Positions 1 to 64,000 of a stretch of DNA of 64,000 nucleotides are shown here, piece by piece. The translations under genes and the position numbers were made by a program. A model generated the notes under the pieces. That model ran no database searches. It was not told the DNA's origin and saw nothing but the letters and a program-made list of their open reading frames with translations. The first letter of the stretch is position 1, and the number at the start of each line of letters is the position of its first letter. Source of the stretch: Acidimicrobiaceae bacterium (GTDB lineage Bacteria; Actinomycetota; Acidimicrobiia; Acidimicrobiales; RAAP-2). The stretch spans positions 37,426 through 101,425 of the forward strand of contig DAHUZJ010000077.1 in the NCBI GenBank assembly GCA_027306585.1, written 5' to 3'.

Positions 1-667
1 AGCGGCCTTGGTGCATCACCGACACCTTGTCGCAGAGGCCCATGACGAACTCCATGTCGTGCTCGACGATGACGAACGTGGTCCCCTCTTCCTCGTTGAG
101 CGCCTTGATCCGGCCGCCGAGGTGCAGCAGCAGGCTGGGATTGACGCCGCCCGCCGGCTCGTCGAGGAGCATGGCCTTGGGCCGGGCGATCATGATGCAG
201 GCGAATTCGAGCAGCTTCTGCTGGCCGTACGAGAGGTTGCCCGCCTTCTCCGCCGCCAGGCGGGTCAGGCCGACGAAGTCGAGCACTTCCTTGGAGCGCA
301 CCTTCTCGCTCGGCGACGACCAGCGGCTGAACTCGGACATCCACCCGCCGTCGCGCTGGGAGGCGACGTGAAGGTTCTCGACGACCGTGAGCCGGGGGAA
401 GATACGGGTGAGCTGGAACGTGCGCCCGACGCCGAGGCTGAACACCTGGTCGGGCGACGCGGCCGTGACGTCGGTCCCGGCGACGTGCACGGAGCCGCTG
501 TCGGCCCGCTCGTACCCGGTCATCACGTTGAAGAGGGTGGTCTTCCCGGAACCGTTGGGGCCGATGAGCCCGTTGATCTTGCCTTCTTCGAAGGTCATCG
601 AGCACCCTGCGAGAGCCTGGATGCCCCCGTAGGCCTTCGTGACCTCGTCGACCTCGAGCAGGTTCAT
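1..667 (-). CDS. livG: Branched-chain amino acid type ABC transporter ATP-binding protein, LivG-like (3' end runs off the left edge)
   Basis: Minus-strand reading MNLLEVDEVTKAYGGIQALAGCSMTFEEGKINGLIGPNGSGKTTLFNVMTGY...LSYGQQKLLEFACIMIARPKAMLLDEPAGGVNP: Walker A, signature and Walker B motifs. Confidence 0.93.
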   Translation of the reverse strand, partial: MNLLEVDEVTKAYGGIQALAGCSMTFEEGKINGLIGPNGSGKTTLFNVMTGYERADSGSVHVAGTDVTAASPDQVFSLGVGRTFQLTRIFPRLTVVENLHVASQRDGGWMSEFSRWSSPSEKVRSKEVLDFVGLTRLAAEKAGNLSYGQQKLLEFACIMIARPKAMLLDEPAGGVNPSLLLHLGGRIKALNEEEGTTFVIVEHDMEFVMGLCDKVSVMHQGR

Positions 668-1806
668 CGTGCACCCCCGTCATCGATCCCGACCGGCCCT
701 GCTGGCACGGTCACGGGCATGGCGCCGCCGACCGTCGGGGTCGCCTCCTCGCGGCGCCGCTGGCGGCTCGCCATCCAGGATCGGTAGCGGTCCGAGATGC
801 TCGGCACCACGCCGGCCGGCAAGGTCAGCAGGATGACGATGAAGAGAATGCCGTAGATGATCAAGTACAGTGTCGATGCTCCGAACTGGATGTAGAAGTA
901 CTGCTGGATCGGCGCCAGGACCAGTGCGCCGAGCACCGGCCCGGGGAGCGTGCCCAGGCCGCCGACGAACACCATGACGGCGATGGCGAGGTCGTAGGTG
1001 GGGTCGAAGGCGAACTGCGGGTACACGGCACCGACGAACGTCGCGTAGAGCCCTCCGGCGATGCCGACGAAGAACGCCGATGCGACGTAGGCGATGAGCT
1101 TCGCACGGGTCACTCGGATGCCGAGGCCCTTGGCCCGGTCCTCGTCGTCGCGGATGGCGAGCAACCCGAGGCCGTACTTCGAGCGCCTGATGCCCCACGA
1201 GACGAGCAGGGCCAGGATCGCCGCCCCGAGGCCGATGTAATAGAAGGGCAGGTTGAAGACTGTTCCTGTCCAGGGGGGCGAGACCACGTTCGTCCCGGCC
1301 GACCCGCCGGTGAACCCGGCGAAGTTGAACGCCAACAGCTGGAAGATGAACATCGCCGCGATCGTGAGCACGATGAAGGTGTGCTTGCGGACACGCAGCA
1401 GGATGAGCCCGACAGGCACGGCGACGGCGGCGGCGACGATCCCCCCGAGCGGAATGATCGCCAGCTCGCTCGCGCCCGGCGTGACGTGCCAGTGCTCGAT
1501 GAGGAGCGCCACCGCGTACTGGCCGAAGCCGTAGTACACGGCGTGCCCGATCGAGACGTAGCCCGAGTAGCCCGAGAAGATGTTCCATCCGATGGCGGCG
1601 ACCAGGAACATCATGGTGAACACCCCGATCGAGGTGACCGCCGGATTGGAGAAGACGATCGGGAACGCCGCGAGGAGCGCGAACAGGGCGACCCACGCCG
1701 TGGCCCGGGACCGTTTCGAGGGCTCGAACGGGTCGCGGAACGCCCGCTCCGCTTCGACCGGCCGCAGGAGCTCGGCCGGCGCGGTGCCTGCATGAAGAGT
1801 GGTCAC
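664..1806 (-). CDS. livM: Branched-chain amino acid ABC transporter permease LivM-like
   Basis: Multi-TM permease; GTG start at 1806 overlaps the livH stop (GTGA); contains GYSGYVSIGHAVYYGFGQYAVALL and CDS-internal EDE-like RDDEDRAKGLGI motif typical of LivM. Confidence 0.92.
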   Translation of the reverse strand: MTTLHAGTAPAELLRPVEAERAFRDPFEPSKRSRATAWVALFALLAAFPIVFSNPAVTSIGVFTMMFLVAAIGWNIFSGYSGYVSIGHAVYYGFGQYAVALLIEHWHVTPGASELAIIPLGGIVAAAVAVPVGLILLRVRKHTFIVLTIAAMFIFQLLAFNFAGFTGGSAGTNVVSPPWTGTVFNLPFYYIGLGAAILALLVSWGIRRSKYGLGLLAIRDDEDRAKGLGIRVTRAKLIAYVASAFFVGIAGGLYATFVGAVYPQFAFDPTYDLAIAVMVFVGGLGTLPGPVLGALVLAPIQQYFYIQFGASTLYLIIYGILFIVILLTLPAGVVPSISDRYRSWMASRQRRREEATPTVGGAMPVTVPAGPVGIDDGGAR

Positions 1807-2675
1807 TGGGCCCTCGCGATCTGCTTGCCGAAGATGCCTTGCTGCCTGAACAGCAGGACGGCCACGAGCACCAGGTAGAACATCGTCTGCCCCCACACCG
1901 GGGACCAGGTGACGGCCACCACGTCCTCGATGACCACCATGATGATCGCCGCCGCCATGGCGCCGCCGACGCTTCCGAACCCGCCGAGGATGACGATCAC
2001 GAGGAGGCGGGAGATGAGGTCGTACGAGCTCGCCGGGTTGAACGAGGCCGTCATCCCGTAGAGCATCCCGCCGGCGGCAGCCAGGCCGACGCCGATGCCG
2101 AGCGTCGCCGCCGACACCCGGTGGACGTCGATGCCGACCAGTTGCGCTGCTGCCGGGTTCTGCGTCGTCGCCCGCAGTGCACGCCCGAATTTGGTCTTGT
2201 ACAGGATCACGTAGATGCAGCCCATCAGGACCGCGCTGAGTATGAAGGCGTACAAGTAGACCAACGGGATGTTGATCGAGCCGAACCGCAGCGAGGTGTC
2301 CACGTACGACGCGTGGATCTGCACGAGTGTCCCGCCGTAGGCGATGTCGAGAACACCTTCGATCACCTGCGCCACGGCGAACATGACGAGGAGGGACATG
2401 ATCACCCGGTCACGCTTGAGCCGGGCGATGAGCAAGTAGTAGACGCCGTAGCCGAGCAGGAACATCGCCGGGATCGTTATCAGGATGGTCACGAACGGGT
2501 CGATGTGCGTCGCCCGGACGAGCGAATAGCTCAAGAATGCGCCCAGGATCACGAGGATGCCCTGTGCGAAGTTGATGATCTCCATCACCCCGAAGACGAG
2601 CGTCAGTCCCGCTCCCATCAGGGCGTACAGTCCGCCAATGAGGATCCCGTCGATGATCCCCTGGAGGATGAGCAT
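1803..2675 (-). CDS. livH: Branched-chain amino acid ABC transporter permease LivH-like
   Basis: MLILQGIIDGILIGGLYALMGAGLTLVFGVMEIINFAQG is typical LivH; start placed at the internal Met (2675) rather than the upstream ORF Met. Confidence 0.92.
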   Translation of the reverse strand: MLILQGIIDGILIGGLYALMGAGLTLVFGVMEIINFAQGILVILGAFLSYSLVRATHIDPFVTILITIPAMFLLGYGVYYLLIARLKRDRVIMSLLVMFAVAQVIEGVLDIAYGGTLVQIHASYVDTSLRFGSINIPLVYLYAFILSAVLMGCIYVILYKTKFGRALRATTQNPAAAQLVGIDVHRVSAATLGIGVGLAAAGGMLYGMTASFNPASSYDLISRLLVIVILGGFGSVGGAMAAAIIMVVIEDVVAVTWSPVWGQTMFYLVLVAVLLFRQQGIFGKQIARAQ

Positions 2676-2789
2676 GCGATGCCTCCACGCTGTGTTGTGT
2701 GGAGCCGGCAGCCCCCGCAAGGGCTGCCGGCTCCACGTGCTGCCGGCGATCTGGCGTGATCGCCGTCGTGTGCTGTCGTTCCCTGGTCG

Positions 2790-4085
2790 CTAGCCGGCCG
2801 TGCCCGTCCCCCACTTCGGCTTCGGGTTCATGATCTTCACGACGCCTGGCTTTGTGGCCGGAAGGACGGCGACCTGCGACCCGTGCTGCCACTGGAACAC
2901 GTAGGGCTGGGCGCAGGGGTTCATCCCCAGCTTTGTGAAGCACACGTTGCCCTGCACGCTCTTGAACTTGGCGTTCTTGGAGTGCATGTAGGAGATGAGC
3001 TTCTTGTTTGTCGTCGTCTTGATGTGGTTGACCGCCTCGGCCAGGACCTGGCCGGCCGAGAACGCCTCGGCGACGTTGGCACTGATTGTTGTCTTCTTGA
3101 TGTGGAACTGCTTTGTCATGATCGACACCAGTGTCTTCGCCGCGTAGCCCGGGGCGCCGGGGTACCAGGTGGCCGGCCACATGACCCCTGTGGTGTTTGT
3201 CTGGCCAACGGCCTGGACGAAGGACGAACCCTGGTCCGGACCCGATGCCTCGATGATCGCTGTGACTGTGTAGTGCGCCTGGGCGAAGGCCTGGATCAGC
3301 GCGTAGCCGTCCGGCGGCTGCGTGCCGAGGACGATGATCTTGGCCCCGGAGTTCTCGATGGTGGCGGCGATCGGCGAGAAGTCGGTCGTCTCCAGCGGGT
3401 AGATGTCAATTGTCGTGACCGTGAAGCCCTTGCTCTTCAAGATCTTCCGGACCTGTGTCACCATCGGGTCGCTGAACGGTGTTGTGATCGCTGCGAAGGC
3501 CACCTTCTGTGGCTTGTACGCCGTGGGGATCCACTTGGCGAACGACACCATCTGGGCCAGCGCCGCCGCGCTCACGTCGAACACGTTGGTCAGACCCTGC
3601 GCGAACACGGACGGGCCGCCGCCGATGCCCTCGACCATCGCCTTGTGGTAGCGGTTGGCGATGACCGACGACGGCTTCGTGAGCAGCGTCGAGTACGGGC
3701 CGACCACGAATGTCACGTGGTTGATGGTGATCAGCTTCTGGTAGTTGGTGACCACCTGCGTCGGGCTCGAGCCATCGGACAGGAATGTCATGTGGACTTT
3801 CTTGCCGAGGATGCCGCCGTGGGCGTTCTGCCAGTCGGCCCATGCCTGGTAGCCCTGTTTGGTGGTGACGCCTGTGGCCGAGAAGTCACCCGACAGCGAG
3901 ACGGATGCCCCGACCTTGACCTCGCCGCTGAGCCCCTTGGCCGACTTGGTCGACGCGCCAGCCAACGACGCGCCACCACCGGCCGCGAGCAACGACACGG
4001 TGAGCAGTGATGCGCCTGCCACGCTGGCCCATCGCCGCTTCACCGGGGGTGCGATTGCTCGTTCCACCCGCTGCCGTACCTTCAT
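2790..4085 (-). CDS. ABC transporter substrate-binding protein (Leu/Ile/Val-binding, LivJ/Peripla_BP_6-like)
   Basis: Signal-peptide-like N-terminus, VKVGASVSLSGDFSATGVTTKQGYQAWADWQNAHGGILGKKV; adjacent to livHMG. Confidence 0.92.
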   Translation of the reverse strand: MKVRQRVERAIAPPVKRRWASVAGASLLTVSLLAAGGGASLAGASTKSAKGLSGEVKVGASVSLSGDFSATGVTTKQGYQAWADWQNAHGGILGKKVHMTFLSDGSSPTQVVTNYQKLITINHVTFVVGPYSTLLTKPSSVIANRYHKAMVEGIGGGPSVFAQGLTNVFDVSAAALAQMVSFAKWIPTAYKPQKVAFAAITTPFSDPMVTQVRKILKSKGFTVTTIDIYPLETTDFSPIAATIENSGAKIIVLGTQPPDGYALIQAFAQAHYTVTAIIEASGPDQGSSFVQAVGQTNTTGVMWPATWYPGAPGYAAKTLVSIMTKQFHIKKTTISANVAEAFSAGQVLAEAVNHIKTTTNKKLISYMHSKNAKFKSVQGNVCFTKLGMNPCAQPYVFQWQHGSQVAVLPATKPGVVKIMNPKPKWGTGTAG

Positions 4086-4100
4086 GTGCCCCCTCCCTCT

Positions 4101-4118
4101 GTCCGGCGGTCGCCGGAC
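4101..4118. repeat. Perfect inverted repeat GTCCGGCG-GT-CGCCGGAC just upstream of the substrate-binding protein start
   Basis: Direct reading of the sequence; 8-bp arms, 2-nt spacer, 16 nt from the start codon. Confidence 0.8.
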
Positions 4119-4176
4119 AACACGAGATTCCAATGAGCCCTAGCAGATGTCCCCGAGTGCAACGCCCCAGCGGGGG

Positions 4177-4575
4177 TCACGACGCAGGCGCCCAGGTGCA
4201 CTTGTCGCCGTCGACGGTCCAGATCGTCTCCGTCGGCGGTGGCGCCCAGAACTCGACGAACGAGAAGTTGTCGTCGCTGTCGTTCTCGAACCAGTGCACC
4301 TCACCGGGACCGACGAGCGCGCTCGTTCCCGCCGCCAGCCGTACCGACGCCGAATCGGTGTGGAGGATCCCGGTGCCGGACAGCACCCAGAAGACGTGGT
4401 TGCTGTCCGAGTGGTAGTGCGCGGCCGCCGTGTCGCCGGGGTGGTAGACGATCCGGTCCGCCCGCAGCTGGCGGGCGTTCACCGGCACCCCCTCGGTGAG
4501 GAGGTCGAGCCGATCACGCGTGTCTCTGGTCGATGCGTAATGCGGGAGTTCGACCGCATTGAACACCTTGGACAT
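4177..4575 (-). CDS. Cupin domain protein
   Basis: 132 aa with cupin motifs (YHPGDTAAAHYHSDSNHVFWVLSGTG; GPGEVHWFEN). Confidence 0.85.
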   Translation of the reverse strand: MSKVFNAVELPHYASTRDTRDRLDLLTEGVPVNARQLRADRIVYHPGDTAAAHYHSDSNHVFWVLSGTGILHTDSASVRLAAGTSALVGPGEVHWFENDSDDNFSFVEFWAPPPTETIWTVDGDKCTWAPAS

Positions 4576-4613
4576 CTTCGCGCCCCCCCCGGGGTCCGCG
4601 TCAGGGGATTCCC

Positions 4614-4627
4614 TGCACTCGATTGCA
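4614..4627. promoter_or_regulatory. Putative LacI-family operator TGCACTCGATTGCA (site 1)
   Basis: CG-centred palindrome 4 nt downstream of the -10 of a TTGACA(4655-4660)-17-TATCGT(4632-4637) promoter reading leftward to the cupin gene. Confidence 0.6.
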
Positions 4628-4631
4628 GCGT

Positions 4632-4660
4632 ACGATACAAGTGTTGCCGTCCGATGTCAA
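4632..4660 (-). promoter_or_regulatory. Putative sigma70-type promoter TTGACA-17-TATCGT
   Basis: Consensus -35 and good -10 with 17-nt spacing; spacer nearly identical to the promoter at 14006-14034. Confidence 0.65.
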
Positions 4661-4759
4661 CAGGTCCCGCCGCATCCCGGCGGCGCGGCCGTGGAAGGTG
4701 TCGGTGACCAGGGCGAGGAGGGGCCGGTGACCAGGCAGAGCGTGCAGAGAGGGGGCACC

Positions 4760-6472
4760 GTGACGGTGGAGATGACGGTCGATCGCGACCTCGAGGTGGC
4801 GATGGACGACGGCGCCGTGCTGCGGGCTGACGTGTTCCGCCCGGTGTCGGGCGGCCCGTGGCCGGTGATCATGTCGCTCGGCCCCTACGGCAAGTCCCTG
4901 CCGTTCTCCGAGGGCGTGTTCACCGAACGGTACCGGCGGCTGGTGGACGAGCGGCCCGAGGTCCTCGAGGGCTCGAGCGGCGCCCACCTCAACTGGGAGA
5001 CGGTGGACCCAGAGCAGTGGATCCCCGCCGGCTACGCCGTCGTCCGTGTCGACTCGCGCGGCGCAGGGCGCTCACCGGGCCGAATGGACCTTCTCTCCCG
5101 TCGGGAGGTCGCCGACTACGCGTGCGCCATCGAGTGGGCGGGGACGCGCCCGTGGTGCAACGGGCGCGTCGGGCTCGCCGGCGTGTCGTACTACGCCATG
5201 AACCAGTGGCTGGTGGCGGCCCAGCGCCCGGCGCACCTGGCGGCGATCGTGCCGTGGGAGGGGGCCGCCGACCACTACCGGGACATGACCCACCACGGCG
5301 GGATCTTCTCCAACGGGTTCTTCACGGGTTGGCACCCCCGGCAGGTGCTGTCGGTGCAGCACGGGCGAGGTCGCAACGGCCCGACCAGTCCCTGGGTGGC
5401 GGACGGGCTGGGTGCCGGCCCCGAGACCCTCACCGAGGACGAGCTCGCCGCCAGCCGGTCCGATTACCTGGGCGAGCTGCGCAACCGGCACTTCGACGAC
5501 GAGTGGTACGCCGAGCGCAGCGCCGACCTGCCGGCGATCGAAGTGCCGCTGTTGTCGGCGGCCAACTGGGGTGGCCTGGGGCTGCACAGCCGGGGGAACT
5601 TCGAGGGGTACGTCCGCGCCGGGTCCGCCAGCAAGTGGCTCGACGTCCACACCGGGCGGCACGAGGAGGAGTTCTACTGCGCCGGCGGGCGGGCCCTGCA
5701 GCGCGCCTTCTTCGACCGCTTCCTGCTCGGCAAGGACAACGGTTGGGAGGACCGGGCGCCCGTCACGTACGCCCTCCGCCACGTCGACGGGCGGCTGACC
5801 CCGGCGGCGGCGGCGGCGTGGCCGGTCGAGGGCACTCGCTGGACCCGTTGGTACGTCGACGCCGCCGGGACGCTGCACGACGAGCGACGGGGCCCCCCAG
5901 CGGCGTCGGCTTCCGTGCGGTTCCCCGCCGGTGGCGAGGGTGCGACCCTCCTGTCCGAACCCCTGGCCGCGCCGCTCCGGCTGGTCGGCCCCGCCGCTGC
6001 GCAGCTCTACATCGCCACGTCGGGCAGCGACGGGGACGTCTTCTGCACCCTGCGGGCGTTCGCACCCGACGGCGCGGAGGTCGACTTCCGGGGAGCGAAC
6101 GACCCGCACGCGCCGCTGTCGCAGGGCTGGCTCCGCCTGTCGCACCGCGCCGTGGACCCCGAGCGCTCCACGCCGTGGCGGCCGTGGCACCCGCACCGGG
6201 CCGCCGAGCCGGTACGGCCAGGGACCGCCTACCAGGCGGACATCGAGCTCTGGCCGACCTGCGTCGAGCTGCCCGCCGGGTACCGGCTGGCCCTCACGGT
6301 GGGGGGATCGGACTTCGCCCGGCCGGGCGCCGAGGGGCCTTTCCGCGGGTCCGGCCCGTTCGCGCACGACGACCCGGAGGACCGTCGTGCCACCGCCGAC
6401 GTCACTCTGGAGCTGTTCAGCGGCGGCCGCGCGCCGTCGTCCCTCCTCTTGCCGGTGGTCGAGGCCACCTGA
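4760..6472 (+). CDS. CocE/NonD family hydrolase (X-Pro dipeptidyl-peptidase-like)
   Basis: VTVEMTVDRDLEVAMDDGAVLRADVFRPVSGGPWPVIMSLGPYGK...GRVGLAGVSYYAMNQW nucleophile motif (GVSY) and C-terminal beta-sandwich; start chosen at GTG 4760. Confidence 0.88.
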   Translation: MTVEMTVDRDLEVAMDDGAVLRADVFRPVSGGPWPVIMSLGPYGKSLPFSEGVFTERYRRLVDERPEVLEGSSGAHLNWETVDPEQWIPAGYAVVRVDSRGAGRSPGRMDLLSRREVADYACAIEWAGTRPWCNGRVGLAGVSYYAMNQWLVAAQRPAHLAAIVPWEGAADHYRDMTHHGGIFSNGFFTGWHPRQVLSVQHGRGRNGPTSPWVADGLGAGPETLTEDELAASRSDYLGELRNRHFDDEWYAERSADLPAIEVPLLSAANWGGLGLHSRGNFEGYVRAGSASKWLDVHTGRHEEEFYCAGGRALQRAFFDRFLLGKDNGWEDRAPVTYALRHVDGRLTPAAAAAWPVEGTRWTRWYVDAAGTLHDERRGPPAASASVRFPAGGEGATLLSEPLAAPLRLVGPAAAQLYIATSGSDGDVFCTLRAFAPDGAEVDFRGANDPHAPLSQGWLRLSHRAVDPERSTPWRPWHPHRAAEPVRPGTAYQADIELWPTCVELPAGYRLALTVGGSDFARPGAEGPFRGSGPFAHDDPEDRRATADVTLELFSGGRAPSSLLLPVVEAT

Positions 6473-6560
6473 GCGATCGCCCGGCCGCACGCGGCGTGGC
6501 GAACGTCGGCGGCGGCGGTCCCGGCCGGTCGGGCCGTCCGGGCCGACCGGCGGCGGCGGC

Positions 6561-7632
6561 TCAGGCCGGTGCCGACGCGCCGAGGTGGTCGCCCAACCAG
6601 TCCGCGGCCTGTGGCCGCCACTTGTAGCTGATGTTCATGCAGACGTGGTTGCCCTCGTCGAACAACCAGAATTCGGAGTTGGGCGCCTGCCGGGCGACCT
6701 CGGCCGCCTGCTCCCAGGGGACCAGGCCGTCCCGCTTGCCGAACACGACCAGGAGCGGCTGGCGCACCTTGTCGGCGACGCCGGCAAGGGTGATCTTCCT
6801 GGCGTTGGCGAACGTCTCCTCCTCGGTGGTGGCACCGGAGTGGTGCATGAAGGCGGCGCGGGAGTTCGGCGGCCGCTTCGGCACGATGACGCCGTAGTCG
6901 TAGGGCCCGCCCGAGATCACGACCGCCTTCAGGCGCGGCTCGAACGCAGCGGCCCGCGCCCCGTAGTACCCGCCGAGACTGACGCCCATCGCCCCGACGC
7001 GTTCTCCGTCGAGGTCGTCACGGGCGCAAAGGACGTCCAGGACGGCCGCCACGGCGACGTCGTAGTCCGGCCGGATGTGGGTGGTGTAGCCCGTCTCCCC
7101 CTGGCCCGGGCCGTCCATCGAGAACGTGGCCATGCCGCGCGCCAGGAAGACCTCCTCGGGCACGAAGAACTCCTCCTTCGTCGAGTCCAGCCCGGGGATG
7201 AGGAGGACGAGCGGCGGCCGCTCGACCGCGCGCGGGAACCGCAGGTTGCCGTAGATGACGTCTCCCTCGAAGGGGATCTCCACGCGCTCGGCGCTCGGGT
7301 CGAGCAACGGCAACCCGGCGCGAGACGCCTCGACGGCCTTGTCGGCTGCCCGGCGGTGCCGGTCCATGTCGATCATCCAGACGAATTTGGCGAAGTGATA
7401 GCTGAGCGAGGCACGGATCCACTCCTCGCCCGCCGTCCGGCGGTGCCCCTCCTTCTCCGCACGGCGAGCCAGGTCTGCATGTTCATCGCCATTGCCAACC
7501 CAGGCGTCGAGCCAGTCCTCCCAGTGCTCGAGTGAGCCGGTGACCGTCGAGAAGTCGCTCGGGTCGACGCCCTGGGCGGTGAAGCGCGGCCCCCAGTTCG
7601 CGATGGCGGTACGGATGGACTCGTCGGGCATG
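6561..7632 (-). CDS. Alpha/beta hydrolase of the FrsA / 2,6-dihydropseudooxynicotine hydrolase-like type
   Basis: MPDESIRTAIANWGPRFTAQGVDPSDF...PLVLLIPGLDSTKEEFF...MGVSLGGYYGARAAAFEPRL...NHVCMN; helical N-terminal cap typical of this group. Confidence 0.8.
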
Positions 7633-7825
7633 TCGATCCCCCTCCGGTGTCGTGGCACGTGTTCGACACGTCGGGTCGGGGATTGTAGACGGCCGGGTTG
7701 CCCCATGCCGGGTGCCCGGGCTCGGTGCCCGGCGACGCTCGGCGGTGTGGCCAGCCCCGCCGGCCGTCCTTCGACCGCCTGCTCGTGTCTTGACAGCTTC
7801 GGCTGGAACGAGGCACTGTGGCGAA

Positions 7826-9607
7826 ATGGCGCAATCGATTGCGGTTGGCGACCCGCGCGCGAACGGCGACGACGACCCGCACCCGCGGCCCTCGCATGGT
7901 GGTGCGCTCCTCGCCGACGTCCTCGCCGAGCACGGGGTGACCCACGTGTTCGGCGTCCCGGGCGGCCAGACGCTCGCCCTCTACGACGGCATGCTGACCC
8001 ACTGGCCGGCCATGCGCCACGTGCTCGTACGCGACGAGCGCACCGGCGCCTACGCCGCCGACGCCTACGCTCGCCTGACCGGCCGGCCGGGCGTGTGCGA
8101 CGCGACGGTCGGTCCCGGCACGGCCAAGCTCCCCTCGGGACTGGCGGAAGCGTTCGGCGCCTCGGTGCCGGTGGTGGCACTGGTGAGCGACCTCCCCTCG
8201 GCCGTCGCCGCCCACCGCTACCGCGGCGCCGCCTCCCAGGCGCTCGACCAGGTGGCACTCCTCGCTCCGGTGACCAAGTGGGTCGGCACCGTCCCCGACG
8301 CGGCCACGCTTCCCGCGCTGGTCCGCCACGCGTTCCGGGAGGCGACGACCGGGCGGCCCGGTCCGGTCGCCGTGATCGTTCCCCAGGACGTGCTCGACGG
8401 GCCGGCCCCGGCATGGCACGACGGCGGCGGCGGCAGGTTCGGCGTGTTCCCGGCCGTGCGGAGCGCACCCGATCCGACGGACGTCGAAGCCGCGGTCGCC
8501 GTGCTGCGCACTGCCGAGCGACCCTTCGTGCTCGCGGGTGGCGGGGCCCTCCACGCCGGCGCCGACCACGAGGTGCGCCGGTTGGCCGAATGGCTGACCG
8601 CCGCGGTAGCCACGACGTTGTCGGGAAAAGGGGTCATCGCCGAGGACCACCCGATGGCGGTCGGGGTGAGCGGTGTCATGGGCACTTCGGCAGCGAGCCG
8701 GGCGTTCGACGAGGCCGACGTGGTGGTCCTCGTCGGGGCGAAGGCCTCGGGCGGTTCGACCTACAACTGGAGCCGGCCCCGGCCCGACCAGCGGGTCGTC
8801 CAGCTCGACGTGGACCCCGTCGAGCTCGGCCGGGCGTTCCCCGTGTCGGCCGCCCTGTGCGGTGACGCCCGGCTGTCCCTCGCCGCAGTCCTGGCTGCCG
8901 GCGATGGCGTCGAAGGTCCGGACCGGGCGCCGTGGGCAGCACGGGTGGCGTCCTTTGCCGACGGGTGGCGGGCCGAGCGCGACATCGAGCGCGCGTCCGA
9001 CGCCGTGCCGGTCGTCCCGCAGCGGGTCATGGCCGAGCTGGAAGGCGCCCTCGGCCCGGACGACGTCGTGATCTTGGACGCCAGCCTCTCGAGCGGCTGG
9101 GGCTGCGTGTACCTCGAACAGCGCCACGCGGGTCGTCGGGTCCTGAGCCCCCGCGGCTCGGCCGGCCTCGGGTTCGCCCTCCCTGCCTCCATCGGGGCCG
9201 CCGTCGCCACAACCGGGCATCGCACCGTCGTCGTCGCCGGCGACGGTGCGATGGGGTACGCCCTGGGGGAGCTCCCCACCATCTCGGAGCTCGGGCTGCC
9301 CGTGACCATCGTGGTCCTGAACAACCGCTCGCTCGGCTGGATCCGCTGGTACCGCCGGATCACGTTCGGCAGCGGGTGGGAGCAGGACGACTTCAGCGAC
9401 GTCGCCTTCGCCGACGTGGCGCGCGCGGTCGGGTGGCACGCCGAGCGGGTGACCGAGCCCCAGGATCTCGCCGGCGTGCTGCGGTCCGCGCTCGCCGCTA
9501 CCGGCCCGTCGCTGGTCGACGTGGTCACCGACACCTGGGAGACGCCGCTCGCCGGTCACCGGCGAGCCGTCCACGAGCGGTCGGCACCAGCCGGCTACGG
9601 AGGTTAG
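7826..9607 (+). CDS. Thiamine-pyrophosphate-dependent enzyme (acetolactate synthase-like)
   Basis: LADVLAEHGVTHVFGVPGGQTLALYDGM...GDGAMGYALGELPTISELGLPVTIVVLNN (GDG-NN TPP motif); start at ATG 7826. Confidence 0.9.
   Translation: MAQSIAVGDPRANGDDDPHPRPSHGGALLADVLAEHGVTHVFGVPGGQTLALYDGMLTHWPAMRHVLVRDERTGAYAADAYARLTGRPGVCDATVGPGTAKLPSGLAEAFGASVPVVALVSDLPSAVAAHRYRGAASQALDQVALLAPVTKWVGTVPDAATLPALVRHAFREATTGRPGPVAVIVPQDVLDGPAPAWHDGGGGRFGVFPAVRSAPDPTDVEAAVAVLRTAERPFVLAGGGALHAGADHEVRRLAEWLTAAVATTLSGKGVIAEDHPMAVGVSGVMGTSAASRAFDEADVVVLVGAKASGGSTYNWSRPRPDQRVVQLDVDPVELGRAFPVSAALCGDARLSLAAVLAAGDGVEGPDRAPWAARVASFADGWRAERDIERASDAVPVVPQRVMAELEGALGPDDVVILDASLSSGWGCVYLEQRHAGRRVLSPRGSAGLGFALPASIGAAVATTGHRTVVVAGDGAMGYALGELPTISELGLPVTIVVLNNRSLGWIRWYRRITFGSGWEQDDFSDVAFADVARAVGWHAERVTEPQDLAGVLRSALAATGPSLVDVVTDTWETPLAGHRRAVHERSAPAGYGG
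7830..7843. promoter_or_regulatory. Putative LacI-family operator CGCAATCGATTGCG (site 2)
   Basis: Perfect 14-bp palindrome beginning 4 nt after the A of the TPP-enzyme ATG; TTGACA at 7790-7795 upstream. Confidence 0.6.
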
Positions 9608-9609
9608 CG

Positions 9610-10443
9610 ATGCCCCGACACCCCGACCGGCAGCTCGAGCGCATGGCCCAGCCCGACGCGGCGCGTCTGCTGGCCGCTAGCAGGACCGCCATCCTGGTGG
9701 CCGGAAGCGTCGAGCAGCACGGCGGGCACCTGCCGCTCGGCACGGACGCCTTCGCTGCCATGTCCATCGCCGAGCGGGTCGCCGAGCGGCTCGACACGGC
9801 GGCGGTGACGCTCGGGCCCGTCGGGGTGGCGCATTACCACCTCGGCTGGCCAGGCACCCTGACCCTCCGGCCCGACACGATGCGGAGCGTGCTGCTCGAC
9901 ATCTGCGAGAGCCTGGGGCACGCCGGCGTGCGGCGCATCCTCGTCGTCAACTGGCACGAAGGCAACTCGGCGACGCTTCGGGTCGCCGCCGACGAGGCGC
10001 AGCGCCGGTACGGGCTGCGGATCGTCGTCGCCGAGACGCACATCATCACGCACCGAAGCCATCCCGAAGAGATGGAGTTCACCCACGCCGGGTCGATGGA
10101 GACGTCTGCCGTGCTCGCCTACGAGGCCGGCCTCGTGCACCTCGATCGGGCCACCGAGGCTTCTGACCGCGCCGCCGGCGACCATGCGCACGGGCTCTTC
10201 CGCCGTCCCGACGTCTACCCGGTGATGGCGGACTTCCACGACGTGGCCCCCACGGGCTGGTACGGGCGGCCGGAGCTGGCGGACGCCCACCGGGCCGAGG
10301 AGATCGCCGAAGAGGTCGCCGATCACGTGGTGGCCCGGGCGATCGAGATCTGGGACGCGCTGGACGCCGGACACGGCTCGCACGCACCGGCCCACAGACC
10401 GGCACCGGCATCGGTGTCGGCGGTCGACGGGGCGGGACGATGA
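9610..10443 (+). CDS. Creatininase family protein (creatinine amidohydrolase/MftE-like)
   Basis: ILVAGSVEQHGGHLPLGTDAFAAMSIAERV...VNWHEGNSATLRVA...HAGSMETSAVLAY. Confidence 0.9.
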   Translation: MPRHPDRQLERMAQPDAARLLAASRTAILVAGSVEQHGGHLPLGTDAFAAMSIAERVAERLDTAAVTLGPVGVAHYHLGWPGTLTLRPDTMRSVLLDICESLGHAGVRRILVVNWHEGNSATLRVAADEAQRRYGLRIVVAETHIITHRSHPEEMEFTHAGSMETSAVLAYEAGLVHLDRATEASDRAAGDHAHGLFRRPDVYPVMADFHDVAPTGWYGRPELADAHRAEEIAEEVADHVVARAIEIWDALDAGHGSHAPAHRPAPASVSAVDGAGR

Positions 10444-11507
10444 CCGCGATCCCCGACACCATGGCGGCAGCCCTCCTCTCGGACTTCGGGCATCTCGACG
10501 TCGACCGCATCCCGGTTCCCGAGCCCGGTCCGGGCGAGGTGCTCGTGCGGGTGGCCGCCTGTGGGCTGTGCGGTACCGACCTCAAGATCGTGAACGGCGG
10601 CTTCCGCGGTGTCTGGCCGCCGTCGCTCCCCTTCGTCATCGGTCATGAGTGGTCCGGTGAGGTGGCGGCATTGGGGCCGGCAACCGAGGGCTCCGGGCTC
10701 GCCGTCGGCGACCGGGTGGTCGCCGAGAACCATGCCGGGTGCTCGGCATGCCCGATGTGCCGGAGCGGCCGGTACAACCTGTGCGAGCGGGTGCGCGAGC
10801 CCGGGTTCAAGCTGTACGGCCACACCGCACCGGGCGCTCTGGCGGAGTACGCGGTGCGCCCCGCCATCGTCCTGCACAAGATCCCCTTGGCGGTCGACGA
10901 CGCCGCCGCCGCCCTCGTGAACCAGGGCGCGCTCACCGTGCACGCGGCGCGGCGCGCGCGCCTCACGGCCGGTGCCACGGTCGCGGTGTACGGCCCCGGT
11001 CTCCTCGGCCTCCTGATGCTGCAGGTCGCCCGGGCCTCGGGCGCGACCACGGTGATCACCGTCGGCCGGGGTGGACGGCTCGACATGGCCAAGGAGCTCG
11101 GCAGCACGGCGGTGGTCGACTACGAACAGGGTGATCCCGTGGCCGGCGTACGGGACGCCACCGGCGGGCGCGGCGTCGACGTCGTCTTCGACTGCTCGGG
11201 CAACCCGGACGTCCTCGCGCAGGCGATCGGTTCGACGCGGCGCGGCGGTGCGGTGGCCATCCTGGGTCTCACGGGTGGGGCCCGAGGCCAGGTGCCGGTC
11301 GACGCGTTCGCCCTCGACGAGCTCGATCTGCTGGGCGTTCGGTCGAGCCCCAACGCCTACCCGGCCATGATCTCGCTCCTCGCCTCCGGCGCCATCCGCA
11401 CGGACGTGCTGACCGCCGACCGCTATGCGCTGGCCGACGTGGCCGATGCGTTCGCCGCCTTGGAGCGTCGCACGTCCATCCGCCCCATCGTCCTGCCCGG
11501 AAAGTGA
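10440..11507 (+). CDS. Zinc-dependent medium-chain alcohol/polyol dehydrogenase
   Basis: CGLCGTDLKIVNGGF...GHEWSGEVAALG...GCSACPMCRSGRYNLC structural Zn site; Rossmann VYGPGLLGLLMLQVA; ATGA overlap with the upstream gene. Confidence 0.92.
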   Translation: MTAIPDTMAAALLSDFGHLDVDRIPVPEPGPGEVLVRVAACGLCGTDLKIVNGGFRGVWPPSLPFVIGHEWSGEVAALGPATEGSGLAVGDRVVAENHAGCSACPMCRSGRYNLCERVREPGFKLYGHTAPGALAEYAVRPAIVLHKIPLAVDDAAAALVNQGALTVHAARRARLTAGATVAVYGPGLLGLLMLQVARASGATTVITVGRGGRLDMAKELGSTAVVDYEQGDPVAGVRDATGGRGVDVVFDCSGNPDVLAQAIGSTRRGGAVAILGLTGGARGQVPVDAFALDELDLLGVRSSPNAYPAMISLLASGAIRTDVLTADRYALADVADAFAALERRTSIRPIVLPGK

Positions 11508-11516
11508 GGTCACCAC

Positions 11517-11849
11517 ATGCCCATCGTCCGTAGTGCCAACGAGCTCTCGACCACCCGGGGAGACGGCTACACCGAGACGGCGTGCGCCAGCTCGGAGATC
11601 TTCGGCGCACCGGTCCCCATGCAGGCCCGCCGGTTCGTCGTGCAGCCGGGCGCCACGGTTCCGGTCGACGTGGTCGGTGACGAAGCGATGGTCTACGTCG
11701 TGACGGGCACGGGCGTGCTCGAGACCGGCCCCGAGCGCCACGACCTCGAGCCCGAGTCCGTGGTGTGGCTGGAGCCACCGGCGAGCACCTTCGTGCACGC
11801 GGGGGATGGCGGCGTGGAGGTGCTGGTGGCCGAGGCGCCCGGACGGTGA
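11517..11849 (+). CDS. Small cupin-like protein
   Basis: 110 aa; FVVQPGATVPVDVVGDEAMVYVVTGTGVLETG... Confidence 0.7.
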   Translation: MPIVRSANELSTTRGDGYTETACASSEIFGAPVPMQARRFVVQPGATVPVDVVGDEAMVYVVTGTGVLETGPERHDLEPESVVWLEPPASTFVHAGDGGVEVLVAEAPGR

Positions 11850-12760
11850 ACCACTGGGGCGGCGTCCTCGGCGCCCCAGTGACGCCGTTCGACGCCGAGG
11901 GCGGCATCGACACCGCTCTCTTCGAGCGCAACGTCGAGTTCCTTCTCGCCCAGGGCGTCGACGGCATCACCGTTCCGCTCCACACCGGCGAGTCGCCCAG
12001 CCTCTCGGTCGCCGAGCGCAAGCGGTTGGCGGCGGCCGCCGTCGAAGTGGCCGGGGACCGGGTGCCCGTCCTGGTCCATGCCAGCATGCCCGGGACGACA
12101 GCGGTGATCGACCTCGCCCGCCATGCCGAGACGGTCGGGGCGTCGGCGGTGATCTCGGTCACCCCTTACCACTGGCGGCCTCCGCACAACGCACTGGCCG
12201 CCCACTACCGCGCGTTGTGCGGCGCCGTCGGGATCGACGTCTTCGCCTACAATTTCCCTTCCCGGCTGGGCGTGGCCATCACGCCCGAGCTCGTGGAGGA
12301 GCTCGTCGACGCCTGCGGCAACTTCGTCGGGGTGAAGGACGCGTCCTACGACATGCAGAGCTTCACCGAGTGCGTCCGGCGAGGCTGCGCCCGCAGGCCG
12401 GCGTTCGCCATGCTGCCCGGCGTCGAGTACCTCGTCCCGGCGATGGCCGTCGGGGGGGCCGGCTGCTTCTCGCCGTCGAGCGCCATCGCCCCGCGCCTGG
12501 TGCGCCGGCTGTACGCGGCGTGCGTCGGCGGCGACTGGGAGGTCGCCCGGGCCTGCCAGTTCCGGATGTCGGGCCTGTGGCACCTGCTCCGCGAGACCGG
12601 CTACCCCGCCTCGGTCAAGGCGGCCATGGCGATCCTCGGACGCCCCACCGGCGGGGTGCGCCTGCCCCTGCTCGACCTCGACGGCGACCAGCGCACGCGA
12701 CTGCGGGTGGGTCTCGAGTCGCTCGGGATCCTCGACGAGGAACCCGTTGGCTGGAACTGA
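11846..12760 (+). CDS. DapA-like (dihydrodipicolinate synthase / N-acetylneuraminate lyase superfamily) aldolase, paralog 1
   Basis: GVLGAPVTPFDAEGGIDT...GITVPLHTGES...YHWRPPHN...YNFPSRLGVAI...FVGVKDASYD (Schiff-base Lys); GTGA overlap. Confidence 0.9.
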   Translation: MNHWGGVLGAPVTPFDAEGGIDTALFERNVEFLLAQGVDGITVPLHTGESPSLSVAERKRLAAAAVEVAGDRVPVLVHASMPGTTAVIDLARHAETVGASAVISVTPYHWRPPHNALAAHYRALCGAVGIDVFAYNFPSRLGVAITPELVEELVDACGNFVGVKDASYDMQSFTECVRRGCARRPAFAMLPGVEYLVPAMAVGGAGCFSPSSAIAPRLVRRLYAACVGGDWEVARACQFRMSGLWHLLRETGYPASVKAAMAILGRPTGGVRLPLLDLDGDQRTRLRVGLESLGILDEEPVGWN

Positions 12761-12811
12761 CGCAATTGACCCCATGAACGGAGCGGGGGGCGGCGGCGGC
12801 GAGAGCGGCGC

Positions 12812-12970
12812 CATGATCCGTCACGCACGGTACGCGCTCGGCTCCTCGGCCGAGCTCCCGACCTGCAGGGCCACGAGGTGGTCGGCTGTCCGATCGACGC
12901 TGACGTCGTGCGGCCGGACGAGCGTCGGCACCGGCCGGAACTACTCGACCGACCTCGCGCGCGGCACGTC
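12812..12970 (+). pseudogene. Degraded N-terminal fragment of a Rieske oxygenase gene
   Basis: MIRHARYALGSSAELPT then, after a frameshift, LQGHEVVGCPI; matches MIRNAWYALGFSAELSTGGLQGHQIAGHPI of the intact gene at 56223-57344 in this window. Confidence 0.75.
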
Positions 12971-12983
12971 CTGACCGCCCGCC

Positions 12984-13979
12984 TCAGGTCTCGTCGCTCA
13001 GGCCGTCGCTCACGGCCTTGTCCTCGCTGACGAGCTCCATGCCCGCGCCGCGGGCAACCAGCTCGATCATGGCCGCGAAGTCCGAATCGGCGAACCCGTT
13101 GCCGACGCCCGCCTGCACAAGGTGGTAGACGAGCCCGGCGACGGGCATCGGCACTTGGAGCGACCGAGCCGCGTTGAGCCCGAGGTCGAAGTCCTTGCGC
13201 AAGAGGGTCGTCGTGAACGTGGGCTTGAAGTCCAGGTTGACCAGCGCCGGGGTCTTGTACTTGCTGAACGCCGATCCCATCACCGAGCTGTTGAGGAAGT
13301 CGAGGAAGTCGCTACGGGCGACCCCCGCCTTCTCCGCCAGCACGAGCACCTCGGCCAGCGACTGGATCGTCATGCCGAGGAAGAGGTTGTGGCACAGCTT
13401 GACCAGCCGAGCGACGTCACCGTCGCCGACGTACGTGACGGCCTGCCCCAACATCGCCAAGTAGGGCTGGGCCCGGTCGAATGCCGTGCGCGGCCCCGAG
13501 ACCGCAACCGTCATCCGTCCCGCACGCACCGCCTTGGGGTTGCCGCTCACCGGCGACGCCAGGAACTGGGCGCCGTGCTCGTCGCACCGGGCGCGAGCTT
13601 CGACCGACGCTTCGGTGGACACCGTCGAGCAGTCGACCACGATGTCCGGGACGGCACCCCCGCTGAGCAGCCCACCCTCGCCGCCGAGGACGGCGAGGAG
13701 GTCGTCGGACGCCGCGACGCAGATGAACACGATGTCCCGGGTGGCCAGCTCGGCAGGACTGTCGACCGCCTTGGCACCCTCCGCCACGAGCGGCTCGGTC
13801 TTGGCCCGCGTGCGGTTGTAGACGGCGACGTCCTCCCCGGCGCGCAGGAGCCGCAGCACCATGGCCGATCCCATCCGCCCGGTGCCGATCCAGCCGAGCG
13901 AGAGCTTGCCGTCCCCGGCATGCATGGCGCCGTCGTCCGGCCCGCTCACGAGCTCGACCCCCATCGACCGGTTCGCCAC
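12984..13979 (-). CDS. NAD(P)-dependent 3-hydroxyisobutyrate dehydrogenase-family protein
   Basis: LSLGWIGTGRMGSAMVLRLLRAGEDVAVYNRT...DCSTVSTEASVEAR...VARLVKLCHNLFLGMT. Confidence 0.92.
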   Translation of the reverse strand: MANRSMGVELVSGPDDGAMHAGDGKLSLGWIGTGRMGSAMVLRLLRAGEDVAVYNRTRAKTEPLVAEGAKAVDSPAELATRDIVFICVAASDDLLAVLGGEGGLLSGGAVPDIVVDCSTVSTEASVEARARCDEHGAQFLASPVSGNPKAVRAGRMTVAVSGPRTAFDRAQPYLAMLGQAVTYVGDGDVARLVKLCHNLFLGMTIQSLAEVLVLAEKAGVARSDFLDFLNSSVMGSAFSKYKTPALVNLDFKPTFTTTLLRKDFDLGLNAARSLQVPMPVAGLVYHLVQAGVGNGFADSDFAAMIELVARGAGMELVSEDKAVSDGLSDET

Positions 13980-13984
13980 GTGGC

Positions 13985-13998
13985 CGCAAACGATTGCA
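13985..13998. promoter_or_regulatory. Putative LacI-family operator CGCAAACGATTGCA (site 3)
   Basis: CG-centred palindrome just downstream of TTGACA(14029-14034)-17-GATACT(14006-14011) reading leftward to the HIBADH-family gene. Confidence 0.6.
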
Positions 13999-14005
13999 TC
14001 CCGAC

Positions 14006-14034
14006 AGTATCCAAGTGTTGCGGTCCGTTGTCAA
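14006..14034 (-). promoter_or_regulatory. Putative sigma70-type promoter TTGACA-17-GATACT
   Basis: Perfect -35, 17-nt spacer; the -35 overlaps the stop codon of the upstream M24 peptidase gene. Confidence 0.65.
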
Positions 14035-15230
14035 GCAACTGGTCGATCGTCACGTGGCTCAGGGCCGGCGCCGAGCCGTCCGAGTCCCCGTGGGTAGCGG
14101 TGCAGCCGCTCATGGCCATCCTCGGTGACCAGCACCAGCTCACCGGTCTGCACCCCCGCCGACGAGGCCGGTGTCACCACGTTGGGCTGCACGACCACGG
14201 CCATGCCCGGCTCGAGCACCACGTCGTCGTGCTGTGGTGGCCGGCCACCGCCGGGGACGACGGGCGGCAGGTACCCGCCGCCGTAGCCGTGGACGATGTC
14301 GTCGCACGTGGTGAAGCCCGCCTCCTCGATCAGGCGGGCGGCGGCGGCCAAGTCGGCCCCGGTGGCGCCCGGCCGCACGCAGGCCAGCACCGCGTCGAAA
14401 GCTGCCGTGGCCACCTCGTGCAAGGCCGCGTAGCGCGGCGTCGGCTCGGACTCCACGGTGAACGTTCGCAGGAGCTGGCCCGGGTAGCCCCACCAACTGG
14501 CGCTGATCTCGCACGCCAGGACGTCACCCTGGGCCAATCGACGGTCCGACGGCCACTGGGCCGGGACCCGCACGGACGGCTCGGTCATGGACGTGACAGC
14601 GAAGTAGTGGATGTGGGTCGTCCCGCCCTCACCTGCAGAGGCCGCATCGACGAGGGCCCCCAGCGCCGACTCGGTCATGCCCACTCGGGCGCCGGCGAGG
14701 GCCCGCACGGTGGCATCGGTCAGCGCCACCCCTCGCCGGAGCCAGTCCAGCTCTTCGGCGGACTTGACGAACCGGGCGCGGCGGAAGGCGGCGTCGAGGA
14801 AGACGGGCTCCACGCCGGCGGCCAGGAGCGTGGGCATCGCCGAGGCGGGGACCGGGCCGACGATGCCCACGCGCCGGTTGCTCCCCCGGCCGGCCGGGCG
14901 GCGACCGACTTCCTCCGCCACCGTTTCGAAGGTCGACGAGCCGCCCCATCGAACGTCGACCCCCCCGGCCAGCGCCCGGGCGTTGTCGAGGTGGTTGGCG
15001 AACTGCACGAAGAGCACCGAGCCCTCGACGGGCGACCACAGCACGGCGGCCTCCCGGGTCACCGGCCACTGCGTGAGCCATTGCACCGTGGCGCCGGCGC
15101 GGTCCGCGCCGTACACGAGGAGATCGGCCACGTCGGCCGAAGCCAGGATGTCTGCCGCTACCGACCGGCGGCGTGCCATCTCGTGCTCGCTGAAGCGGGG
15201 ATATCCGGTTCCGGTTGCAACGGTCGTCAT
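14031..15230 (-). CDS. M24 family (Xaa-Pro) metallopeptidase, paralog 1
   Basis: MTTVATGTGYPRFSEHEMARRRSVAADIL...GDVLACEISASWWGYPGQLLRTFTVES...HGYGGGYLPPV...LEPGMAVVVQPNVV. Confidence 0.85.
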   Translation of the reverse strand: MTTVATGTGYPRFSEHEMARRRSVAADILASADVADLLVYGADRAGATVQWLTQWPVTREAAVLWSPVEGSVLFVQFANHLDNARALAGGVDVRWGGSSTFETVAEEVGRRPAGRGSNRRVGIVGPVPASAMPTLLAAGVEPVFLDAAFRRARFVKSAEELDWLRRGVALTDATVRALAGARVGMTESALGALVDAASAGEGGTTHIHYFAVTSMTEPSVRVPAQWPSDRRLAQGDVLACEISASWWGYPGQLLRTFTVESEPTPRYAALHEVATAAFDAVLACVRPGATGADLAAAARLIEEAGFTTCDDIVHGYGGGYLPPVVPGGGRPPQHDDVVLEPGMAVVVQPNVVTPASSAGVQTGELVLVTEDGHERLHRYPRGLGRLGAGPEPRDDRPVA

Positions 15231-15447
15231 GTCCCTCCCCACGTGCGTCGGTACCGGGCGACCCGGCCAGCGCGGCGGAGCCTACGCCTGTTCCATCCGG
15301 GACGGCACCGCTTGCGCGGGGACGGCACGCCTTGCTGTGATGGTGTGATCCGGACGCCGGCGTCCAGTTCCGAGTGGCGTGCGCGTGGCACGGGCAAGCG
15401 GTCCGACCGGCGCCCGGGTCGAGTAGGCCAATGAGGAAGGGGGCGAC

Positions 15448-16002
15448 GTGGCAGACAACGGCACCTCGTCGGGTCGGGTGGACCTGGCGCGCCAGCAGGC
15501 GGAGATCGACCGCATCCGGGCGGCCAAGTCCTCACTCGCCCCCGAGGAGCGGCGGGTCACGACGCGTGCGGTCATCTCGATCGTCGAGGACACCAAGCTC
15601 GAGGGCCGTCTCGGACGGTTCCGCATCCATTCCGACGAGCCGGCCGAACGGGGCGGGGACGACACCGCGCCCTCACCGCTGCAGTTCCTCATGGCGGCGG
15701 TCGGCTTCTGACTGCTGACCCAGGTGGCGCGGTTCGCGCCCCTCTACGACGTCCCGGTGGACGAGGCAACGGCGGACGTCCGGGCGACGTTCTTCAACAC
15801 GGAGAAGTACGGCGTGGACCAGGCGCCGGCCCACTTCGAGCAAGTGACGGTGGCGCTGTCCATCGACTCCCGTGCGCCGGCTGGGGCGGTCGCTGCGCTG
15901 GCCGCGCACGCCGAGCGGGCGTGCCACGCCGCACAGAGCTTGCGACACCCCGTGCCGGTCACGCTGTCGACCACCCACAACGGCACCTTGCTCGACGAGT
16001 GA
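15448..16002 (+). CDS. OsmC-like protein with in-frame TGA at the catalytic Cys position; putative selenoprotein (184 codons with readthrough)
   Basis: Two same-frame ORFs joined by a single TGA (15709-15711): ...PSPLQFLMAAVGF-[TGA]-LLTQVARFAPLYDVPVDEATADVRATFF...HAERACHAAQSLRHPVPVTLST; second OsmC Cys (RACHAAQ) retained. Confidence 0.75.
15722..15743 (+). promoter_or_regulatory. Putative bacterial SECIS (bSECIS) hairpin
   Basis: AGG-U(bulge)-GGCGC-[GGUUC]-GCGCC-CCU; apical GG 19 nt after the TGA. Confidence 0.6.
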
Positions 16003-16041
16003 CCCCGCTCGAGTGGCGGCCAGCGCGGACGGTGCCGGACC

Positions 16042-17073
16042 TCAGGGATCGACCGGGGCGGGGGCGGTCGATCCCCGGACGATCAGGTTCGGGGAGACGA
16101 GCACCTCCTTGAGGGGCATCTCGGGCATCTCCAGCCGCTCGAGCATGATCTCGGCGGCTCGGGCCCCGATCTCGAACTGTGGGATGCGCACGGTGGTCAG
16201 CGGCGGCTGAAAGCGGTCGACGAAGGGCATGTCGTTGAAGCCGACGACCGAGACGTCGGCGGGACACCGGAGCCCCGCGCGCTCGAGGGCGGTACCGCAG
16301 CCGAGGGCCATCATGTCGTTGCTGGCGACGACCGCCGTCGGCGGGCGGCCACGCGACAGCAATTCGAGCGCGCAGCGCTCACCCTCGGGGGCGGTGAAGC
16401 TCGCGCCGAACACGACGAGCTCCTCGTCGATCTCGAGCTCGAGGGCCCGCATGACCGAAAGGTAGCCCTGGTAGCGGGCGTGCCCGGTGGAGAAGGACTG
16501 CGGGCCGGCGAGGTGGGCGATGCGGCGGTGCCCCAGCTCGGCCAAGTGCTCGATGGCCAAGCGCACCCCTCCGGCGTCGTCCACGGACACGGACGAGAAG
16601 GCGTGACGCTCCAGGACCCGGTTGAAGAGCACCACGGGAACGCCTTCGTCGGTGAGCTGGGCCAGGCCGGGACCCTCCCGGTCGGCGGTGGCGCAGATGA
16701 GGCCGTCGACCCGGCGGTCGAGCATCCCCGCGAAGATGCGCTCCTGACGCGTCGGATTGTTGTCGGTGTTGGCGATCAGCGCGACGTAGCCGTCGAGCGC
16801 AAGACGATCTTCGATGCCCCGCAGCATCGGCGGGAACAACGGGTTGGCGATGTCGGGGACGACGACGCCCACCGACATCGTCCTGCGGGTCTTGAAGCTC
16901 CGCGCGAGGTAGTTGGGCCGATAGCCCAGCGCCGTCGCTGCCGCAGTGACGCGGTCGACCGTCTCGGGTCGCACGAGTGAGCGGGTCGCCACGTTGAGCG
17001 CTCGCGAGGCCGTGCCCGGGTGGACGCCCGCCGCCTCGGCTACTTCCCGCAGCGTCACGGTGTCCTGTGGCAC
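16042..17073 (-). CDS. LacI family transcriptional regulator
   Basis: VTLREVAEAAGVHPGTASRALNVATRSLVRPETVDRVTAAATALGYRPNYLARSFKTRRTMSVGVVVPDIANPLFPPMLRGIED: HTH, hinge helix and periplasmic-binding-like domain. Confidence 0.95.
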   Translation of the reverse strand: MPQDTVTLREVAEAAGVHPGTASRALNVATRSLVRPETVDRVTAAATALGYRPNYLARSFKTRRTMSVGVVVPDIANPLFPPMLRGIEDRLALDGYVALIANTDNNPTRQERIFAGMLDRRVDGLICATADREGPGLAQLTDEGVPVVLFNRVLERHAFSSVSVDDAGGVRLAIEHLAELGHRRIAHLAGPQSFSTGHARYQGYLSVMRALELEIDEELVVFGASFTAPEGERCALELLSRGRPPTAVVASNDMMALGCGTALERAGLRCPADVSVVGFNDMPFVDRFQPPLTTVRIPQFEIGARAAEIMLERLEMPEMPLKEVLVSPNLIVRGSTAPAPVDP

Positions 17074-17085
17074 GCTACCTCCCTG

Positions 17086-17101
17086 TTGGGCCAGGGCCCA
17101 A
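17086..17101. repeat. Inverted repeat TTGGGCC-AG-GGCCCAA upstream of the LacI regulator
   Basis: Perfect 7-bp arms, 13 nt upstream of the start codon. Confidence 0.6.
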
Positions 17102-17162
17102 GGTTATCGGGGGACGGCGGAAACCGGGCGCTCCGACGGTCGCGCCGTTACGGGCCTCCCCG

Positions 17163-18125
17163 TCAGAGCAGGCCCACCTCGGCGAGGTCGGCGCCGAGCG
17201 CGTCGATCGTGGCCGGCTCGGGGCTTCGCAGTGGTGGGCGCACCGGACCGCCGGCCATGCCGAGCAGCCCTGCCCACGCCTTGATGATGGGCACCGGGTG
17301 CTCCCCGCGGGAACGGGCGTCGTGGAGCCACTTGTCCGACAGGTTGCGGAGCGGCGCCATGGCGTCGCGCACCGCTGACGCGGTGGCGACGTCCCCGGAG
17401 AGGGCGGCCCGGGTGTAGTCCCGCATCGGGCGGTGGGCCGGCGTCTGCAGCAGGTACGGGGCGGCCGACGACATGAAGACCCGCTGGCCGTGGTCGCGCA
17501 TGTTGGCCAGCCACTCGGTCTCGTTGGGCTCGCACACGAGGATCCGGTCCCCGACCTTGGCCAGGACGTCCAGGTAATGGGCGTGCGGGTGGCCGACCTT
17601 GATCCCGCAGATGGTCTCGAGGTCCGCGAGGCGGGACACCAGGTCCAGCGAGAGGGCCGGTCCGGCGAACCCCGTGTCGAAGACCCACACGCCGAGGTCG
17701 GCGGCGGCGCAGAGGCGGGCGTAGAAGTCGTAGATGCCCTCGTCGTCGATGCCCACCGGATAGTAGGGACGGACCACGACGGCGAAGTCGGCGCCTGCCG
17801 CCTCCGCCTGCCGCGTGAGCTCGATCGCCTCGGTGAGCGAATGGTGCCCGGTGTGGGCGATGACCGGGCACCGGCCACCCGTCGCCGCGACGACGGCCGC
17901 CACTTGCGCTGCTCGCTCGGCGGCCGAGAGCGCCCAGAACTCGCTCATCACGCCGGTGCAGAAGATCCCGTCGACCTCCACCCCGTCGACCAGCCGATGC
18001 ACGTCGGCTGCCAGGGCATCCAGGTCGCACCGGCCGGCCACATCGAACGGCGTGGTCGACGCCGCCCACAGCCCGGTGAAGGCCTCGGCCGCCGCCTGCT
18101 TGGCGTCCGCCCTCGAATAGCGCAT
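17163..18125 (-). CDS. DapA-like (dihydrodipicolinate synthase family) aldolase, paralog 2
   Basis: AEAFTGLWAASTTPFDVAGRCDLDALAADVHRL...GVMSEFWALSAAERA...TICGIKVGHPHAHY. Confidence 0.85.
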   Translation of the reverse strand: MRYSRADAKQAAAEAFTGLWAASTTPFDVAGRCDLDALAADVHRLVDGVEVDGIFCTGVMSEFWALSAAERAAQVAAVVAATGGRCPVIAHTGHHSLTEAIELTRQAEAAGADFAVVVRPYYPVGIDDEGIYDFYARLCAAADLGVWVFDTGFAGPALSLDLVSRLADLETICGIKVGHPHAHYLDVLAKVGDRILVCEPNETEWLANMRDHGQRVFMSSAAPYLLQTPAHRPMRDYTRAALSGDVATASAVRDAMAPLRNLSDKWLHDARSRGEHPVPIIKAWAGLLGMAGGPVRPPLRSPEPATIDALGADLAEVGLL

Positions 18126-18163
18126 GATCCGTCCCCTTCGTTCAGCTGTTCACCCGGTGCCGC

Positions 18164-19651
18164 TCACCAGCTCGTCGCGATGTACTTCGCCTCGAGGTAC
18201 TCGAGCATGCCCTCGTGGCCGCCCTCACGCCCGAGCCCGCTCTGCTTCACGCCGCCGAAGGGTGCCGCCGGGTCGGAGACGAGGCCCCGGTTGAGGCCCA
18301 CCATGCCCGACTCGAGCGCTTCGGCGACCCGCAGGCCCCGGGCGAGGTCGCCGGTGTAGACGTAGCTCACGAGGCCGTACTCGGTGTCGTTGGCGAGCGA
18401 GACCGCCTCGTCCTCGTCGCGGAAGCCGACGACCGGGGCAACGGGCCCGAAGATCTCGGTGCGGAGCAGCTCGGCGGAGCTGGGCACGCCGGCCAAGACG
18501 GTCGGGGGGTAGAAGAAGCCCGGGCCCTCGGGGGCCGCTGCCCCGGTGAGCGGGGAGGCCCCTTCCCCCACGGCGTCGTGGACCAGCTCGTCGACCTTGT
18601 CCCGGCTGGAGGCGTTCACGAGCGGGCCCACCTGGACGCCTGCTGTCAGGCCCGGCCCCATCCGCAGGGCCCCCATGCGCTCGGCCAGCAGCTCGGCGAA
18701 GCGCCCGGCGACCGAGGCCTCGACGAAGAACCGGTTGGCGGCGGTGCACGCCTCGCCGCCGTTGCGCATCTTGGCCACCATGGCCCCCTCGAGGGCGGCC
18801 TCCAGGTCGGCGTCGGCGAAGACGAGGAACGGGGCGTTGCCGCCCAGCTCCATCGAGCAGCTCACCACCTTGTCGGCCGCCAGGGCGAGGAGGGTCCGGC
18901 CGACCTCGGTCGACCCGGTGAAGGAGAGCTTTCGCACCCGGTCGTCGCCGAGCACGGTGCGCGAGAAGTCCGACGAGCGCCGGGAGGGCACGATGTTGAC
19001 GACGCCTGCCGGCACCCCCGCCTCCTCCAGGATCCGGCCGATGGCGAGGGCGGTGAGCGGGGTCTCGGAGGCTGGCTTGCACACGACGGTGCACCCGGCG
19101 GCGAGGGCGGGGCCGATCTTGCGGGTGAGCATGGCGGCCGGGAAGTTCCACGGCGTGATGAGGGCGGCCACCCCGATGGGCTGGTAGGCGACGAGTATCC
19201 GGTTGGCCCCCGACGGGGCGGTCATGAGCTCGCCCACGTTGCGCACCGCCTCTTCGGCATACCAGCGGAAGAACTCCGCGGCGTAGGCGACCTCCCCCCG
19301 GGCGTCGGGAAGGGCCTTCCCGTTCTCCAAGGTGACGAGGCGGGCCAAGGACTCGGCCCGCTCGGTCATCAGGGTGAAGGCCCGGCGCAGCAGCTCCGCC
19401 CGCTCCCGGGGGGCGGTCCTGCCCCAGGACCCGAGGGCCTCTGCGGCGGCGTCGACGGCGGCCGTGGCGTCGGAGGGCGCGCCGTCGCAGACGGCGGTGA
19501 TGGGCGCTTCGGTGGCGGGGTCCAGGACCTCGATCTCGCGGCCGTCTGCCGACCCCTGCCACCGCCCGCCGATCAAGGCGCCGGTCGGCACCCATTCGAG
19601 CAGCTCGGCTGCTACCGCCTTCGTGTCGTGGGCGGGCGCCGTCGTCGTCAT
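18164..19651 (-). CDS. NAD(P)-dependent aldehyde dehydrogenase (succinate-semialdehyde dehydrogenase type)
   Basis: MTTTAPAHDTKAVAAELLEWVPTGALIGGRWQ...TLENGKAL...ITPWNFPAAMLTRKIGPALAAGCTVVCKPASETPL...ELGGNAPFLVF...GGEACTAANRFFV; ATGA overlap with the upstream gene. Confidence 0.95.
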   Translation of the reverse strand: MTTTAPAHDTKAVAAELLEWVPTGALIGGRWQGSADGREIEVLDPATEAPITAVCDGAPSDATAAVDAAAEALGSWGRTAPRERAELLRRAFTLMTERAESLARLVTLENGKALPDARGEVAYAAEFFRWYAEEAVRNVGELMTAPSGANRILVAYQPIGVAALITPWNFPAAMLTRKIGPALAAGCTVVCKPASETPLTALAIGRILEEAGVPAGVVNIVPSRRSSDFSRTVLGDDRVRKLSFTGSTEVGRTLLALAADKVVSCSMELGGNAPFLVFADADLEAALEGAMVAKMRNGGEACTAANRFFVEASVAGRFAELLAERMGALRMGPGLTAGVQVGPLVNASSRDKVDELVHDAVGEGASPLTGAAAPEGPGFFYPPTVLAGVPSSAELLRTEIFGPVAPVVGFRDEDEAVSLANDTEYGLVSYVYTGDLARGLRVAEALESGMVGLNRGLVSDPAAPFGGVKQSGLGREGGHEGMLEYLEAKYIATSW

Positions 19652-20622
19652 GCCAGTGACCTCCTCACTCCCTCGACGATGCGCGCCACGTTGGGCAGGG
19701 CCGCATCCTCCAACGCGTCGGCGGCGGGCAGGGGCACGTGGGGGGTGGTGACCCGCACGATCGGCCCGTCGAGGTCGAAGAGGTTCTCCTCGGCCACGAT
19801 CGAGGCCACCTCCGCCCCCCACCCGCACAGCCTCGGGTTCTCCTCGACGGTGACGAGGTGCCCGGTGGCGGCGACCGACGTGGCGACGGTCGTCACGTCC
19901 AGGGGCACGAGCGAGCGCAGGTCGATGACCGTCACCTCGATGCCCTCTCGGGCCAGCTCGTCGGCGGCGGCGAGGGCCCGGGGGACCATGGCCGCCAGGG
20001 CCACGACCGTGGCGGCCGGGCCGTGGCGGACGACGGCCGCCTTGCCCAGCTCGTCGACGAGCTCGCCGTCGGGGACGTCCCCTTTGGTGGCGTAGAGGGA
20101 CTTCTGCTCGAAGAAGAGCACGGGGTCGGGGTCGCGCACCGCAGCCGCCAAGAGCCCCACCACGTCGCTCGGAGTGGAGGGGGCGACCACCTTCAAGCCC
20201 GGGATGGCCATGGCCCAGTTCTCCACGCTCTGGGAGTGCTGAGCCCCGAAGCGGGCCCCGCCGCCGTTGCCCGAGCGGATCACGAGCGGCAGGGCGACCT
20301 GGCCGTTGGTCATGTAGCGGGCCTTGGCGATCTCGTTGGCGACGATGTCCCAGCACACGGCGAAGAAGTCCGAGAACATGATCTCGGCGATCGGGCGCAG
20401 GCCGGTCATCGCCGCCCCCATGGCCGCCCCCAAGATGGCCTGCTCGGAGATGGGCGTGTCGACCACCCGTCCCTTGCCGAAACGCTCCTGGAGCCCGACG
20501 GTGGCCTTGAACACCCCGCCGGCCGAGCCGATGTCCTCGCCCAAGAACACGACCGAAGGGTCCCGGGCCATCTCCTGGGCGATGCCGTAGGCGACGGCGT
20601 CCCGGTAGGTCATCTCCGCCAC
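19648..20622 (-). CDS. 2-oxoacid dehydrogenase E1 component, beta subunit
   Basis: VAEMTYRDAVAYGIAQEMARDPSVVFLGEDIGSAGGVFKATVGLQERFGKGRVVDTPISEQAILGAAMGAAMTGLRPIAEIMFSDF. Confidence 0.95.
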   Translation of the reverse strand: MAEMTYRDAVAYGIAQEMARDPSVVFLGEDIGSAGGVFKATVGLQERFGKGRVVDTPISEQAILGAAMGAAMTGLRPIAEIMFSDFFAVCWDIVANEIAKARYMTNGQVALPLVIRSGNGGGARFGAQHSQSVENWAMAIPGLKVVAPSTPSDVVGLLAAAVRDPDPVLFFEQKSLYATKGDVPDGELVDELGKAAVVRHGPAATVVALAAMVPRALAAADELAREGIEVTVIDLRSLVPLDVTTVATSVAATGHLVTVEENPRLCGWGAEVASIVAEENLFDLDGPIVRVTTPHVPLPAADALEDAALPNVARIVEGVRRSLA

Positions 20623-21632
20623 GTGGCACCTCCGTCGCTGAACACGTCTCGGTGGACCAAGGCGAGGTCGGGCGGCGGGCTCGCCATGGCCTGCTCGGTC
20701 GCCTCGTCGACGGCCTCCTGGGCCGCCTCCTCCACCCGCACGAGGGCTCCCTCGTCCACGCCGGCCGCCACGAGGCGAGCCCGGTAGGTGGGAATGGGGT
20801 CGCGGGCGAGCCAGGCGGCCACCTCGTCGTCGGGGCGGTACTTGCCCGGGTCGGCCCTCGAGTGCCCGCCGTGGCGGTAGGTCTCGGCCTCGATCAGGCT
20901 CGGGCCGCCGCCCGCCCGGGCGCGCTCGAGGGCGGAGGCGGCGGCGGCGAAGGTGGCGTCGGCGTCGTTGCCGTCGATCAGGATGGGGTCGAGGCCGTAC
21001 GCGGGGGCCCGGCCCGCCGCCGGGTGGGCGACGGCCGTCACCGAGGAGATGGGGGTGTACTCCATCCAGCGGTTGTTCTCGCACACGAAGACGATCGGCA
21101 GCTGCCAGACGGCCGCCAGGTTGAGGGCCTCATGGAACGCGCCGATGTTGGTGGTCCCGTCTCCGAAGAAGCACACGGTGACCTCGGGGGCGCCCCGCAG
21201 CTTGGACGACCAGGCGGCCCCGTTGGCGATCGTGAGGTGGGCGCCAACGATGGCGTAGGAGCCCATCATCCGGTGCGGGATGCTCGTCAGGTGCATCGAG
21301 CCGCCCTTGCCGGCCATGAGGCCGAGCTGGCGGCCCATGAGCTCGGCCATGACCGGCGCCATCGGCACCCCGCGCGCCAGCGTGTGGTTGTGGCCCCGGT
21401 AGGTGCAGAACGTGTAGTCCTCGGGCCGCAGCGCCACCCCGAACCCGGCGGCCACCGCCTCCTGACCGAGCCCCAGATGGCTCGTCCCCTTGACCAGGCC
21501 CTGGAGGAACAGGTCGTAGGCGCGCTTTTCGAACGCCCGCATCTCCACCATCGAGCGATAGAGGCGGAGGCGGACGTCGGCGGACGGCGCCGGTGGGGCC
21601 GGAGCGGCGGGGCTTTCGGAGAGGCTGGTCAT
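20610..21632 (-). CDS. 2-oxoacid dehydrogenase E1 component, alpha subunit
   Basis: LYRSMVEMRAFEKRAYDLFLQGLVKGTSHLGLGQEAVAAG...KGGSMHLTS...GDGTTNIGAFHEALNLAAVWQLPIVFVCENN. Confidence 0.95.
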   Translation of the reverse strand: MTSLSESPAAPAPPAPSADVRLRLYRSMVEMRAFEKRAYDLFLQGLVKGTSHLGLGQEAVAAGFGVALRPEDYTFCTYRGHNHTLARGVPMAPVMAELMGRQLGLMAGKGGSMHLTSIPHRMMGSYAIVGAHLTIANGAAWSSKLRGAPEVTVCFFGDGTTNIGAFHEALNLAAVWQLPIVFVCENNRWMEYTPISSVTAVAHPAAGRAPAYGLDPILIDGNDADATFAAAASALERARAGGGPSLIEAETYRHGGHSRADPGKYRPDDEVAAWLARDPIPTYRARLVAAGVDEGALVRVEEAAQEAVDEATEQAMASPPPDLALVHRDVFSDGGATWRR

Positions 21633-21720
21633 GTCGGGCGTTTGCTCCTCTGATGCGGTCGGTGGGAGGTCGCCCCGGCGCCCGCGGTTCGGCTCCCCGG
21701 GCGGCCCGTGCGGCGGAGGC

Positions 21721-22971
21721 CTAGTACGGATTGGTGACGAACAGCTCCTGGGCGGGGAACAGCGTGATCACTTGCGGACCGTCCTCGGTGACGACGATCT
21801 CCTCTTCGATCCTCGCCGCCGAGTGGCCGTCCGTGGCCGGGCAGTAGGTCTCCAGGGCGAAGACCATCCCCGCATGGATCTCCATCGGATGCTCCAGCGA
21901 GTTGAGCCGGCTGATCAGCGGGCGCTCGTGCAGCGCCAGGCCGAGGCCGTGGCCGAACTGCAGGCCGAAGGCTTCGCGCTCGCTGGCGAGCCCGATGTCC
22001 TCGGCCGTCGGCCAGCCCCGGGCGATCTGGTCAGTGGTGACGCCCGGCTTCACGAGGTCGATCGCGGTGTCCATCCACTCACGGGCCCGCTGGTAGGCGT
22101 CGCGCTGGGCGGGGGTCGAGTACCCGACCGAGAAGCACCGGTAGTAGCACGTCCGGTAGCCGTTGAAGGCGTGCATGACGTCGAAGAACGCCTGCTCGCC
22201 GGGGCGGATCATGCGGTCCGAGAAGTTGTGGGGATGGGGGATGCAGCGCTCGCCCGAGACGGCGTTCACCGATTCGACGTCGTCGGACCCCATCCGGTAG
22301 AGGGTGTCGTTCACGAGGGCCACGATCTCGTTCTCTCGCACCCCGGGCTTGAGGGCCTCGGCCACCAGCTGGTAGGCGCCCTCCACCATGGCGGCCGCCC
22401 GGGACAGCAGCATGATCTCGTCGGGTGACTTGAGCTGGCGGGCATCGAGCATGACCTGCTGGCCGTCGCGCACGTCGAGGCCGGCCGCCTGGAGGGCCAG
22501 CATCGTGGGGACGTCGGCGATGTCCAACCCGAGGGGCATGTCGGCCACCCCCGCCTCGCGCAGCACGTCCACGATCTCGGCCACCGCCACCTTTGGAAGC
22601 CCGACCTCGGGCCCGACCGCCCCGCGCATGGTCGTGACCGCCGGGCGGGAGTTCTCCGGGCGGATCCAGGGGGCGTGGAGCCGGTGGTGGACGGCCGCGG
22701 ACCCGAAGTCCCACAGGACGGGCTCGGCACCCCGGGCGAGCACCGTGTAGCGGGTCAGCTTGTCCCGGGTCCACTCGCCGATGGCCGTGCTCGTGATGTA
22801 GCGGATGTTGTTGAGGTCGAAGCACAGCAAGGCCCCGAGCTCCGAGCGGTCCAGGGCCTCTCGTGCCCGGCGCAAGCGGTACTCGTGCAGGCGGCGGAAG
22901 TCGACCCGCTCTTCGAAGTCGACCCCCATGACCCCCGGCGAAGGTGCGGCGACGCCGTTCCGTACGCTCAT
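21721..22971 (-). CDS. M24 family (Xaa-Pro) metallopeptidase, paralog 2
   Basis: VDFRRLHEYRLRRAREALDRSELGALLCFDLNNIRYIT...FFDVMHAFNGYRTCYYRCFSVG...FGLQFGHGLGLALHERPLIS...IHAGMVFALETYCP. Confidence 0.92.
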   Translation of the reverse strand: MSVRNGVAAPSPGVMGVDFEERVDFRRLHEYRLRRAREALDRSELGALLCFDLNNIRYITSTAIGEWTRDKLTRYTVLARGAEPVLWDFGSAAVHHRLHAPWIRPENSRPAVTTMRGAVGPEVGLPKVAVAEIVDVLREAGVADMPLGLDIADVPTMLALQAAGLDVRDGQQVMLDARQLKSPDEIMLLSRAAAMVEGAYQLVAEALKPGVRENEIVALVNDTLYRMGSDDVESVNAVSGERCIPHPHNFSDRMIRPGEQAFFDVMHAFNGYRTCYYRCFSVGYSTPAQRDAYQRAREWMDTAIDLVKPGVTTDQIARGWPTAEDIGLASEREAFGLQFGHGLGLALHERPLISRLNSLEHPMEIHAGMVFALETYCPATDGHSAARIEEEIVVTEDGPQVITLFPAQELFVTNPY

Positions 22972-23078
22972 CGGCTGCGGTCCATCGCTCTCACGCCCCT
23001 CCCGGTCCCGCAGCGCGCACCGTCCACCGAGGGCGGGGACCCTTCGGGGCCGGACCGGCGCGGCGCCGCGCCACTGTC

Positions 23079-23092
23079 AGCAATCGTTTGCA
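23079..23092. promoter_or_regulatory. Putative LacI-family operator AGCAATCGTTTGCA (site 4)
   Basis: CG-centred palindrome just downstream of TTGACA(23121-23126)-17-CACGAT(23098-23103) reading leftward into the M24/E1 cluster. Confidence 0.6.
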
Positions 23093-23097
23093 CATTC

Positions 23098-23126
23098 ATC
23101 GTGCACCGGCCGCCGGACCATGTCAA
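23098..23126 (-). promoter_or_regulatory. Putative sigma70-type promoter TTGACA-17-CACGAT
   Basis: Perfect -35 and 17-nt spacer upstream of the M24 gene. Confidence 0.55.
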
Positions 23127-23198
23127 GAACGTGACGACGGGGGCCACGGCGCCCCGTGACGTGCCCCTCGGCGGCGGGCCGGCTCCCAGCACGGCTCC

Positions 23199-23903
23199 TC
23201 AACCCCTCAGCGGCGCCACGTACCGGTACCCGAAGCCGCGCACGCTCTCGATGGGCGACGTCTCCGCATCTGTCCAGGAGAGCTTGCGACGGAGACCGAG
23301 GATGGCGAACTTGATCCGGCCGCGCCCCGCGCCCGGCGCTTGGCGCCATGCCAGCTCGAGCAGTTGGTCGTGCGTGAGCACCTGCCCCGGGTGGCGGACC
23401 AACGCCGCCAGGAGGCGGAATTCGGTCGGCGTCAGCACGACGGGCGAGCCGGCCACCTCCACGCCGCCACGGGCCAGGTCCACCCGGACGCGGCCGTCGT
23501 CGAAGACGGTGAGGTCGTCGTGTGGCGGAGGCCTGCGGCGCAACAGCGAGCGCAGGCGGGCGACCAGCTCGTCGTTTCCGTAGGGCTTGGTCAGGTAGTC
23601 GTCAGCCCCGCCGAGGAGGCCCCGCACCTTCTCGTGCTCCAGGCCACGAGCCGTCAACAGCAGCACCGGGACGTCGCTCAGGTGGCGAAGCCGTTCCAGG
23701 ACTGTCCATCCGTCGAGCTTCGGCAGACCGAGGTCGAGGACCACGAGGTCGGGTCGGTCGTCCGCGAAACGGTCCAGGCCCGCCAGGCCGTCGGCCGCCC
23801 AGCTGGGGACGTACCCGGCGCCCTGCAGCAGGAGCTCGAGCGACCGCCAGATGTCGGGGTCGTCCTCGATGACGAGCACCCGCGGCGCGCTCGCCACGCT
23901 CAC
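23199..23903 (-). CDS. OmpR/PhoB-type response regulator
   Basis: PRVLVIEDDPDIWRSLELLLQGAGY...DLVVLDLGLPKLDGWTVLERLR...LLLTARG...KPYGNDELVARLRSLLRR plus winged helix LTPTEFRLLAALVRHPGQVLTHDQLLE. Confidence 0.92.
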   Translation of the reverse strand: MSVASAPRVLVIEDDPDIWRSLELLLQGAGYVPSWAADGLAGLDRFADDRPDLVVLDLGLPKLDGWTVLERLRHLSDVPVLLLTARGLEHEKVRGLLGGADDYLTKPYGNDELVARLRSLLRRRPPPHDDLTVFDDGRVRVDLARGGVEVAGSPVVLTPTEFRLLAALVRHPGQVLTHDQLLELAWRQAPGAGRGRIKFAILGLRRKLSWTDAETSPIESVRGFGYRYVAPLRG

Positions 23904-24173
23904 GGCGCATCCTCGCCTGCACCGCCGCGGCGGTGCTCGGCGTCCGTCATGGGCGTGCCGGTGCCGGGAACGTCGACCGCCGTGCGACGTCCGAACGCTG
24001 CGGCCGTGTCGGCGCTCGCGGTCCCCGCCATGTGTCTCGCCTCCGCCTTCTCTTCGCTCCCGAATGCTACCGCCGAGTCTCGGCGGGCCATCCGACCCGG
24101 CACCGGCACCTCGCCCGGCGGCGATAGCCTCGGCCGTGGCGTGCGGGACACCCCCCGCCTCCGGGAGGGATGG

Positions 24174-24251
24174 CAGAGCGGACGAATGCGCGGCTCTTGA
24201 AAAGCCGTGGGGCTCCGGTCCCCGTGGGTTCAAATCCCACTCCCTCCGCCA
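24174..24251 (+). tRNA. tRNA-Ser(TGA)
   Basis: GGAGGGA...CTTGAAA anticodon loop, long variable arm, GTGGG-TTCAAAT-CCCAC T arm, TCCCTCC acceptor, G-CCA encoded. Confidence 0.93.
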
Positions 24252-24333
24252 CCCAAGAGACACGACCTCTGGTCCGACGCCGGGCCGACGCGGTGCGACG
24301 GGGCAACCGACCAGACGTGCGAGGAGGACGACG

Positions 24334-24819
24334 GTGACCAGCGAGGCCGAGGCGCCATCGACGCACGTCGCCTCCGACACAGCGGCCATGGACGCGGCGC
24401 TCGTCGAGGCCCGGAAGGCGCTCGCCCACGGCGACGTCCCGGTCGGCGCGGTCGCCGTCGCCGGCGACGGCGTCCTGGCCGCACGGCACAACGAGCGGGA
24501 GCTGCGCGGCGACCCGACGGCGCACGCCGAGCTGCTGGTCCTCCGGGACGTGGCACGGCTGCTCGGCGGTTGGCGGCTGACCGGCGTGACCATCGTGGCC
24601 ACCCTCGAGCCCTGCCCGATGTGCGCTGGTGCCCTGGTGGCGGCCCGGGTGGGACGGCTCGTCATCGGGGCGCCCGACCCTCGCGCTGGAGCCTGCGGCT
24701 CGCTCTACAACCTGTGCGCGGACCCCCGACTGAACCACGAGGTCCCGTTGACGACCGGCGTTCGGGCCGTCGAGTGCGCCGACCTGCTCACCGGCTTCTT
24801 CGCCGAGCGGAGGGGCTGA
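24334..24819 (+). CDS. tadA: tRNA adenosine(34) deaminase TadA
   Basis: DPTAHAELLVLRD...ATLEPCPMCAGALVAARVGRLVIGAPDPRAGACGSLYNLCADPRLNHEV: HAE and PCPMC zinc/catalytic motifs. Confidence 0.93.
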   Translation: MTSEAEAPSTHVASDTAAMDAALVEARKALAHGDVPVGAVAVAGDGVLAARHNERELRGDPTAHAELLVLRDVARLLGGWRLTGVTIVATLEPCPMCAGALVAARVGRLVIGAPDPRAGACGSLYNLCADPRLNHEVPLTTGVRAVECADLLTGFFAERRG

Positions 24820-24896
24820 CGCGAGGGGCGGCCGTGGCGCGCGAGCCCACGGCCCGCTGACGATCGGCCGTGCCGCCAGCCGGTAACCTCTTCGCC

Positions 24897-24985
24897 GGAG
24901 GCGTGCGAGAGCGGCCGAATCGGACGGTCTCGAAAACCGTTGTACCCCCTGGGTACCGTGGGTTCAAATCCCACCGCCTCCGCCA
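24897..24985 (+). tRNA. tRNA-Ser(CGA)
   Basis: GGAGGCG...CTCGAAA anticodon loop, long variable arm, CGCCTCC acceptor, G-CCA encoded. Confidence 0.93.
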
Positions 24986-25247
24986 GAGGCTCCCCGGAGG
25001 GCCGTAGGCAGAGTGGACGAGGGCCCCGGCCCGGCGGCCCGGCGAGGGTCCCGGCCGGGGCCTTCGTCGGTCATGGCGGCCTCGCCCACAGGCACCGCCG
25101 GCCGCTCCCGAGCGCTCCCGAGCTCTGCGCCGAAGGTCCGGATGGTCCTCGGGACGCGACCACGAGGTACGCCCGGCGTCCCGCTCACGGCCGTTCCGTC
25201 CGACGCCATCCGGGCGGGGGGGCGGGACGAACCACGGCGGCGAAATC

Positions 25248-25278
25248 CTAAGAAAGAAAACTGGGTTTTCTTTCTTAG
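25248..25278. repeat. Perfect AT-rich 13-bp inverted repeat CTAAGAAAGAAAA-CTGGG-TTTTCTTTCTTAG
   Basis: Direct reading; lies in an AT-rich island between tRNA-Ser(CGA) and the adhesin gene. Confidence 0.85.
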
Positions 25279-25450
25279 TGCAATTGTCGGTTCGGCGCTC
25301 CTACGCTTTTGCCGACCTATGAAGACGATAGATAAATCTAGCACACGATTTCGGCGCCTGCATTCCGCATTTCACAGAGGCGCACACCGCCGCGTGCGCC
25401 GACCGTTCTGCCGAGACGGACGGTCTCGGGCACGGACGGAAGGCGGCAGC

Positions 25451-28400
25451 ATGTGGCGGGCGGCTCGGGCGTTGGCGACGCTGCTCGTCGCTGGTGGCAT
25501 CGGATCGATCGCGGCCGGGATCGACCAGCTGGCGTCGCCCGCCACCGTTGCGGGCGCGGCGAACGGTTACGGGCCTGGCGTCGGTCCACAGACACCGACG
25601 GGTCACTGGGGCGGCGCCTACGTGCTGCAGGGTGTTCCCGGCTACGGCTACTGCATCCAGCCCGGTGCCGCCGACCCGATCGAGCTGAGCGCCACGACGT
25701 GGTCCCCCGTGCCCTATCCGGGCAGCAGGCTCTGGTCGAACGGGCAGATGGCGGCACTCGCGTACTTCGCCGAGCGCTACCAGGGCACCGGCTATGGCGG
25801 CTACTCGGTCAGCCAGACGACCGCCGCCATCGCCGACGTGGCATACGCGTCGGCCGGGGGGACAACCCCACCCTCCAGCAGGCCACCGGCGCAACTGCTC
25901 GCCGACGTCGAGGCGTGGATCGTGACGTACGCCGGGCCCTGGACCATCGCCGTCTCGATGACACCGCCGGCGGGGGCCACGTTCGCCCCCTCGACCAACT
26001 ACTCGGGCACCATCACCGTGCGGAGCGCCACCGGAGCCGGCGTAGGTGGCCTCGAGCTCATCCCCCCCGCCACCGGGGGACCCTCGACCGGCGAGATCAG
26101 CAACTTCGTCTGGCTCCAGCCGACCACCGATGCAGCCGGCGCGATGGGGTTCCAATGGAACATCGACAGTTCCCCACCGGGCGGCTCGTTTGCCGCCGGC
26201 GGAATAGGCATTATCGGAGGAGCTCCAGGGACAGCACCACCGACGTACGGGACGCCCACCGGGGTGGGCGGCCAGACGATGCTCGTCTCCGGAGCGCCCG
26301 CTGGCCCGACGACCAGCTTCAGCGGTGTGGTCGCTGCGTCGGCGACAGACCACGGCACGATCTCGATCGACAAGGCGGTCGCCGACGCGTCCTTCTACCA
26401 GCCGGTCGGTGCCGTCTTCCAGGTACGCAACGGGGCCGGCCAGGTGCTCGACACCCTCACCACCAACATCGACGGACAGGCCGGACCGTCGATCCCGCTC
26501 ACAGCGCCTCTGAGCGGCGCCCTCTACGACGTGCACGAGGCCGTCGCCCCGCTGGGCTACCTGCCCGCGCCCGACCAGGTCGTGCGCGTCTACCCCAACC
26601 AGGACACGGTCGTCACCTACAGCGGCGCCAACGAGGAACCGTCGGTGAACGGCCAGCTCGAAGCGCGCAAGGTCGACGCCCAGACCGGCCAGCCACTGGC
26701 GGGTGCGGTGTTCGACTTCCACTTCGACCGGACAAACCGCGGCACGTACCCCGAGGACCTGGGCCAGTGCACCACGGGTGCCAACGGTGCCTGCCAACCA
26801 CCCCAGCAGACGGCACCTGGCGGATGGCTCCCCGGCTGGTACCGGGTGACAGAGGTGCGTCCACCGTCTGGCTACTCGCGCACGGGGACGTCGGCGACCC
26901 AGTACGTGTTCGTCCGCCCGAACACGACGGCGGTGGCCACGGTCACGTTCGCGGACCTGGCGCTCGGGAGCCTCCAACTGCGCAAGTCGGGCAACGACAC
27001 GGCGTACTGGCCCGTCGCCGGCGCCGCGTTCAGCGTCGCCGGCCCCGCACCGTCCGCCTCCGTGGTCGGGACATTGGTGGTCGGGTCCACAGGAGCCTCC
27101 AACGTCCTCACCAGCCTGGTGCCGGGCACCTACACCGTCACCGAGACCCGGGCACCCCCGGGCTACGGGACGGTCGCACCGTTCACGACCTATGTCGCCC
27201 CCGGGCACGCCACGACGGTCGTGTCGGCGGTGGACGCGGTGCAGCCCGGCACGCTGGTGATCCGAAAGACCGACCGGCTGACGGGCGTGCCGCTCGCCGG
27301 TGCCACGTTCGAGACGGCGTACGACAGCCACGACGACGGGACCTTCGACGTCGACCTCGGCACGTGCACGACCGGTGCCGCCGGGACGTGCGCTCCTCCG
27401 CCCAACGACGGCACCGGGTTCCTGCCCGGTCGCTACCGGGTGACGGAGGTCGCGGCGCCGGCCGGGTACGCCCTCCCCACACCGGCGCCAAGCCAGACGA
27501 TCGTCGTGGACCCGGCTGCGTCGGCGACCTTCTCCTTCACCGACCAGGAGCTCGTCGGCGCGTCGTTCCTCAAGGTGGCCACGGGAAGCGTCAACCCCAC
27601 ACTGCTGGTCCTGGCCGGTGCCGTCGTCGACGTCACCGCCGGGCCGACCTACGGTGGGACCGTCGTGGCCTCGTGCACGACGGCGGCCGACGGCAAGTGC
27701 ACCACCGGCGAGACCCTCCTGGCGGGTGACCCCTACTGCTGGCGCGAAGTGACGGCGCCCCCCGGGCTTGCCGCTGGGGCGACCGGCTGCTTCACGGCCT
27801 CCGACGCCCAGGCCACAGAGCCCATCGTCGTGAGCGATCCGGGGCGCTTCGTCCCGATCGCCGCAAAGAAAGTCGACCGGGCCGACCCATCGGTCACCCT
27901 CCCCGGCGCCGTGTTCGACCTGTACCGGGTCGACGGTGGCCACGGACCGTCGGCGCCCACCCCGCCCGCCGACGCCCGCCTGGAGGCAGGGCAGACGTGG
28001 GTCGCCCGGTCGACCTCCGGCCCGACAGGCGTGGCGACGTTCCCGCTCGAGCTCCCCGGCTACGCGTACTGCGTGGTCGAGCATGCCGCACCGCCGGACT
28101 ACGTCACCGTCCCGACAGAGCACTGCACCGGCGTGCTAACCGGACCGCAAGGGACACCGCCGGTCGCCGTCACGGTGACCGTGCCCGACACACCGGTCGA
28201 GGTCAGCGTGACGGCCCGCAAGTTCAACACCGCCACGCCGGGCACCGGGATCCCCGATGCCGTCTACGACCTGTACGTCGAAGGTGCGGGACCACCGGGC
28301 GGTCCGTCAACGACAGCGCCCTCCGGGGCGGCGACGATCCCGGGGGCCAAGTGGTGGGCCCGCGGCACCACGGCGGCCACAGGGTCCCTCGGCTTCCAGG

Positions 28401-29056
28401 TCCCGGCCGGCTACGCGTGGTGCCTGCACGAGGTGAGCGCCCCCGTCGACTACACGCTCGACCCGGCGCTGCACTGCACGGCCACGGTCACGGCCTCGGG
28501 GACAGCGGGGCACGTCCGCGTCGCCCTGCCGGAGACGACCGCCCTGGTCGAGGTCTACGCCCACAAATTCAACGCGCTCGCACCGGACACCAGCATCCCC
28601 GGCGCCACCTATGAGATGGTCGGCCAGGGTCCCGTCCCGGCCGGCTGGTCGGCGTCCCCCGACCCCTTCCACTACCTGGTGCCGGCCGGTGACTGGTACG
28701 TCGGCACGACCACGACCGACGCGCAGGGGCTCGCCAGCTGGACGGTGCCGGCCGGCCACTCGTGGTGCCTTCACGAGATCCACGCACCGGCGGGGTACGC
28801 GCTCGACACCGGCTGGCACTGCACCGGGCTCGTCACCACGCTGACGCCAGCACCGAAGGCGACGGTGGCGCTGCCAGAGGTCGCGATCCGCACGGTCATC
28901 GCCACGGCGACCGCCAGCTCCTCCGCCACCCTGGCCTTCACCGGCGGTCCCGGCACGCTGCCCGTGGCTGCCGGCTCGGGCTCCGCGGTCGCCGGCATCT
29001 CGCTCATCGTGGTCACGCGACGGCGGCGCACGAGGCCAGGGGGGAGGCTCCGGTGA
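25451..29056 (+). CDS. Large cell-surface protein with about eight SpaA/prealbumin-like repeats, possible N-terminal thioester-type domain and C-terminal LAFTG sorting-like signal
   Basis: Signal-like N-terminus; repeated xKx(n)PLAGAxF...YxVTExxAPxGY units; C-terminus ATLAFTGGPGTLPVAAGSGSAVAGISLIVVTRRRRTRPGGRLR. Confidence 0.88.
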   Translation: MWRAARALATLLVAGGIGSIAAGIDQLASPATVAGAANGYGPGVGPQTPTGHWGGAYVLQGVPGYGYCIQPGAADPIELSATTWSPVPYPGSRLWSNGQMAALAYFAERYQGTGYGGYSVSQTTAAIADVAYASAGGTTPPSSRPPAQLLADVEAWIVTYAGPWTIAVSMTPPAGATFAPSTNYSGTITVRSATGAGVGGLELIPPATGGPSTGEISNFVWLQPTTDAAGAMGFQWNIDSSPPGGSFAAGGIGIIGGAPGTAPPTYGTPTGVGGQTMLVSGAPAGPTTSFSGVVAASATDHGTISIDKAVADASFYQPVGAVFQVRNGAGQVLDTLTTNIDGQAGPSIPLTAPLSGALYDVHEAVAPLGYLPAPDQVVRVYPNQDTVVTYSGANEEPSVNGQLEARKVDAQTGQPLAGAVFDFHFDRTNRGTYPEDLGQCTTGANGACQPPQQTAPGGWLPGWYRVTEVRPPSGYSRTGTSATQYVFVRPNTTAVATVTFADLALGSLQLRKSGNDTAYWPVAGAAFSVAGPAPSASVVGTLVVGSTGASNVLTSLVPGTYTVTETRAPPGYGTVAPFTTYVAPGHATTVVSAVDAVQPGTLVIRKTDRLTGVPLAGATFETAYDSHDDGTFDVDLGTCTTGAAGTCAPPPNDGTGFLPGRYRVTEVAAPAGYALPTPAPSQTIVVDPAASATFSFTDQELVGASFLKVATGSVNPTLLVLAGAVVDVTAGPTYGGTVVASCTTAADGKCTTGETLLAGDPYCWREVTAPPGLAAGATGCFTASDAQATEPIVVSDPGRFVPIAAKKVDRADPSVTLPGAVFDLYRVDGGHGPSAPTPPADARLEAGQTWVARSTSGPTGVATFPLELPGYAYCVVEHAAPPDYVTVPTEHCTGVLTGPQGTPPVAVTVTVPDTPVEVSVTARKFNTATPGTGIPDAVYDLYVEGAGPPGGPSTTAPSGAATIPGAKWWARGTTAATGSLGFQVPAGYAWCLHEVSAPVDYTLDPALHCTATVTASGTAGHVRVALPETTALVEVYAHKFNALAPDTSIPGATYEMVGQGPVPAGWSASPDPFHYLVPAGDWYVGTTTTDAQGLASWTVPAGHSWCLHEIHAPAGYALDTGWHCTGLVTTLTPAPKATVALPEVAIRTVIATATASSSATLAFTGGPGTLPVAAGSGSAVAGISLIVVTRRRRTRPGGRLR

Positions 29057-30264
29057 GGCCGCTCGGAGCCGGAGCCAGGCTGGCGGTCGCGGCCCACCTG
29101 GCCGGAGCATGGTTCGCCGTGACGGTGCTGCTGGCCGCCAGCGCGCCGGCGGCGGCGCACCCCACGGCCGCCCGCTCCTCGGCCGGGCAGGCGATCGGCA
29201 TCACCACAACGTGCCCTGGACCGGGGTGTCCCTACGTCCCGGCCACTGCCGATGAAGCCGGCATCGCCACCGACGTCCTGGCCCGGATCAACCTGGAGCG
29301 GGCCGCTCCGGCACGGGACTACTCGTACCAAGGGGGGCAGGCGGCGCTCATGCCACTAGCCCCCGCCCCGGCAGCAGCCCAAGATGCGGCGCAGGCAGCA
29401 GCCGAATGGCAAGCGACCCACGGCTTCGTCGCCGACTATCGAGGTCCCGTCCCGACCGGAACCCGTTACACCACGGGCGGCAACGCAGCCGGGGCCGGTG
29501 ACTCCGCCGGGATCGACGACGCGATCATGCACTCGTACGGCCACGCGCTGGGAGAGCTGTCGGCCGCGCCGACCCAGGTCGCGATAGGCGCCGCCTGCAC
29601 GAGTGCCGGCACCCTCTACGTGACGGAGGACTTCTACGACCCGAACCGGGCGGCCTGGTCGCAGGGGCAGGTCCGGCTCGCCGCCGAATTGGCGCACGAC
29701 AGCGTCTACGCGGAATCCGGTGGGACGGTCACGACGGTCACGGACGGCAGCGGCTCGGGGCCGGCCCAGGACTACCTGCCCCAACAGCCGATCGTGGCCG
29801 GCTACGGCACCAATTTCTCGGACCTGTACGCGACGGGCTCGGACTGGACCTGCAGCGGGGCCCGCTTTCCGCCCGGGAGCTCGCCGAGCTCCCCGCTCCC
29901 GGTCCCCGTGGTCGCCATTGCCAGCTCGGCGGACGGCCACGGGTACCTCCTGGCCGACGCTGCGGGCGCCGTGGACGTCCACGGCGACGCGGCGTTCCAC
30001 GGCGACTTGGCGGCCGCGCCCCCCAGCGCTCCGATCGTCGACGTGGCGCCGACCGCCGACGGCGGTGGCTACTGGATGGTGGGGGCCGACGGCGGCGTGT
30101 TCGCCTTCGGTGACGCCGGGTTCATGGGCTCGTTGCCGGGCGTGGGCGTGCACGTGGACGACATCGTGGGGATCGCTGCGCCACCCTCACGGGCGGGCTA
30201 CTGGCTCGCAGGGCGTGACGGCGGGGTCTTCGCGTTGGACGTCCCCTTCTATGGCGCCGCTTGA
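29053..30264 (+). CDS. Secreted CAP (SCP)-domain protein with C-terminal GYW/DGG-FAFGDA repeats
   Basis: N-terminal signal, DVLARINLERAAPARDYSY...AAEWQATHGFVADYRG; C-terminal GGGYWMVGADGGVFAFGDAGFMGSLPG and AGYWLAGRDGGVFAL; GTGA overlap with the upstream adhesin. Confidence 0.8.
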   Translation: MRPLGAGARLAVAAHLAGAWFAVTVLLAASAPAAAHPTAARSSAGQAIGITTTCPGPGCPYVPATADEAGIATDVLARINLERAAPARDYSYQGGQAALMPLAPAPAAAQDAAQAAAEWQATHGFVADYRGPVPTGTRYTTGGNAAGAGDSAGIDDAIMHSYGHALGELSAAPTQVAIGAACTSAGTLYVTEDFYDPNRAAWSQGQVRLAAELAHDSVYAESGGTVTTVTDGSGSGPAQDYLPQQPIVAGYGTNFSDLYATGSDWTCSGARFPPGSSPSSPLPVPVVAIASSADGHGYLLADAAGAVDVHGDAAFHGDLAAAPPSAPIVDVAPTADGGGYWMVGADGGVFAFGDAGFMGSLPGVGVHVDDIVGIAAPPSRAGYWLAGRDGGVFALDVPFYGAA

Positions 30265-30693
30265 CGTGGCGCCCGGCCCCCGAGGGCCGCCCGAGCGCAC
30301 ACGAGCACCCCCCCGGTGGCTGGCCAGGAAGCCGCTCCTGCTACGCTGCTTCCTGCAACGGCAGGCGAGAGCCGCCGTGCCCGGCACGTTGCCGGCAGGG
30401 TCTGATTCGAGTTCCGGTTCGAGTTGGGCTGTTCCGTACTCGACAGGAGCTCAGTGTCCCCAACGTCCAGGGCCTTTCCAGTCTCGGCGTGCCCGCAGCC
30501 GCGGTGGCGTGCCGTCCGGTCCTCGGTCCTCAGGCAAGGGGTGCCTCGGCGCTCCGGCACCAAGCCTCATGCTCCGTCCCCGGCCCGAGGCCGCTGACGG
30601 ACACGGAGGACCAGCAAGTAGGGCCGCAGGACGACTGCGGCCGAGAGAGCACCCGGCACCCGTTTGGGGCGCCGGAGAGAAAGCAGAGGCAGC

Positions 30694-30894
30694 ATGCCAG
30701 TGGGCACCGTGAAGTTCTTCAACAACGAGAAGGGCTACGGTTTCCTGTCCCGCCCCGACGGCGAGGACGTCTTCGTCCACTACTCGAATGTCGAGGGGAC
30801 GGGGTTCCGGAGCCTCGAAGCCGGCCAGCAGGTCGAGTTCGAGATCGGACCGGGCCGAAAGGGCGACGAAGCGCGCAACGTACGGGTCATCTGA
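30694..30894 (+). CDS. Cold-shock protein (CspA family)
   Basis: [69 protein letters not shown]1/RNP2 motifs. Confidence 0.96.
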
Positions 30895-30912
30895 CACCGC
30901 CCGTTGCGCGCC

Positions 30913-30947
30913 GCAGCAGGCCGCCCCTGGACGGGGCGGCCTGCTGC
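30913..30947 (+). terminator. Strong GC-rich terminator-like hairpin downstream of the cold-shock gene
   Basis: Perfect 15-bp inverted repeat GCAGCAGGCCGCCCC-TGGAC-GGGGCGGCCTGCTGC; no clear U tract. Confidence 0.75.
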
Positions 30948-30974
30948 CTCACCACGAACGGAAGGAGTGACACG

Positions 30975-31238
30975 ATGGCACGTCCCCGTACCACCTTCGG
31001 CAAGCTCCAGCGCGACCAGGCCAAGCGCGCCAAGGCCCGGGCCAAGCAGGAAGACCGGCTGGCGCGGCGTGCCGAGCGCGCCGACGCCGAGCCGGACGAC
31101 CACGGCCCGACGGAGAACCAGGAGGCGCTGCTGGCGCAGTTCGCCCGCCTCCACGAGGACCTGGCCGACGGCCGGATCTCGATCGACGAATTCGAGGAGC
31201 GCCAGGACGACCTGCGCCAGCGCTTGCGGGTGGACTGA
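30975..31238 (+). CDS. Small basic protein with a SHOCT-like C-terminus
   Basis: MARPRTTFGKLQRDQAKRAKARAKQEDRLARRAERAD...LLAQFARLHEDLADGRISIDEFEERQDDLRQRLRVD. Confidence 0.75.
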   Translation: MARPRTTFGKLQRDQAKRAKARAKQEDRLARRAERADAEPDDHGPTENQEALLAQFARLHEDLADGRISIDEFEERQDDLRQRLRVD

Positions 31239-31274
31239 GCTCCTTCGGGCGGGTTCGGCCCTCGGGACGGCCGC

Positions 31275-32255
31275 TCAGCGGTGCTCGCCCGACGCAGCGT
31301 CGATCGGTCCGTGCGAGGAGGCCTCGCTGGCCACCCCCTCACGCTGCTCGAGCCACCGGCGGAGCCCGGCGGCGTTCGAGTGGAAGCTGTTCAGCACTTC
31401 CAGCTTCTCGCGGTGCTCGCGGGGCACGGCGGCCAGGGCGCCCGAGAAGCGGGTCTCGAGAGCGGCGGCGATGTCCTCACCGGCTCGCCAGGCCCGCTCG
31501 GCCTCGTCGGCCCACGATCGCAGCGTCTCCCCTGCCTCTACCAGGAGGTCGAGCGGATCGCCGAGCAGCCCGTAGTGGGCGAGCGCCAGGCCCGTCGGCC
31601 GCCGCTCGGCGAAGCGGTGCAGGGAGTGCAGCGCCTGGCCGAGGTCGAAATCGGGCGGCGGCGCCGCCGGGCGCAGGACACCGGCGTCGGGCAGCTTCAC
31701 GCCGACGGCATCGCCGGCGAACAGGACCCCCGTCGCCGAGTCGTGCAGCGCAACATGGTGCTTGGCGTGCCCGGGAGAGTCCACGGCCCAAAGCACCCGG
31801 TCGGGCCCGACCCGGATCTCCTCCCCGTCCGCCAGCACGTGCAATCGCTCGGCGGGCGTGGGATCGAGGCGCCCGTAGAGCGAGTCGAGGTGGTCGCCGT
31901 AGACACGTGCCGCCGAGGCCACGAGCCGGGTCGGGTCGGCCAGGTGACGGGCGCCCCGCTCGTGCACGTAGACGGTGGCGTGGGGAAAGGCCCGAGCCAC
32001 GTCGCCGACCCCACCGGCATGATCCAGGTGGATGTGGGTCACGGCCACGCCCGCGAGATCGCCGGCGCTCACCCCGAGCCGGTCGAGGGCTGCCAGCAGG
32101 ACGGGGACCGACGACTGGCTCCCGGTCTCGACGAGCACCGGCGCCGGGCCGTCCACGAGGTAGCCGGCCGTCATCCGTTCCCAGCCCCCGAGGAGCGTGT
32201 CGATCTGGATGATGCCGGGGGCGATCTCCGCGACCGCACCGGAGGGGGTGGCCAC
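31275..32255 (-). CDS. MBL-fold metallo-hydrolase
   Basis: THIHLDHAGGVGDVARAFPHATVYVHERGARHLADPTRL...DSPGHAKHHVALHD...LFAGDAVGV. Confidence 0.92.
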   Translation of the reverse strand: MATPSGAVAEIAPGIIQIDTLLGGWERMTAGYLVDGPAPVLVETGSQSSVPVLLAALDRLGVSAGDLAGVAVTHIHLDHAGGVGDVARAFPHATVYVHERGARHLADPTRLVASAARVYGDHLDSLYGRLDPTPAERLHVLADGEEIRVGPDRVLWAVDSPGHAKHHVALHDSATGVLFAGDAVGVKLPDAGVLRPAAPPPDFDLGQALHSLHRFAERRPTGLALAHYGLLGDPLDLLVEAGETLRSWADEAERAWRAGEDIAAALETRFSGALAAVPREHREKLEVLNSFHSNAAGLRRWLEQREGVASEASSHGPIDAASGEHR

Positions 32256-32257
32256 CG

Positions 32258-33307
32258 TTACGACGCCCCGAGCTCGACAACCACCTTCACGTCGTCGGGC
32301 TGGCGTTGGAGCGCGTCCTGCCAGCGCTCGAGCGGGACCTTCCGGCTCACCACCTTCTCCAGCCAGTCGTGGTCGGCGTTCGCCAGGGCGTCCGCCGCCG
32401 CCTCGTAGTGCCGCCGGTTGGCGTTGACGGAGCCGACGACCGCCTCGTTCGCCAGCACCATCGAGCGGTTGAGCGACCCCTCGTCGACGGCGATCTCCCG
32501 GCCGCCCGACGAGACGCCGGTCAAGCAGACGACCCCACCCGAGCCGACGTGCTCCATGGCGTCGAGCACGAGGGCCGAGACACCCGTGCACTCGATGATC
32601 ACGTCGGGTGTGGGGCACGCGTCGGCGATCGCCCCGGTGTGGTACTCCGCGCCGAGCGCCCGTACGAGGTCGGGCTTCACACCCTGGGTCATCCGGTCGA
32701 TGACGTGCACCTCCATGGACTTCTGCACGCCGAGCAGGGCGGCGAGGAGCCCGATCGGTCCGGCGCCCGTCACCACGGCCGTCTTGGGCGACCAGTGCGC
32801 ACGGCCGCCGATCCGGTCGACCTGCTCCCAGGCCTTGGCCACCACGCTGGTGGGCTCGAGCAGCACGCCCAGGACCCCCAGCGACGGCGCCACCTTCACC
32901 ACGTACTCGGGCGTGATCCGGTAGCGCTCCGACAGGTAGCCGTCGTGCTCCTTGATCCCTCGCTCGGTGTAGCGACCGTTGCGGCAGAAGTCCCACTCCC
33001 CGACCGCGCAGTTGGGGCACGGCACCGGGTCCGGGCGGCGCACGATGCCGACCACGAGGTCCCCGCTGCGCACCGGCCCGCCGTCCGGCGCCTCCAGCAC
33101 CCTTCCGAGCGACTCGTGCCCGAGCACCAGCCGCTCCTTGCCCGGCGGCGCCCAGCCGTACGCGCCGGAGAGGATCTCGAGGTCGGTGCCGCAGATGCCC
33201 ACCGCCATCGTCTCGACGAGGACAGGGCCGTCGGCATCCGGCGGGTCGTCGACGTTCGAGAGCTCGGCGGTGCCCTTCTGCAGCGGTACGACGGTCAACG
33301 CCTTCAC
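32258..33307 (-). CDS. Zn-dependent glucose 1-dehydrogenase-like MDR protein
   Basis: VKALTVVPLQKGTAELSNVDDP...GICGTDLEILSGAYGWAPPGKERLVLGHESLGRVLEAP...PDPVPCPNCAVGEWDFCRNGRYTERGIKEHDGYLSERYRITPEYVVKV, typical of glucose dehydrogenases. Confidence 0.88.
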   Translation of the reverse strand: MKALTVVPLQKGTAELSNVDDPPDADGPVLVETMAVGICGTDLEILSGAYGWAPPGKERLVLGHESLGRVLEAPDGGPVRSGDLVVGIVRRPDPVPCPNCAVGEWDFCRNGRYTERGIKEHDGYLSERYRITPEYVVKVAPSLGVLGVLLEPTSVVAKAWEQVDRIGGRAHWSPKTAVVTGAGPIGLLAALLGVQKSMEVHVIDRMTQGVKPDLVRALGAEYHTGAIADACPTPDVIIECTGVSALVLDAMEHVGSGGVVCLTGVSSGGREIAVDEGSLNRSMVLANEAVVGSVNANRRHYEAAADALANADHDWLEKVVSRKVPLERWQDALQRQPDDVKVVVELGAS

Positions 33308-35421
33308 GTGTCGGTCTCCCTTCCCGTACTGCCCCTGCGCCAAGCCCGCCGCGCCCGCGGTCCATCGGGGTGCGCCGCGGTCTCCACCGAGCCGGCACCG
33401 TGGCCGGCCACCTCGCCCTCTGCCGTCCCCACCGGCTCGGTCGGCTCCGCCGGTCCACCCACGCCGCCACGACGTTCCCGCACTTGGGGCACCCAGCTGC
33501 GGGTCCGGCCGACCCCACGGTGGCCGGCGACCCGCCACGACCCGATGCCGGGATGGGCCCCCGAGCCGATGGGGCCCCCCAGGCTCTGGCTGAGGAGGCG
33601 CTGCAGCCGCTTGGCCACCTGCGCCTGCCCGGGCGACAACGGCTCCTGGCCGGTCATGCGGCTGGCGCTGTTCACCAGCGAGACGTGGGAGAAGGCCTGC
33701 GGGAAGTTGCCGACGAGGCGCTTGGCCACGGGGTCGTACTCCTCGGCGAGCAGTCCGACGTCGTTGCGCAGCGAGAGGAGGCGCTCGAACATCTCGCGGG
33801 CCTCCTCGGTCCGCCCCACCATGTGGAGGCAGTCGACCAACCAGAACGAGCACGCCAGGAAGGCGCCCTCCCGTCCGGTCAGGCCGTCCACCGCGCCGTC
33901 GTCCTGCGTGCGGTAGCGCAGGACGAAGCCGTCGGCGACCAGTTCGCGCTGGATGGCCTCGACCGTGCTCACCACGCGGGGGTCCTTGGCCGGCAGGAAG
34001 CCGACCAGCGGCATCATGAGGACACTGGCGTCGAGCTGGTCCGATCCGTAGTACTGGGTGAAGGCCTGCTTGTCGGGGTTCCACCCCTTCTCGACGATCT
34101 CGGTGTGGATCTCGTCGCGCAGCGACCGCCACTTGTCGACCGGCCCCGGGAGGCCGGGCCAGTCCTCCATCGTGCGCACCGCCCGGTCGACGGCCACCCA
34201 CGCCATGATCTTCGAGTGGGTGAAGTGGCGGCGCGGGCCGCGCACCTCCCAGATGCCGTCGTCCGGCTCCTTCCAGCCGGTCTCGAGGAACTCGATCAGC
34301 TTGGTCTGGAGGTCCCAGATGGCCCGGCTGTGGAGCCCGTCCATGTGGCCGGCCGAGTAGAGGGCCGACATCACCTCGCCGTAGACGTCGAGCTGGTACT
34401 GCCCGGCGGCGGCGTTGCCGATGCGCACCGGCGCCGCGTTCTCGTAGCCCGGCAGCCAGTCGGCCTCCCACTCGTCCAGGCGCCGCTCGCCGCTCGGGCC
34501 GTACATGATCTGCAGCTTGGAGACGTCGCCCGCCGTCGCCCGCAGCAACCAGTCGCGCCACGCCATGGCCTCGGCGTGGTAGCCGCCGCGCAGCAGCGCC
34601 TCCAAGGTGAGCGTTGCGTCGCGCAGCCAGCAGTAGCGGTAGTCCCAGTTCCGCTTGCCGCCGAGCGTCTCGGGCAGCGACGTGGTGGCAGCGGCCACGA
34701 TGCCCCCGGTCGGCTCGTAGGTGAGCGCCTTCAGGGTGATCAGCGACCGCAGCACGGCCTCGGAATAGTCACCCCGGTAGGTGCAGGCCGCCGACCACGT
34801 CTGCCACCACGTGTCCGTGACCCCGATGCAGTAGAAGGGATCGATCGGTGGCGGGGGGGCGGTGTGGGACGCGTACCAGGCGAGGATGTAGGCCATCTGC
34901 TCGCCCTCGCCCAGGGTGGCCTCCGAGACGGTGGTGAACCCCTCCCCGTGGGTCTCGGCTCGGGTCCACAGGGCCACGGCGTCCGGACCGGCGGTCGCCG
35001 TGAGCATGTGGTCGTCGCGCGTCACCCAGGGGATCGCCTCGCCGTAGCCGAACCGCAGGGCGAGCTGCATGCGGACCGTCACCTTGCCGGCGACACCCTC
35101 GACCAGGCGCACGACCTGAGGATTGCCCTCCCGGACCGGCATGCAGTCGGTGATCCGGATGGTCCCCTCGGCGGTGTCCATCTCCGTCTCGAGGACGAGC
35201 GTCCCGGGCCGGTAGCACCGCCGCACGGCGGTCACGGTGCCCTCCGGGCCCTTGGGGGCGATCTTCCAGTACCCGTGATCGTCGGTGCCCAGCAACCGGG
35301 CGAAGCAGGCTTCCGAGTCGAACCGGGGCAGGCAGAGCCAGTCGATCGACCCGTCCTTGCCCACCATTGCCGCGGTGTGCAGGTCGCCGATCACCGCGTA
35401 GTCCTCGATGGGGAGCGGCAT
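33304..35421 (-). CDS. Glycoside hydrolase family 15 (glucoamylase/trehalase-like)
   Basis: MPLPIEDYAVIGDLHTAAMVGKDGSIDWLCLPRFDSEACFARLLG...GKRNWDYRYCWLRDATLTLEALLRGGY...EEYDPVAKRLVGNFPQAFSHVSLVNSA. Confidence 0.95.
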   Translation of the reverse strand: MPLPIEDYAVIGDLHTAAMVGKDGSIDWLCLPRFDSEACFARLLGTDDHGYWKIAPKGPEGTVTAVRRCYRPGTLVLETEMDTAEGTIRITDCMPVREGNPQVVRLVEGVAGKVTVRMQLALRFGYGEAIPWVTRDDHMLTATAGPDAVALWTRAETHGEGFTTVSEATLGEGEQMAYILAWYASHTAPPPPIDPFYCIGVTDTWWQTWSAACTYRGDYSEAVLRSLITLKALTYEPTGGIVAAATTSLPETLGGKRNWDYRYCWLRDATLTLEALLRGGYHAEAMAWRDWLLRATAGDVSKLQIMYGPSGERRLDEWEADWLPGYENAAPVRIGNAAAGQYQLDVYGEVMSALYSAGHMDGLHSRAIWDLQTKLIEFLETGWKEPDDGIWEVRGPRRHFTHSKIMAWVAVDRAVRTMEDWPGLPGPVDKWRSLRDEIHTEIVEKGWNPDKQAFTQYYGSDQLDASVLMMPLVGFLPAKDPRVVSTVEAIQRELVADGFVLRYRTQDDGAVDGLTGREGAFLACSFWLVDCLHMVGRTEEAREMFERLLSLRNDVGLLAEEYDPVAKRLVGNFPQAFSHVSLVNSASRMTGQEPLSPGQAQVAKRLQRLLSQSLGGPIGSGAHPGIGSWRVAGHRGVGRTRSWVPQVRERRGGVGGPAEPTEPVGTAEGEVAGHGAGSVETAAHPDGPRARRAWRRGSTGRETDT

Positions 35422-35648
35422 GTCGTCCCATTCTTACCCCAGCACCGCGGGCGTCGGCACAGCAGGGGCCTTGCCGGCCGGGCGCCGGCCCGCCACGACC
35501 TGGGGCCACGCACCCACAGCTCACCCGCCCCGTCCGGCCATTCCGGTGGCCGGCTGGGTACGGCCTCAGGGTCCGACTGACGGTGAGATGCAAGAGAGAT
35601 ACGGTAGGTATTCAGCTTCTGGGGGAACCAGGACGGGAGGAGTCGACC

Positions 35649-36611
35649 ACGTCCAAGATCGGTACACGCTTCGAAGAGCTCTCCGGCGACGCCCGATACC
35701 TCGACTACGAGGCGGTGGCGGACCCCGTCGGCGCCGGGCGCATCCCGGCCGTCCCGATCGCGCGCTTCGGCCGCTGGCGCTACTGTGCAGCGGCGACTGG
35801 GGTGATCGAGCTCGACCTGTCCCCTCAATTGGGGTTGATGGCCTCCGGCCCGGCAACGGGGCCGGGACTGCTGGCGTCGTTCGTCCGCATTCGCGCCAGT
35901 GAGGACGTCTTCGCCTCACCCAACGCAACGTCGCAGCTGTACTACGTCATGGAGGGCCGGGGTTTCACCGCCGCCGACGGCCATCTGGTGCGATGGGAGG
36001 CGGGCGACTTCCTGACCTTGCCCACCACCCAGCTGGCCGTGCACGCCGCCGAGGTCGACAGCACGCTCTTCTGGGTCCACGACGAGCCCATGCTGCGGCA
36101 CCTGGGGGTGACGGCCAGCGAGCCGAGGTTTCGGCCGACCAAGTTCCCCCGCGCGCACATCGACGCGGCGCTCGAAGCCCTGCTCCGCCGGACGGTCGAC
36201 GACCACGTGCCCGACCCGGAACGACGGACCATTCTCTTGGCCACCGCCACACAGGAGCAGCCGGCGAGCGTGAGCCCCGTCCTCCGGGCCATGGTCGGGG
36301 TCCTGGCGCCGGGGGACGTGTGGCACCCGCACCGCCACCAGTCGACGGGGCTCGTCCTCGTGGCCGACGCCGCCCCCGGCTGCTACACCCTGCTGGGGGC
36401 GACACTGAGCCCGGACGGTCGGATCGTCGATCCGGTCCGCATCGACTGGGAGCCCGGTGGGGCCTTCGTCACCCCACCGGGGATGTGGCGCACCCACGTG
36501 AACGAGTCCCCCCATGCCGCCCGGGTGGTCCCGGTGGAGGACGGGGGCCTGCAGGCGCACCTGCGCACCCTCGAGCCGCGGTCGCGAAGGGTGGGGCCTC
36601 ATGGCGCCTGA
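35649..36611 (+). CDS. Bicupin (gentisate-dioxygenase-like) protein; start codon uncertain
   Basis: Frame clearly coding from about SKIGTRFEELSGDARYLDYEAV; cupin halves YYVMEGRGFTAADGHLVRWEAGDFLTLP and LAPGDVWHPHRHQSTGLVLVAD; ideal Shine-Dalgarno precedes an ACG codon at 35649. Confidence 0.75.
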   Translation, partial: TSKIGTRFEELSGDARYLDYEAVADPVGAGRIPAVPIARFGRWRYCAAATGVIELDLSPQLGLMASGPATGPGLLASFVRIRASEDVFASPNATSQLYYVMEGRGFTAADGHLVRWEAGDFLTLPTTQLAVHAAEVDSTLFWVHDEPMLRHLGVTASEPRFRPTKFPRAHIDAALEALLRRTVDDHVPDPERRTILLATATQEQPASVSPVLRAMVGVLAPGDVWHPHRHQSTGLVLVADAAPGCYTLLGATLSPDGRIVDPVRIDWEPGGAFVTPPGMWRTHVNESPHAARVVPVEDGGLQAHLRTLEPRSRRVGPHGA

Positions 36612-37362
36612 CGGCGAGCTGGCCCCCCGCGCTCCGGAATCGATGGACTGGCTCGCCGACGCCGTCACCGACGTGGCGATCGGTGGCAACGGCGACTTGG
36701 ACGGCGTCGCCCGTCGCCCGGCGCTCCAGCCCGCCGTGCGCCGGGTCTACGAGCGGACCAAGACAGCCATCCTCCAAGGTGCCCTGCCCGTCGGTGAGTG
36801 GGTGACCGAAGGTCAGGTCGCCGAGGCGCTCTCGGTGAGCCGCACGCCCGTGCGCGAGGCCTTCCTCCGGCTGGAGGCCGAGGGGCTGCTGCGCCTGTAC
36901 CCGCGGCGCGGCGCCCTGGTGACGGAGCTGACCGAGCGGGATGTCTGCGAGGTGCTCGAGCTTCGCGAGCTCCTCGAGTCCTTTGCCGCGCGGCGGATCG
37001 TCGAGACGGCGCGGAGCCGGCGCCGTGAGCTCGTCGCACAGCTGCGCGAGCTCGTCGAGCGGGAGCGAGAGGCCGCTGTGGATGGTGACGCCGTCGCCAC
37101 GGCCCGCGCCGGCCGGGCCGTGCACACCGCCATCGTCCACGCCGCCGGGAACCGCCTCCTCGACCGCTTCTACGGCATGCTCCGGGACCGGCAGCAGCGA
37201 GTGGCCGTGGAGGCCATCCGCCGAAAGCCCGACCGGCTCCCCGCGGTCCTCGACGAGCACCGCGACCTCATCGACCTCTTGGAGGGGGGTGACGTCGCCG
37301 GCTACGAGCGGGCGCTCCAACGCCACCTGATCGGCACGCGCCAGGCGCTCGGCGGTCGCTGA
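36601..37362 (+). CDS. GntR family (FadR/FCD) transcriptional regulator
   Basis: ILQGALPVGEWVTEGQVAEALSVSRTPVREAFLRLEAEGLLRLYPRRGALVTELTERDVCEVLELRELLESFAAR. Confidence 0.92.
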   Translation: MAPDGELAPRAPESMDWLADAVTDVAIGGNGDLDGVARRPALQPAVRRVYERTKTAILQGALPVGEWVTEGQVAEALSVSRTPVREAFLRLEAEGLLRLYPRRGALVTELTERDVCEVLELRELLESFAARRIVETARSRRRELVAQLRELVEREREAAVDGDAVATARAGRAVHTAIVHAAGNRLLDRFYGMLRDRQQRVAVEAIRRKPDRLPAVLDEHRDLIDLLEGGDVAGYERALQRHLIGTRQALGGR

Positions 37363-37394
37363 CGGGGCACCCCGCGGTCGGGGATGATGAGCCC

Positions 37395-38246
37395 ATGCGC
37401 CGCTACGTGCTCACGATGACCTGCCCCGACCGAGTCGGCATCGTGGCCGCCGTCAGCGGTTTCATCGCCGAGCACGGGGGATGGGTCCTCGAGGCGGCGC
37501 AGCACGGCGACCTCTCCACGGGCCGCTTCTTCCTCCGCATCGAGGTCATCGCCGACACGCTGCCCTTCGGGCCCGAGGAGCTCGCCGAGCGGTTCGCCCC
37601 CGTGGCCGAGGCCATGTCCATGAGCTACCGGATCACCGACACCGAGGTGCGCAAGCGCGTCGTGGTGCTGGTGAGCCGGGAGGAGCACTGCCTGGCGGAC
37701 CTGCTGTACCGGTGGCGCAGCGGCGATCTGGCGTGCGACATGGTCGCCGTCATCTCGAACCACGAGACCCTGCGTCCCGTCGTCGAGTGGCACGACATCC
37801 CGTACCACCACGTCCCGATCGACCGCGCCGACAAGGCGGCGGGCTTCGCCCAGGTCGGCCGGGTCCTCGAGGTCGCCCGTGCCGACGTGGTGGTCCTGGC
37901 ACGCTTCATGCAGATCCTCCCGCCGGACCTGTGCGAGCGCTACGCCGGGCGGCTCATCAACATCCACCACAGCTTCCTGCCCTCCTTCGCCGGAGCCCGC
38001 CCGTACCACCAAGCCTTCGAGCGCGGCGTGAAGCTGATCGGCGCCACGTGCCACTACGTCACGGCCGACCTCGACCAGGGACCGATCATCGAGCAGGACA
38101 CGCGCCGGATCGACCACACCGACTCGGCGGACGACCTGGTGCGGGTGGGCCGCGACGTCGAGCGAACGGTGCTCGCACGCGGGCTCCGGTGGCACCTGGA
38201 GGACCGGGTCCTCGTGAACGGTGTCCGGACCGTGGTGTTCGACTGA
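37395..38246 (+). CDS. purU: Formyltetrahydrofolate deformylase
   Basis: N-terminal ACT domain; LARFMQILPPDLCERYAGRLINIHHSFLPSFAGARPYHQAFERGVKLIGATCHYVTADLDQGPIIEQD. Confidence 0.95.
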   Translation: MRRYVLTMTCPDRVGIVAAVSGFIAEHGGWVLEAAQHGDLSTGRFFLRIEVIADTLPFGPEELAERFAPVAEAMSMSYRITDTEVRKRVVVLVSREEHCLADLLYRWRSGDLACDMVAVISNHETLRPVVEWHDIPYHHVPIDRADKAAGFAQVGRVLEVARADVVVLARFMQILPPDLCERYAGRLINIHHSFLPSFAGARPYHQAFERGVKLIGATCHYVTADLDQGPIIEQDTRRIDHTDSADDLVRVGRDVERTVLARGLRWHLEDRVLVNGVRTVVFD

Positions 38247-38289
38247 GCCGGTGCCGGCCATCGGCTGAGCGGGGCCGGCCCGCTCTTCG

Positions 38290-38323
38290 GTCAGCCCCGC
38301 CGGCCCGTCAGCCCCGCCGGCCC
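38290..38323. repeat. Tandem duplication of a 17-bp unit GTCAGCCCCGCCGGCCC
   Basis: Two exact adjacent copies; the second includes the pstA stop codon. Confidence 0.8.
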
Positions 38324-39183
38324 TCGGCGTGCCGCTGGGTACGGGCGACGATGACGCGGGCGCTCACCAGCAAGATGAGCACGATCGCGACCAGCACGAG
38401 CGCTGCGTCGTACGAGAGGTAGATCTGGTTCTTGTTGGGCTGGTCCCAGAAGGCGTACACCATGTACGTCAGGTAGCCGAACTCGTGGCCGCCGACGAAC
38501 GATCCTGTCCAGACCCGTGTGGCGAAGTTCGCCGTGTAGATGAGGGGTGCCGTCTCCCCGCCGGCGATGGCCAGGGCGATGAGCAGACCGGTCACGATCC
38601 CGGGGGCCCCGCTCTTGAGGACCACTTTGCGCAGGGCGTAGCCCGTCGACATCCCGAGGGCCTCCGCGCCCTCCCGGTAGCTCGTGGGGACCTGGCGCAG
38701 CGCGGTCTCGGTCGACTTGGCGATGTAGGGCACGACCATGATCGAAAGGATCAACAGGGCCGGCAGCAGCGAGTACCCCCAATGAAGGCCGACCACGAGC
38801 GCCACGTAGCCCACGTAGCCGAGGACGATGGACGGGAAGCCGGACAGCACGTCCGACGCCATCCGCAACCAGGTCCCGCCGGGTGCGGCACCTCGCCGCG
38901 GGCGGGACAGCTCGGCCAGGTGGATGCCGGCGAGGACCCCGACGGTGCCGGCGATGACCAGCACGCCGGCCATGAGGACGAGCGTGCCGACAAGCGGGCC
39001 CTCGAGCCCGCCGTTCCCGCTCACCAGCGGCGTCCACAGCACGCTCCAGTGCCAGTGGGGCGCCGCCTTGGCCACCACGCCGGCGAGCACCCACGCGGCG
39101 GGGGCCAGCACGAGGCCGAGCGCCAAGAAGGTGCCGGCCCGGAACAGGGCGGCGAAGACCCGCCGGCGTCGCACGCGTGGCAT
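38308..39183 (-). CDS. pstA: Phosphate ABC transporter permease PstA
   Basis: Multi-TM; GIHLAELSRPRRG...VLSGFPSIVLGYVGYVALV...TALRQVPTSYREGAEALGMSTGYALRKVVLKSGAPGIVTGLLIALAIAGGETAPLIYTANF. Confidence 0.94.
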   Translation of the reverse strand: MPRVRRRRVFAALFRAGTFLALGLVLAPAAWVLAGVVAKAAPHWHWSVLWTPLVSGNGGLEGPLVGTLVLMAGVLVIAGTVGVLAGIHLAELSRPRRGAAPGGTWLRMASDVLSGFPSIVLGYVGYVALVVGLHWGYSLLPALLILSIMVVPYIAKSTETALRQVPTSYREGAEALGMSTGYALRKVVLKSGAPGIVTGLLIALAIAGGETAPLIYTANFATRVWTGSFVGGHEFGYLTYMVYAFWDQPNKNQIYLSYDAALVLVAIVLILLVSARVIVARTQRHAEGRRG

Positions 39184-39184
39184 C

Positions 39185-40279
39185 TCAAACCCCGCTTCCC
39201 ACCGGGCCCCCGAGGCGGGAGGTGCGGGTGACGATCCAGCGGGCAACCAGGTTCACGAGGACCGAGATCACCGCCAGGACGAGCGCCATCTCGGCGAGGG
39301 TGGCGACGGCGAAGCCCGTGGCGTCGGTGAGCGACGAGCTGAGCTGGGTGACGATCTCGGCGGCGAACGTCGACATCGACCCGAAGATGTTCGGGGCGAT
39401 CCGGTTGATCGAGCCGGTCGTCATGGCGAGGACGATCGTCTCGCCGAGCGCTCGGCCCAGGCCGAGGGCCGTGGCGCCGATGATGCCGGCGCGCACCCAC
39501 GGGATGGTGACCCGGTGCGCCACCTCCCAGTCGGTCATCCCCAACGCCTCGGCGCCCTCCTTGGGGAGCGGCGGGACCTGGCGGAAGAGATCGGCGGTGG
39601 TCGCGGTGATGATCGGCACGATCATCAACGACAGCACGAGGCCACCGGTGAGGAGCCCCTCACCGCGTCCCGGTGTGCCACGGAACCAGTCCAGCACCGG
39701 GACGTTCGGCATGTGGCGAGCGATGGCCGGATAGACGTTGTTGGCCAGGATCGGCCCGAAGGTGAGCACGCCCCACAGGCCGAGGACGACGCTCGGGATC
39801 CCAGCCAAGAGCTCGATGGCGAAGCCGAGCGGGCGGGAGACCCAGCGGGGCAGCCGTTCGGTGAGGGCGAAGGCACACCCCAGCGAGACGGGCAGCGCAA
39901 CGACGAGGGCGATCACCGATGACTGGAGGGTGCCCACGATGAGCGCCAGCACCCCGTAAGCCGAGCCCTTGGGGTGAGCGATGCCATTGGTGTAGACGGT
40001 CGGTGCGTAGGCGCTCCCGATCTTGTAGGCCGAGTGCGTGAAGAAGCCGAGGCCGTTCACCCCGATGGCGGGGGCAGCCTTCACCGCCAGGACGGCGACG
40101 CAGAAGGCGAGCGCGGCGGTCGGGAGGACGACGGCGACACGCGCCGACCACCGCCACGCGCCTGTCTCCCCGGCGCGCAGCGCACCCGCCATCCGCCGGA
40201 TGGCGGGCGACCGATGCGCTGCCCGGGCGGCGTCGGGGGCGGCGGGCAGATCGCCCGCCGCCCCCTCTGCCGTGGTCAT
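39185..40279 (-). CDS. pstC: Phosphate ABC transporter permease PstC
   Basis: ELLAGIPSVVLGLWGVLTFGP...LFRQVPPLPKEGAEALGMTDWEVAHRVTIPWVRAGIIGATALGLGRALGETIVLAMTTG. Confidence 0.94.
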   Translation of the reverse strand: MTTAEGAAGDLPAAPDAARAAHRSPAIRRMAGALRAGETGAWRWSARVAVVLPTAALAFCVAVLAVKAAPAIGVNGLGFFTHSAYKIGSAYAPTVYTNGIAHPKGSAYGVLALIVGTLQSSVIALVVALPVSLGCAFALTERLPRWVSRPLGFAIELLAGIPSVVLGLWGVLTFGPILANNVYPAIARHMPNVPVLDWFRGTPGRGEGLLTGGLVLSLMIVPIITATTADLFRQVPPLPKEGAEALGMTDWEVAHRVTIPWVRAGIIGATALGLGRALGETIVLAMTTGSINRIAPNIFGSMSTFAAEIVTQLSSSLTDATGFAVATLAEMALVLAVISVLVNLVARWIVTRTSRLGGPVGSGV

Positions 40280-40313
40280 CGGCGGGGCCCCGCAGGCCCC
40301 GTCGTGATCCGGC

Positions 40314-41435
40314 TCACTTGATGGACTTGATCTGCTTGAGCGACTGCGCCACGACCTTCTCGGGCAGTGGCCGGAACCCGACCTGGGTGAGGTAGGTGGC
40401 GCTGTTGCCGGCCTTCGGGTCGATCGCCCACTCCATCACGGACCGGACGGCCTTGGCCTCCGAGGTGCTCGACTGCTTCTTGTTCACGATGGCGTACTCG
40501 TAGTTGATGATCGGCCAGCCGTTCTTGACCTTCCCGTCGATCATCGAGATGGAGCCTGTCGCCGGGGTCTTCTTGGTGAAGCCGGACGCTTCGGCCTGGA
40601 TGGTTGTGGCCGTCGGCATCATGTACTGGCCCTTGCCGTTCTCGAGCTGGCTGTAGGTGAGCCCGTCGCCCAGGGCCTGGGACTGGTAGCTGATCCCGAC
40701 GTAGGCGACACAGCCCTTCGTCTTCTGGCAGGCGGCGACCATCCCCGAGTTGCCTGTCTCCGCCAGCTCTTGCGGCGTCGACGGCCATGTGACGGTCGTG
40801 TTGTAGCCCACCTTTGTCGACCATGACTTTGTCGAGTCCGACAGGTAGGTGGTGAAGAGGAACGTGTCACCGCTCCCGTCGATCCGGTGCAGCGGCACGA
40901 TCGGCAGTGTCGGCAGTGTCACGCCCGGGTTGATCTGCTTGATGGCTGTTGTGTTCCACTTGGTGATCTTGCCGGTGTACATCCCGGCCAGGATCTTGCC
41001 GTTGAGCTTCAGGTGGGTCGTGACACCCGGGATGTTGTAGTAGATCTCCTGCGCCGAGATGGCGAGGGGGACATTGAGCAATGTGGGTGTCTTCTGCTTC
41101 TGGGCATTGGACAGGTAGGCGTCCGACGAGCCGATCTGGAGCGTCCCGTTGGCCGCACCCGAGATGCCCTTGCCAGAGCCACCGGCCGCCGTCTGCAGCG
41201 TCACCTGCGGGTACTTCTGGTTGTAGCCCGGCGCCCAGAGGTTCCAGAGCGGGTACAGCAGCGAGCTCCCGGCTTCGGCGATCGTGGCGCTGGCGGGCTT
41301 CTCGACGGTCACGCCACCGGCGGACTTGGACGCGGCTCCTGCCACGCCGGCCGTCCCGGCGGCGAGACCGAACGCGGCGGCCGCGGACAGGGCCGCCGCC
41401 GGGATCATCTTCTTGGCTCGGATCTTCCGAGTCAC
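40314..41435 (-). CDS. pstS: Phosphate ABC transporter substrate-binding protein PstS
   Basis: Signal peptide; ATIAEAGSSLLYPLWNLWAPGYNQKYPQVTLQTAAGGSGKGISGAANGTLQIGSSDAYLS...VPLHRIDGSGDTFLFTTYLS. Confidence 0.95.
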   Translation of the reverse strand: MTRKIRAKKMIPAAALSAAAAFGLAAGTAGVAGAASKSAGGVTVEKPASATIAEAGSSLLYPLWNLWAPGYNQKYPQVTLQTAAGGSGKGISGAANGTLQIGSSDAYLSNAQKQKTPTLLNVPLAISAQEIYYNIPGVTTHLKLNGKILAGMYTGKITKWNTTAIKQINPGVTLPTLPIVPLHRIDGSGDTFLFTTYLSDSTKSWSTKVGYNTTVTWPSTPQELAETGNSGMVAACQKTKGCVAYVGISYQSQALGDGLTYSQLENGKGQYMMPTATTIQAEASGFTKKTPATGSISMIDGKVKNGWPIINYEYAIVNKKQSSTSEAKAVRSVMEWAIDPKAGNSATYLTQVGFRPLPEKVVAQSLKQIKSIK

Positions 41436-41511
41436 GGGTTCCCTCCTTGTGGGTTGTGGGTGGGTCAGGTGAACGGGCGCGCCGCGCGAACGTGCGGTCC
41501 AGCGGGCGTGA

Positions 41512-42384
<873 letters not shown>

Positions 42385-42569
42385 CGGTCACTGCCTCCCT
42401 CCGCCGGGATGCCGGGTCGCGACGGCGGCGGGCCAGAGCCCCTCGACATGGGGTCGCTGCCGGAGCGTCATCGCCACGCAACATTCCTACCGACTGCAGG
42501 TGAACGTGAGGGGACCCGAAAGCGAACGGTTGGGAAACCCGAGCTGAATAGTTCGCGGCGCCGCCGGCG

Positions 42570-43511
42570 TCAGCGGGTGCCGACGATGGCCTCGTGCGCC
42601 GCCCCGACGTCCGCCACGAGGCGCCACCCGAGGAAGAGGGCCGCCAGCCACAGCGCGACCGCCGTGGTGAGGAGCCCGTCGCTCGCCGCGGCGGGCAGGC
42701 CCGAGAGGAGCCATGCCCACGCACCGAGCACGTCGACGACCGTCGAGGCGAGGAAGAGCAGCCAGCACAGCAGCACCCGCCGCCGGATCGGGTGCCCCGG
42801 CGGGAGGCAGTCGCGCAACGCCTGGTACGGGCACCACAGGTTGGCGACCGGGACGAACCAGAAGACGACGCCCCATGCCGGTGAGTGCCGGGCGGGGAGG
42901 CCGAGCCACCTGGCCGCCGATGCCGCCCGGTGCTGCCACACGAGGAAGACGATCGCAACGGCCAGCCCGGTGAGCGACGACAGGTAGGAGAGCAGGGAGT
43001 AGGCCGCCGGCGGGGTGGGAGGCGGCGGCGCCGGCCGGCCAGCCCCGAGGGCGTGCCACGCCACCCGGAACCAGCGGGCGGACGCCGTCAGCTGGGTGGC
43101 ATAGCCGAACCGCAGGGCGGCGAGGCACACCGCCAAGGCGCCGATCGTGACCAGCCCCCAGCGCAGGACGGCACCCAGCCGGCGCTCCCCGTCGACCACG
43201 GGCACCATCCGCTGCGACCAGTCCGCCGCCCCCGCCCACGCGGGCAGCCACTGCCAGCCCCTCGCCGGTTCCCAGCGCCATCGTCCGAGGTCAGCGGTGG
43301 GCGACCCGCTGCCCATCCCCGGCCACGTCACGGGGGCCGGCGGGGTCTCGGCACCGGCCGGGGGGGGCGCCGTGTGGGAGGTCCACGCGTACCCGTCCCA
43401 CCACCGGGCCCCCGCCCCCCCAGGGTCCGGGTACCAGCCGGCCGGCGGGTGGGGCACCGGGCCGGCCGCTCCCCAGACCGTGCTCCCTGTCGGTCCCGCG
43501 TCGTCGTGCAC
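42570..43511 (-). CDS. DUF2510/DUF4328-type multi-TM membrane protein
   Basis: N-terminal PAGWYPDPGGAGARWWDGYAWTSHT plus several TM segments and VPVANLWCPYQALRDCL. Confidence 0.75.
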   Translation of the reverse strand: MHDDAGPTGSTVWGAAGPVPHPPAGWYPDPGGAGARWWDGYAWTSHTAPPPAGAETPPAPVTWPGMGSGSPTADLGRWRWEPARGWQWLPAWAGAADWSQRMVPVVDGERRLGAVLRWGLVTIGALAVCLAALRFGYATQLTASARWFRVAWHALGAGRPAPPPPTPPAAYSLLSYLSSLTGLAVAIVFLVWQHRAASAARWLGLPARHSPAWGVVFWFVPVANLWCPYQALRDCLPPGHPIRRRVLLCWLLFLASTVVDVLGAWAWLLSGLPAAASDGLLTTAVALWLAALFLGWRLVADVGAAHEAIVGTR

Positions 43512-43542
43512 GGACTGCTTCTAGCACCGGTACGGTTGCGGC

Positions 43543-44478
43543 GTGCGCCTCCGGGTCTTCGTCGAGCCCCAGCAGGGGGCCACCTACGACACGCTGCTGA
43601 CCGCCGCTCGGGTGACCGAGGAGTGCGGGTTCGACGCCTTCTTCCGGTCCGACCACTTCGTCTCCATGGGTGGCGTCGACGGCCTTCCCGGCCCCACCGA
43701 CGCCTGGGTGACGCTCGGCGCCCTCGCCCGGGAGACCACCCGGGTGCGGCTCGGCACGCTCCTCACGTCGGCCACCTTCCGCCTGCCGGGCCTTCTGGCG
43801 GTGACCGTGGCCCAGGTGGACGCCATGAGCGGCGGCCGGGTCGAGCTCGGCCTCGGGGCGGGGTGGTTCGACGACGAGCACCGGGCCTATGGCGTCCCGT
43901 TCCCGCCGACCGCAGAGCGCTTCGACCGCCTCGAGGAGCAGCTGGCCATCGTGACCGGCCTATGGGCGACCCCGACGGGTGAGCGGTTCTCGTTCGACGG
44001 CCGGCACTACCGGCTCGAGGACAGCCCGGCGCTGCCCAAGCCGGTCCAGTCACCCCGTCCGCCGCTGATCGTCGGCGGCGTCGGGAAGGTGCGGACGCCG
44101 CGCCTGGCGGCGCGCTTCGCCGACGAGTTCAACGTGCCCTTCCACACGGTCCCCGAGACGGCCGAGGTCTACGACACCGTCCGGCGCGCCTGCGAGACGG
44201 CGGGGCGGGACCCCGCCACCCTGGGGATGTCGGCCGCCGTCGTGGTGTGCTGCGGTGCCGACGCGGCGGAGGTCCGCCGCCGGGCGGCAGCGATCGGCCG
44301 GGAGGTCGACGAGCTCCGCCTGCACGGGGCGACCGGCACGCCCGAGGAGGTCGTGGCTCGCTGCCTCGAGTACCGCGCCATCGGCGCCGGGTCGCTCTAC
44401 CTCCAGGTCCTGGACCTGGGGGACCTCGACCACCTGCGGCTGATCGCTGACGAGGTCCTCCCGGCCGTCGCCGGCTGA
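43543..44478 (+). CDS. LLM-class (F420-dependent-type) oxidoreductase
   Basis: MRLRVFVEPQQGATYDTLLTAARVTEECGFDAFFRSDHFV...RVRLGTLLTSATFRLPGLLAVTVAQVDAMSGGRVELGLGAGWFDDEHRAYG. Confidence 0.92.
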   Translation: MRLRVFVEPQQGATYDTLLTAARVTEECGFDAFFRSDHFVSMGGVDGLPGPTDAWVTLGALARETTRVRLGTLLTSATFRLPGLLAVTVAQVDAMSGGRVELGLGAGWFDDEHRAYGVPFPPTAERFDRLEEQLAIVTGLWATPTGERFSFDGRHYRLEDSPALPKPVQSPRPPLIVGGVGKVRTPRLAARFADEFNVPFHTVPETAEVYDTVRRACETAGRDPATLGMSAAVVVCCGADAAEVRRRAAAIGREVDELRLHGATGTPEEVVARCLEYRAIGAGSLYLQVLDLGDLDHLRLIADEVLPAVAG

Positions 44479-44503
44479 CGTCGCCGGCCGACCCCCCAGC
44501 CCC

Positions 44504-44535
44504 CCAGCCTCGCCGACCCCCAGCCTCGCCGACCC
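44504..44535. repeat. Short tandem duplication, 16-bp unit CCAGCCTCGCCGACCC
   Basis: Direct reading in the intergenic region. Confidence 0.75.
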
Positions 44536-44602
44536 CGCACTGGCGCCCGGATCCGGCGAGGGGACACCCCAGCCGTGCAAGTGTTCGGTACCCTCCTGCC
44601 CG

Positions 44603-45772
44603 GTGGATGTCGCCGACATCGTGATCGTGCTCGTGCTCGTGCTGGCCGCCGTGCACGGGCTACGCCTGGGCGCGCTCGTCCAGGTGCTCTCGTTCGGGGG
44701 CTTCTTCCTCGGCCTCACGATCGGCGCGCTCGTGGCCGGGGCCGTGGCGCCGAGCCTCCACGACACCACCGTCCGGGCGGCGGTGGCCCTGCTCCTCGTG
44801 CTGGGACTGGGCCTCGTCCTCGGCGTGGTCGGCCGGGTGGTGGGCACCATCGGTGGCACGGCGGTGCGCCGGGTCCACCTGGGGATGCTGGACAGCGTCG
44901 CCGGGGTCGGGGTGGCGGTGGTGGCGGCGCTCGTCAGCGTCTGGCTGGTCGCCAACGAGTTGGCTCAGACGCAGTTCACCGCCGTCAGCAGCGCCGTCCA
45001 GCGGTCCGCCATCATCCGAGCGGTCGACGCGGTCATGCCGCCGCTGCCCGACCTCTTCTCGAAGATCCAGTCGTTCCTCGGCGGGACCGGCTTCCCGCCC
45101 GTCTTCTCCCAGCTCGAGCCGCCACCCACCAAGGCCCCGTTGCCGAGCGTCGCCTCGGCCAACGCGGCGGCCGCGCCGGTGCTGGCGTCCACCGTGAAGA
45201 TCCTGGGCACGGCGTGCGGCTACCTGCAGGAGGGATCCGGCTTCGTGGTCGGGACAGGGCTCGTCGTCACCAATGCCCACGTCGTGGCGGGCGAGCCGGC
45301 GACCCAGATCCTCGTCAACGGTGGCTCGTACAACGCCACCGTGGTGTTGTTCACACCCACATTCGACCTGGCCGTCCTCCGCACGAGCGCCCCGTTGGGC
45401 ACCCCGGTGACCCTTGACCCCTCCACCGTCGGGCACGGCACCACGGGAGCCATCGTCGGCTACCCCGAGGACCGGACATTGACCGTCGGACCGGCGGCGG
45501 TCGACGGCACCATCACCGCGCAGGGGCGCAACATCTACAACCAGGGCACAGTGACTCGGCAGGTCTACCAGATCGATGCCCGGGTCGAGCCCGGCAACTC
45601 CGGTGGTCCCCTCGTCGTCGGAAGCGGCGTCGTGGTGGGCGTCGTCTTCTCGCGTTCGACCGTCTACACAAACGTGGGGTACGCGCTCGCCTCCCCCGGC
45701 GTCCTGACCCGGGTCGACCAGGCGAAGGGCAAGACGGCGCGCGTCGGCACCGGCGCCTGCGTCAGCGGCTGA
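44603..45772 (+). CDS. MarP-like membrane-anchored trypsin-family serine protease (CvpA-like N-terminus)
   Basis: N-terminal TM region; protease triad regions VVTNAHVVAG, FDLAVLRTSAP, VEPGNSGGPLVVGSGVVVGVVFS. Confidence 0.88.
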   Translation: MDVADIVIVLVLVLAAVHGLRLGALVQVLSFGGFFLGLTIGALVAGAVAPSLHDTTVRAAVALLLVLGLGLVLGVVGRVVGTIGGTAVRRVHLGMLDSVAGVGVAVVAALVSVWLVANELAQTQFTAVSSAVQRSAIIRAVDAVMPPLPDLFSKIQSFLGGTGFPPVFSQLEPPPTKAPLPSVASANAAAAPVLASTVKILGTACGYLQEGSGFVVGTGLVVTNAHVVAGEPATQILVNGGSYNATVVLFTPTFDLAVLRTSAPLGTPVTLDPSTVGHGTTGAIVGYPEDRTLTVGPAAVDGTITAQGRNIYNQGTVTRQVYQIDARVEPGNSGGPLVVGSGVVVGVVFSRSTVYTNVGYALASPGVLTRVDQAKGKTARVGTGACVSG

Positions 45773-45929
45773 CGGGCACGTGGACGTCGTCGTGGCGGCG
45801 GAGCCCGCAAGCCCTCGACGCATTGTGCGACGCTACGGGCTACCTCGGAGCCAACGACGTGCTGATCGACCGGGCGCTGGACCTCCACGCCCGCCACGCC
45901 CGCGGACCGCACGGAGGGCAGGAGGAACG

Positions 45930-47138
45930 ATGACCGAAGGGACGCTGCGAACCGCCGGCGCCGAGCTGCGCTACCGCGTCGACGGGCCCCCGGACGGCCC
46001 GGTCCTCGTGCTCGCCAACTCGCTCGGCACCACGCTGTCCATGTGGGACCGCCAGGTGCCCTCGCTGAGCGCCTACACCCGCGTGGTGCGCTACGACCAG
46101 CGCGGGCACGGCGGTTCGTCCTCCCCCCCTGGTCCCTACCGGATCGACGACCTGGGCCAGGACCTGATCGACCTCCTCGACGGCCTCGAGGTGGCCCGGG
46201 CGGCCGTGTGCGGCCTCTCCCTCGGCGGCATGGTCGCCATGTGGGCGGCCGCCCGGCATCCCGAGCGGGTCACCTCGCTGGTGCTGGCGTGCACGGCGCC
46301 GTACCTGGGCCCGCCCGAGGGGTGGCTCGAGCGGGCGGCCGCCGTCCGGACCGACGGGCCCCTTTCCCTGGCGCCGGCGTTGCAGGAGCGCTGGTTCCCG
46401 GCGAAGGTCCGCGCGGCCCAGCCCGAGCTCTTCGACGAGGTCACGGGAATGCTGGCGACGTGCACGGGCGAGGGGTACGCCGCCTGCTGCGAGGCGATCG
46501 CCGGCATGGACCTGCGACCGGACCTCGGGGCAATCCGTGCCCCGACCCTGGTGCTGGCCGGAGCCGACGATCCCGTCACGCCGCCCGCCATGGCGCTCGA
46601 CCTGGCGGCGTCGCTGGGCGCCGGCCTCCGGGTCCTCCCAGGCGCGTCGCACCTGGCCAACCTCGCCCAGCCGGCGGGCTTCGCCGACGCCGTGGTGGGG
46701 CACGTGACCGGCGGTCCGCTCGCCCGGGGCATGGCCGTGCGGCGCAGCGTGCTGGGCGACGCCCACGTCGATCGGGCCGTGCGGCGCGGCGGGGTGGCGT
46801 GGCCCGCGTTCGGCGACTTCATCAGCCGCTACGCCTGGGGCGAGGTGTGGTCCCGCCCCGGGCTCGACCGGCGCACCCGCAGCGCCGTCACCCTCGCCGT
46901 CCTCGTCGCCCTGGGCCGGCACGAGGAGCTCGGCTTCCACGTGCCCGGCGGCCTGCGCAACGGCCTGCGCCCCGAGGAGATCGCCGAGATCATGCTGCAG
47001 TGCGCCGTCTATGCCGGCGTGCCCGCCGCCAACGCCGCGCTCCCGACCGTCGAGGAGGCGCTGGCGTCCTACGCCGGCCAGTCCGGCGGCAGCCCGGGGC
47101 CCGAGGGCGCTGCGCCGGGACGGCGGGGGTCCGAGTGA
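45930..47138 (+). CDS. Fused 3-oxoadipate enol-lactonase / 4-carboxymuconolactone decarboxylase (PcaL-like)
   Basis: N-terminal alpha/beta hydrolase (VLANSLGTTLSMWDRQVPSL...CGLSLGGMVAMW) fused to CMD domain (GDAHVDRAVR...WSRPGLDRRTRSAVTLAVLVALGRHEELGFHVPGGLRNGLRPEEIAEIMLQCAVYAGVPAANAAL). Confidence 0.92.
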   Translation: MTEGTLRTAGAELRYRVDGPPDGPVLVLANSLGTTLSMWDRQVPSLSAYTRVVRYDQRGHGGSSSPPGPYRIDDLGQDLIDLLDGLEVARAAVCGLSLGGMVAMWAAARHPERVTSLVLACTAPYLGPPEGWLERAAAVRTDGPLSLAPALQERWFPAKVRAAQPELFDEVTGMLATCTGEGYAACCEAIAGMDLRPDLGAIRAPTLVLAGADDPVTPPAMALDLAASLGAGLRVLPGASHLANLAQPAGFADAVVGHVTGGPLARGMAVRRSVLGDAHVDRAVRRGGVAWPAFGDFISRYAWGEVWSRPGLDRRTRSAVTLAVLVALGRHEELGFHVPGGLRNGLRPEEIAEIMLQCAVYAGVPAANAALPTVEEALASYAGQSGGSPGPEGAAPGRRGSE

Positions 47139-47208
47139 GCGCGTCACATCGCCGGGCATGGGCTGACCACCGGGTCCCGGTCCCGGCCGACGCTGGGCTC
47201 TGCGCCGC

Positions 47209-47673
47209 TCAGGACGCGCCGGTCCTCGCTCCCACTCTGCGGTAGGTGGTCCAGGCCTCGTAGTCCTTGGCCGGGCCCCGCACGCGCCAGTGCTCCTCCA
47301 AGACCGCCGCCGCCACGACGGTGAAACGGAGGTCGTAGCGGTCCTCGGCACAGGGGTGGCACGCCCGCCATGTGCCCGAGCGCAGGTCGCAGACGACGAA
47401 CGGGCGGCCGTCGGCGAAGTGGAGCAGCGCGCTCCCGTCCTCCCGGCCCACGCACAGGAGGCTCCGGGCAGCCGGCCCGTCGTGGCCTCCGAGGCGGAAG
47501 CGGCCTCGTTCCTCGTAGCGCGCCCGCCGGTGGCGCGCTACGAGCCCACCGGGCTCGGTCGTCACCGACAGCGCCCCCTCGAAGCTCCCGTCCGCGCCCG
47601 CACGGTGGTCGTGGATCGTGCGCTCGACGGTCCACATGCCGACCAGGTGCGCCAGGGTGTCCGTCACCTCCAC
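47209..47673 (-). CDS. DUF6314-like lipocalin-type small protein
   Basis: VEVTDTLAHLVGMWTVERTIHDHRAGADGSFEGALSVTTEPGGLVARHRRARYEERGRF. Confidence 0.65.
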   Translation of the reverse strand: MEVTDTLAHLVGMWTVERTIHDHRAGADGSFEGALSVTTEPGGLVARHRRARYEERGRFRLGGHDGPAARSLLCVGREDGSALLHFADGRPFVVCDLRSGTWRACHPCAEDRYDLRFTVVAAAVLEEHWRVRGPAKDYEAWTTYRRVGARTGAS

Positions 47674-47785
47674 CCGACGATTGTGCTCCGACCCGGGGCC
47701 CCCGCGTAGAGTCGCCGTGGCCCCCACCCGCCGTCCCAGCCGTTGGGGCCCCGAACCCCACCCCGAACCCCACAAGGAGGAGCAC

Positions 47786-48373
47786 ATGTCGGACGCCGCC
47801 CGTCTGCAACGCCGAGCCCCGGTCGTGCTGGCCGACCTCGTGCCCGGCGCCCTGGTGCGTGACCTGCTCCTCGTGGCCGGTGCGGCGGCCTTCGTCGGTC
47901 TCCTCGCCCAAGTGTCGGTGCACCTGCCCTTCACCCCGGTGCCGATCACCGGCCAGACGCTCGGCGTGCTGCTGGCGGGCACGGCGCTCGGCTGGCGGCG
48001 CGGCACGGCGGCCATGGCGCTCTATGCCGTGGCCGGGGTGGCGGGCGTCCCGTGGTTCGCCGGCCACACCAGTGGCTACGTGGGGGCGTCGTTCGGGTAC
48101 GTGGTGGGCTTCGTCCTCTGCGGCCTCGTCTGCGGGTGGCTGGCCGAGCGGGGTGCCGGCCGCTCGCTCCTCAGGAGCGTCCCTGCCATGGTGGCAGGCG
48201 AGGTCGTCATGTACGCCGTGGGCGTGGCCTGGCTGGCCGTGGCGCTGCACGTCGGCGCCGGCGAGGCGATCGCCCTCGGCCTCACCCCCTTCCTGGCCGG
48301 TGACGCCCTCAAGGCGGCGCTCGCCGCCGTGCTCCTGCCCGGCGCCTGGCGCCTCGCCGGCTCCCGGCGGTAG
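47786..48373 (+). CDS. bioY: Biotin transporter S component BioY
   Basis: VSVHLPFTPVPITGQTLGVLLAGTALGWRRGTAAMALYAVAGVAGVPWFAGHTSGYVGASFGYVVGFVLCGLVCGWLAERG. Confidence 0.93.
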   Translation: MSDAARLQRRAPVVLADLVPGALVRDLLLVAGAAAFVGLLAQVSVHLPFTPVPITGQTLGVLLAGTALGWRRGTAAMALYAVAGVAGVPWFAGHTSGYVGASFGYVVGFVLCGLVCGWLAERGAGRSLLRSVPAMVAGEVVMYAVGVAWLAVALHVGAGEAIALGLTPFLAGDALKAALAAVLLPGAWRLAGSRR

Positions 48374-48423
48374 CCCGCCGGGGCGCCGGTGCACGCGTGC
48401 GAGCGCCATGGCTAGGCTTCCCC

Positions 48424-48437
48424 TGCACACGAGTGCA
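48424..48437. promoter_or_regulatory. Putative LacI-family operator TGCACACGAGTGCA (site 5)
   Basis: CG-centred palindrome 5 nt downstream of a TAGGCT -10 (48413-48418) upstream of the molybdenum hydroxylase operon; the -35 is weak. Confidence 0.45.
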
Positions 48438-48565
48438 GTGCCGACTGCGTAGCGGGGGGTGACAGGGCCTTGACGGGCGTCGTGTGGCTGGCGTCGAACG
48501 GACGATGCCGTCGAGGCATCGCCGAGGGCCCACCCGCGATGCCGGTCGGCTAGCCGAGTGCCGGC

Positions 48566-50752
48566 GTGAGCACGGTCGTCCATCCGAGCGACGTCCGCGT
48601 CGACGCCGTGCGCAAGATCGTCGGTGCAGAGGAGTACGCCGGCGACGTCTCGCTCGAGGGGATGGTGCACGCCTGCATCGTCCGGAGCAGCGAGCGGCAT
48701 GCCCGGATCGAGGCGGTCGACACCAGCGCCGCCCTGACGATCGACGGCGTCCTCCGGGTGGTCACGGCCGGGGATCTGGACTGCGCCCTCTACGGGCGGA
48801 TCGTGCGGGACATCCCCGTGCTCGCCGTCGACAAGGTCCGCTACCTGGGCGAGCCGGTCGCCGCCGTCGTGGCTACCACCCGCCGGCTCGCGGAGCTGGG
48901 CGCCGCCGCCGTGGTCGTCGAGTACGGCCCGCTCCCCGCGGTGGTCACCGCCGACGCGGCGCTCGAACCCGACGCACCGCTGGTCCACGAGGCGCCGTGG
49001 GAGTACGCCCGCGCCGTCGTCTCGCCGGACGATCCGCCCAACCTCCAGTCGCGCGCCGCGCGCGGCACACGGCAGGAGGCCGAGGCGGCGCTGGCCGGTG
49101 CCGCCCACGTGGTGGACGAGACCTACGTCACGCCCGCAGGGCACCAGGGCTACTTGGAGCCGCAGTGCTGCGTCGCCCGGTGGAACGCCGAGGCAGGCAG
49201 TCTCGAGCTGTGGATCCCGAACAAGACGCCCTATCGCCTCGTGGAGCAGCTCGCGGCCTGTCTCGGCCGGCCGGCCGCATCGATCGAGCTCCATCCGGTG
49301 GCGATCGGTGGCGACTTCGGCGGGAAGGGATCGCCCATGGCCGGCCCGCTGTGCGCCGAGCTGTCCCGCCTGGTCGGCCGGCCGGTGCGCCTGGCCCTGC
49401 GCTACGCCGAGGACCTCGCGGCCACGAACCCTCGCCACCCGACGTCGATCCGGGTCCGCATGGGCTGCGACACCGGCGGGCGGCTGGTCGGCCTGGTCGT
49501 CGACGCCCAGGTGGACGGCGGGGCGTACGCGGGGTACAAGCCGATGCCCGAGGTGTCGCTGCGCGGCATCGGACACGCCGCCAGCTCGTACCGGGTCGAC
49601 GCCGCCTACGTCGAGTCCCGCATCGCCTACACGAACACGGTGCCCAAGGGTCACGCCCGGGCCCCGGGCTCGCCCCAGATCACGTTCGCCGTCGAGTCCG
49701 CCCTCGACGAGCTGGCCCTGCGCAGCGGCCTCTCCCCGTGGGAGATCCGACGGCGCAACGTCCTGCGCACCGGGGAGACGGGGCACGAGGGCGTCCGCTA
49801 CGCCGAGCACCGCGCCGCCGAGGTCCTCGAGCGCGCCGAGCGCTCGATCCGGCCCGCCACTGCGCCCGCCGGCACCCGCCACGGGCTCGGGATCGCCCTC
49901 TACGACCGCCCGACCGGCCTCGGCTACACGAGCCTCCGGCTCACGGCGCGGGCCGACGGCGACCTCGACGTCGGCGTCGCCGTCCCCGACACCGGCACGG
50001 GCAGCCACACCGTGGTCCGCGAGGTCCTCGCCGGCGCTCTCGCCCTCGACCCGGCGTGCCTCCATGTGCGGCACCTCCCGACCGGTGCGCTCCCAGGGGA
50101 CCAGGGCGTGGGCGGCAGCCGCGTCACGGCCACGCTCAGCAGCGCGGCCCTGCTCGCCGCCGAGCGCTGGCAGGCCCGGGGTGGCGAGGACTCGATCGTC
50201 GTCGAGCTCCGCGGCGAGGCGGAGGAGCCGATCACCTCGTACTGCGCGCAGGTGGCCCAGGTGGCCGTCGACCCGACCACGGGCGAGCTCACGCTGCTCG
50301 ACCTGTTGACCGTGGTGGACGTGGGCACGGTGGTGCACCCGGCCTCCCACCAGAGCCAGGTCGACGGCGGGGCGACGATGGGCATCGGGTTCGCGCTCTA
50401 CGAGGACCTCGAGCTGGACGACGGCCAGGTGTGGGCATCGAACCTCGGCGAGTTCAAGCTCCCCTCCGTGCGCGACCTGCCGTCGCTGCAGACGGAGGTG
50501 CTCGAGGGGGGCAAGGGTGTGGGCCCCGCCAACGTCAAGTCGATCGGGGAGCTGGTGAACCCCCCGGTCGCCGCGGCGATCGCCAACGCCGTCTTCGCCG
50601 CCACCGGTGTGCGCCTGCGCCGCGTGCCGCTCCGGGCTGAAGACCTCTGGGAGGCGCTGTACCCGGCGACCGCCGCGGCGCCAGGGAGACCGGCGGTGCC
50701 GGCGGCGGCGGCGGCCGGGCCGGCACCCGGCGGCTCGTCGGAGCAACCGTGA
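48566..50752 (+). CDS. Xanthine dehydrogenase-family molybdopterin-binding subunit
   Basis: VRKIVGAEEYAGDVSLEGMVHACIVRSSERHARIEAVDT...GGDFGGKGSPMAGPLCAELSRLVGRPVRLAL...KGHARAPGSPQITFAVESALDELA. Confidence 0.9.
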   Translation: MSTVVHPSDVRVDAVRKIVGAEEYAGDVSLEGMVHACIVRSSERHARIEAVDTSAALTIDGVLRVVTAGDLDCALYGRIVRDIPVLAVDKVRYLGEPVAAVVATTRRLAELGAAAVVVEYGPLPAVVTADAALEPDAPLVHEAPWEYARAVVSPDDPPNLQSRAARGTRQEAEAALAGAAHVVDETYVTPAGHQGYLEPQCCVARWNAEAGSLELWIPNKTPYRLVEQLAACLGRPAASIELHPVAIGGDFGGKGSPMAGPLCAELSRLVGRPVRLALRYAEDLAATNPRHPTSIRVRMGCDTGGRLVGLVVDAQVDGGAYAGYKPMPEVSLRGIGHAASSYRVDAAYVESRIAYTNTVPKGHARAPGSPQITFAVESALDELALRSGLSPWEIRRRNVLRTGETGHEGVRYAEHRAAEVLERAERSIRPATAPAGTRHGLGIALYDRPTGLGYTSLRLTARADGDLDVGVAVPDTGTGSHTVVREVLAGALALDPACLHVRHLPTGALPGDQGVGGSRVTATLSSAALLAAERWQARGGEDSIVVELRGEAEEPITSYCAQVAQVAVDPTTGELTLLDLLTVVDVGTVVHPASHQSQVDGGATMGIGFALYEDLELDDGQVWASNLGEFKLPSVRDLPSLQTEVLEGGKGVGPANVKSIGELVNPPVAAAIANAVFAATGVRLRRVPLRAEDLWEALYPATAAAPGRPAVPAAAAAGPAPGGSSEQP

Positions 50753-50765
50753 GGGGAAAGGCGCC

Positions 50766-51257
50766 ATGCACTTCCGGCTGAACGGCCAGACGGCCGACGT
50801 CGACGCCGAGCCGACCGAGCCCCTGCTCGACGTCGTGCGGCGTGCCGGGTGCACCGGCCCCAAGGAAGGCTGCTGGATCGGCGTCTGCGGCGCGTGCACG
50901 GTGATCGTGGACGGCCTCCCGGTGAGCGCGTGCCTGTACCTGGCGGGCATGGCCGAGGACGCCGACGTGTGGACGGTGGAGGGCCTCACCGCCGACGACC
51001 CGGCGCTCGTGGACGCGTTCGCCGACGCTGCCGCCCTGCAGTGCGGGTTCTGCACGCCGGGGCAGGTCACGACGGCGTGGTGGGTGGCGCACCGCCCGGA
51101 CGTCGACGGCGGTCCCGGCGGCGCCCGCAGCCCCGGCGGCGCCGGCGGTCCGGGCGGCGACCCCGACGTCGCCGCCCTCATGGCGGGCAACCTGTGCCGC
51201 TGCACCGGCTACCAGGCCATCCGCGCCGCGGTGGAGACGTACCGTGCCGGCCACTGA
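50766..51257 (+). CDS. (2Fe-2S)-binding small subunit of a molybdenum hydroxylase
   Basis: RRAGCTGPKEGCWIGVCGACTVIVDGLPVSACLYLAG...ALQCGFCTPGQVTTAW...AALMAGNLCRCTGYQAIRAAVETY. Confidence 0.94.
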   Translation: MHFRLNGQTADVDAEPTEPLLDVVRRAGCTGPKEGCWIGVCGACTVIVDGLPVSACLYLAGMAEDADVWTVEGLTADDPALVDAFADAAALQCGFCTPGQVTTAWWVAHRPDVDGGPGGARSPGGAGGPGGDPDVAALMAGNLCRCTGYQAIRAAVETYRAGH

Positions 51258-52158
51258 GTTCTTGGCGCCGAGCACGCTCGAGGAGGCGCTGGGCGCCCTC
51301 GGCGGCGACGACACGCACCTCCTCGGCGGAGGCACGGCCCTGGCACTGCTGCTCAAGACCGGCATGGTCGAGGCGGCGCGCGTCGTGTGGCTCGGGCGCG
51401 TCGCCGAGCTGCGCGCCATCACCGAGCTGGACGGCGAGCTCCGGATCGGAGCCGGCGTGACCCTGCACACCTTGAGCTCGTCGCCGCTCGTGCGCCGGCA
51501 CTGCCCGAGCCTCGCCCGGGCGGCCGGCCTCGCCGCCAACATCCGCGTACGTGCCGTCGCCACTCTCGGTGGTCACCTGGTCCATGCGGACCCGCGCCAG
51601 GACTGCCCCCCGGTGCTCTTGGCGTGCGGGGCCACCGTCCACCTGGCCTCGACGGCCGGTGAGCGAGCGCTGGCATTGGACGAGTTCTTGGTCTCGTTCC
51701 TGGAGACGGCGATCCTCCCGACCGAGGTGCTCACCTACGTGCACGTCCCGATCGAGCCCGGCCGCCGGGAGGCGTACGTTCGCTTCACCCCGGGCAGCGA
51801 GGACGACTTTCCCACCGTCGGGGCGGCGGTGGCGCTGCGCGCCGACGACGCCGGCGCGCTGACCGACCTCGAGATCGGCGTCGGAGCCGTGGGCGCTCGA
51901 GCGACGCGCCATCGTCCCGACCCTGCCCTCTGGCGAGGTCGGCCGTGCACGGCGCCAACGGCTCGGGCGATCGGCGCCGCCGTGGCGGCAGACGTGGCGC
52001 CGGCTCCGGACCATCGGCGCTCGGCCCGCTACCGCCGCCACGTGACCGGCGTCATGGTGGAGCGCGCCCTCTCCGACGCCTGGGGCGCCGCCCCCCTCCC
52101 CGGCACGGCCACCGATCCCAGCCCCGAGCGAGGAGCAGGAGCACTCCATGAGCACTGA
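51244..52158 (+). CDS. FAD-binding medium subunit of a molybdenum hydroxylase
   Basis: PATEFLAPSTLEEALGALGGDDTHLLGGGTALALLLKTGM...AGLAANIRVRAVATLGGHLVHADPRQDCPPVLLACGATV. Confidence 0.92.
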   Translation: MPATEFLAPSTLEEALGALGGDDTHLLGGGTALALLLKTGMVEAARVVWLGRVAELRAITELDGELRIGAGVTLHTLSSSPLVRRHCPSLARAAGLAANIRVRAVATLGGHLVHADPRQDCPPVLLACGATVHLASTAGERALALDEFLVSFLETAILPTEVLTYVHVPIEPGRREAYVRFTPGSEDDFPTVGAAVALRADDAGALTDLEIGVGAVGARATRHRPDPALWRGRPCTAPTARAIGAAVAADVAPAPDHRRSARYRRHVTGVMVERALSDAWGAAPLPGTATDPSPERGAGALHEH

Positions 52159-53071
52159 CGCCCGCCGCGGCATCGTCGGCACGCCGGTCACCCCGTTCAC
52201 CGAGGACGGTGGCCTCGACACCGCAACCCTCGAACGGCTCGTCGAGTTCCACCTGGCCCACGGATGCCACCTGCTGGCCATGCCCATGCACGTCGGTGAG
52301 TCGCTCGACCTCACGATCGACGAGCGCAAGACCTTGGCCGAGGTGGCCGTCAAGACGGCCAGCGGCAGGGTCCCGGTGTTCGTCAATGCCAGCTTGCCGG
52401 GTACCGGCCAGGTGATCGAGCTCGCCCGGCACGCCGAGTCGGTCGGCGCCGACGGCATCGTCGTGATCACCCCCTACCACTGGCGACCCGAGCCCGACGC
52501 GCTCCTGGCCCATTTCGCGGCCGTGGCGGGAGCGGTCGGGATCGACGTGCTCCTCTACAACTTCCCGGGCCGCCTCGGCGTCGCCATCACACCCGACCTC
52601 CTCGCCCGGCTGATCGAGCGCTGCCCCAACGTGGTGGGGATGAAGGACGCCAGCTACGACATGCAGGCGGTCACCGAGCTCCTCCGGCGAGTACGCGACG
52701 TGGCCGAGGACTTCCACCTCTTCACCGGTGTGGAGTACCCGCTGCCGGGCATGGTGCTCGGCGCGCACGGGTGCTTCTCGCCGTCCCTGCAGATCGCCCC
52801 GGGGCTCGTCCGCACGCTCTACGAGCGGTGCGCCACCGGCGACTACGGCGGCGCCCTCCCGTTCCAGCAGCGGGCGTCGGCGCTCTGGCAGGTCGTGAAG
52901 TCCGGGCACGCCGCCGGCATGAAGGCGGCGCTCGAGCTGATGGGCCGGCCCGTCGGGGGTGTGCGGCTCCCGATGCTGCCGTTGGACGCGACGCAGCGCT
53001 CCCACCTCGAGAGCAGCCTGCGGGAGCTGGGCGTCCTCGACGGGGAGCCGGTGGGCTGGCAGGGGCCGTGA
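52148..53071 (+). CDS. DapA-like (dihydrodipicolinate synthase family) aldolase, paralog 3
   Basis: RGIVGTPVTPFTEDGGLDTATLERLVEFHLAHGCHLLAMPMHVGES...TPYHWRPEPDALLAHF...YNFPGRLGVAITPDLLARLIERCPNVVGMKDASYDMQ. Confidence 0.92.
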   Translation: MSTDARRGIVGTPVTPFTEDGGLDTATLERLVEFHLAHGCHLLAMPMHVGESLDLTIDERKTLAEVAVKTASGRVPVFVNASLPGTGQVIELARHAESVGADGIVVITPYHWRPEPDALLAHFAAVAGAVGIDVLLYNFPGRLGVAITPDLLARLIERCPNVVGMKDASYDMQAVTELLRRVRDVAEDFHLFTGVEYPLPGMVLGAHGCFSPSLQIAPGLVRTLYERCATGDYGGALPFQQRASALWQVVKSGHAAGMKAALELMGRPVGGVRLPMLPLDATQRSHLESSLRELGVLDGEPVGWQGP

Positions 53072-53949
53072 CCGTGCTGGCCACGGGGGCCGCGGTGGCG
53101 TTCGAGCCCATCACCCCTGGCATCGGGGCGGTGGTGCCCGACCTCGACACCCGTCGGCCGCTGCGGCCCGCCGAGGTGGCGGACCTCGTCGGCCTCCTCA
53201 TGCGGTACAAGGTGCTGCTCTTCCCGCGACAGGGGCTCGACGAGGCCGAGCACGCCCGCTTCGCCGCCCAGTTCGGCAAGCCGCGCGACGACCCGCTGGA
53301 GGACCCGGTCCCCGGCTTCCACGGCCTGTCGGAGCTCGACAACGTCCCGTTCTTCCACGCCGACTGGATGTTCCAGACCGACCCGCCGAAGTGGGCGATG
53401 CTCCAGCTCTCGACGGTCCCGCCGGTCGGTGGCGACACGGTGTTCGTCGACCTGGTGACGAGCTACGCCGCCCTCAGCGATCCGATGCGTGCGTTCTTGG
53501 AGCCCCTCACCGTGCTGCACGCCATGGACCCGGGCCACGCGGCCGGCCTGCGCCAGCGGGTCGTCGAGCGCCTCGGCCCGGACCACCCGGAGATCGCGGT
53601 GGCCATCGAGCACCTCCAGGCCCGAGCGCAGCCCCTCGTGCGCCGCATTCCCGAGACCGGCAACCTGAACCACTGGCTGTGCCCGGCCTACTCGCGCCGG
53701 CTGGTGGAGCTGGAGCCCGCCGAGAGCGACGCCGTCCTCGCCTATCTGCTCCACCACATCCTCGAGCCGCAGTTCTGCATCCGCTGGCGATGGCGCGCCG
53801 GGGACATCGCCTTCTGGGATCACCGCACGACGCTGCACCGGGGCATCAAGGACTACGGCGACGCGGTGCGCCACGGTCGGCGGGCCAGCATCGCCGGCGG
53901 TGCCGTCGTGCCTGCCAACGCCCCGTCGATCACCACGCCGAGTCCCTGA
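53068..53949 (+). CDS. TauD/TfdA-family Fe(II)/2-oxoglutarate dioxygenase
   Basis: FEPITPGIGAVVPDLDTRRPLRPAEVADLVGLLMRYKVLLFPRQGLDEAEHARFAAQFG...FFHADWMFQTDPPKWAMLQLSTVPPVGGDTVFVDL...WDHRTTLHRGIKDYG. Confidence 0.92.
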   Translation: MTVLATGAAVAFEPITPGIGAVVPDLDTRRPLRPAEVADLVGLLMRYKVLLFPRQGLDEAEHARFAAQFGKPRDDPLEDPVPGFHGLSELDNVPFFHADWMFQTDPPKWAMLQLSTVPPVGGDTVFVDLVTSYAALSDPMRAFLEPLTVLHAMDPGHAAGLRQRVVERLGPDHPEIAVAIEHLQARAQPLVRRIPETGNLNHWLCPAYSRRLVELEPAESDAVLAYLLHHILEPQFCIRWRWRAGDIAFWDHRTTLHRGIKDYGDAVRHGRRASIAGGAVVPANAPSITTPSP

Positions 53950-53985
53950 CCGGGGCTCGAAGAGCTGGAGGAGGAGGTACGACCC

Positions 53986-54786
53986 GTGGCACATCTCGAG
54001 GGACCGCTGCACGCCGAGGCCTCCGGCGATCCGGAGGCCCCCCCGATGGTGTTCGTCCATCCCAATCCGATGGACAACTCCGGCTGGCTCTACCAGATGG
54101 CGCACTTCTCGGCCTGGTACCGCTGCGTCGCCGTCGACCTGCCCGGCTACGGGCGGTCGCCCCGCGCGCAGGCGGGGCTCACCATGGTCGACGTCGCTGA
54201 CGCCTGCTGGGAAGCGGTCGACCGGCTCGCCGGCCGAGCGCCGGCGGTGCTCGTGGGCTGCTCGGTCGGTGGCAACGTCGTCCAGCACATGTACCACCGG
54301 CGGCCGGCACGCACCGACGCCGTGGTGATGTCGGGCTCGGGATGGCGCGAGGTGAAGGACTTCGCACCGCACCGCATCGCCGCGTACACCGAGCGGGGGC
54401 TCGCGTACCGCTACGACTACACCCTCGAGTGCTTCTCCCCCGCGTTCCGGTCGGCCCCCGTGGCCAAGTGGCTCGCCAACCTGTTCATGGAGCGCAACGC
54501 CGACGCCGACCTGGCGACCATCCTCCTCATGTTCCACGCCTACGCCGAGCCCGATCCGGACTGGCTGGCCAAGGAGCTGCGAGCCCCGGCCCTGGTCGTC
54601 AGCGGCAGCGAGGACTTCACCAACGGCCCCGCCCGCGCCCTCCACGAGCGGCTGCCCGACGCCGAGTTCGTCGAAGTGGCCGGAGCGGGCCACGCCTGCC
54701 AGCTGGAGCAGCCGTGGGCGTTCGACGCCGAGATGATCCGGTTCCTGCGGGCGCACGGTCACCGGCACCTGCCCGCCGGACCATGA
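53986..54786 (+). CDS. Alpha/beta hydrolase
   Basis: PPMVFVHPNPMDNSGWLYQMAHFSAWYRCVAVDLPGYGRSP...VLVGCSVGGNVVQHM...VAGAGHACQLEQPWAF. Confidence 0.9.
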   Translation: MAHLEGPLHAEASGDPEAPPMVFVHPNPMDNSGWLYQMAHFSAWYRCVAVDLPGYGRSPRAQAGLTMVDVADACWEAVDRLAGRAPAVLVGCSVGGNVVQHMYHRRPARTDAVVMSGSGWREVKDFAPHRIAAYTERGLAYRYDYTLECFSPAFRSAPVAKWLANLFMERNADADLATILLMFHAYAEPDPDWLAKELRAPALVVSGSEDFTNGPARALHERLPDAEFVEVAGAGHACQLEQPWAFDAEMIRFLRAHGHRHLPAGP

Positions 54787-54835
54787 CCCCGCCGCGAAGG
54801 GCTGCGGCTCGCCCTCGCCGTGGGTGGGCCAGCCG

Positions 54836-55798
54836 TCAGCGACGACGGGCCGGCTCGAAGGGCGGCGGCGGCGGGACCGTCGCCGCCGACACCGCGGCCA
54901 CCTCCTCGGCGGAGAGCCGCACCCCGACCGCCTGAGCGTTCGCCGCCACCTGCTCGGGCTTGGTCGCCCCCACGAGCACGCTCGGGACCGCCGGCTGCGC
55001 GGCGAGCCATCCGACGGCCAGCTCGAGCAGGGACCGGCCGTACTGCTGCCCGATCGCCGCGAGGCGATCCACCACGTCGAAGACGACGGGCGTCGCCCAG
55101 CTGGCGAACAGCGCGCTGTTGCCCAGCCTCGTACCCTTGGGCGCGGGCTCGCCCCGGCGGTACTTGCCCGTGAGGAGCCCCGACGCCAGCGGGAAGTAGG
55201 GCACGACGGCGATGCCGTGGGCCGCGCAGGCAGGGACCACCTCCGCCTCCACGCCGCGCCGCAGCAGGTTCCACTCGCACTGGTTGGCCACCGGGCGGCT
55301 CCCGCCACGCGCACGGGCCACGTGCTCGGCCACCGCGATCTGCCACCCGGCGAAGTTGGAGGTGGCGATGTAGCGCACCTTCCCCGACCGCACGAGATCG
55401 TCCAGGGCGGCCAGCGTCTCTGTCGCCGGCGTCGCCGGGTCCGGGAAGTGCTGGTAGTACAGGTCGATGTAGTCCGTGCCCAGGCGGCGGAGGCTCCGCT
55501 CGCACGCCGCCATCACGACCTTGCGCGAGGCGCCACCGCGGTAGGGGCCGTCCTCGCCGGAGAACTTGGTGGCGACGACGACGTCGTCGCGGCGGTCGCC
55601 CAAGGCGCGTCCGAGGATCTCCTCGGACTGGCCGTCGCCGTAGATGTCCGCCGTGTCGAAGAGGGTCACGCCGGCATCGAGGCACGCATGCACCACCTCG
55701 ATCGAACCCTTCTCGTCCAGCCGCCCGCCGAAATTGTTGCAGCCGAGGCCGAGCGCCGACACCTTGAGACCGGAGTGACCGAGCGTGTGCATGTCCAC
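54836..55798 (-). CDS. Aldo/keto reductase
   Basis: HTLGHSGLKVSALGLGCNNFGGRLDEKGSIEVVHACLDAGVTLFDTADIYGDGQSEEILGRALGDRRDDVVVATKFSG. Confidence 0.95.
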   Translation of the reverse strand: MDMHTLGHSGLKVSALGLGCNNFGGRLDEKGSIEVVHACLDAGVTLFDTADIYGDGQSEEILGRALGDRRDDVVVATKFSGEDGPYRGGASRKVVMAACERSLRRLGTDYIDLYYQHFPDPATPATETLAALDDLVRSGKVRYIATSNFAGWQIAVAEHVARARGGSRPVANQCEWNLLRRGVEAEVVPACAAHGIAVVPYFPLASGLLTGKYRRGEPAPKGTRLGNSALFASWATPVVFDVVDRLAAIGQQYGRSLLELAVGWLAAQPAVPSVLVGATKPEQVAANAQAVGVRLSAEEVAAVSAATVPPPPPFEPARRR

Positions 55799-55899
55799 GC
55801 CCTGTATCTAGCAGGTCGCCCTCCTGGGCAACCAGCGCCGCCGGCGCCGTCCGCCCGGTGGGCCCGGTGCCCCCGGTGGGCCAGGTGCCGGCACGTCCG

Positions 55900-56226
55900 T
55901 CAGGCGGAGGCTCGCCGCCCGTCGAGCCCGTCGCCCCCGTCGAGCCCGTCGCCCCGCTGCTCGGGCTGGCCGGCCTGCTCGGCCTGGCCGGGCTGGCCCC
56001 GCTGCTCCGGCTGGCCAGCCTGGCCGGGCTCGCTCCCGGTGCCGGGTGCCAGCCACAGCACGGTCGTGCCCACCGCGCCGTCGAAGCGCTCGAGCGGGTC
56101 GGGGGCGGTCCCGCACGCCGGGCAGTGGGCAGGGGTGCCGCCGGCTTCCCACGCGTCGGTGACCCGCCACCGTTCGCACACAGGGCAGTAGCCCCAGCGG
56201 GGGCGGAGCCCGTCGGTGGCGCTCAC
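55900..56226 (-). CDS. Small two-CxxC zinc-ribbon/rubredoxin-like protein with a GQPEQ-rich tail
   Basis: VSATDGLRPRWGYCPVCERWRVTDAWEAGGTPAHCPACGTAPDPLERFDGAVGTTVLWLAPGTGSEPGQAGQPEQRGQPGQAEQAGQPEQRG...; GTGA overlap with the upstream Rieske gene. Confidence 0.65.
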   Translation of the reverse strand: MSATDGLRPRWGYCPVCERWRVTDAWEAGGTPAHCPACGTAPDPLERFDGAVGTTVLWLAPGTGSEPGQAGQPEQRGQPGQAEQAGQPEQRGDGLDGGDGLDGRRASA

Positions 56227-57344
56227 CGGAGATCGGCCAGCCGGCGGTTCGGTTGCATCCGGGTCTGCGCCGGCGACTGCAGGGCCGCGTCGAGGTGCGC
56301 GCCGTCCGACCGCTCCATCTCGTCGAGGATGCGACGCGCCATCACCACGGCGCCATCGGTCTTGATGTGGACTTCTCGATAGCCGTCGTCGGGGTACGCG
56401 AACATCGCCTGCTGGCGCTCGATCGCCCACCGGTCCTGCTCGATCACCGTGGGCGCCCCCTCGAAGATGGCCTGGACCAGGCTGCGCGTGGGGTCGGCTG
56501 CCCACCGGGCGCCCGCCGGGCACGACGTGGCGCGGCGCCAGATGTGGCGATCGGCGCTCACCGGGGTGATCGTCTGGTGCAGCACGAAAGACTGCTCGGC
56601 GTCGGTCCCGAGCTGCCCCGGAGGGGCGACGGCGATGCGAACCCGGAAGAGACTGGGAGCGATCATCTCGTGCACCTGGAGCTGGTCGGCGACCTCCAGG
56701 CCGAAGCGGTCCCGCGTCATCGGGGGGAGCACGAAGTCGTGGCGGCGCCGGATCGTCCGCAGCACCGGCGCCGGCCCGGACAGGTCACGCTCGATCTCGA
56801 CCGGGACCTTGGCGTCGGCCAAGCTGCCGATGTTCCCGTTGTGCAGCGGATAGAAGTGCGTCAGGTCGAACAGGTTCTCGATCAGCAGGCGGTAGTTGGC
56901 CGCCACCTCCATGGGCTCGGTGACCAGGGTCTCCCAACCCGCGTCGTCGAGCTCCGGCGTGCGCGGTGGCCGGTCGTCGCCGCGCCGCTCTGGATCGCCG
57001 GTCCAGATCCAGACCAGACCGTCTTGCTCGACCACGGGAAAGGCCCGCTGCCGGGCCGTCTCGGGGATCCGCTGGGACCGTTCCACCAGCGCCGGGATGC
57101 CGACGCAACGACCCGTCGGGTCATAGCAGAACCCGTGGTATGCGCACTCCAAGCGGTCGCCGTCGAGGAGTCGCCCGTCCCACAGCGGAAAGCGCTTGTG
57201 GGCGCAGCGGGCGTCGAGCGCCACCACGTCGCCGCCCTCCGTGCGCCACGCAACGATCGGATGACCGGCGATCTGGTGACCCTGGAGGCCACCGGTCGAG
57301 AGCTCGGCAGAGAAGCCGAGCGCATACCAGGCATTGCGGATCAC
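56223..57344 (-). CDS. Rieske non-heme iron oxygenase (aromatic ring-hydroxylating/VanA-like)
   Basis: MIRNAWYALGFSAEL...ALDARCAHKRFPLWDGRLLDGDRLECAYHGFCYDPTGRC Rieske CxH...CxxH motif; LLIENLFDLTHFYPLH. Confidence 0.93.
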   Translation of the reverse strand: MIRNAWYALGFSAELSTGGLQGHQIAGHPIVAWRTEGGDVVALDARCAHKRFPLWDGRLLDGDRLECAYHGFCYDPTGRCVGIPALVERSQRIPETARQRAFPVVEQDGLVWIWTGDPERRGDDRPPRTPELDDAGWETLVTEPMEVAANYRLLIENLFDLTHFYPLHNGNIGSLADAKVPVEIERDLSGPAPVLRTIRRRHDFVLPPMTRDRFGLEVADQLQVHEMIAPSLFRVRIAVAPPGQLGTDAEQSFVLHQTITPVSADRHIWRRATSCPAGARWAADPTRSLVQAIFEGAPTVIEQDRWAIERQQAMFAYPDDGYREVHIKTDGAVVMARRILDEMERSDGAHLDAALQSPAQTRMQPNRRLADLR

Positions 57345-57468
57345 GCTGCCCCCCCATCGTTCCTGCGCCGCACCCCGTCAGGGTCCGTACGCCTCGGTAT
57401 CGTAGCGATGGCGCCGCGCCGTGGCGATGGGGCGGCAGTGGGGCGGTGATCGGACGGCGAACGGCGGG

Positions 57469-58395
57469 CTACGCCACCGGCACCGGTCCTGGCAGGAGCC
57501 GGCGCTTCGCCTCCTCGTAGAGGTCCACCGGCAGGGGACCCTTCTCCACGATGGCGACGTTGGCGCGCAGGTGGTCGACATTGGACGTCCCCACGATGGC
57601 GCTCGACAGGGCGGGGTGGCTGATGGTGAAGCGCAGCATGAACTCGAGCTGGCTCATGCCGCCCAGCTCCTCTGCGATCCCCGAGCGCTCCCAACGTTGC
57701 CGTCCCTCGCCCGGCGGCATGCCGAGCGGGTCGGGACGCCATCCCTTGTCGTCGGCGGGCGCGCCGCGGGCGGAGCCACCGCGGATGAGCGTCCCGGCGC
57801 CAGCATCGGCGGCTGCCGTGATGTAGTCCTCGTGCTCCCGTTGGATCGCCGAGTACGGGATCTGGAAGACGTCGAAGACGCCCATCGCGAGGTGGTCCGC
57901 GAGGTGCGGCAGCGTCCCGGACATTCCGAGGAACCGGACCTTGCCCTCAGCTTGCAGCTGCTGCATCGCCTCCACCGTGCCGTCGGCTTCCATCTGCGAA
58001 CGGCTGGGCGACATGTGCACCTGCAAGAGGTCCAGCCGGTCGGTCGCAAGCCGGCGCAGGCTCCGCTCGATGCCGCCCCGGATGGTGTCCGGGCGCCAGT
58101 CGTGCTCGTACGGCCCGCTCGCCCCGGCTGTGGGGTCCAGGCTGCAGCCGCACTTCGAGCACAAGAAGATCTCGTCCCGCCGTGACCGCAGCGCCCGCCC
58201 GATCACCTCTTCGCTGGTCCCATAGTCGACCGACGTGTCGACCAGGTTGATCCCTGCGTCGAGCACGGCGTGCAGGAGCCGGGCAGCCTGGTGGTCGTCG
58301 AGGGCCGGCACTCGCGGCGGCCCGCGGAGCTCCATGGCGCCGTAGCCCAGCGTGGCGACGCTGGCACCGGTGCGGCCGAGGGTGCGGGTGATCAT
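57469..58395 (-). CDS. Aldo/keto reductase
   Basis: MITRTLGRTGASVATLGYGAMELRG...LDAGINLVDTSVDYGTSEEVIGRALRSRRDEIFLCSKCGC. Confidence 0.94.
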   Translation of the reverse strand: MITRTLGRTGASVATLGYGAMELRGPPRVPALDDHQAARLLHAVLDAGINLVDTSVDYGTSEEVIGRALRSRRDEIFLCSKCGCSLDPTAGASGPYEHDWRPDTIRGGIERSLRRLATDRLDLLQVHMSPSRSQMEADGTVEAMQQLQAEGKVRFLGMSGTLPHLADHLAMGVFDVFQIPYSAIQREHEDYITAAADAGAGTLIRGGSARGAPADDKGWRPDPLGMPPGEGRQRWERSGIAEELGGMSQLEFMLRFTISHPALSSAIVGTSNVDHLRANVAIVEKGPLPVDLYEEAKRRLLPGPVPVA

Positions 58396-58419
58396 GCGAC
58401 CTCGCCGCCGCCCGATGCC

Positions 58420-59352
58420 CTACGCGGCACGGGACTTCAGGTGGCGGTCGAGGAAGGCGACGATGGCGTCGACGGCTTGGACCTGGATCGGGTCGGCGTC
58501 GCCCTCAGCGAGCAGCGGGAAGATGTAGCCGTGGAGCGGGTGGTCCCACGACACCCACTCGCACTCCTTGCCACGCTCCGCCAGGAGGTCGTAGCTCACG
58601 CGGAACACGCCTTGGAGCTCGTCGCGCTCCCGCCCCATGACGAGGATCGGGACATCGATCGGTCCGAAGCGCTCCTCGACCAACGGGCCGTTGACGCGCG
58701 ACCGGACCCATGCGGGATCTTGGAGCTGGAGCTCCTCGATGCTCCGGAGCCCGGTGACCGGGTTCACGGGCGCCACGTCCTCCAGGCGCAAGTCCAAGAA
58801 CTCGTGGTTCGCCGGCTCGCAGGCGACCCCCGCACGCACCGCTCCCTGGTACCGGGACGCCAGCTTGAAGAGCATCTCGCCGGCGTGGCTCACCCCGACG
58901 TGGCCGAGGCGCTCGCCGTCGACCTGCGGGTTGCGGCGCACGTGCTCGAGGATGGCGAGCTCGTCTTCGAACTCGAGCGGCGAGCGGTTCATCACCTCCA
59001 TGCCCTGGCGCCGGTCGACCGAGAGCGGTCCCCCGAGGTTGAAGCCCAGGTCGACCTCCGTGCGGTAGCGACCCCACCCACAGGCGTAGCCAGCCTCGAG
59101 CAGCCGTTCCATGATGTACGGCCGGGCACGCACCCAGGTGCGCAGCCATTCGAGGCCGCCGCCCCCATTGCCGTACGCGAGGAGCACGAAGGGGAACCGT
59201 CCGTCGTCGGCGGGCGTGCGCAGCACGTACGGGGCGTACAGCCCGTCCAGCGTCTCGGCCATGTAGTACGCGGCCGGGCGAGCGGACCCGGCGACGTCCT
59301 CGACCAAGACGGGCTGGTCGGGGGCCCACGCGTTCGGCGCCACGTTGGTCAT
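58420..59352 (-). CDS. Alpha/beta hydrolase (acetylxylan esterase/dienelactone hydrolase-like)
   Basis: FPFVLLAYGNGGGGLEWLRTWVRARPYIMERLLEAGYACGWGRYRTE...LGHVGVSHAGEMLFKLASRYQGAVRAGVACEP. Confidence 0.8.
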   Translation of the reverse strand: MTNVAPNAWAPDQPVLVEDVAGSARPAAYYMAETLDGLYAPYVLRTPADDGRFPFVLLAYGNGGGGLEWLRTWVRARPYIMERLLEAGYACGWGRYRTEVDLGFNLGGPLSVDRRQGMEVMNRSPLEFEDELAILEHVRRNPQVDGERLGHVGVSHAGEMLFKLASRYQGAVRAGVACEPANHEFLDLRLEDVAPVNPVTGLRSIEELQLQDPAWVRSRVNGPLVEERFGPIDVPILVMGRERDELQGVFRVSYDLLAERGKECEWVSWDHPLHGYIFPLLAEGDADPIQVQAVDAIVAFLDRHLKSRAA

Positions 59353-59385
59353 CTGGTCCCGCCCTCCTTTCAGAGCCCGGTCCGG

Positions 59386-60639
59386 CTATTCCGGTCCCGC
59401 GTACGTTCCAGCGGTCGCCGGGAAGAGCTCCTTCACGATCTTGAAGCTCGCCACGTCGCTCGTCGCGTCGACGTGGAGGAACACCGAGGCGTCCCGCAGG
59501 TACTTCTCGACGCCCACCTCGAGCATGGCCCCGTAGCCACCGTGGAGCTCGACGGCGTGCTGGCACACCTGGAGGACCTCCAGGGAGGCGAAGACCTTGA
59601 CCATGTCACAGAGGGCAGCCGCATCGGGCTCGTCGTGGTCCACGGCGAACGCCGCTCGCTGGAGGAGCGCGCTCACCGCCTCGAGCTTCATCGCCATGGC
59701 CGCCAGGCGCACGGCCACGGCCTGGTGCTTGATGATGATCTTGCCGCCCTGGACGCGCTCCTGCACGAAGGTCGACGTGTCGTCGAAGGCGGCGATGCCG
59801 ACGCCGAGGTTCTTGGCCGCCACGATGATCTTGCCCGGGCGGAAGTACATGCGGGCCGTCCGCATCGCGTTGTTGTGCACCAGGAGATGGTCCTCGGGGA
59901 CACGGCAGTCGTCGAAGACGATCTCGCCGTTGTTCATGTACCGGCCGCCGACGGTCTCGTTGCACCGCGTCACCTCCAGGCCGGGCGTGTCCCGGGGAAC
60001 GATGAAGCTGCTCGTTCCGTCGAGGATGCCCGCCGAGGGGTCGGTGTTCGCGTACACGATGTACAGGCTGGCGTCATAGCCGTTGGAGATGAACTGCTTG
60101 CGCCCGTTGATCCGCCAGTACCCGTCCTCGAGGACGGCGCGCGTCTGCATCGCTGCCTCGGGCACGTTGTAGGGGAGCCAGCGGTCCGACGCTCCCCGAG
60201 GTTCGGTGAGGCAGTGCGCCATCAGGTACTGCGGGTCCGTCATGTAGGCAGCGAAGATCTCGTCCTGGAGGTGCTTCGGGGCGAGCTCCCGCAGGAGGAT
60301 GGCGATCTTCCAGTTCTGGACGAGCTTGTCCGCCAGCCCGGTGTCACCGCGGGAGATCTCGGTGGCGATGATCGAGAAGGTCTGGGCCTGGGTGGCCGGG
60401 TCGAGCGAGATCCCGCCGTGCTCCTCGGGGACGCCCAGGGCGCGTATCCCCGCCTTGTCGGCCTCTTCGAGGATCTCGGGTGGCAATCGGTGCGCCGGGT
60501 CGGCGAATGTCCACTCACGTTCGCGGTTGTCCGCGATGAACGGCCGCAGGACGGCGTCGACGTAGCGTTGGCAGGTTTCCCGCATCATGCGCTGCTCGTC
60601 CGAGAGATGCCGGTCGGGAATCTGGCCTACGCGGTCCAT
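59386..60639 (-). CDS. Acyl-CoA dehydrogenase family protein
   Basis: LSDEQRMMRETCQRYVDAVLRPFIADNREREW...CLTEPRGASDRWLPYNVPEAAMQTRAVLEDGYWRINGRKQFISNGYDASLYIVYANT...HGGYGAMLEVGVEKYLRDASV; start at 60639. Confidence 0.93.
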   Translation of the reverse strand: MDRVGQIPDRHLSDEQRMMRETCQRYVDAVLRPFIADNREREWTFADPAHRLPPEILEEADKAGIRALGVPEEHGGISLDPATQAQTFSIIATEISRGDTGLADKLVQNWKIAILLRELAPKHLQDEIFAAYMTDPQYLMAHCLTEPRGASDRWLPYNVPEAAMQTRAVLEDGYWRINGRKQFISNGYDASLYIVYANTDPSAGILDGTSSFIVPRDTPGLEVTRCNETVGGRYMNNGEIVFDDCRVPEDHLLVHNNAMRTARMYFRPGKIIVAAKNLGVGIAAFDDTSTFVQERVQGGKIIIKHQAVAVRLAAMAMKLEAVSALLQRAAFAVDHDEPDAAALCDMVKVFASLEVLQVCQHAVELHGGYGAMLEVGVEKYLRDASVFLHVDATSDVASFKIVKELFPATAGTYAGPE

Positions 60640-60866
60640 GGGCCCTCCTGTGATCGTGATGCCAGGCGGCCCGGACGGGAGCGCCACCCGCTCGCCGGCC
60701 CGGCCTCGGTCGCCGTGCACCGCCGCCGGGATGGTACTTCGGCACCTAGGTCGGCGCCATCACTCCTGCGGCGCTCGCCTGCAGGCGATCGCCCGCAGGC
60801 GATCGGCCGGCCACCCTTCGACAAGGCAAGCAGCGGGCCGTTCATCCTCCGCCCGCGGGCTCGCCC

Positions 60867-62081
60867 TCACCAGTCGAAGGCCAGCACGTCGAGGCCTCCT
60901 CCGAACCGCTCCGTCGCGTAGACGATCCCCTCGGCGTCGACGTAGAGATCGTTGACCTGCGCCGCGCCGACCGGCGAGCCGGGTGGTGGCGGGGGCACGT
61001 AGGACGCCACTTCGACCGGCTGGAACGGGTTGCGCACGTCGAAGGCGCGCACGCCGGCGTTGAAGAACGTCCCGAACACGACGTCCTCGCTGCGCCACGA
61101 CCATTCGTGTGGCTCGTTCTCGTGCAGGTTGTGCGCGCCGAAGCGACCGCCTCTGTGGGCGAAGTCGTCGAAGGAGGGCATGGGTGCACTGCTGATGATG
61201 AGGGGAGCCGGCTCGAAGCTCATGTCGGCGAACCACAGGAGCTTGGGGTAGTCCTCGCCGCCGTCCCGGACGCACTCGTCGGTGATGGCGAGCAGCTCCC
61301 GGCCGAAGAGCGGCAGGGCGGTGTGCGTGAAGCCCGGCGTCGGCGGGTGGTGGTCGAGACGCCCGACGAGCGACGGCGCCGACTTGTCGGAGATGTCGAG
61401 GATCACGACGCCGGCGTCGAGGTAACCGACGTAGGCGCGATCCGGGCGTTCCGGGTACACGTTGACGTTGTGGGAGCGGAAGCCCGCGTCGAAGACGGGA
61501 TGCCGCACCGGGGGCGGCACGTCGTCGTCCTCCTGGGTCCCCGGCAGATGCCACGAGCCGACGACCGTCGGGCGGCTGGGGTCGGCCAGGTCCACGATCA
61601 CCGGGAACTGGTCGTCGCGCTGGTCGCGGGGCCGCGAGGTGGGCATCCCGGTGCTGAGGTAGGCGAACCGTCCGTCGACGAAGCCGACCCAGTGGGCCCC
61701 GCGCGACGCGGGTCCCGAGAGGTCGAGCGACGAGATCGAGCGGGGGGCCTCCGGCTCCGAGAGATCGAAGACCTCGATGCCGGCAGGCGTGAGGCCAGTC
61801 TCCGCCACCTGATAGGCGACGATCATGAGATCACCGGCGACGGCCAGCGAGTTGGAGCGGACGCGGTCGTGCGGCAGCTGCGCGTGGTGCACCACGCGCG
61901 GGCTCCGGGGATCGGTCACGTCGACGACGCTGAAGTTGCCCGGCCCCCGCTCGTGGGCGATGTAGAGGTAGCGCCGCCCGCCGCGTTGCAGGAGCGCCGT
62001 CCCCTCGCCACAGCCCAGCCCGCCCAGATCGTCGTGCCCGAGGAGCTGCAGATGGCTGGCCTCGGGTGGGCGCGTGGTCAC
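60867..62081 (-). CDS. LVIVD-repeat beta-propeller protein
   Basis: YLYIAHERGPGNFSVVDVTDPRSPRVVHHAQLP...AGIEVFDLSEPEAPRSISSLDL...AYVGYLDAGVVILDISDKSAPSLVGRLDHHPP. Confidence 0.88.
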   Translation of the reverse strand: MTTRPPEASHLQLLGHDDLGGLGCGEGTALLQRGGRRYLYIAHERGPGNFSVVDVTDPRSPRVVHHAQLPHDRVRSNSLAVAGDLMIVAYQVAETGLTPAGIEVFDLSEPEAPRSISSLDLSGPASRGAHWVGFVDGRFAYLSTGMPTSRPRDQRDDQFPVIVDLADPSRPTVVGSWHLPGTQEDDDVPPPVRHPVFDAGFRSHNVNVYPERPDRAYVGYLDAGVVILDISDKSAPSLVGRLDHHPPTPGFTHTALPLFGRELLAITDECVRDGGEDYPKLLWFADMSFEPAPLIISSAPMPSFDDFAHRGGRFGAHNLHENEPHEWSWRSEDVVFGTFFNAGVRAFDVRNPFQPVEVASYVPPPPPGSPVGAAQVNDLYVDAEGIVYATERFGGGLDVLAFDW

Positions 62082-62391
62082 CGGCGGCGCGCTCCGACGA
62101 GGGGGGGCGCCAGGATCGGCAGGGCCGCGCGCCGAGCACCTGGCGCGACCAACACTGCAACGACGGTGTGAGTGCGCATCCCGTCATGGTAGATGAGGGC
62201 CCGAAGGGAGACCGAGGATCCTTCGAAGGGCGGGCGATGGGCGCGCGGCGGGCGGCTCGCTGGTGGGGGCGGCGGGCGATGGGCTCGGGCGGCGGGCCTG
62301 GCGAGCCAGGGCCGGCCTCGCTCCGATGGATTACCGTTCGGGTCGACCACACCCCCGAGACGCAGGCCCCGGGGCAGAGGAAGGAGGCGAC

Positions 62392-63375
62392 ATGCGGGCC
62401 GTCGTCATCGAGGAGTACGGAGGTCCCGAGGTCGTCCGGATCGGCGAGCGCCCCGCCCCCCAGGCCGGGCCGGGGGAGGTCGCCATCGCCGTCCGCTTCG
62501 CGTCGATGAACTACACCGACGTCCGGAACCGGATGGGAGACGGGCTCGGGCGCGTGCCGTTCGTGCCCGGGGTCGAGGTGGCCGGAAGGATCCTCTCCCT
62601 CGGGCCTGGGGTCGAGGGGTTCTCGATCGGCCAGCCCGTCTGCGCGCTCACCCGTGGCAGCGCGCATGCCGAGGTCGCCGTGGCGCCGGCGGCCCTGACC
62701 GTCGCACTGACAGAGGAGCTGGCCTCGCGACCTGAGTCGGGTGCCTTGCTCGTCACGGTGCCGCTCGCGTTGATCCTGCTGCGCGAAGCGGTCCACCTGG
62801 CGCCCGGCGACGTGGTCCTCGTCCACAGCGCGGCCGGCGGGGTGGGGACCGTCCTTGCGCAGGTCGCGGCGATCGACGGGCTGGCGCCGCTGTGGGGCAC
62901 GGTCGGGAGCCCGGGGAAGGCCGACTACGCGGCCGGACACGGGTACGGGCCGCTCTTCTCCTACGACGACTTCCGGGAAGAGATCGTCGCCCGTACCGAG
63001 GGGCGCGGCGTGGACGTCGTCCTCGACCCGATCGGGGGCGCGGTGCGGCGGGATTCGTTCGAGGTGCTCGCACCGTTCGGTCGACTGGTCACCTACAGCA
63101 ACGTCTCCCGCGAGCCTGAGCCGCTTCCCGACGCCGAGTGGCTGCGAGCCCGCTGCCTCGCGTGCGTCGGGATCTCCGTCGGGCAACTGAGCGGCCGGAG
63201 GCCCGAGCTCGTCCGCAAATGGCTCGAGGAGGCCGTGCGCCTGGTACAGCAGGGTGCCCTCGAGGTGGGGGTGACCGACGTGCTGCCCCTCGACGAGGCG
63301 GCTACCGCGCACCGCCTCTACGCCGAGCGCCGGGTCCGTGGCAAGCTGATCCTCGACGTCGCCTCGTCTGGCTGA
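62392..63375 (+). CDS. Quinone oxidoreductase-like zinc-free MDR protein
   Basis: MRAVVIEEYGGPEVVRIGERPAPQAGPGEVAIAVRFASMNYTDVRNRMGDGLGRVPFVPGVEVAGRI...VLVHSAAGGVGTVLAQVAAI. Confidence 0.94.
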   Translation: MRAVVIEEYGGPEVVRIGERPAPQAGPGEVAIAVRFASMNYTDVRNRMGDGLGRVPFVPGVEVAGRILSLGPGVEGFSIGQPVCALTRGSAHAEVAVAPAALTVALTEELASRPESGALLVTVPLALILLREAVHLAPGDVVLVHSAAGGVGTVLAQVAAIDGLAPLWGTVGSPGKADYAAGHGYGPLFSYDDFREEIVARTEGRGVDVVLDPIGGAVRRDSFEVLAPFGRLVTYSNVSREPEPLPDAEWLRARCLACVGISVGQLSGRRPELVRKWLEEAVRLVQQGALEVGVTDVLPLDEAATAHRLYAERRVRGKLILDVASSG

Positions 63376-63493
63376 CGCACGCCACGAGGCTCAGAGCGAC
63401 GTGGCGATGCGCCTCGTCGTGCAGGTCCCCTGGCCGACGCCTTCGTCGGCGGGCCCGGCGGAAGGCCCGCAACCCGGACGCTCTCGGTCTCGG

Positions 63494-63566
63494 TGGTCGG
63501 GACCGGCGTCGATCCGGTGACCTCGCGCTTTTCAGGCGCGCGCTCTGCCAACTGAGCTACCCGACC
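63494..63566 (-). tRNA. tRNA-Phe(GAA)
   Basis: GGTCGGG-TA-GCTC-AGTTGGCA-GAGC-G-CGCGC-CTGAAAA-GCGCG-AGGTC-ACCGG-ATCGACG-CCGGT-CCCGACC-A. Confidence 0.92.
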
Positions 63567-63611
63567 CTGGGGGGCACAAGGCTACCCCGGCACGGAGACC
63601 GAGGAGCCCGG

Positions 63612-63689
63612 TGGCGGACCTGACGGGATTTGAACCCGCGACCTCCGGCTTGACAGGCCGGCGTGCACTCCTGGCTGCACCACAGGTCC
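63612..63689 (-). tRNA. tRNA-Asp(GTC)
   Basis: GGACCTG-TG-GTGC-AGCCAGGAGT-GCAC-G-CCGGC-CTGTCAA-GCCGG-AGGTC-GCGGG-TTCAAAT-CCCGT-CAGGTCC-G-CCA. Confidence 0.92.
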
Positions 63690-63861
63690 CTGGGGTGGTG
63701 GTCGACCCCTGCCGCGTCCTTGTGGACCCGACGCAGGGCCGGACCGCCACTATACGCCAACGGCCCGAGAGCCCGGCGCGGGCCTCGCTGCCCAGGGCCG
63801 CCCCACCTCAGTGGCCAGCGACGGCGGTCCCACGACTCACGGTGACCCGGAAGCTCCCCGC

Positions 63862-64000
63862 TCACGTGGCCGCCATGCCCACCACCGGCCGGTTCAGTGG
63901 CTTGGCGCCCATGGAGCCGTCGAAGGCGGCGTTGCCGAAGGCGAAGATGCCCCCGTCGGACGCCACCTCCCAGTAGCCGCCGCCTGTGGGGGTGGCCGCC
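63862..64000 (-). CDS. C-terminus of a GYW/DGG-FAFG repeat protein (partial, runs off the right edge)
   Basis: Minus strand reads [45 protein letters not shown]-stop. Confidence 0.8.

Follow-up and report, generated by a model that had tools for sequence, protein, structure and literature searches.

The in-frame TGA at position 15,709 of the window (the whole stretch of 64,000 nucleotides analysed here) is, as far as comparison of sequences can tell, almost certainly decoded as selenocysteine (Sec), and the protein that contains it would belong to the OsmC-like selenoprotein family with the motif UxxT. What seems a broken gene under the standard code would then be the intact gene of a redox enzyme. 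The gene is a well-supported member of a family that has been known since 2005 and for which an annotation model already exists; its relevance lies in the observation that an OsmC-like selenoprotein, first encountered in ocean metagenomes, is also present in other bacteria, including a clade of Actinomycetota with a full Sec system. Moreover, because Sec replaces Cys while the catalytic Glu of the Ohr type is absent, the gene lends itself well to the question of what Sec contributes to an OsmC active site.

One gene across an in-frame TGA

The original prediction joined two same-frame open reading frames, split by one TGA, into a single gene, and the domain search bears this out: the gene has one internal in-frame TGA, its readthrough product comprises 184 residues, and the OsmC domain PF02566 extends across the TGA (residues 70-173, E = 3e-13), thereby placing both halves within one domain (Table 1). 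The GTG start is supported by a relative, L043, whose gene starts there with ATG, and it is preceded by a Shine-Dalgarno-like element, in agreement with the ribosome-binding site that had been predicted. The second OsmC cysteine, likewise said to be kept, is present as C159. Since the upstream gene is divergent and the downstream gene convergent, the OsmC-like gene stands alone.

Table 1. Features in and around the OsmC-like gene, in window coordinates
Feature	Position	Strand	Remarks
M24 peptidase, upstream neighbour	14031-15242	-	divergent
Shine-Dalgarno-like GAGGAAGG	15433..15440	+	7 nt 5' of GTG start; direct sequence reading
Predicted OsmC-like selenoprotein gene	15448..16002	+	GTG start, final TGA stop 16000-16002, 184 residues
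In-frame TGA, predicted Sec codon 88 (U88), motif U-L-L-T	15709..15711	+	Sec by comparison with relatives
bSECIS hairpin	15722..15743	+	predicted fold and covariation
TGC codon of C159, putative resolving Cys	15922..15924	+	invariant in the 30-sequence alignment A3
LacI-type regulator, downstream neighbour	16042-17073	-	convergent

Family membership and conservation of the TGA column

The protein matches the NCBIfam model NF041052.1 (OsmC_like_Se, 'OsmC-related (seleno)protein') with 151.4 bits against a cut-off of 95 (E=1.5e-44), over model positions 2-144 of 144, and only its N-terminal extension falls outside the model. The expectation that automated annotation would call the gene a pseudogene or two small reading frames was therefore overstated: with a dedicated NCBI model in existence, current NCBI annotation need not label it a pseudogene, and such a call is not inevitable. 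Reports of UxxT-type OsmC-like selenoproteins date from 2005 for the Sargasso Sea (3 sequences; PMC1088965) and from 2008 for the GOS data (5 sequences; PMC2398784), and reviews published in 2022 and 2026 include them (PMC9312934, PMC13188914), so that the metagenomic reports mentioned in the original prediction do exist. The window gene resembles these selenoproteins in its OsmC domain, in Sec followed by xxT (here U-L-L-T) and in a bSECIS after the TGA; it differs from them in that it comes from an Actinomycetota-type genome rather than from a marine metagenome read, and in that its clade has an N-terminal helical extension (residues 13-27 in the AlphaFold2 model) and is set off from the other clades by a long branch of 2.35 changes per column.

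In the alignment, TGA occupies the same column in 49 relatives as well as in the window gene, the TGA-bearing relatives being MAGs labelled Actinomycetota, Deltaproteobacteria/Binatia, Chloroflexota, Acidobacteriota and Pseudomonadota. The closest of them (L043-L049) are independently assembled Actinomycetota MAGs at 72-82% identity, many more lie at 28-39%, and the motif that begins at this column reads ULLT, UMLT, ULLS or UEMT. The column also aligns with Cys, as the original prediction required, in L083, L088, L091 and L094 and in 3cje, a homologue of known structure. Only eight columns of the 30-sequence alignment A3 are invariant, and U88 and C159 are among them. A recent nonsense mutation would look just like this in-frame TGA, and a misread TGC or TGT might be suspected given that the source is a draft assembly (2.98 Mb in 138 contigs, 92% complete); however, the closest relatives, independently assembled, share the same codon, which indicates that the TGA is due neither to chance nor to a sequencing error. 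Relatives from different phyla, assembled independently and 28-82% identical, moreover share this TGA, the protein is conserved past it with C159 invariant, the SECIS element covaries and the Sec machinery is complete, as detailed below. We thus consider a pseudogene or sequencing error extremely improbable; conservation of the TGA column, combined with the SECIS, already refutes this reading.

A tree of the Sec and Cys forms needs four Sec-Cys changes; owing to long branches, its root and the placement of L097, L085 and L083 are unsure, and we therefore claim no direction of Sec/Cys change. Two irregular sequences were encountered among the relatives. L029 (G058:C16:8580-8735) is a second, truncated copy whose genome contains a full one as well; it covers the C-terminal third, is 65% identical, keeps HAERACHAAQ, and is possibly a gene remnant or an assembly piece. 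In L096 (3001-3484) the frame is lost after the TGA region and a second TGA is present, possibly through a frameshift in that assembly.

The SECIS hairpin and the selenocysteine machinery

The original prediction had called for a bSECIS search, and a covarying hairpin was found directly downstream of the TGA. With numbering from the T of the TGA (position 1), the predicted fold pairs A14-U35, G15-C34 and G16-C33, leaves U17 bulged, continues with a stem of 18-22 with 28-32, and contains G23 G24 U25 in its loop region. The SECIS of E. coli fdhF is a hairpin just after the UGA with a bulged U17 and GGU in the loop; the window hairpin is alike in all of these respects, whereas its upper stem is one pair longer, its apical loop is GGUUC and its stem sequence is another. 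Stability of the 45-nt stretch that starts with the TGA exceeds a synonymous-codon null in 48 of the 50 genes (mean z = -1.69), and CGG is the Arg codon behind the loop GG in 46 of the 50; five Cys forms tested against the same null mostly show no excess stability, with L091 being stable in a different fold. Across 18 distinct sequences in the same register, 98.9% of cells are paired and the covariation score is 0.695, both sides having changed in four of the five pairs. Slid partners, by comparison, are 33-64% paired and score at most 0.336, and the observed score is reached in none of 500 shuffles. In other clades the hairpin is kept with its register shifted by one nucleotide.

The genome search for selA, selB, selC and selD that the original prediction had called for recovered all four, clustered on contig C97 within 5 kb in the order selA, selB, selD and tRNA-Sec (selC). 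The tRNA-Sec (C97:6242-6333) scores 69.8 bits against a cut-off of 47, and ARAGORN types it as SeC with the anticodon tca; selA is located at C97:1624-2763, and selD, between selB and selC, was assigned by visual inspection of its sequence and location, with no model. The selB-type gene that starts at C97:2884 encodes 604 residues and scores 218.8 bits, which is below the TIGR00475 cut-off of 242; there is nonetheless little doubt that it is selB, because it is full length and flanked by selA and selD. A TGA in a classical Sec motif also occurs in two formate dehydrogenase alpha genes outside the window, QARIUHSATV in L139 (C57:51639-52379) and NRTUHAPSV in L138 (C122:4605-6467), each followed by a predicted hairpin. 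Together with the OsmC-like gene, the genome thus likely encodes at least three selenoproteins, and, judged by its gene content, the cell makes selenoproteins. An AhpD-related selenoprotein (NF041238) was also sought in the genome, with a single sub-threshold match, which is without a TGA.

These data also bear on the possibility that a different tRNA, not tRNA-Sec, decodes the TGA, either under a reassigned code or by near-cognate suppression. With a tca-anticodon tRNA-Sec and selA, selB and selD present, a covarying SECIS, and Cys occupying the column in relatives, as Sec predicts, we give this reading hardly any chance, nothing having been found in its favour except the open frame itself; TGA is, furthermore, the normal stop of the very same gene, which, along with the tRNA-Sec, rules out a recoded genome. 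Sec insertion remains our preferred reading, and the Sec machinery, the TGA/Cys column and the covarying bSECIS jointly support the earlier proposal of a Sec/Cys pair rather than a broken gene.

Predicted fold, possible function and gene neighbourhood

AlphaFold2 predicts the OsmC/Ohr fold (pLDDT 89.8), and the closest solved structures among PDB matches are OsmC/Ohr proteins. By sequence, the nearest solved relative is 3cje (OsmC-like Jann_2040 of Jannaschia sp.), with about a fifth of residues identical; it shares the motif, but with Cys for Sec (C-V-M-T-Q), and has its second Cys in GCFLEQ. The thiol peroxidases Ohr and E. coli OsmC (PF02566) display the same fold and the same two redox positions, whereas the window protein would have Sec in place of the peroxidatic Cys and has an invariant Leu at the position of the Ohr catalytic Glu. 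During the Ohr reaction, the peroxide is attacked by a thiolate Cys and the resulting sulfenic acid is resolved by another Cys, after which a lipoylated protein reduces the disulfide, with Arg19 and Glu51 assisting; in XfOhr this catalytic Glu51 lies ten residues before the peroxidatic Cys61 (PMC5962072). The N-terminal portion, where XfOhr has its catalytic Arg19, has diverged strongly in the window protein. At the corresponding site of the window protein, if the helix 77-96 is taken to be free of gaps, no Glu was found; the residue is Leu78, invariant in A3, which weakens the case for an Ohr-type peroxidase mechanism, and such a mechanism should not be assumed.

We nevertheless favour a scheme in which the SECIS hairpin directly downstream recruits SelB and tRNA-Sec, which would decode the UGA as selenocysteine, and the product is predicted to fold as an OsmC/Ohr-type protein with Sec88 at the N-proximal reactive position. 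Sec88 would most likely reduce a peroxide or some other small oxidised molecule and then form a Se-S bond with Cys159, the oxidised Sec88 being re-reduced, presumably, by a thioredoxin-like or lipoyl partner. By analogy with OsmC/Ohr proteins, Sec88 and Cys159 very probably constitute a redox pair, and the enzyme is probably a seleno-peroxidase or a selenol/thiol redox enzyme; as to its substrate, the balance tips slightly toward a hydroperoxide. The papers retrieved contained no assay of the OsmC-like selenoprotein family.

Alternatively, the protein may contain Sec without being a peroxidase, acting instead in the manner of YhfA as a selenol-based disulfide reductase, as a sulfur carrier or as a detoxifier of some other oxidant or electrophile. 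Among OsmC-like proteins, the YhfA branch is reported to be exceptional in not sharing the peroxidase activity of the other two (PMC4069020), the selenoprotein family is placed in COG1765 (YhfA) by a review (PMC9312934), and Leu78 is invariant where Ohr has its catalytic Glu. The two invariant redox residues at OsmC/Ohr-like positions and the presence of true Ohr enzymes among the structural neighbours argue the other way, leaving this alternative a serious one that we would nonetheless place somewhat short of even. More doubtful is the suggestion that the Actinomycetota clade formed by the window gene and L043-L049 is a biochemically distinct branch, whose selenol reaction is perhaps other than Ohr-type hydroperoxide reduction; it draws on the N-terminal helical extension, the lack of conserved redox neighbours and the combination of Sec with Leu for the Ohr Glu.

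Gene neighbourhoods differ among the clades. In the Binatia/Deltaproteobacteria relatives L055, L058, L059, L062, L065 and L069, a small CMD-domain gene and then a thioredoxin gene follow downstream, the thioredoxin having a longer C-terminal tail and a domain match over residues 11-111 (the first residues of the query, outside the match, are approximate). These neighbours point to redox work, although they fit several redox roles, including those of a non-peroxidase, and the arrangement is absent from the window's clade. Redox gene neighbours are not conserved within that clade, and when five flanking window proteins were sought near the relatives, the sole recurrence was the M24 peptidase, in one relative (L043), which yields no clue to function for the window's clade. 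The surroundings of the gene in the window (11765-21632) look catabolic: the domain search near the gene identified the M24 peptidase, a 3-hydroxyisobutyrate-type dehydrogenase and the LacI-type regulator, and two dihydrodipicolinate-synthase-like proteins, an aldehyde dehydrogenase and dehydrogenase E1-like subunits were recognised by eye.
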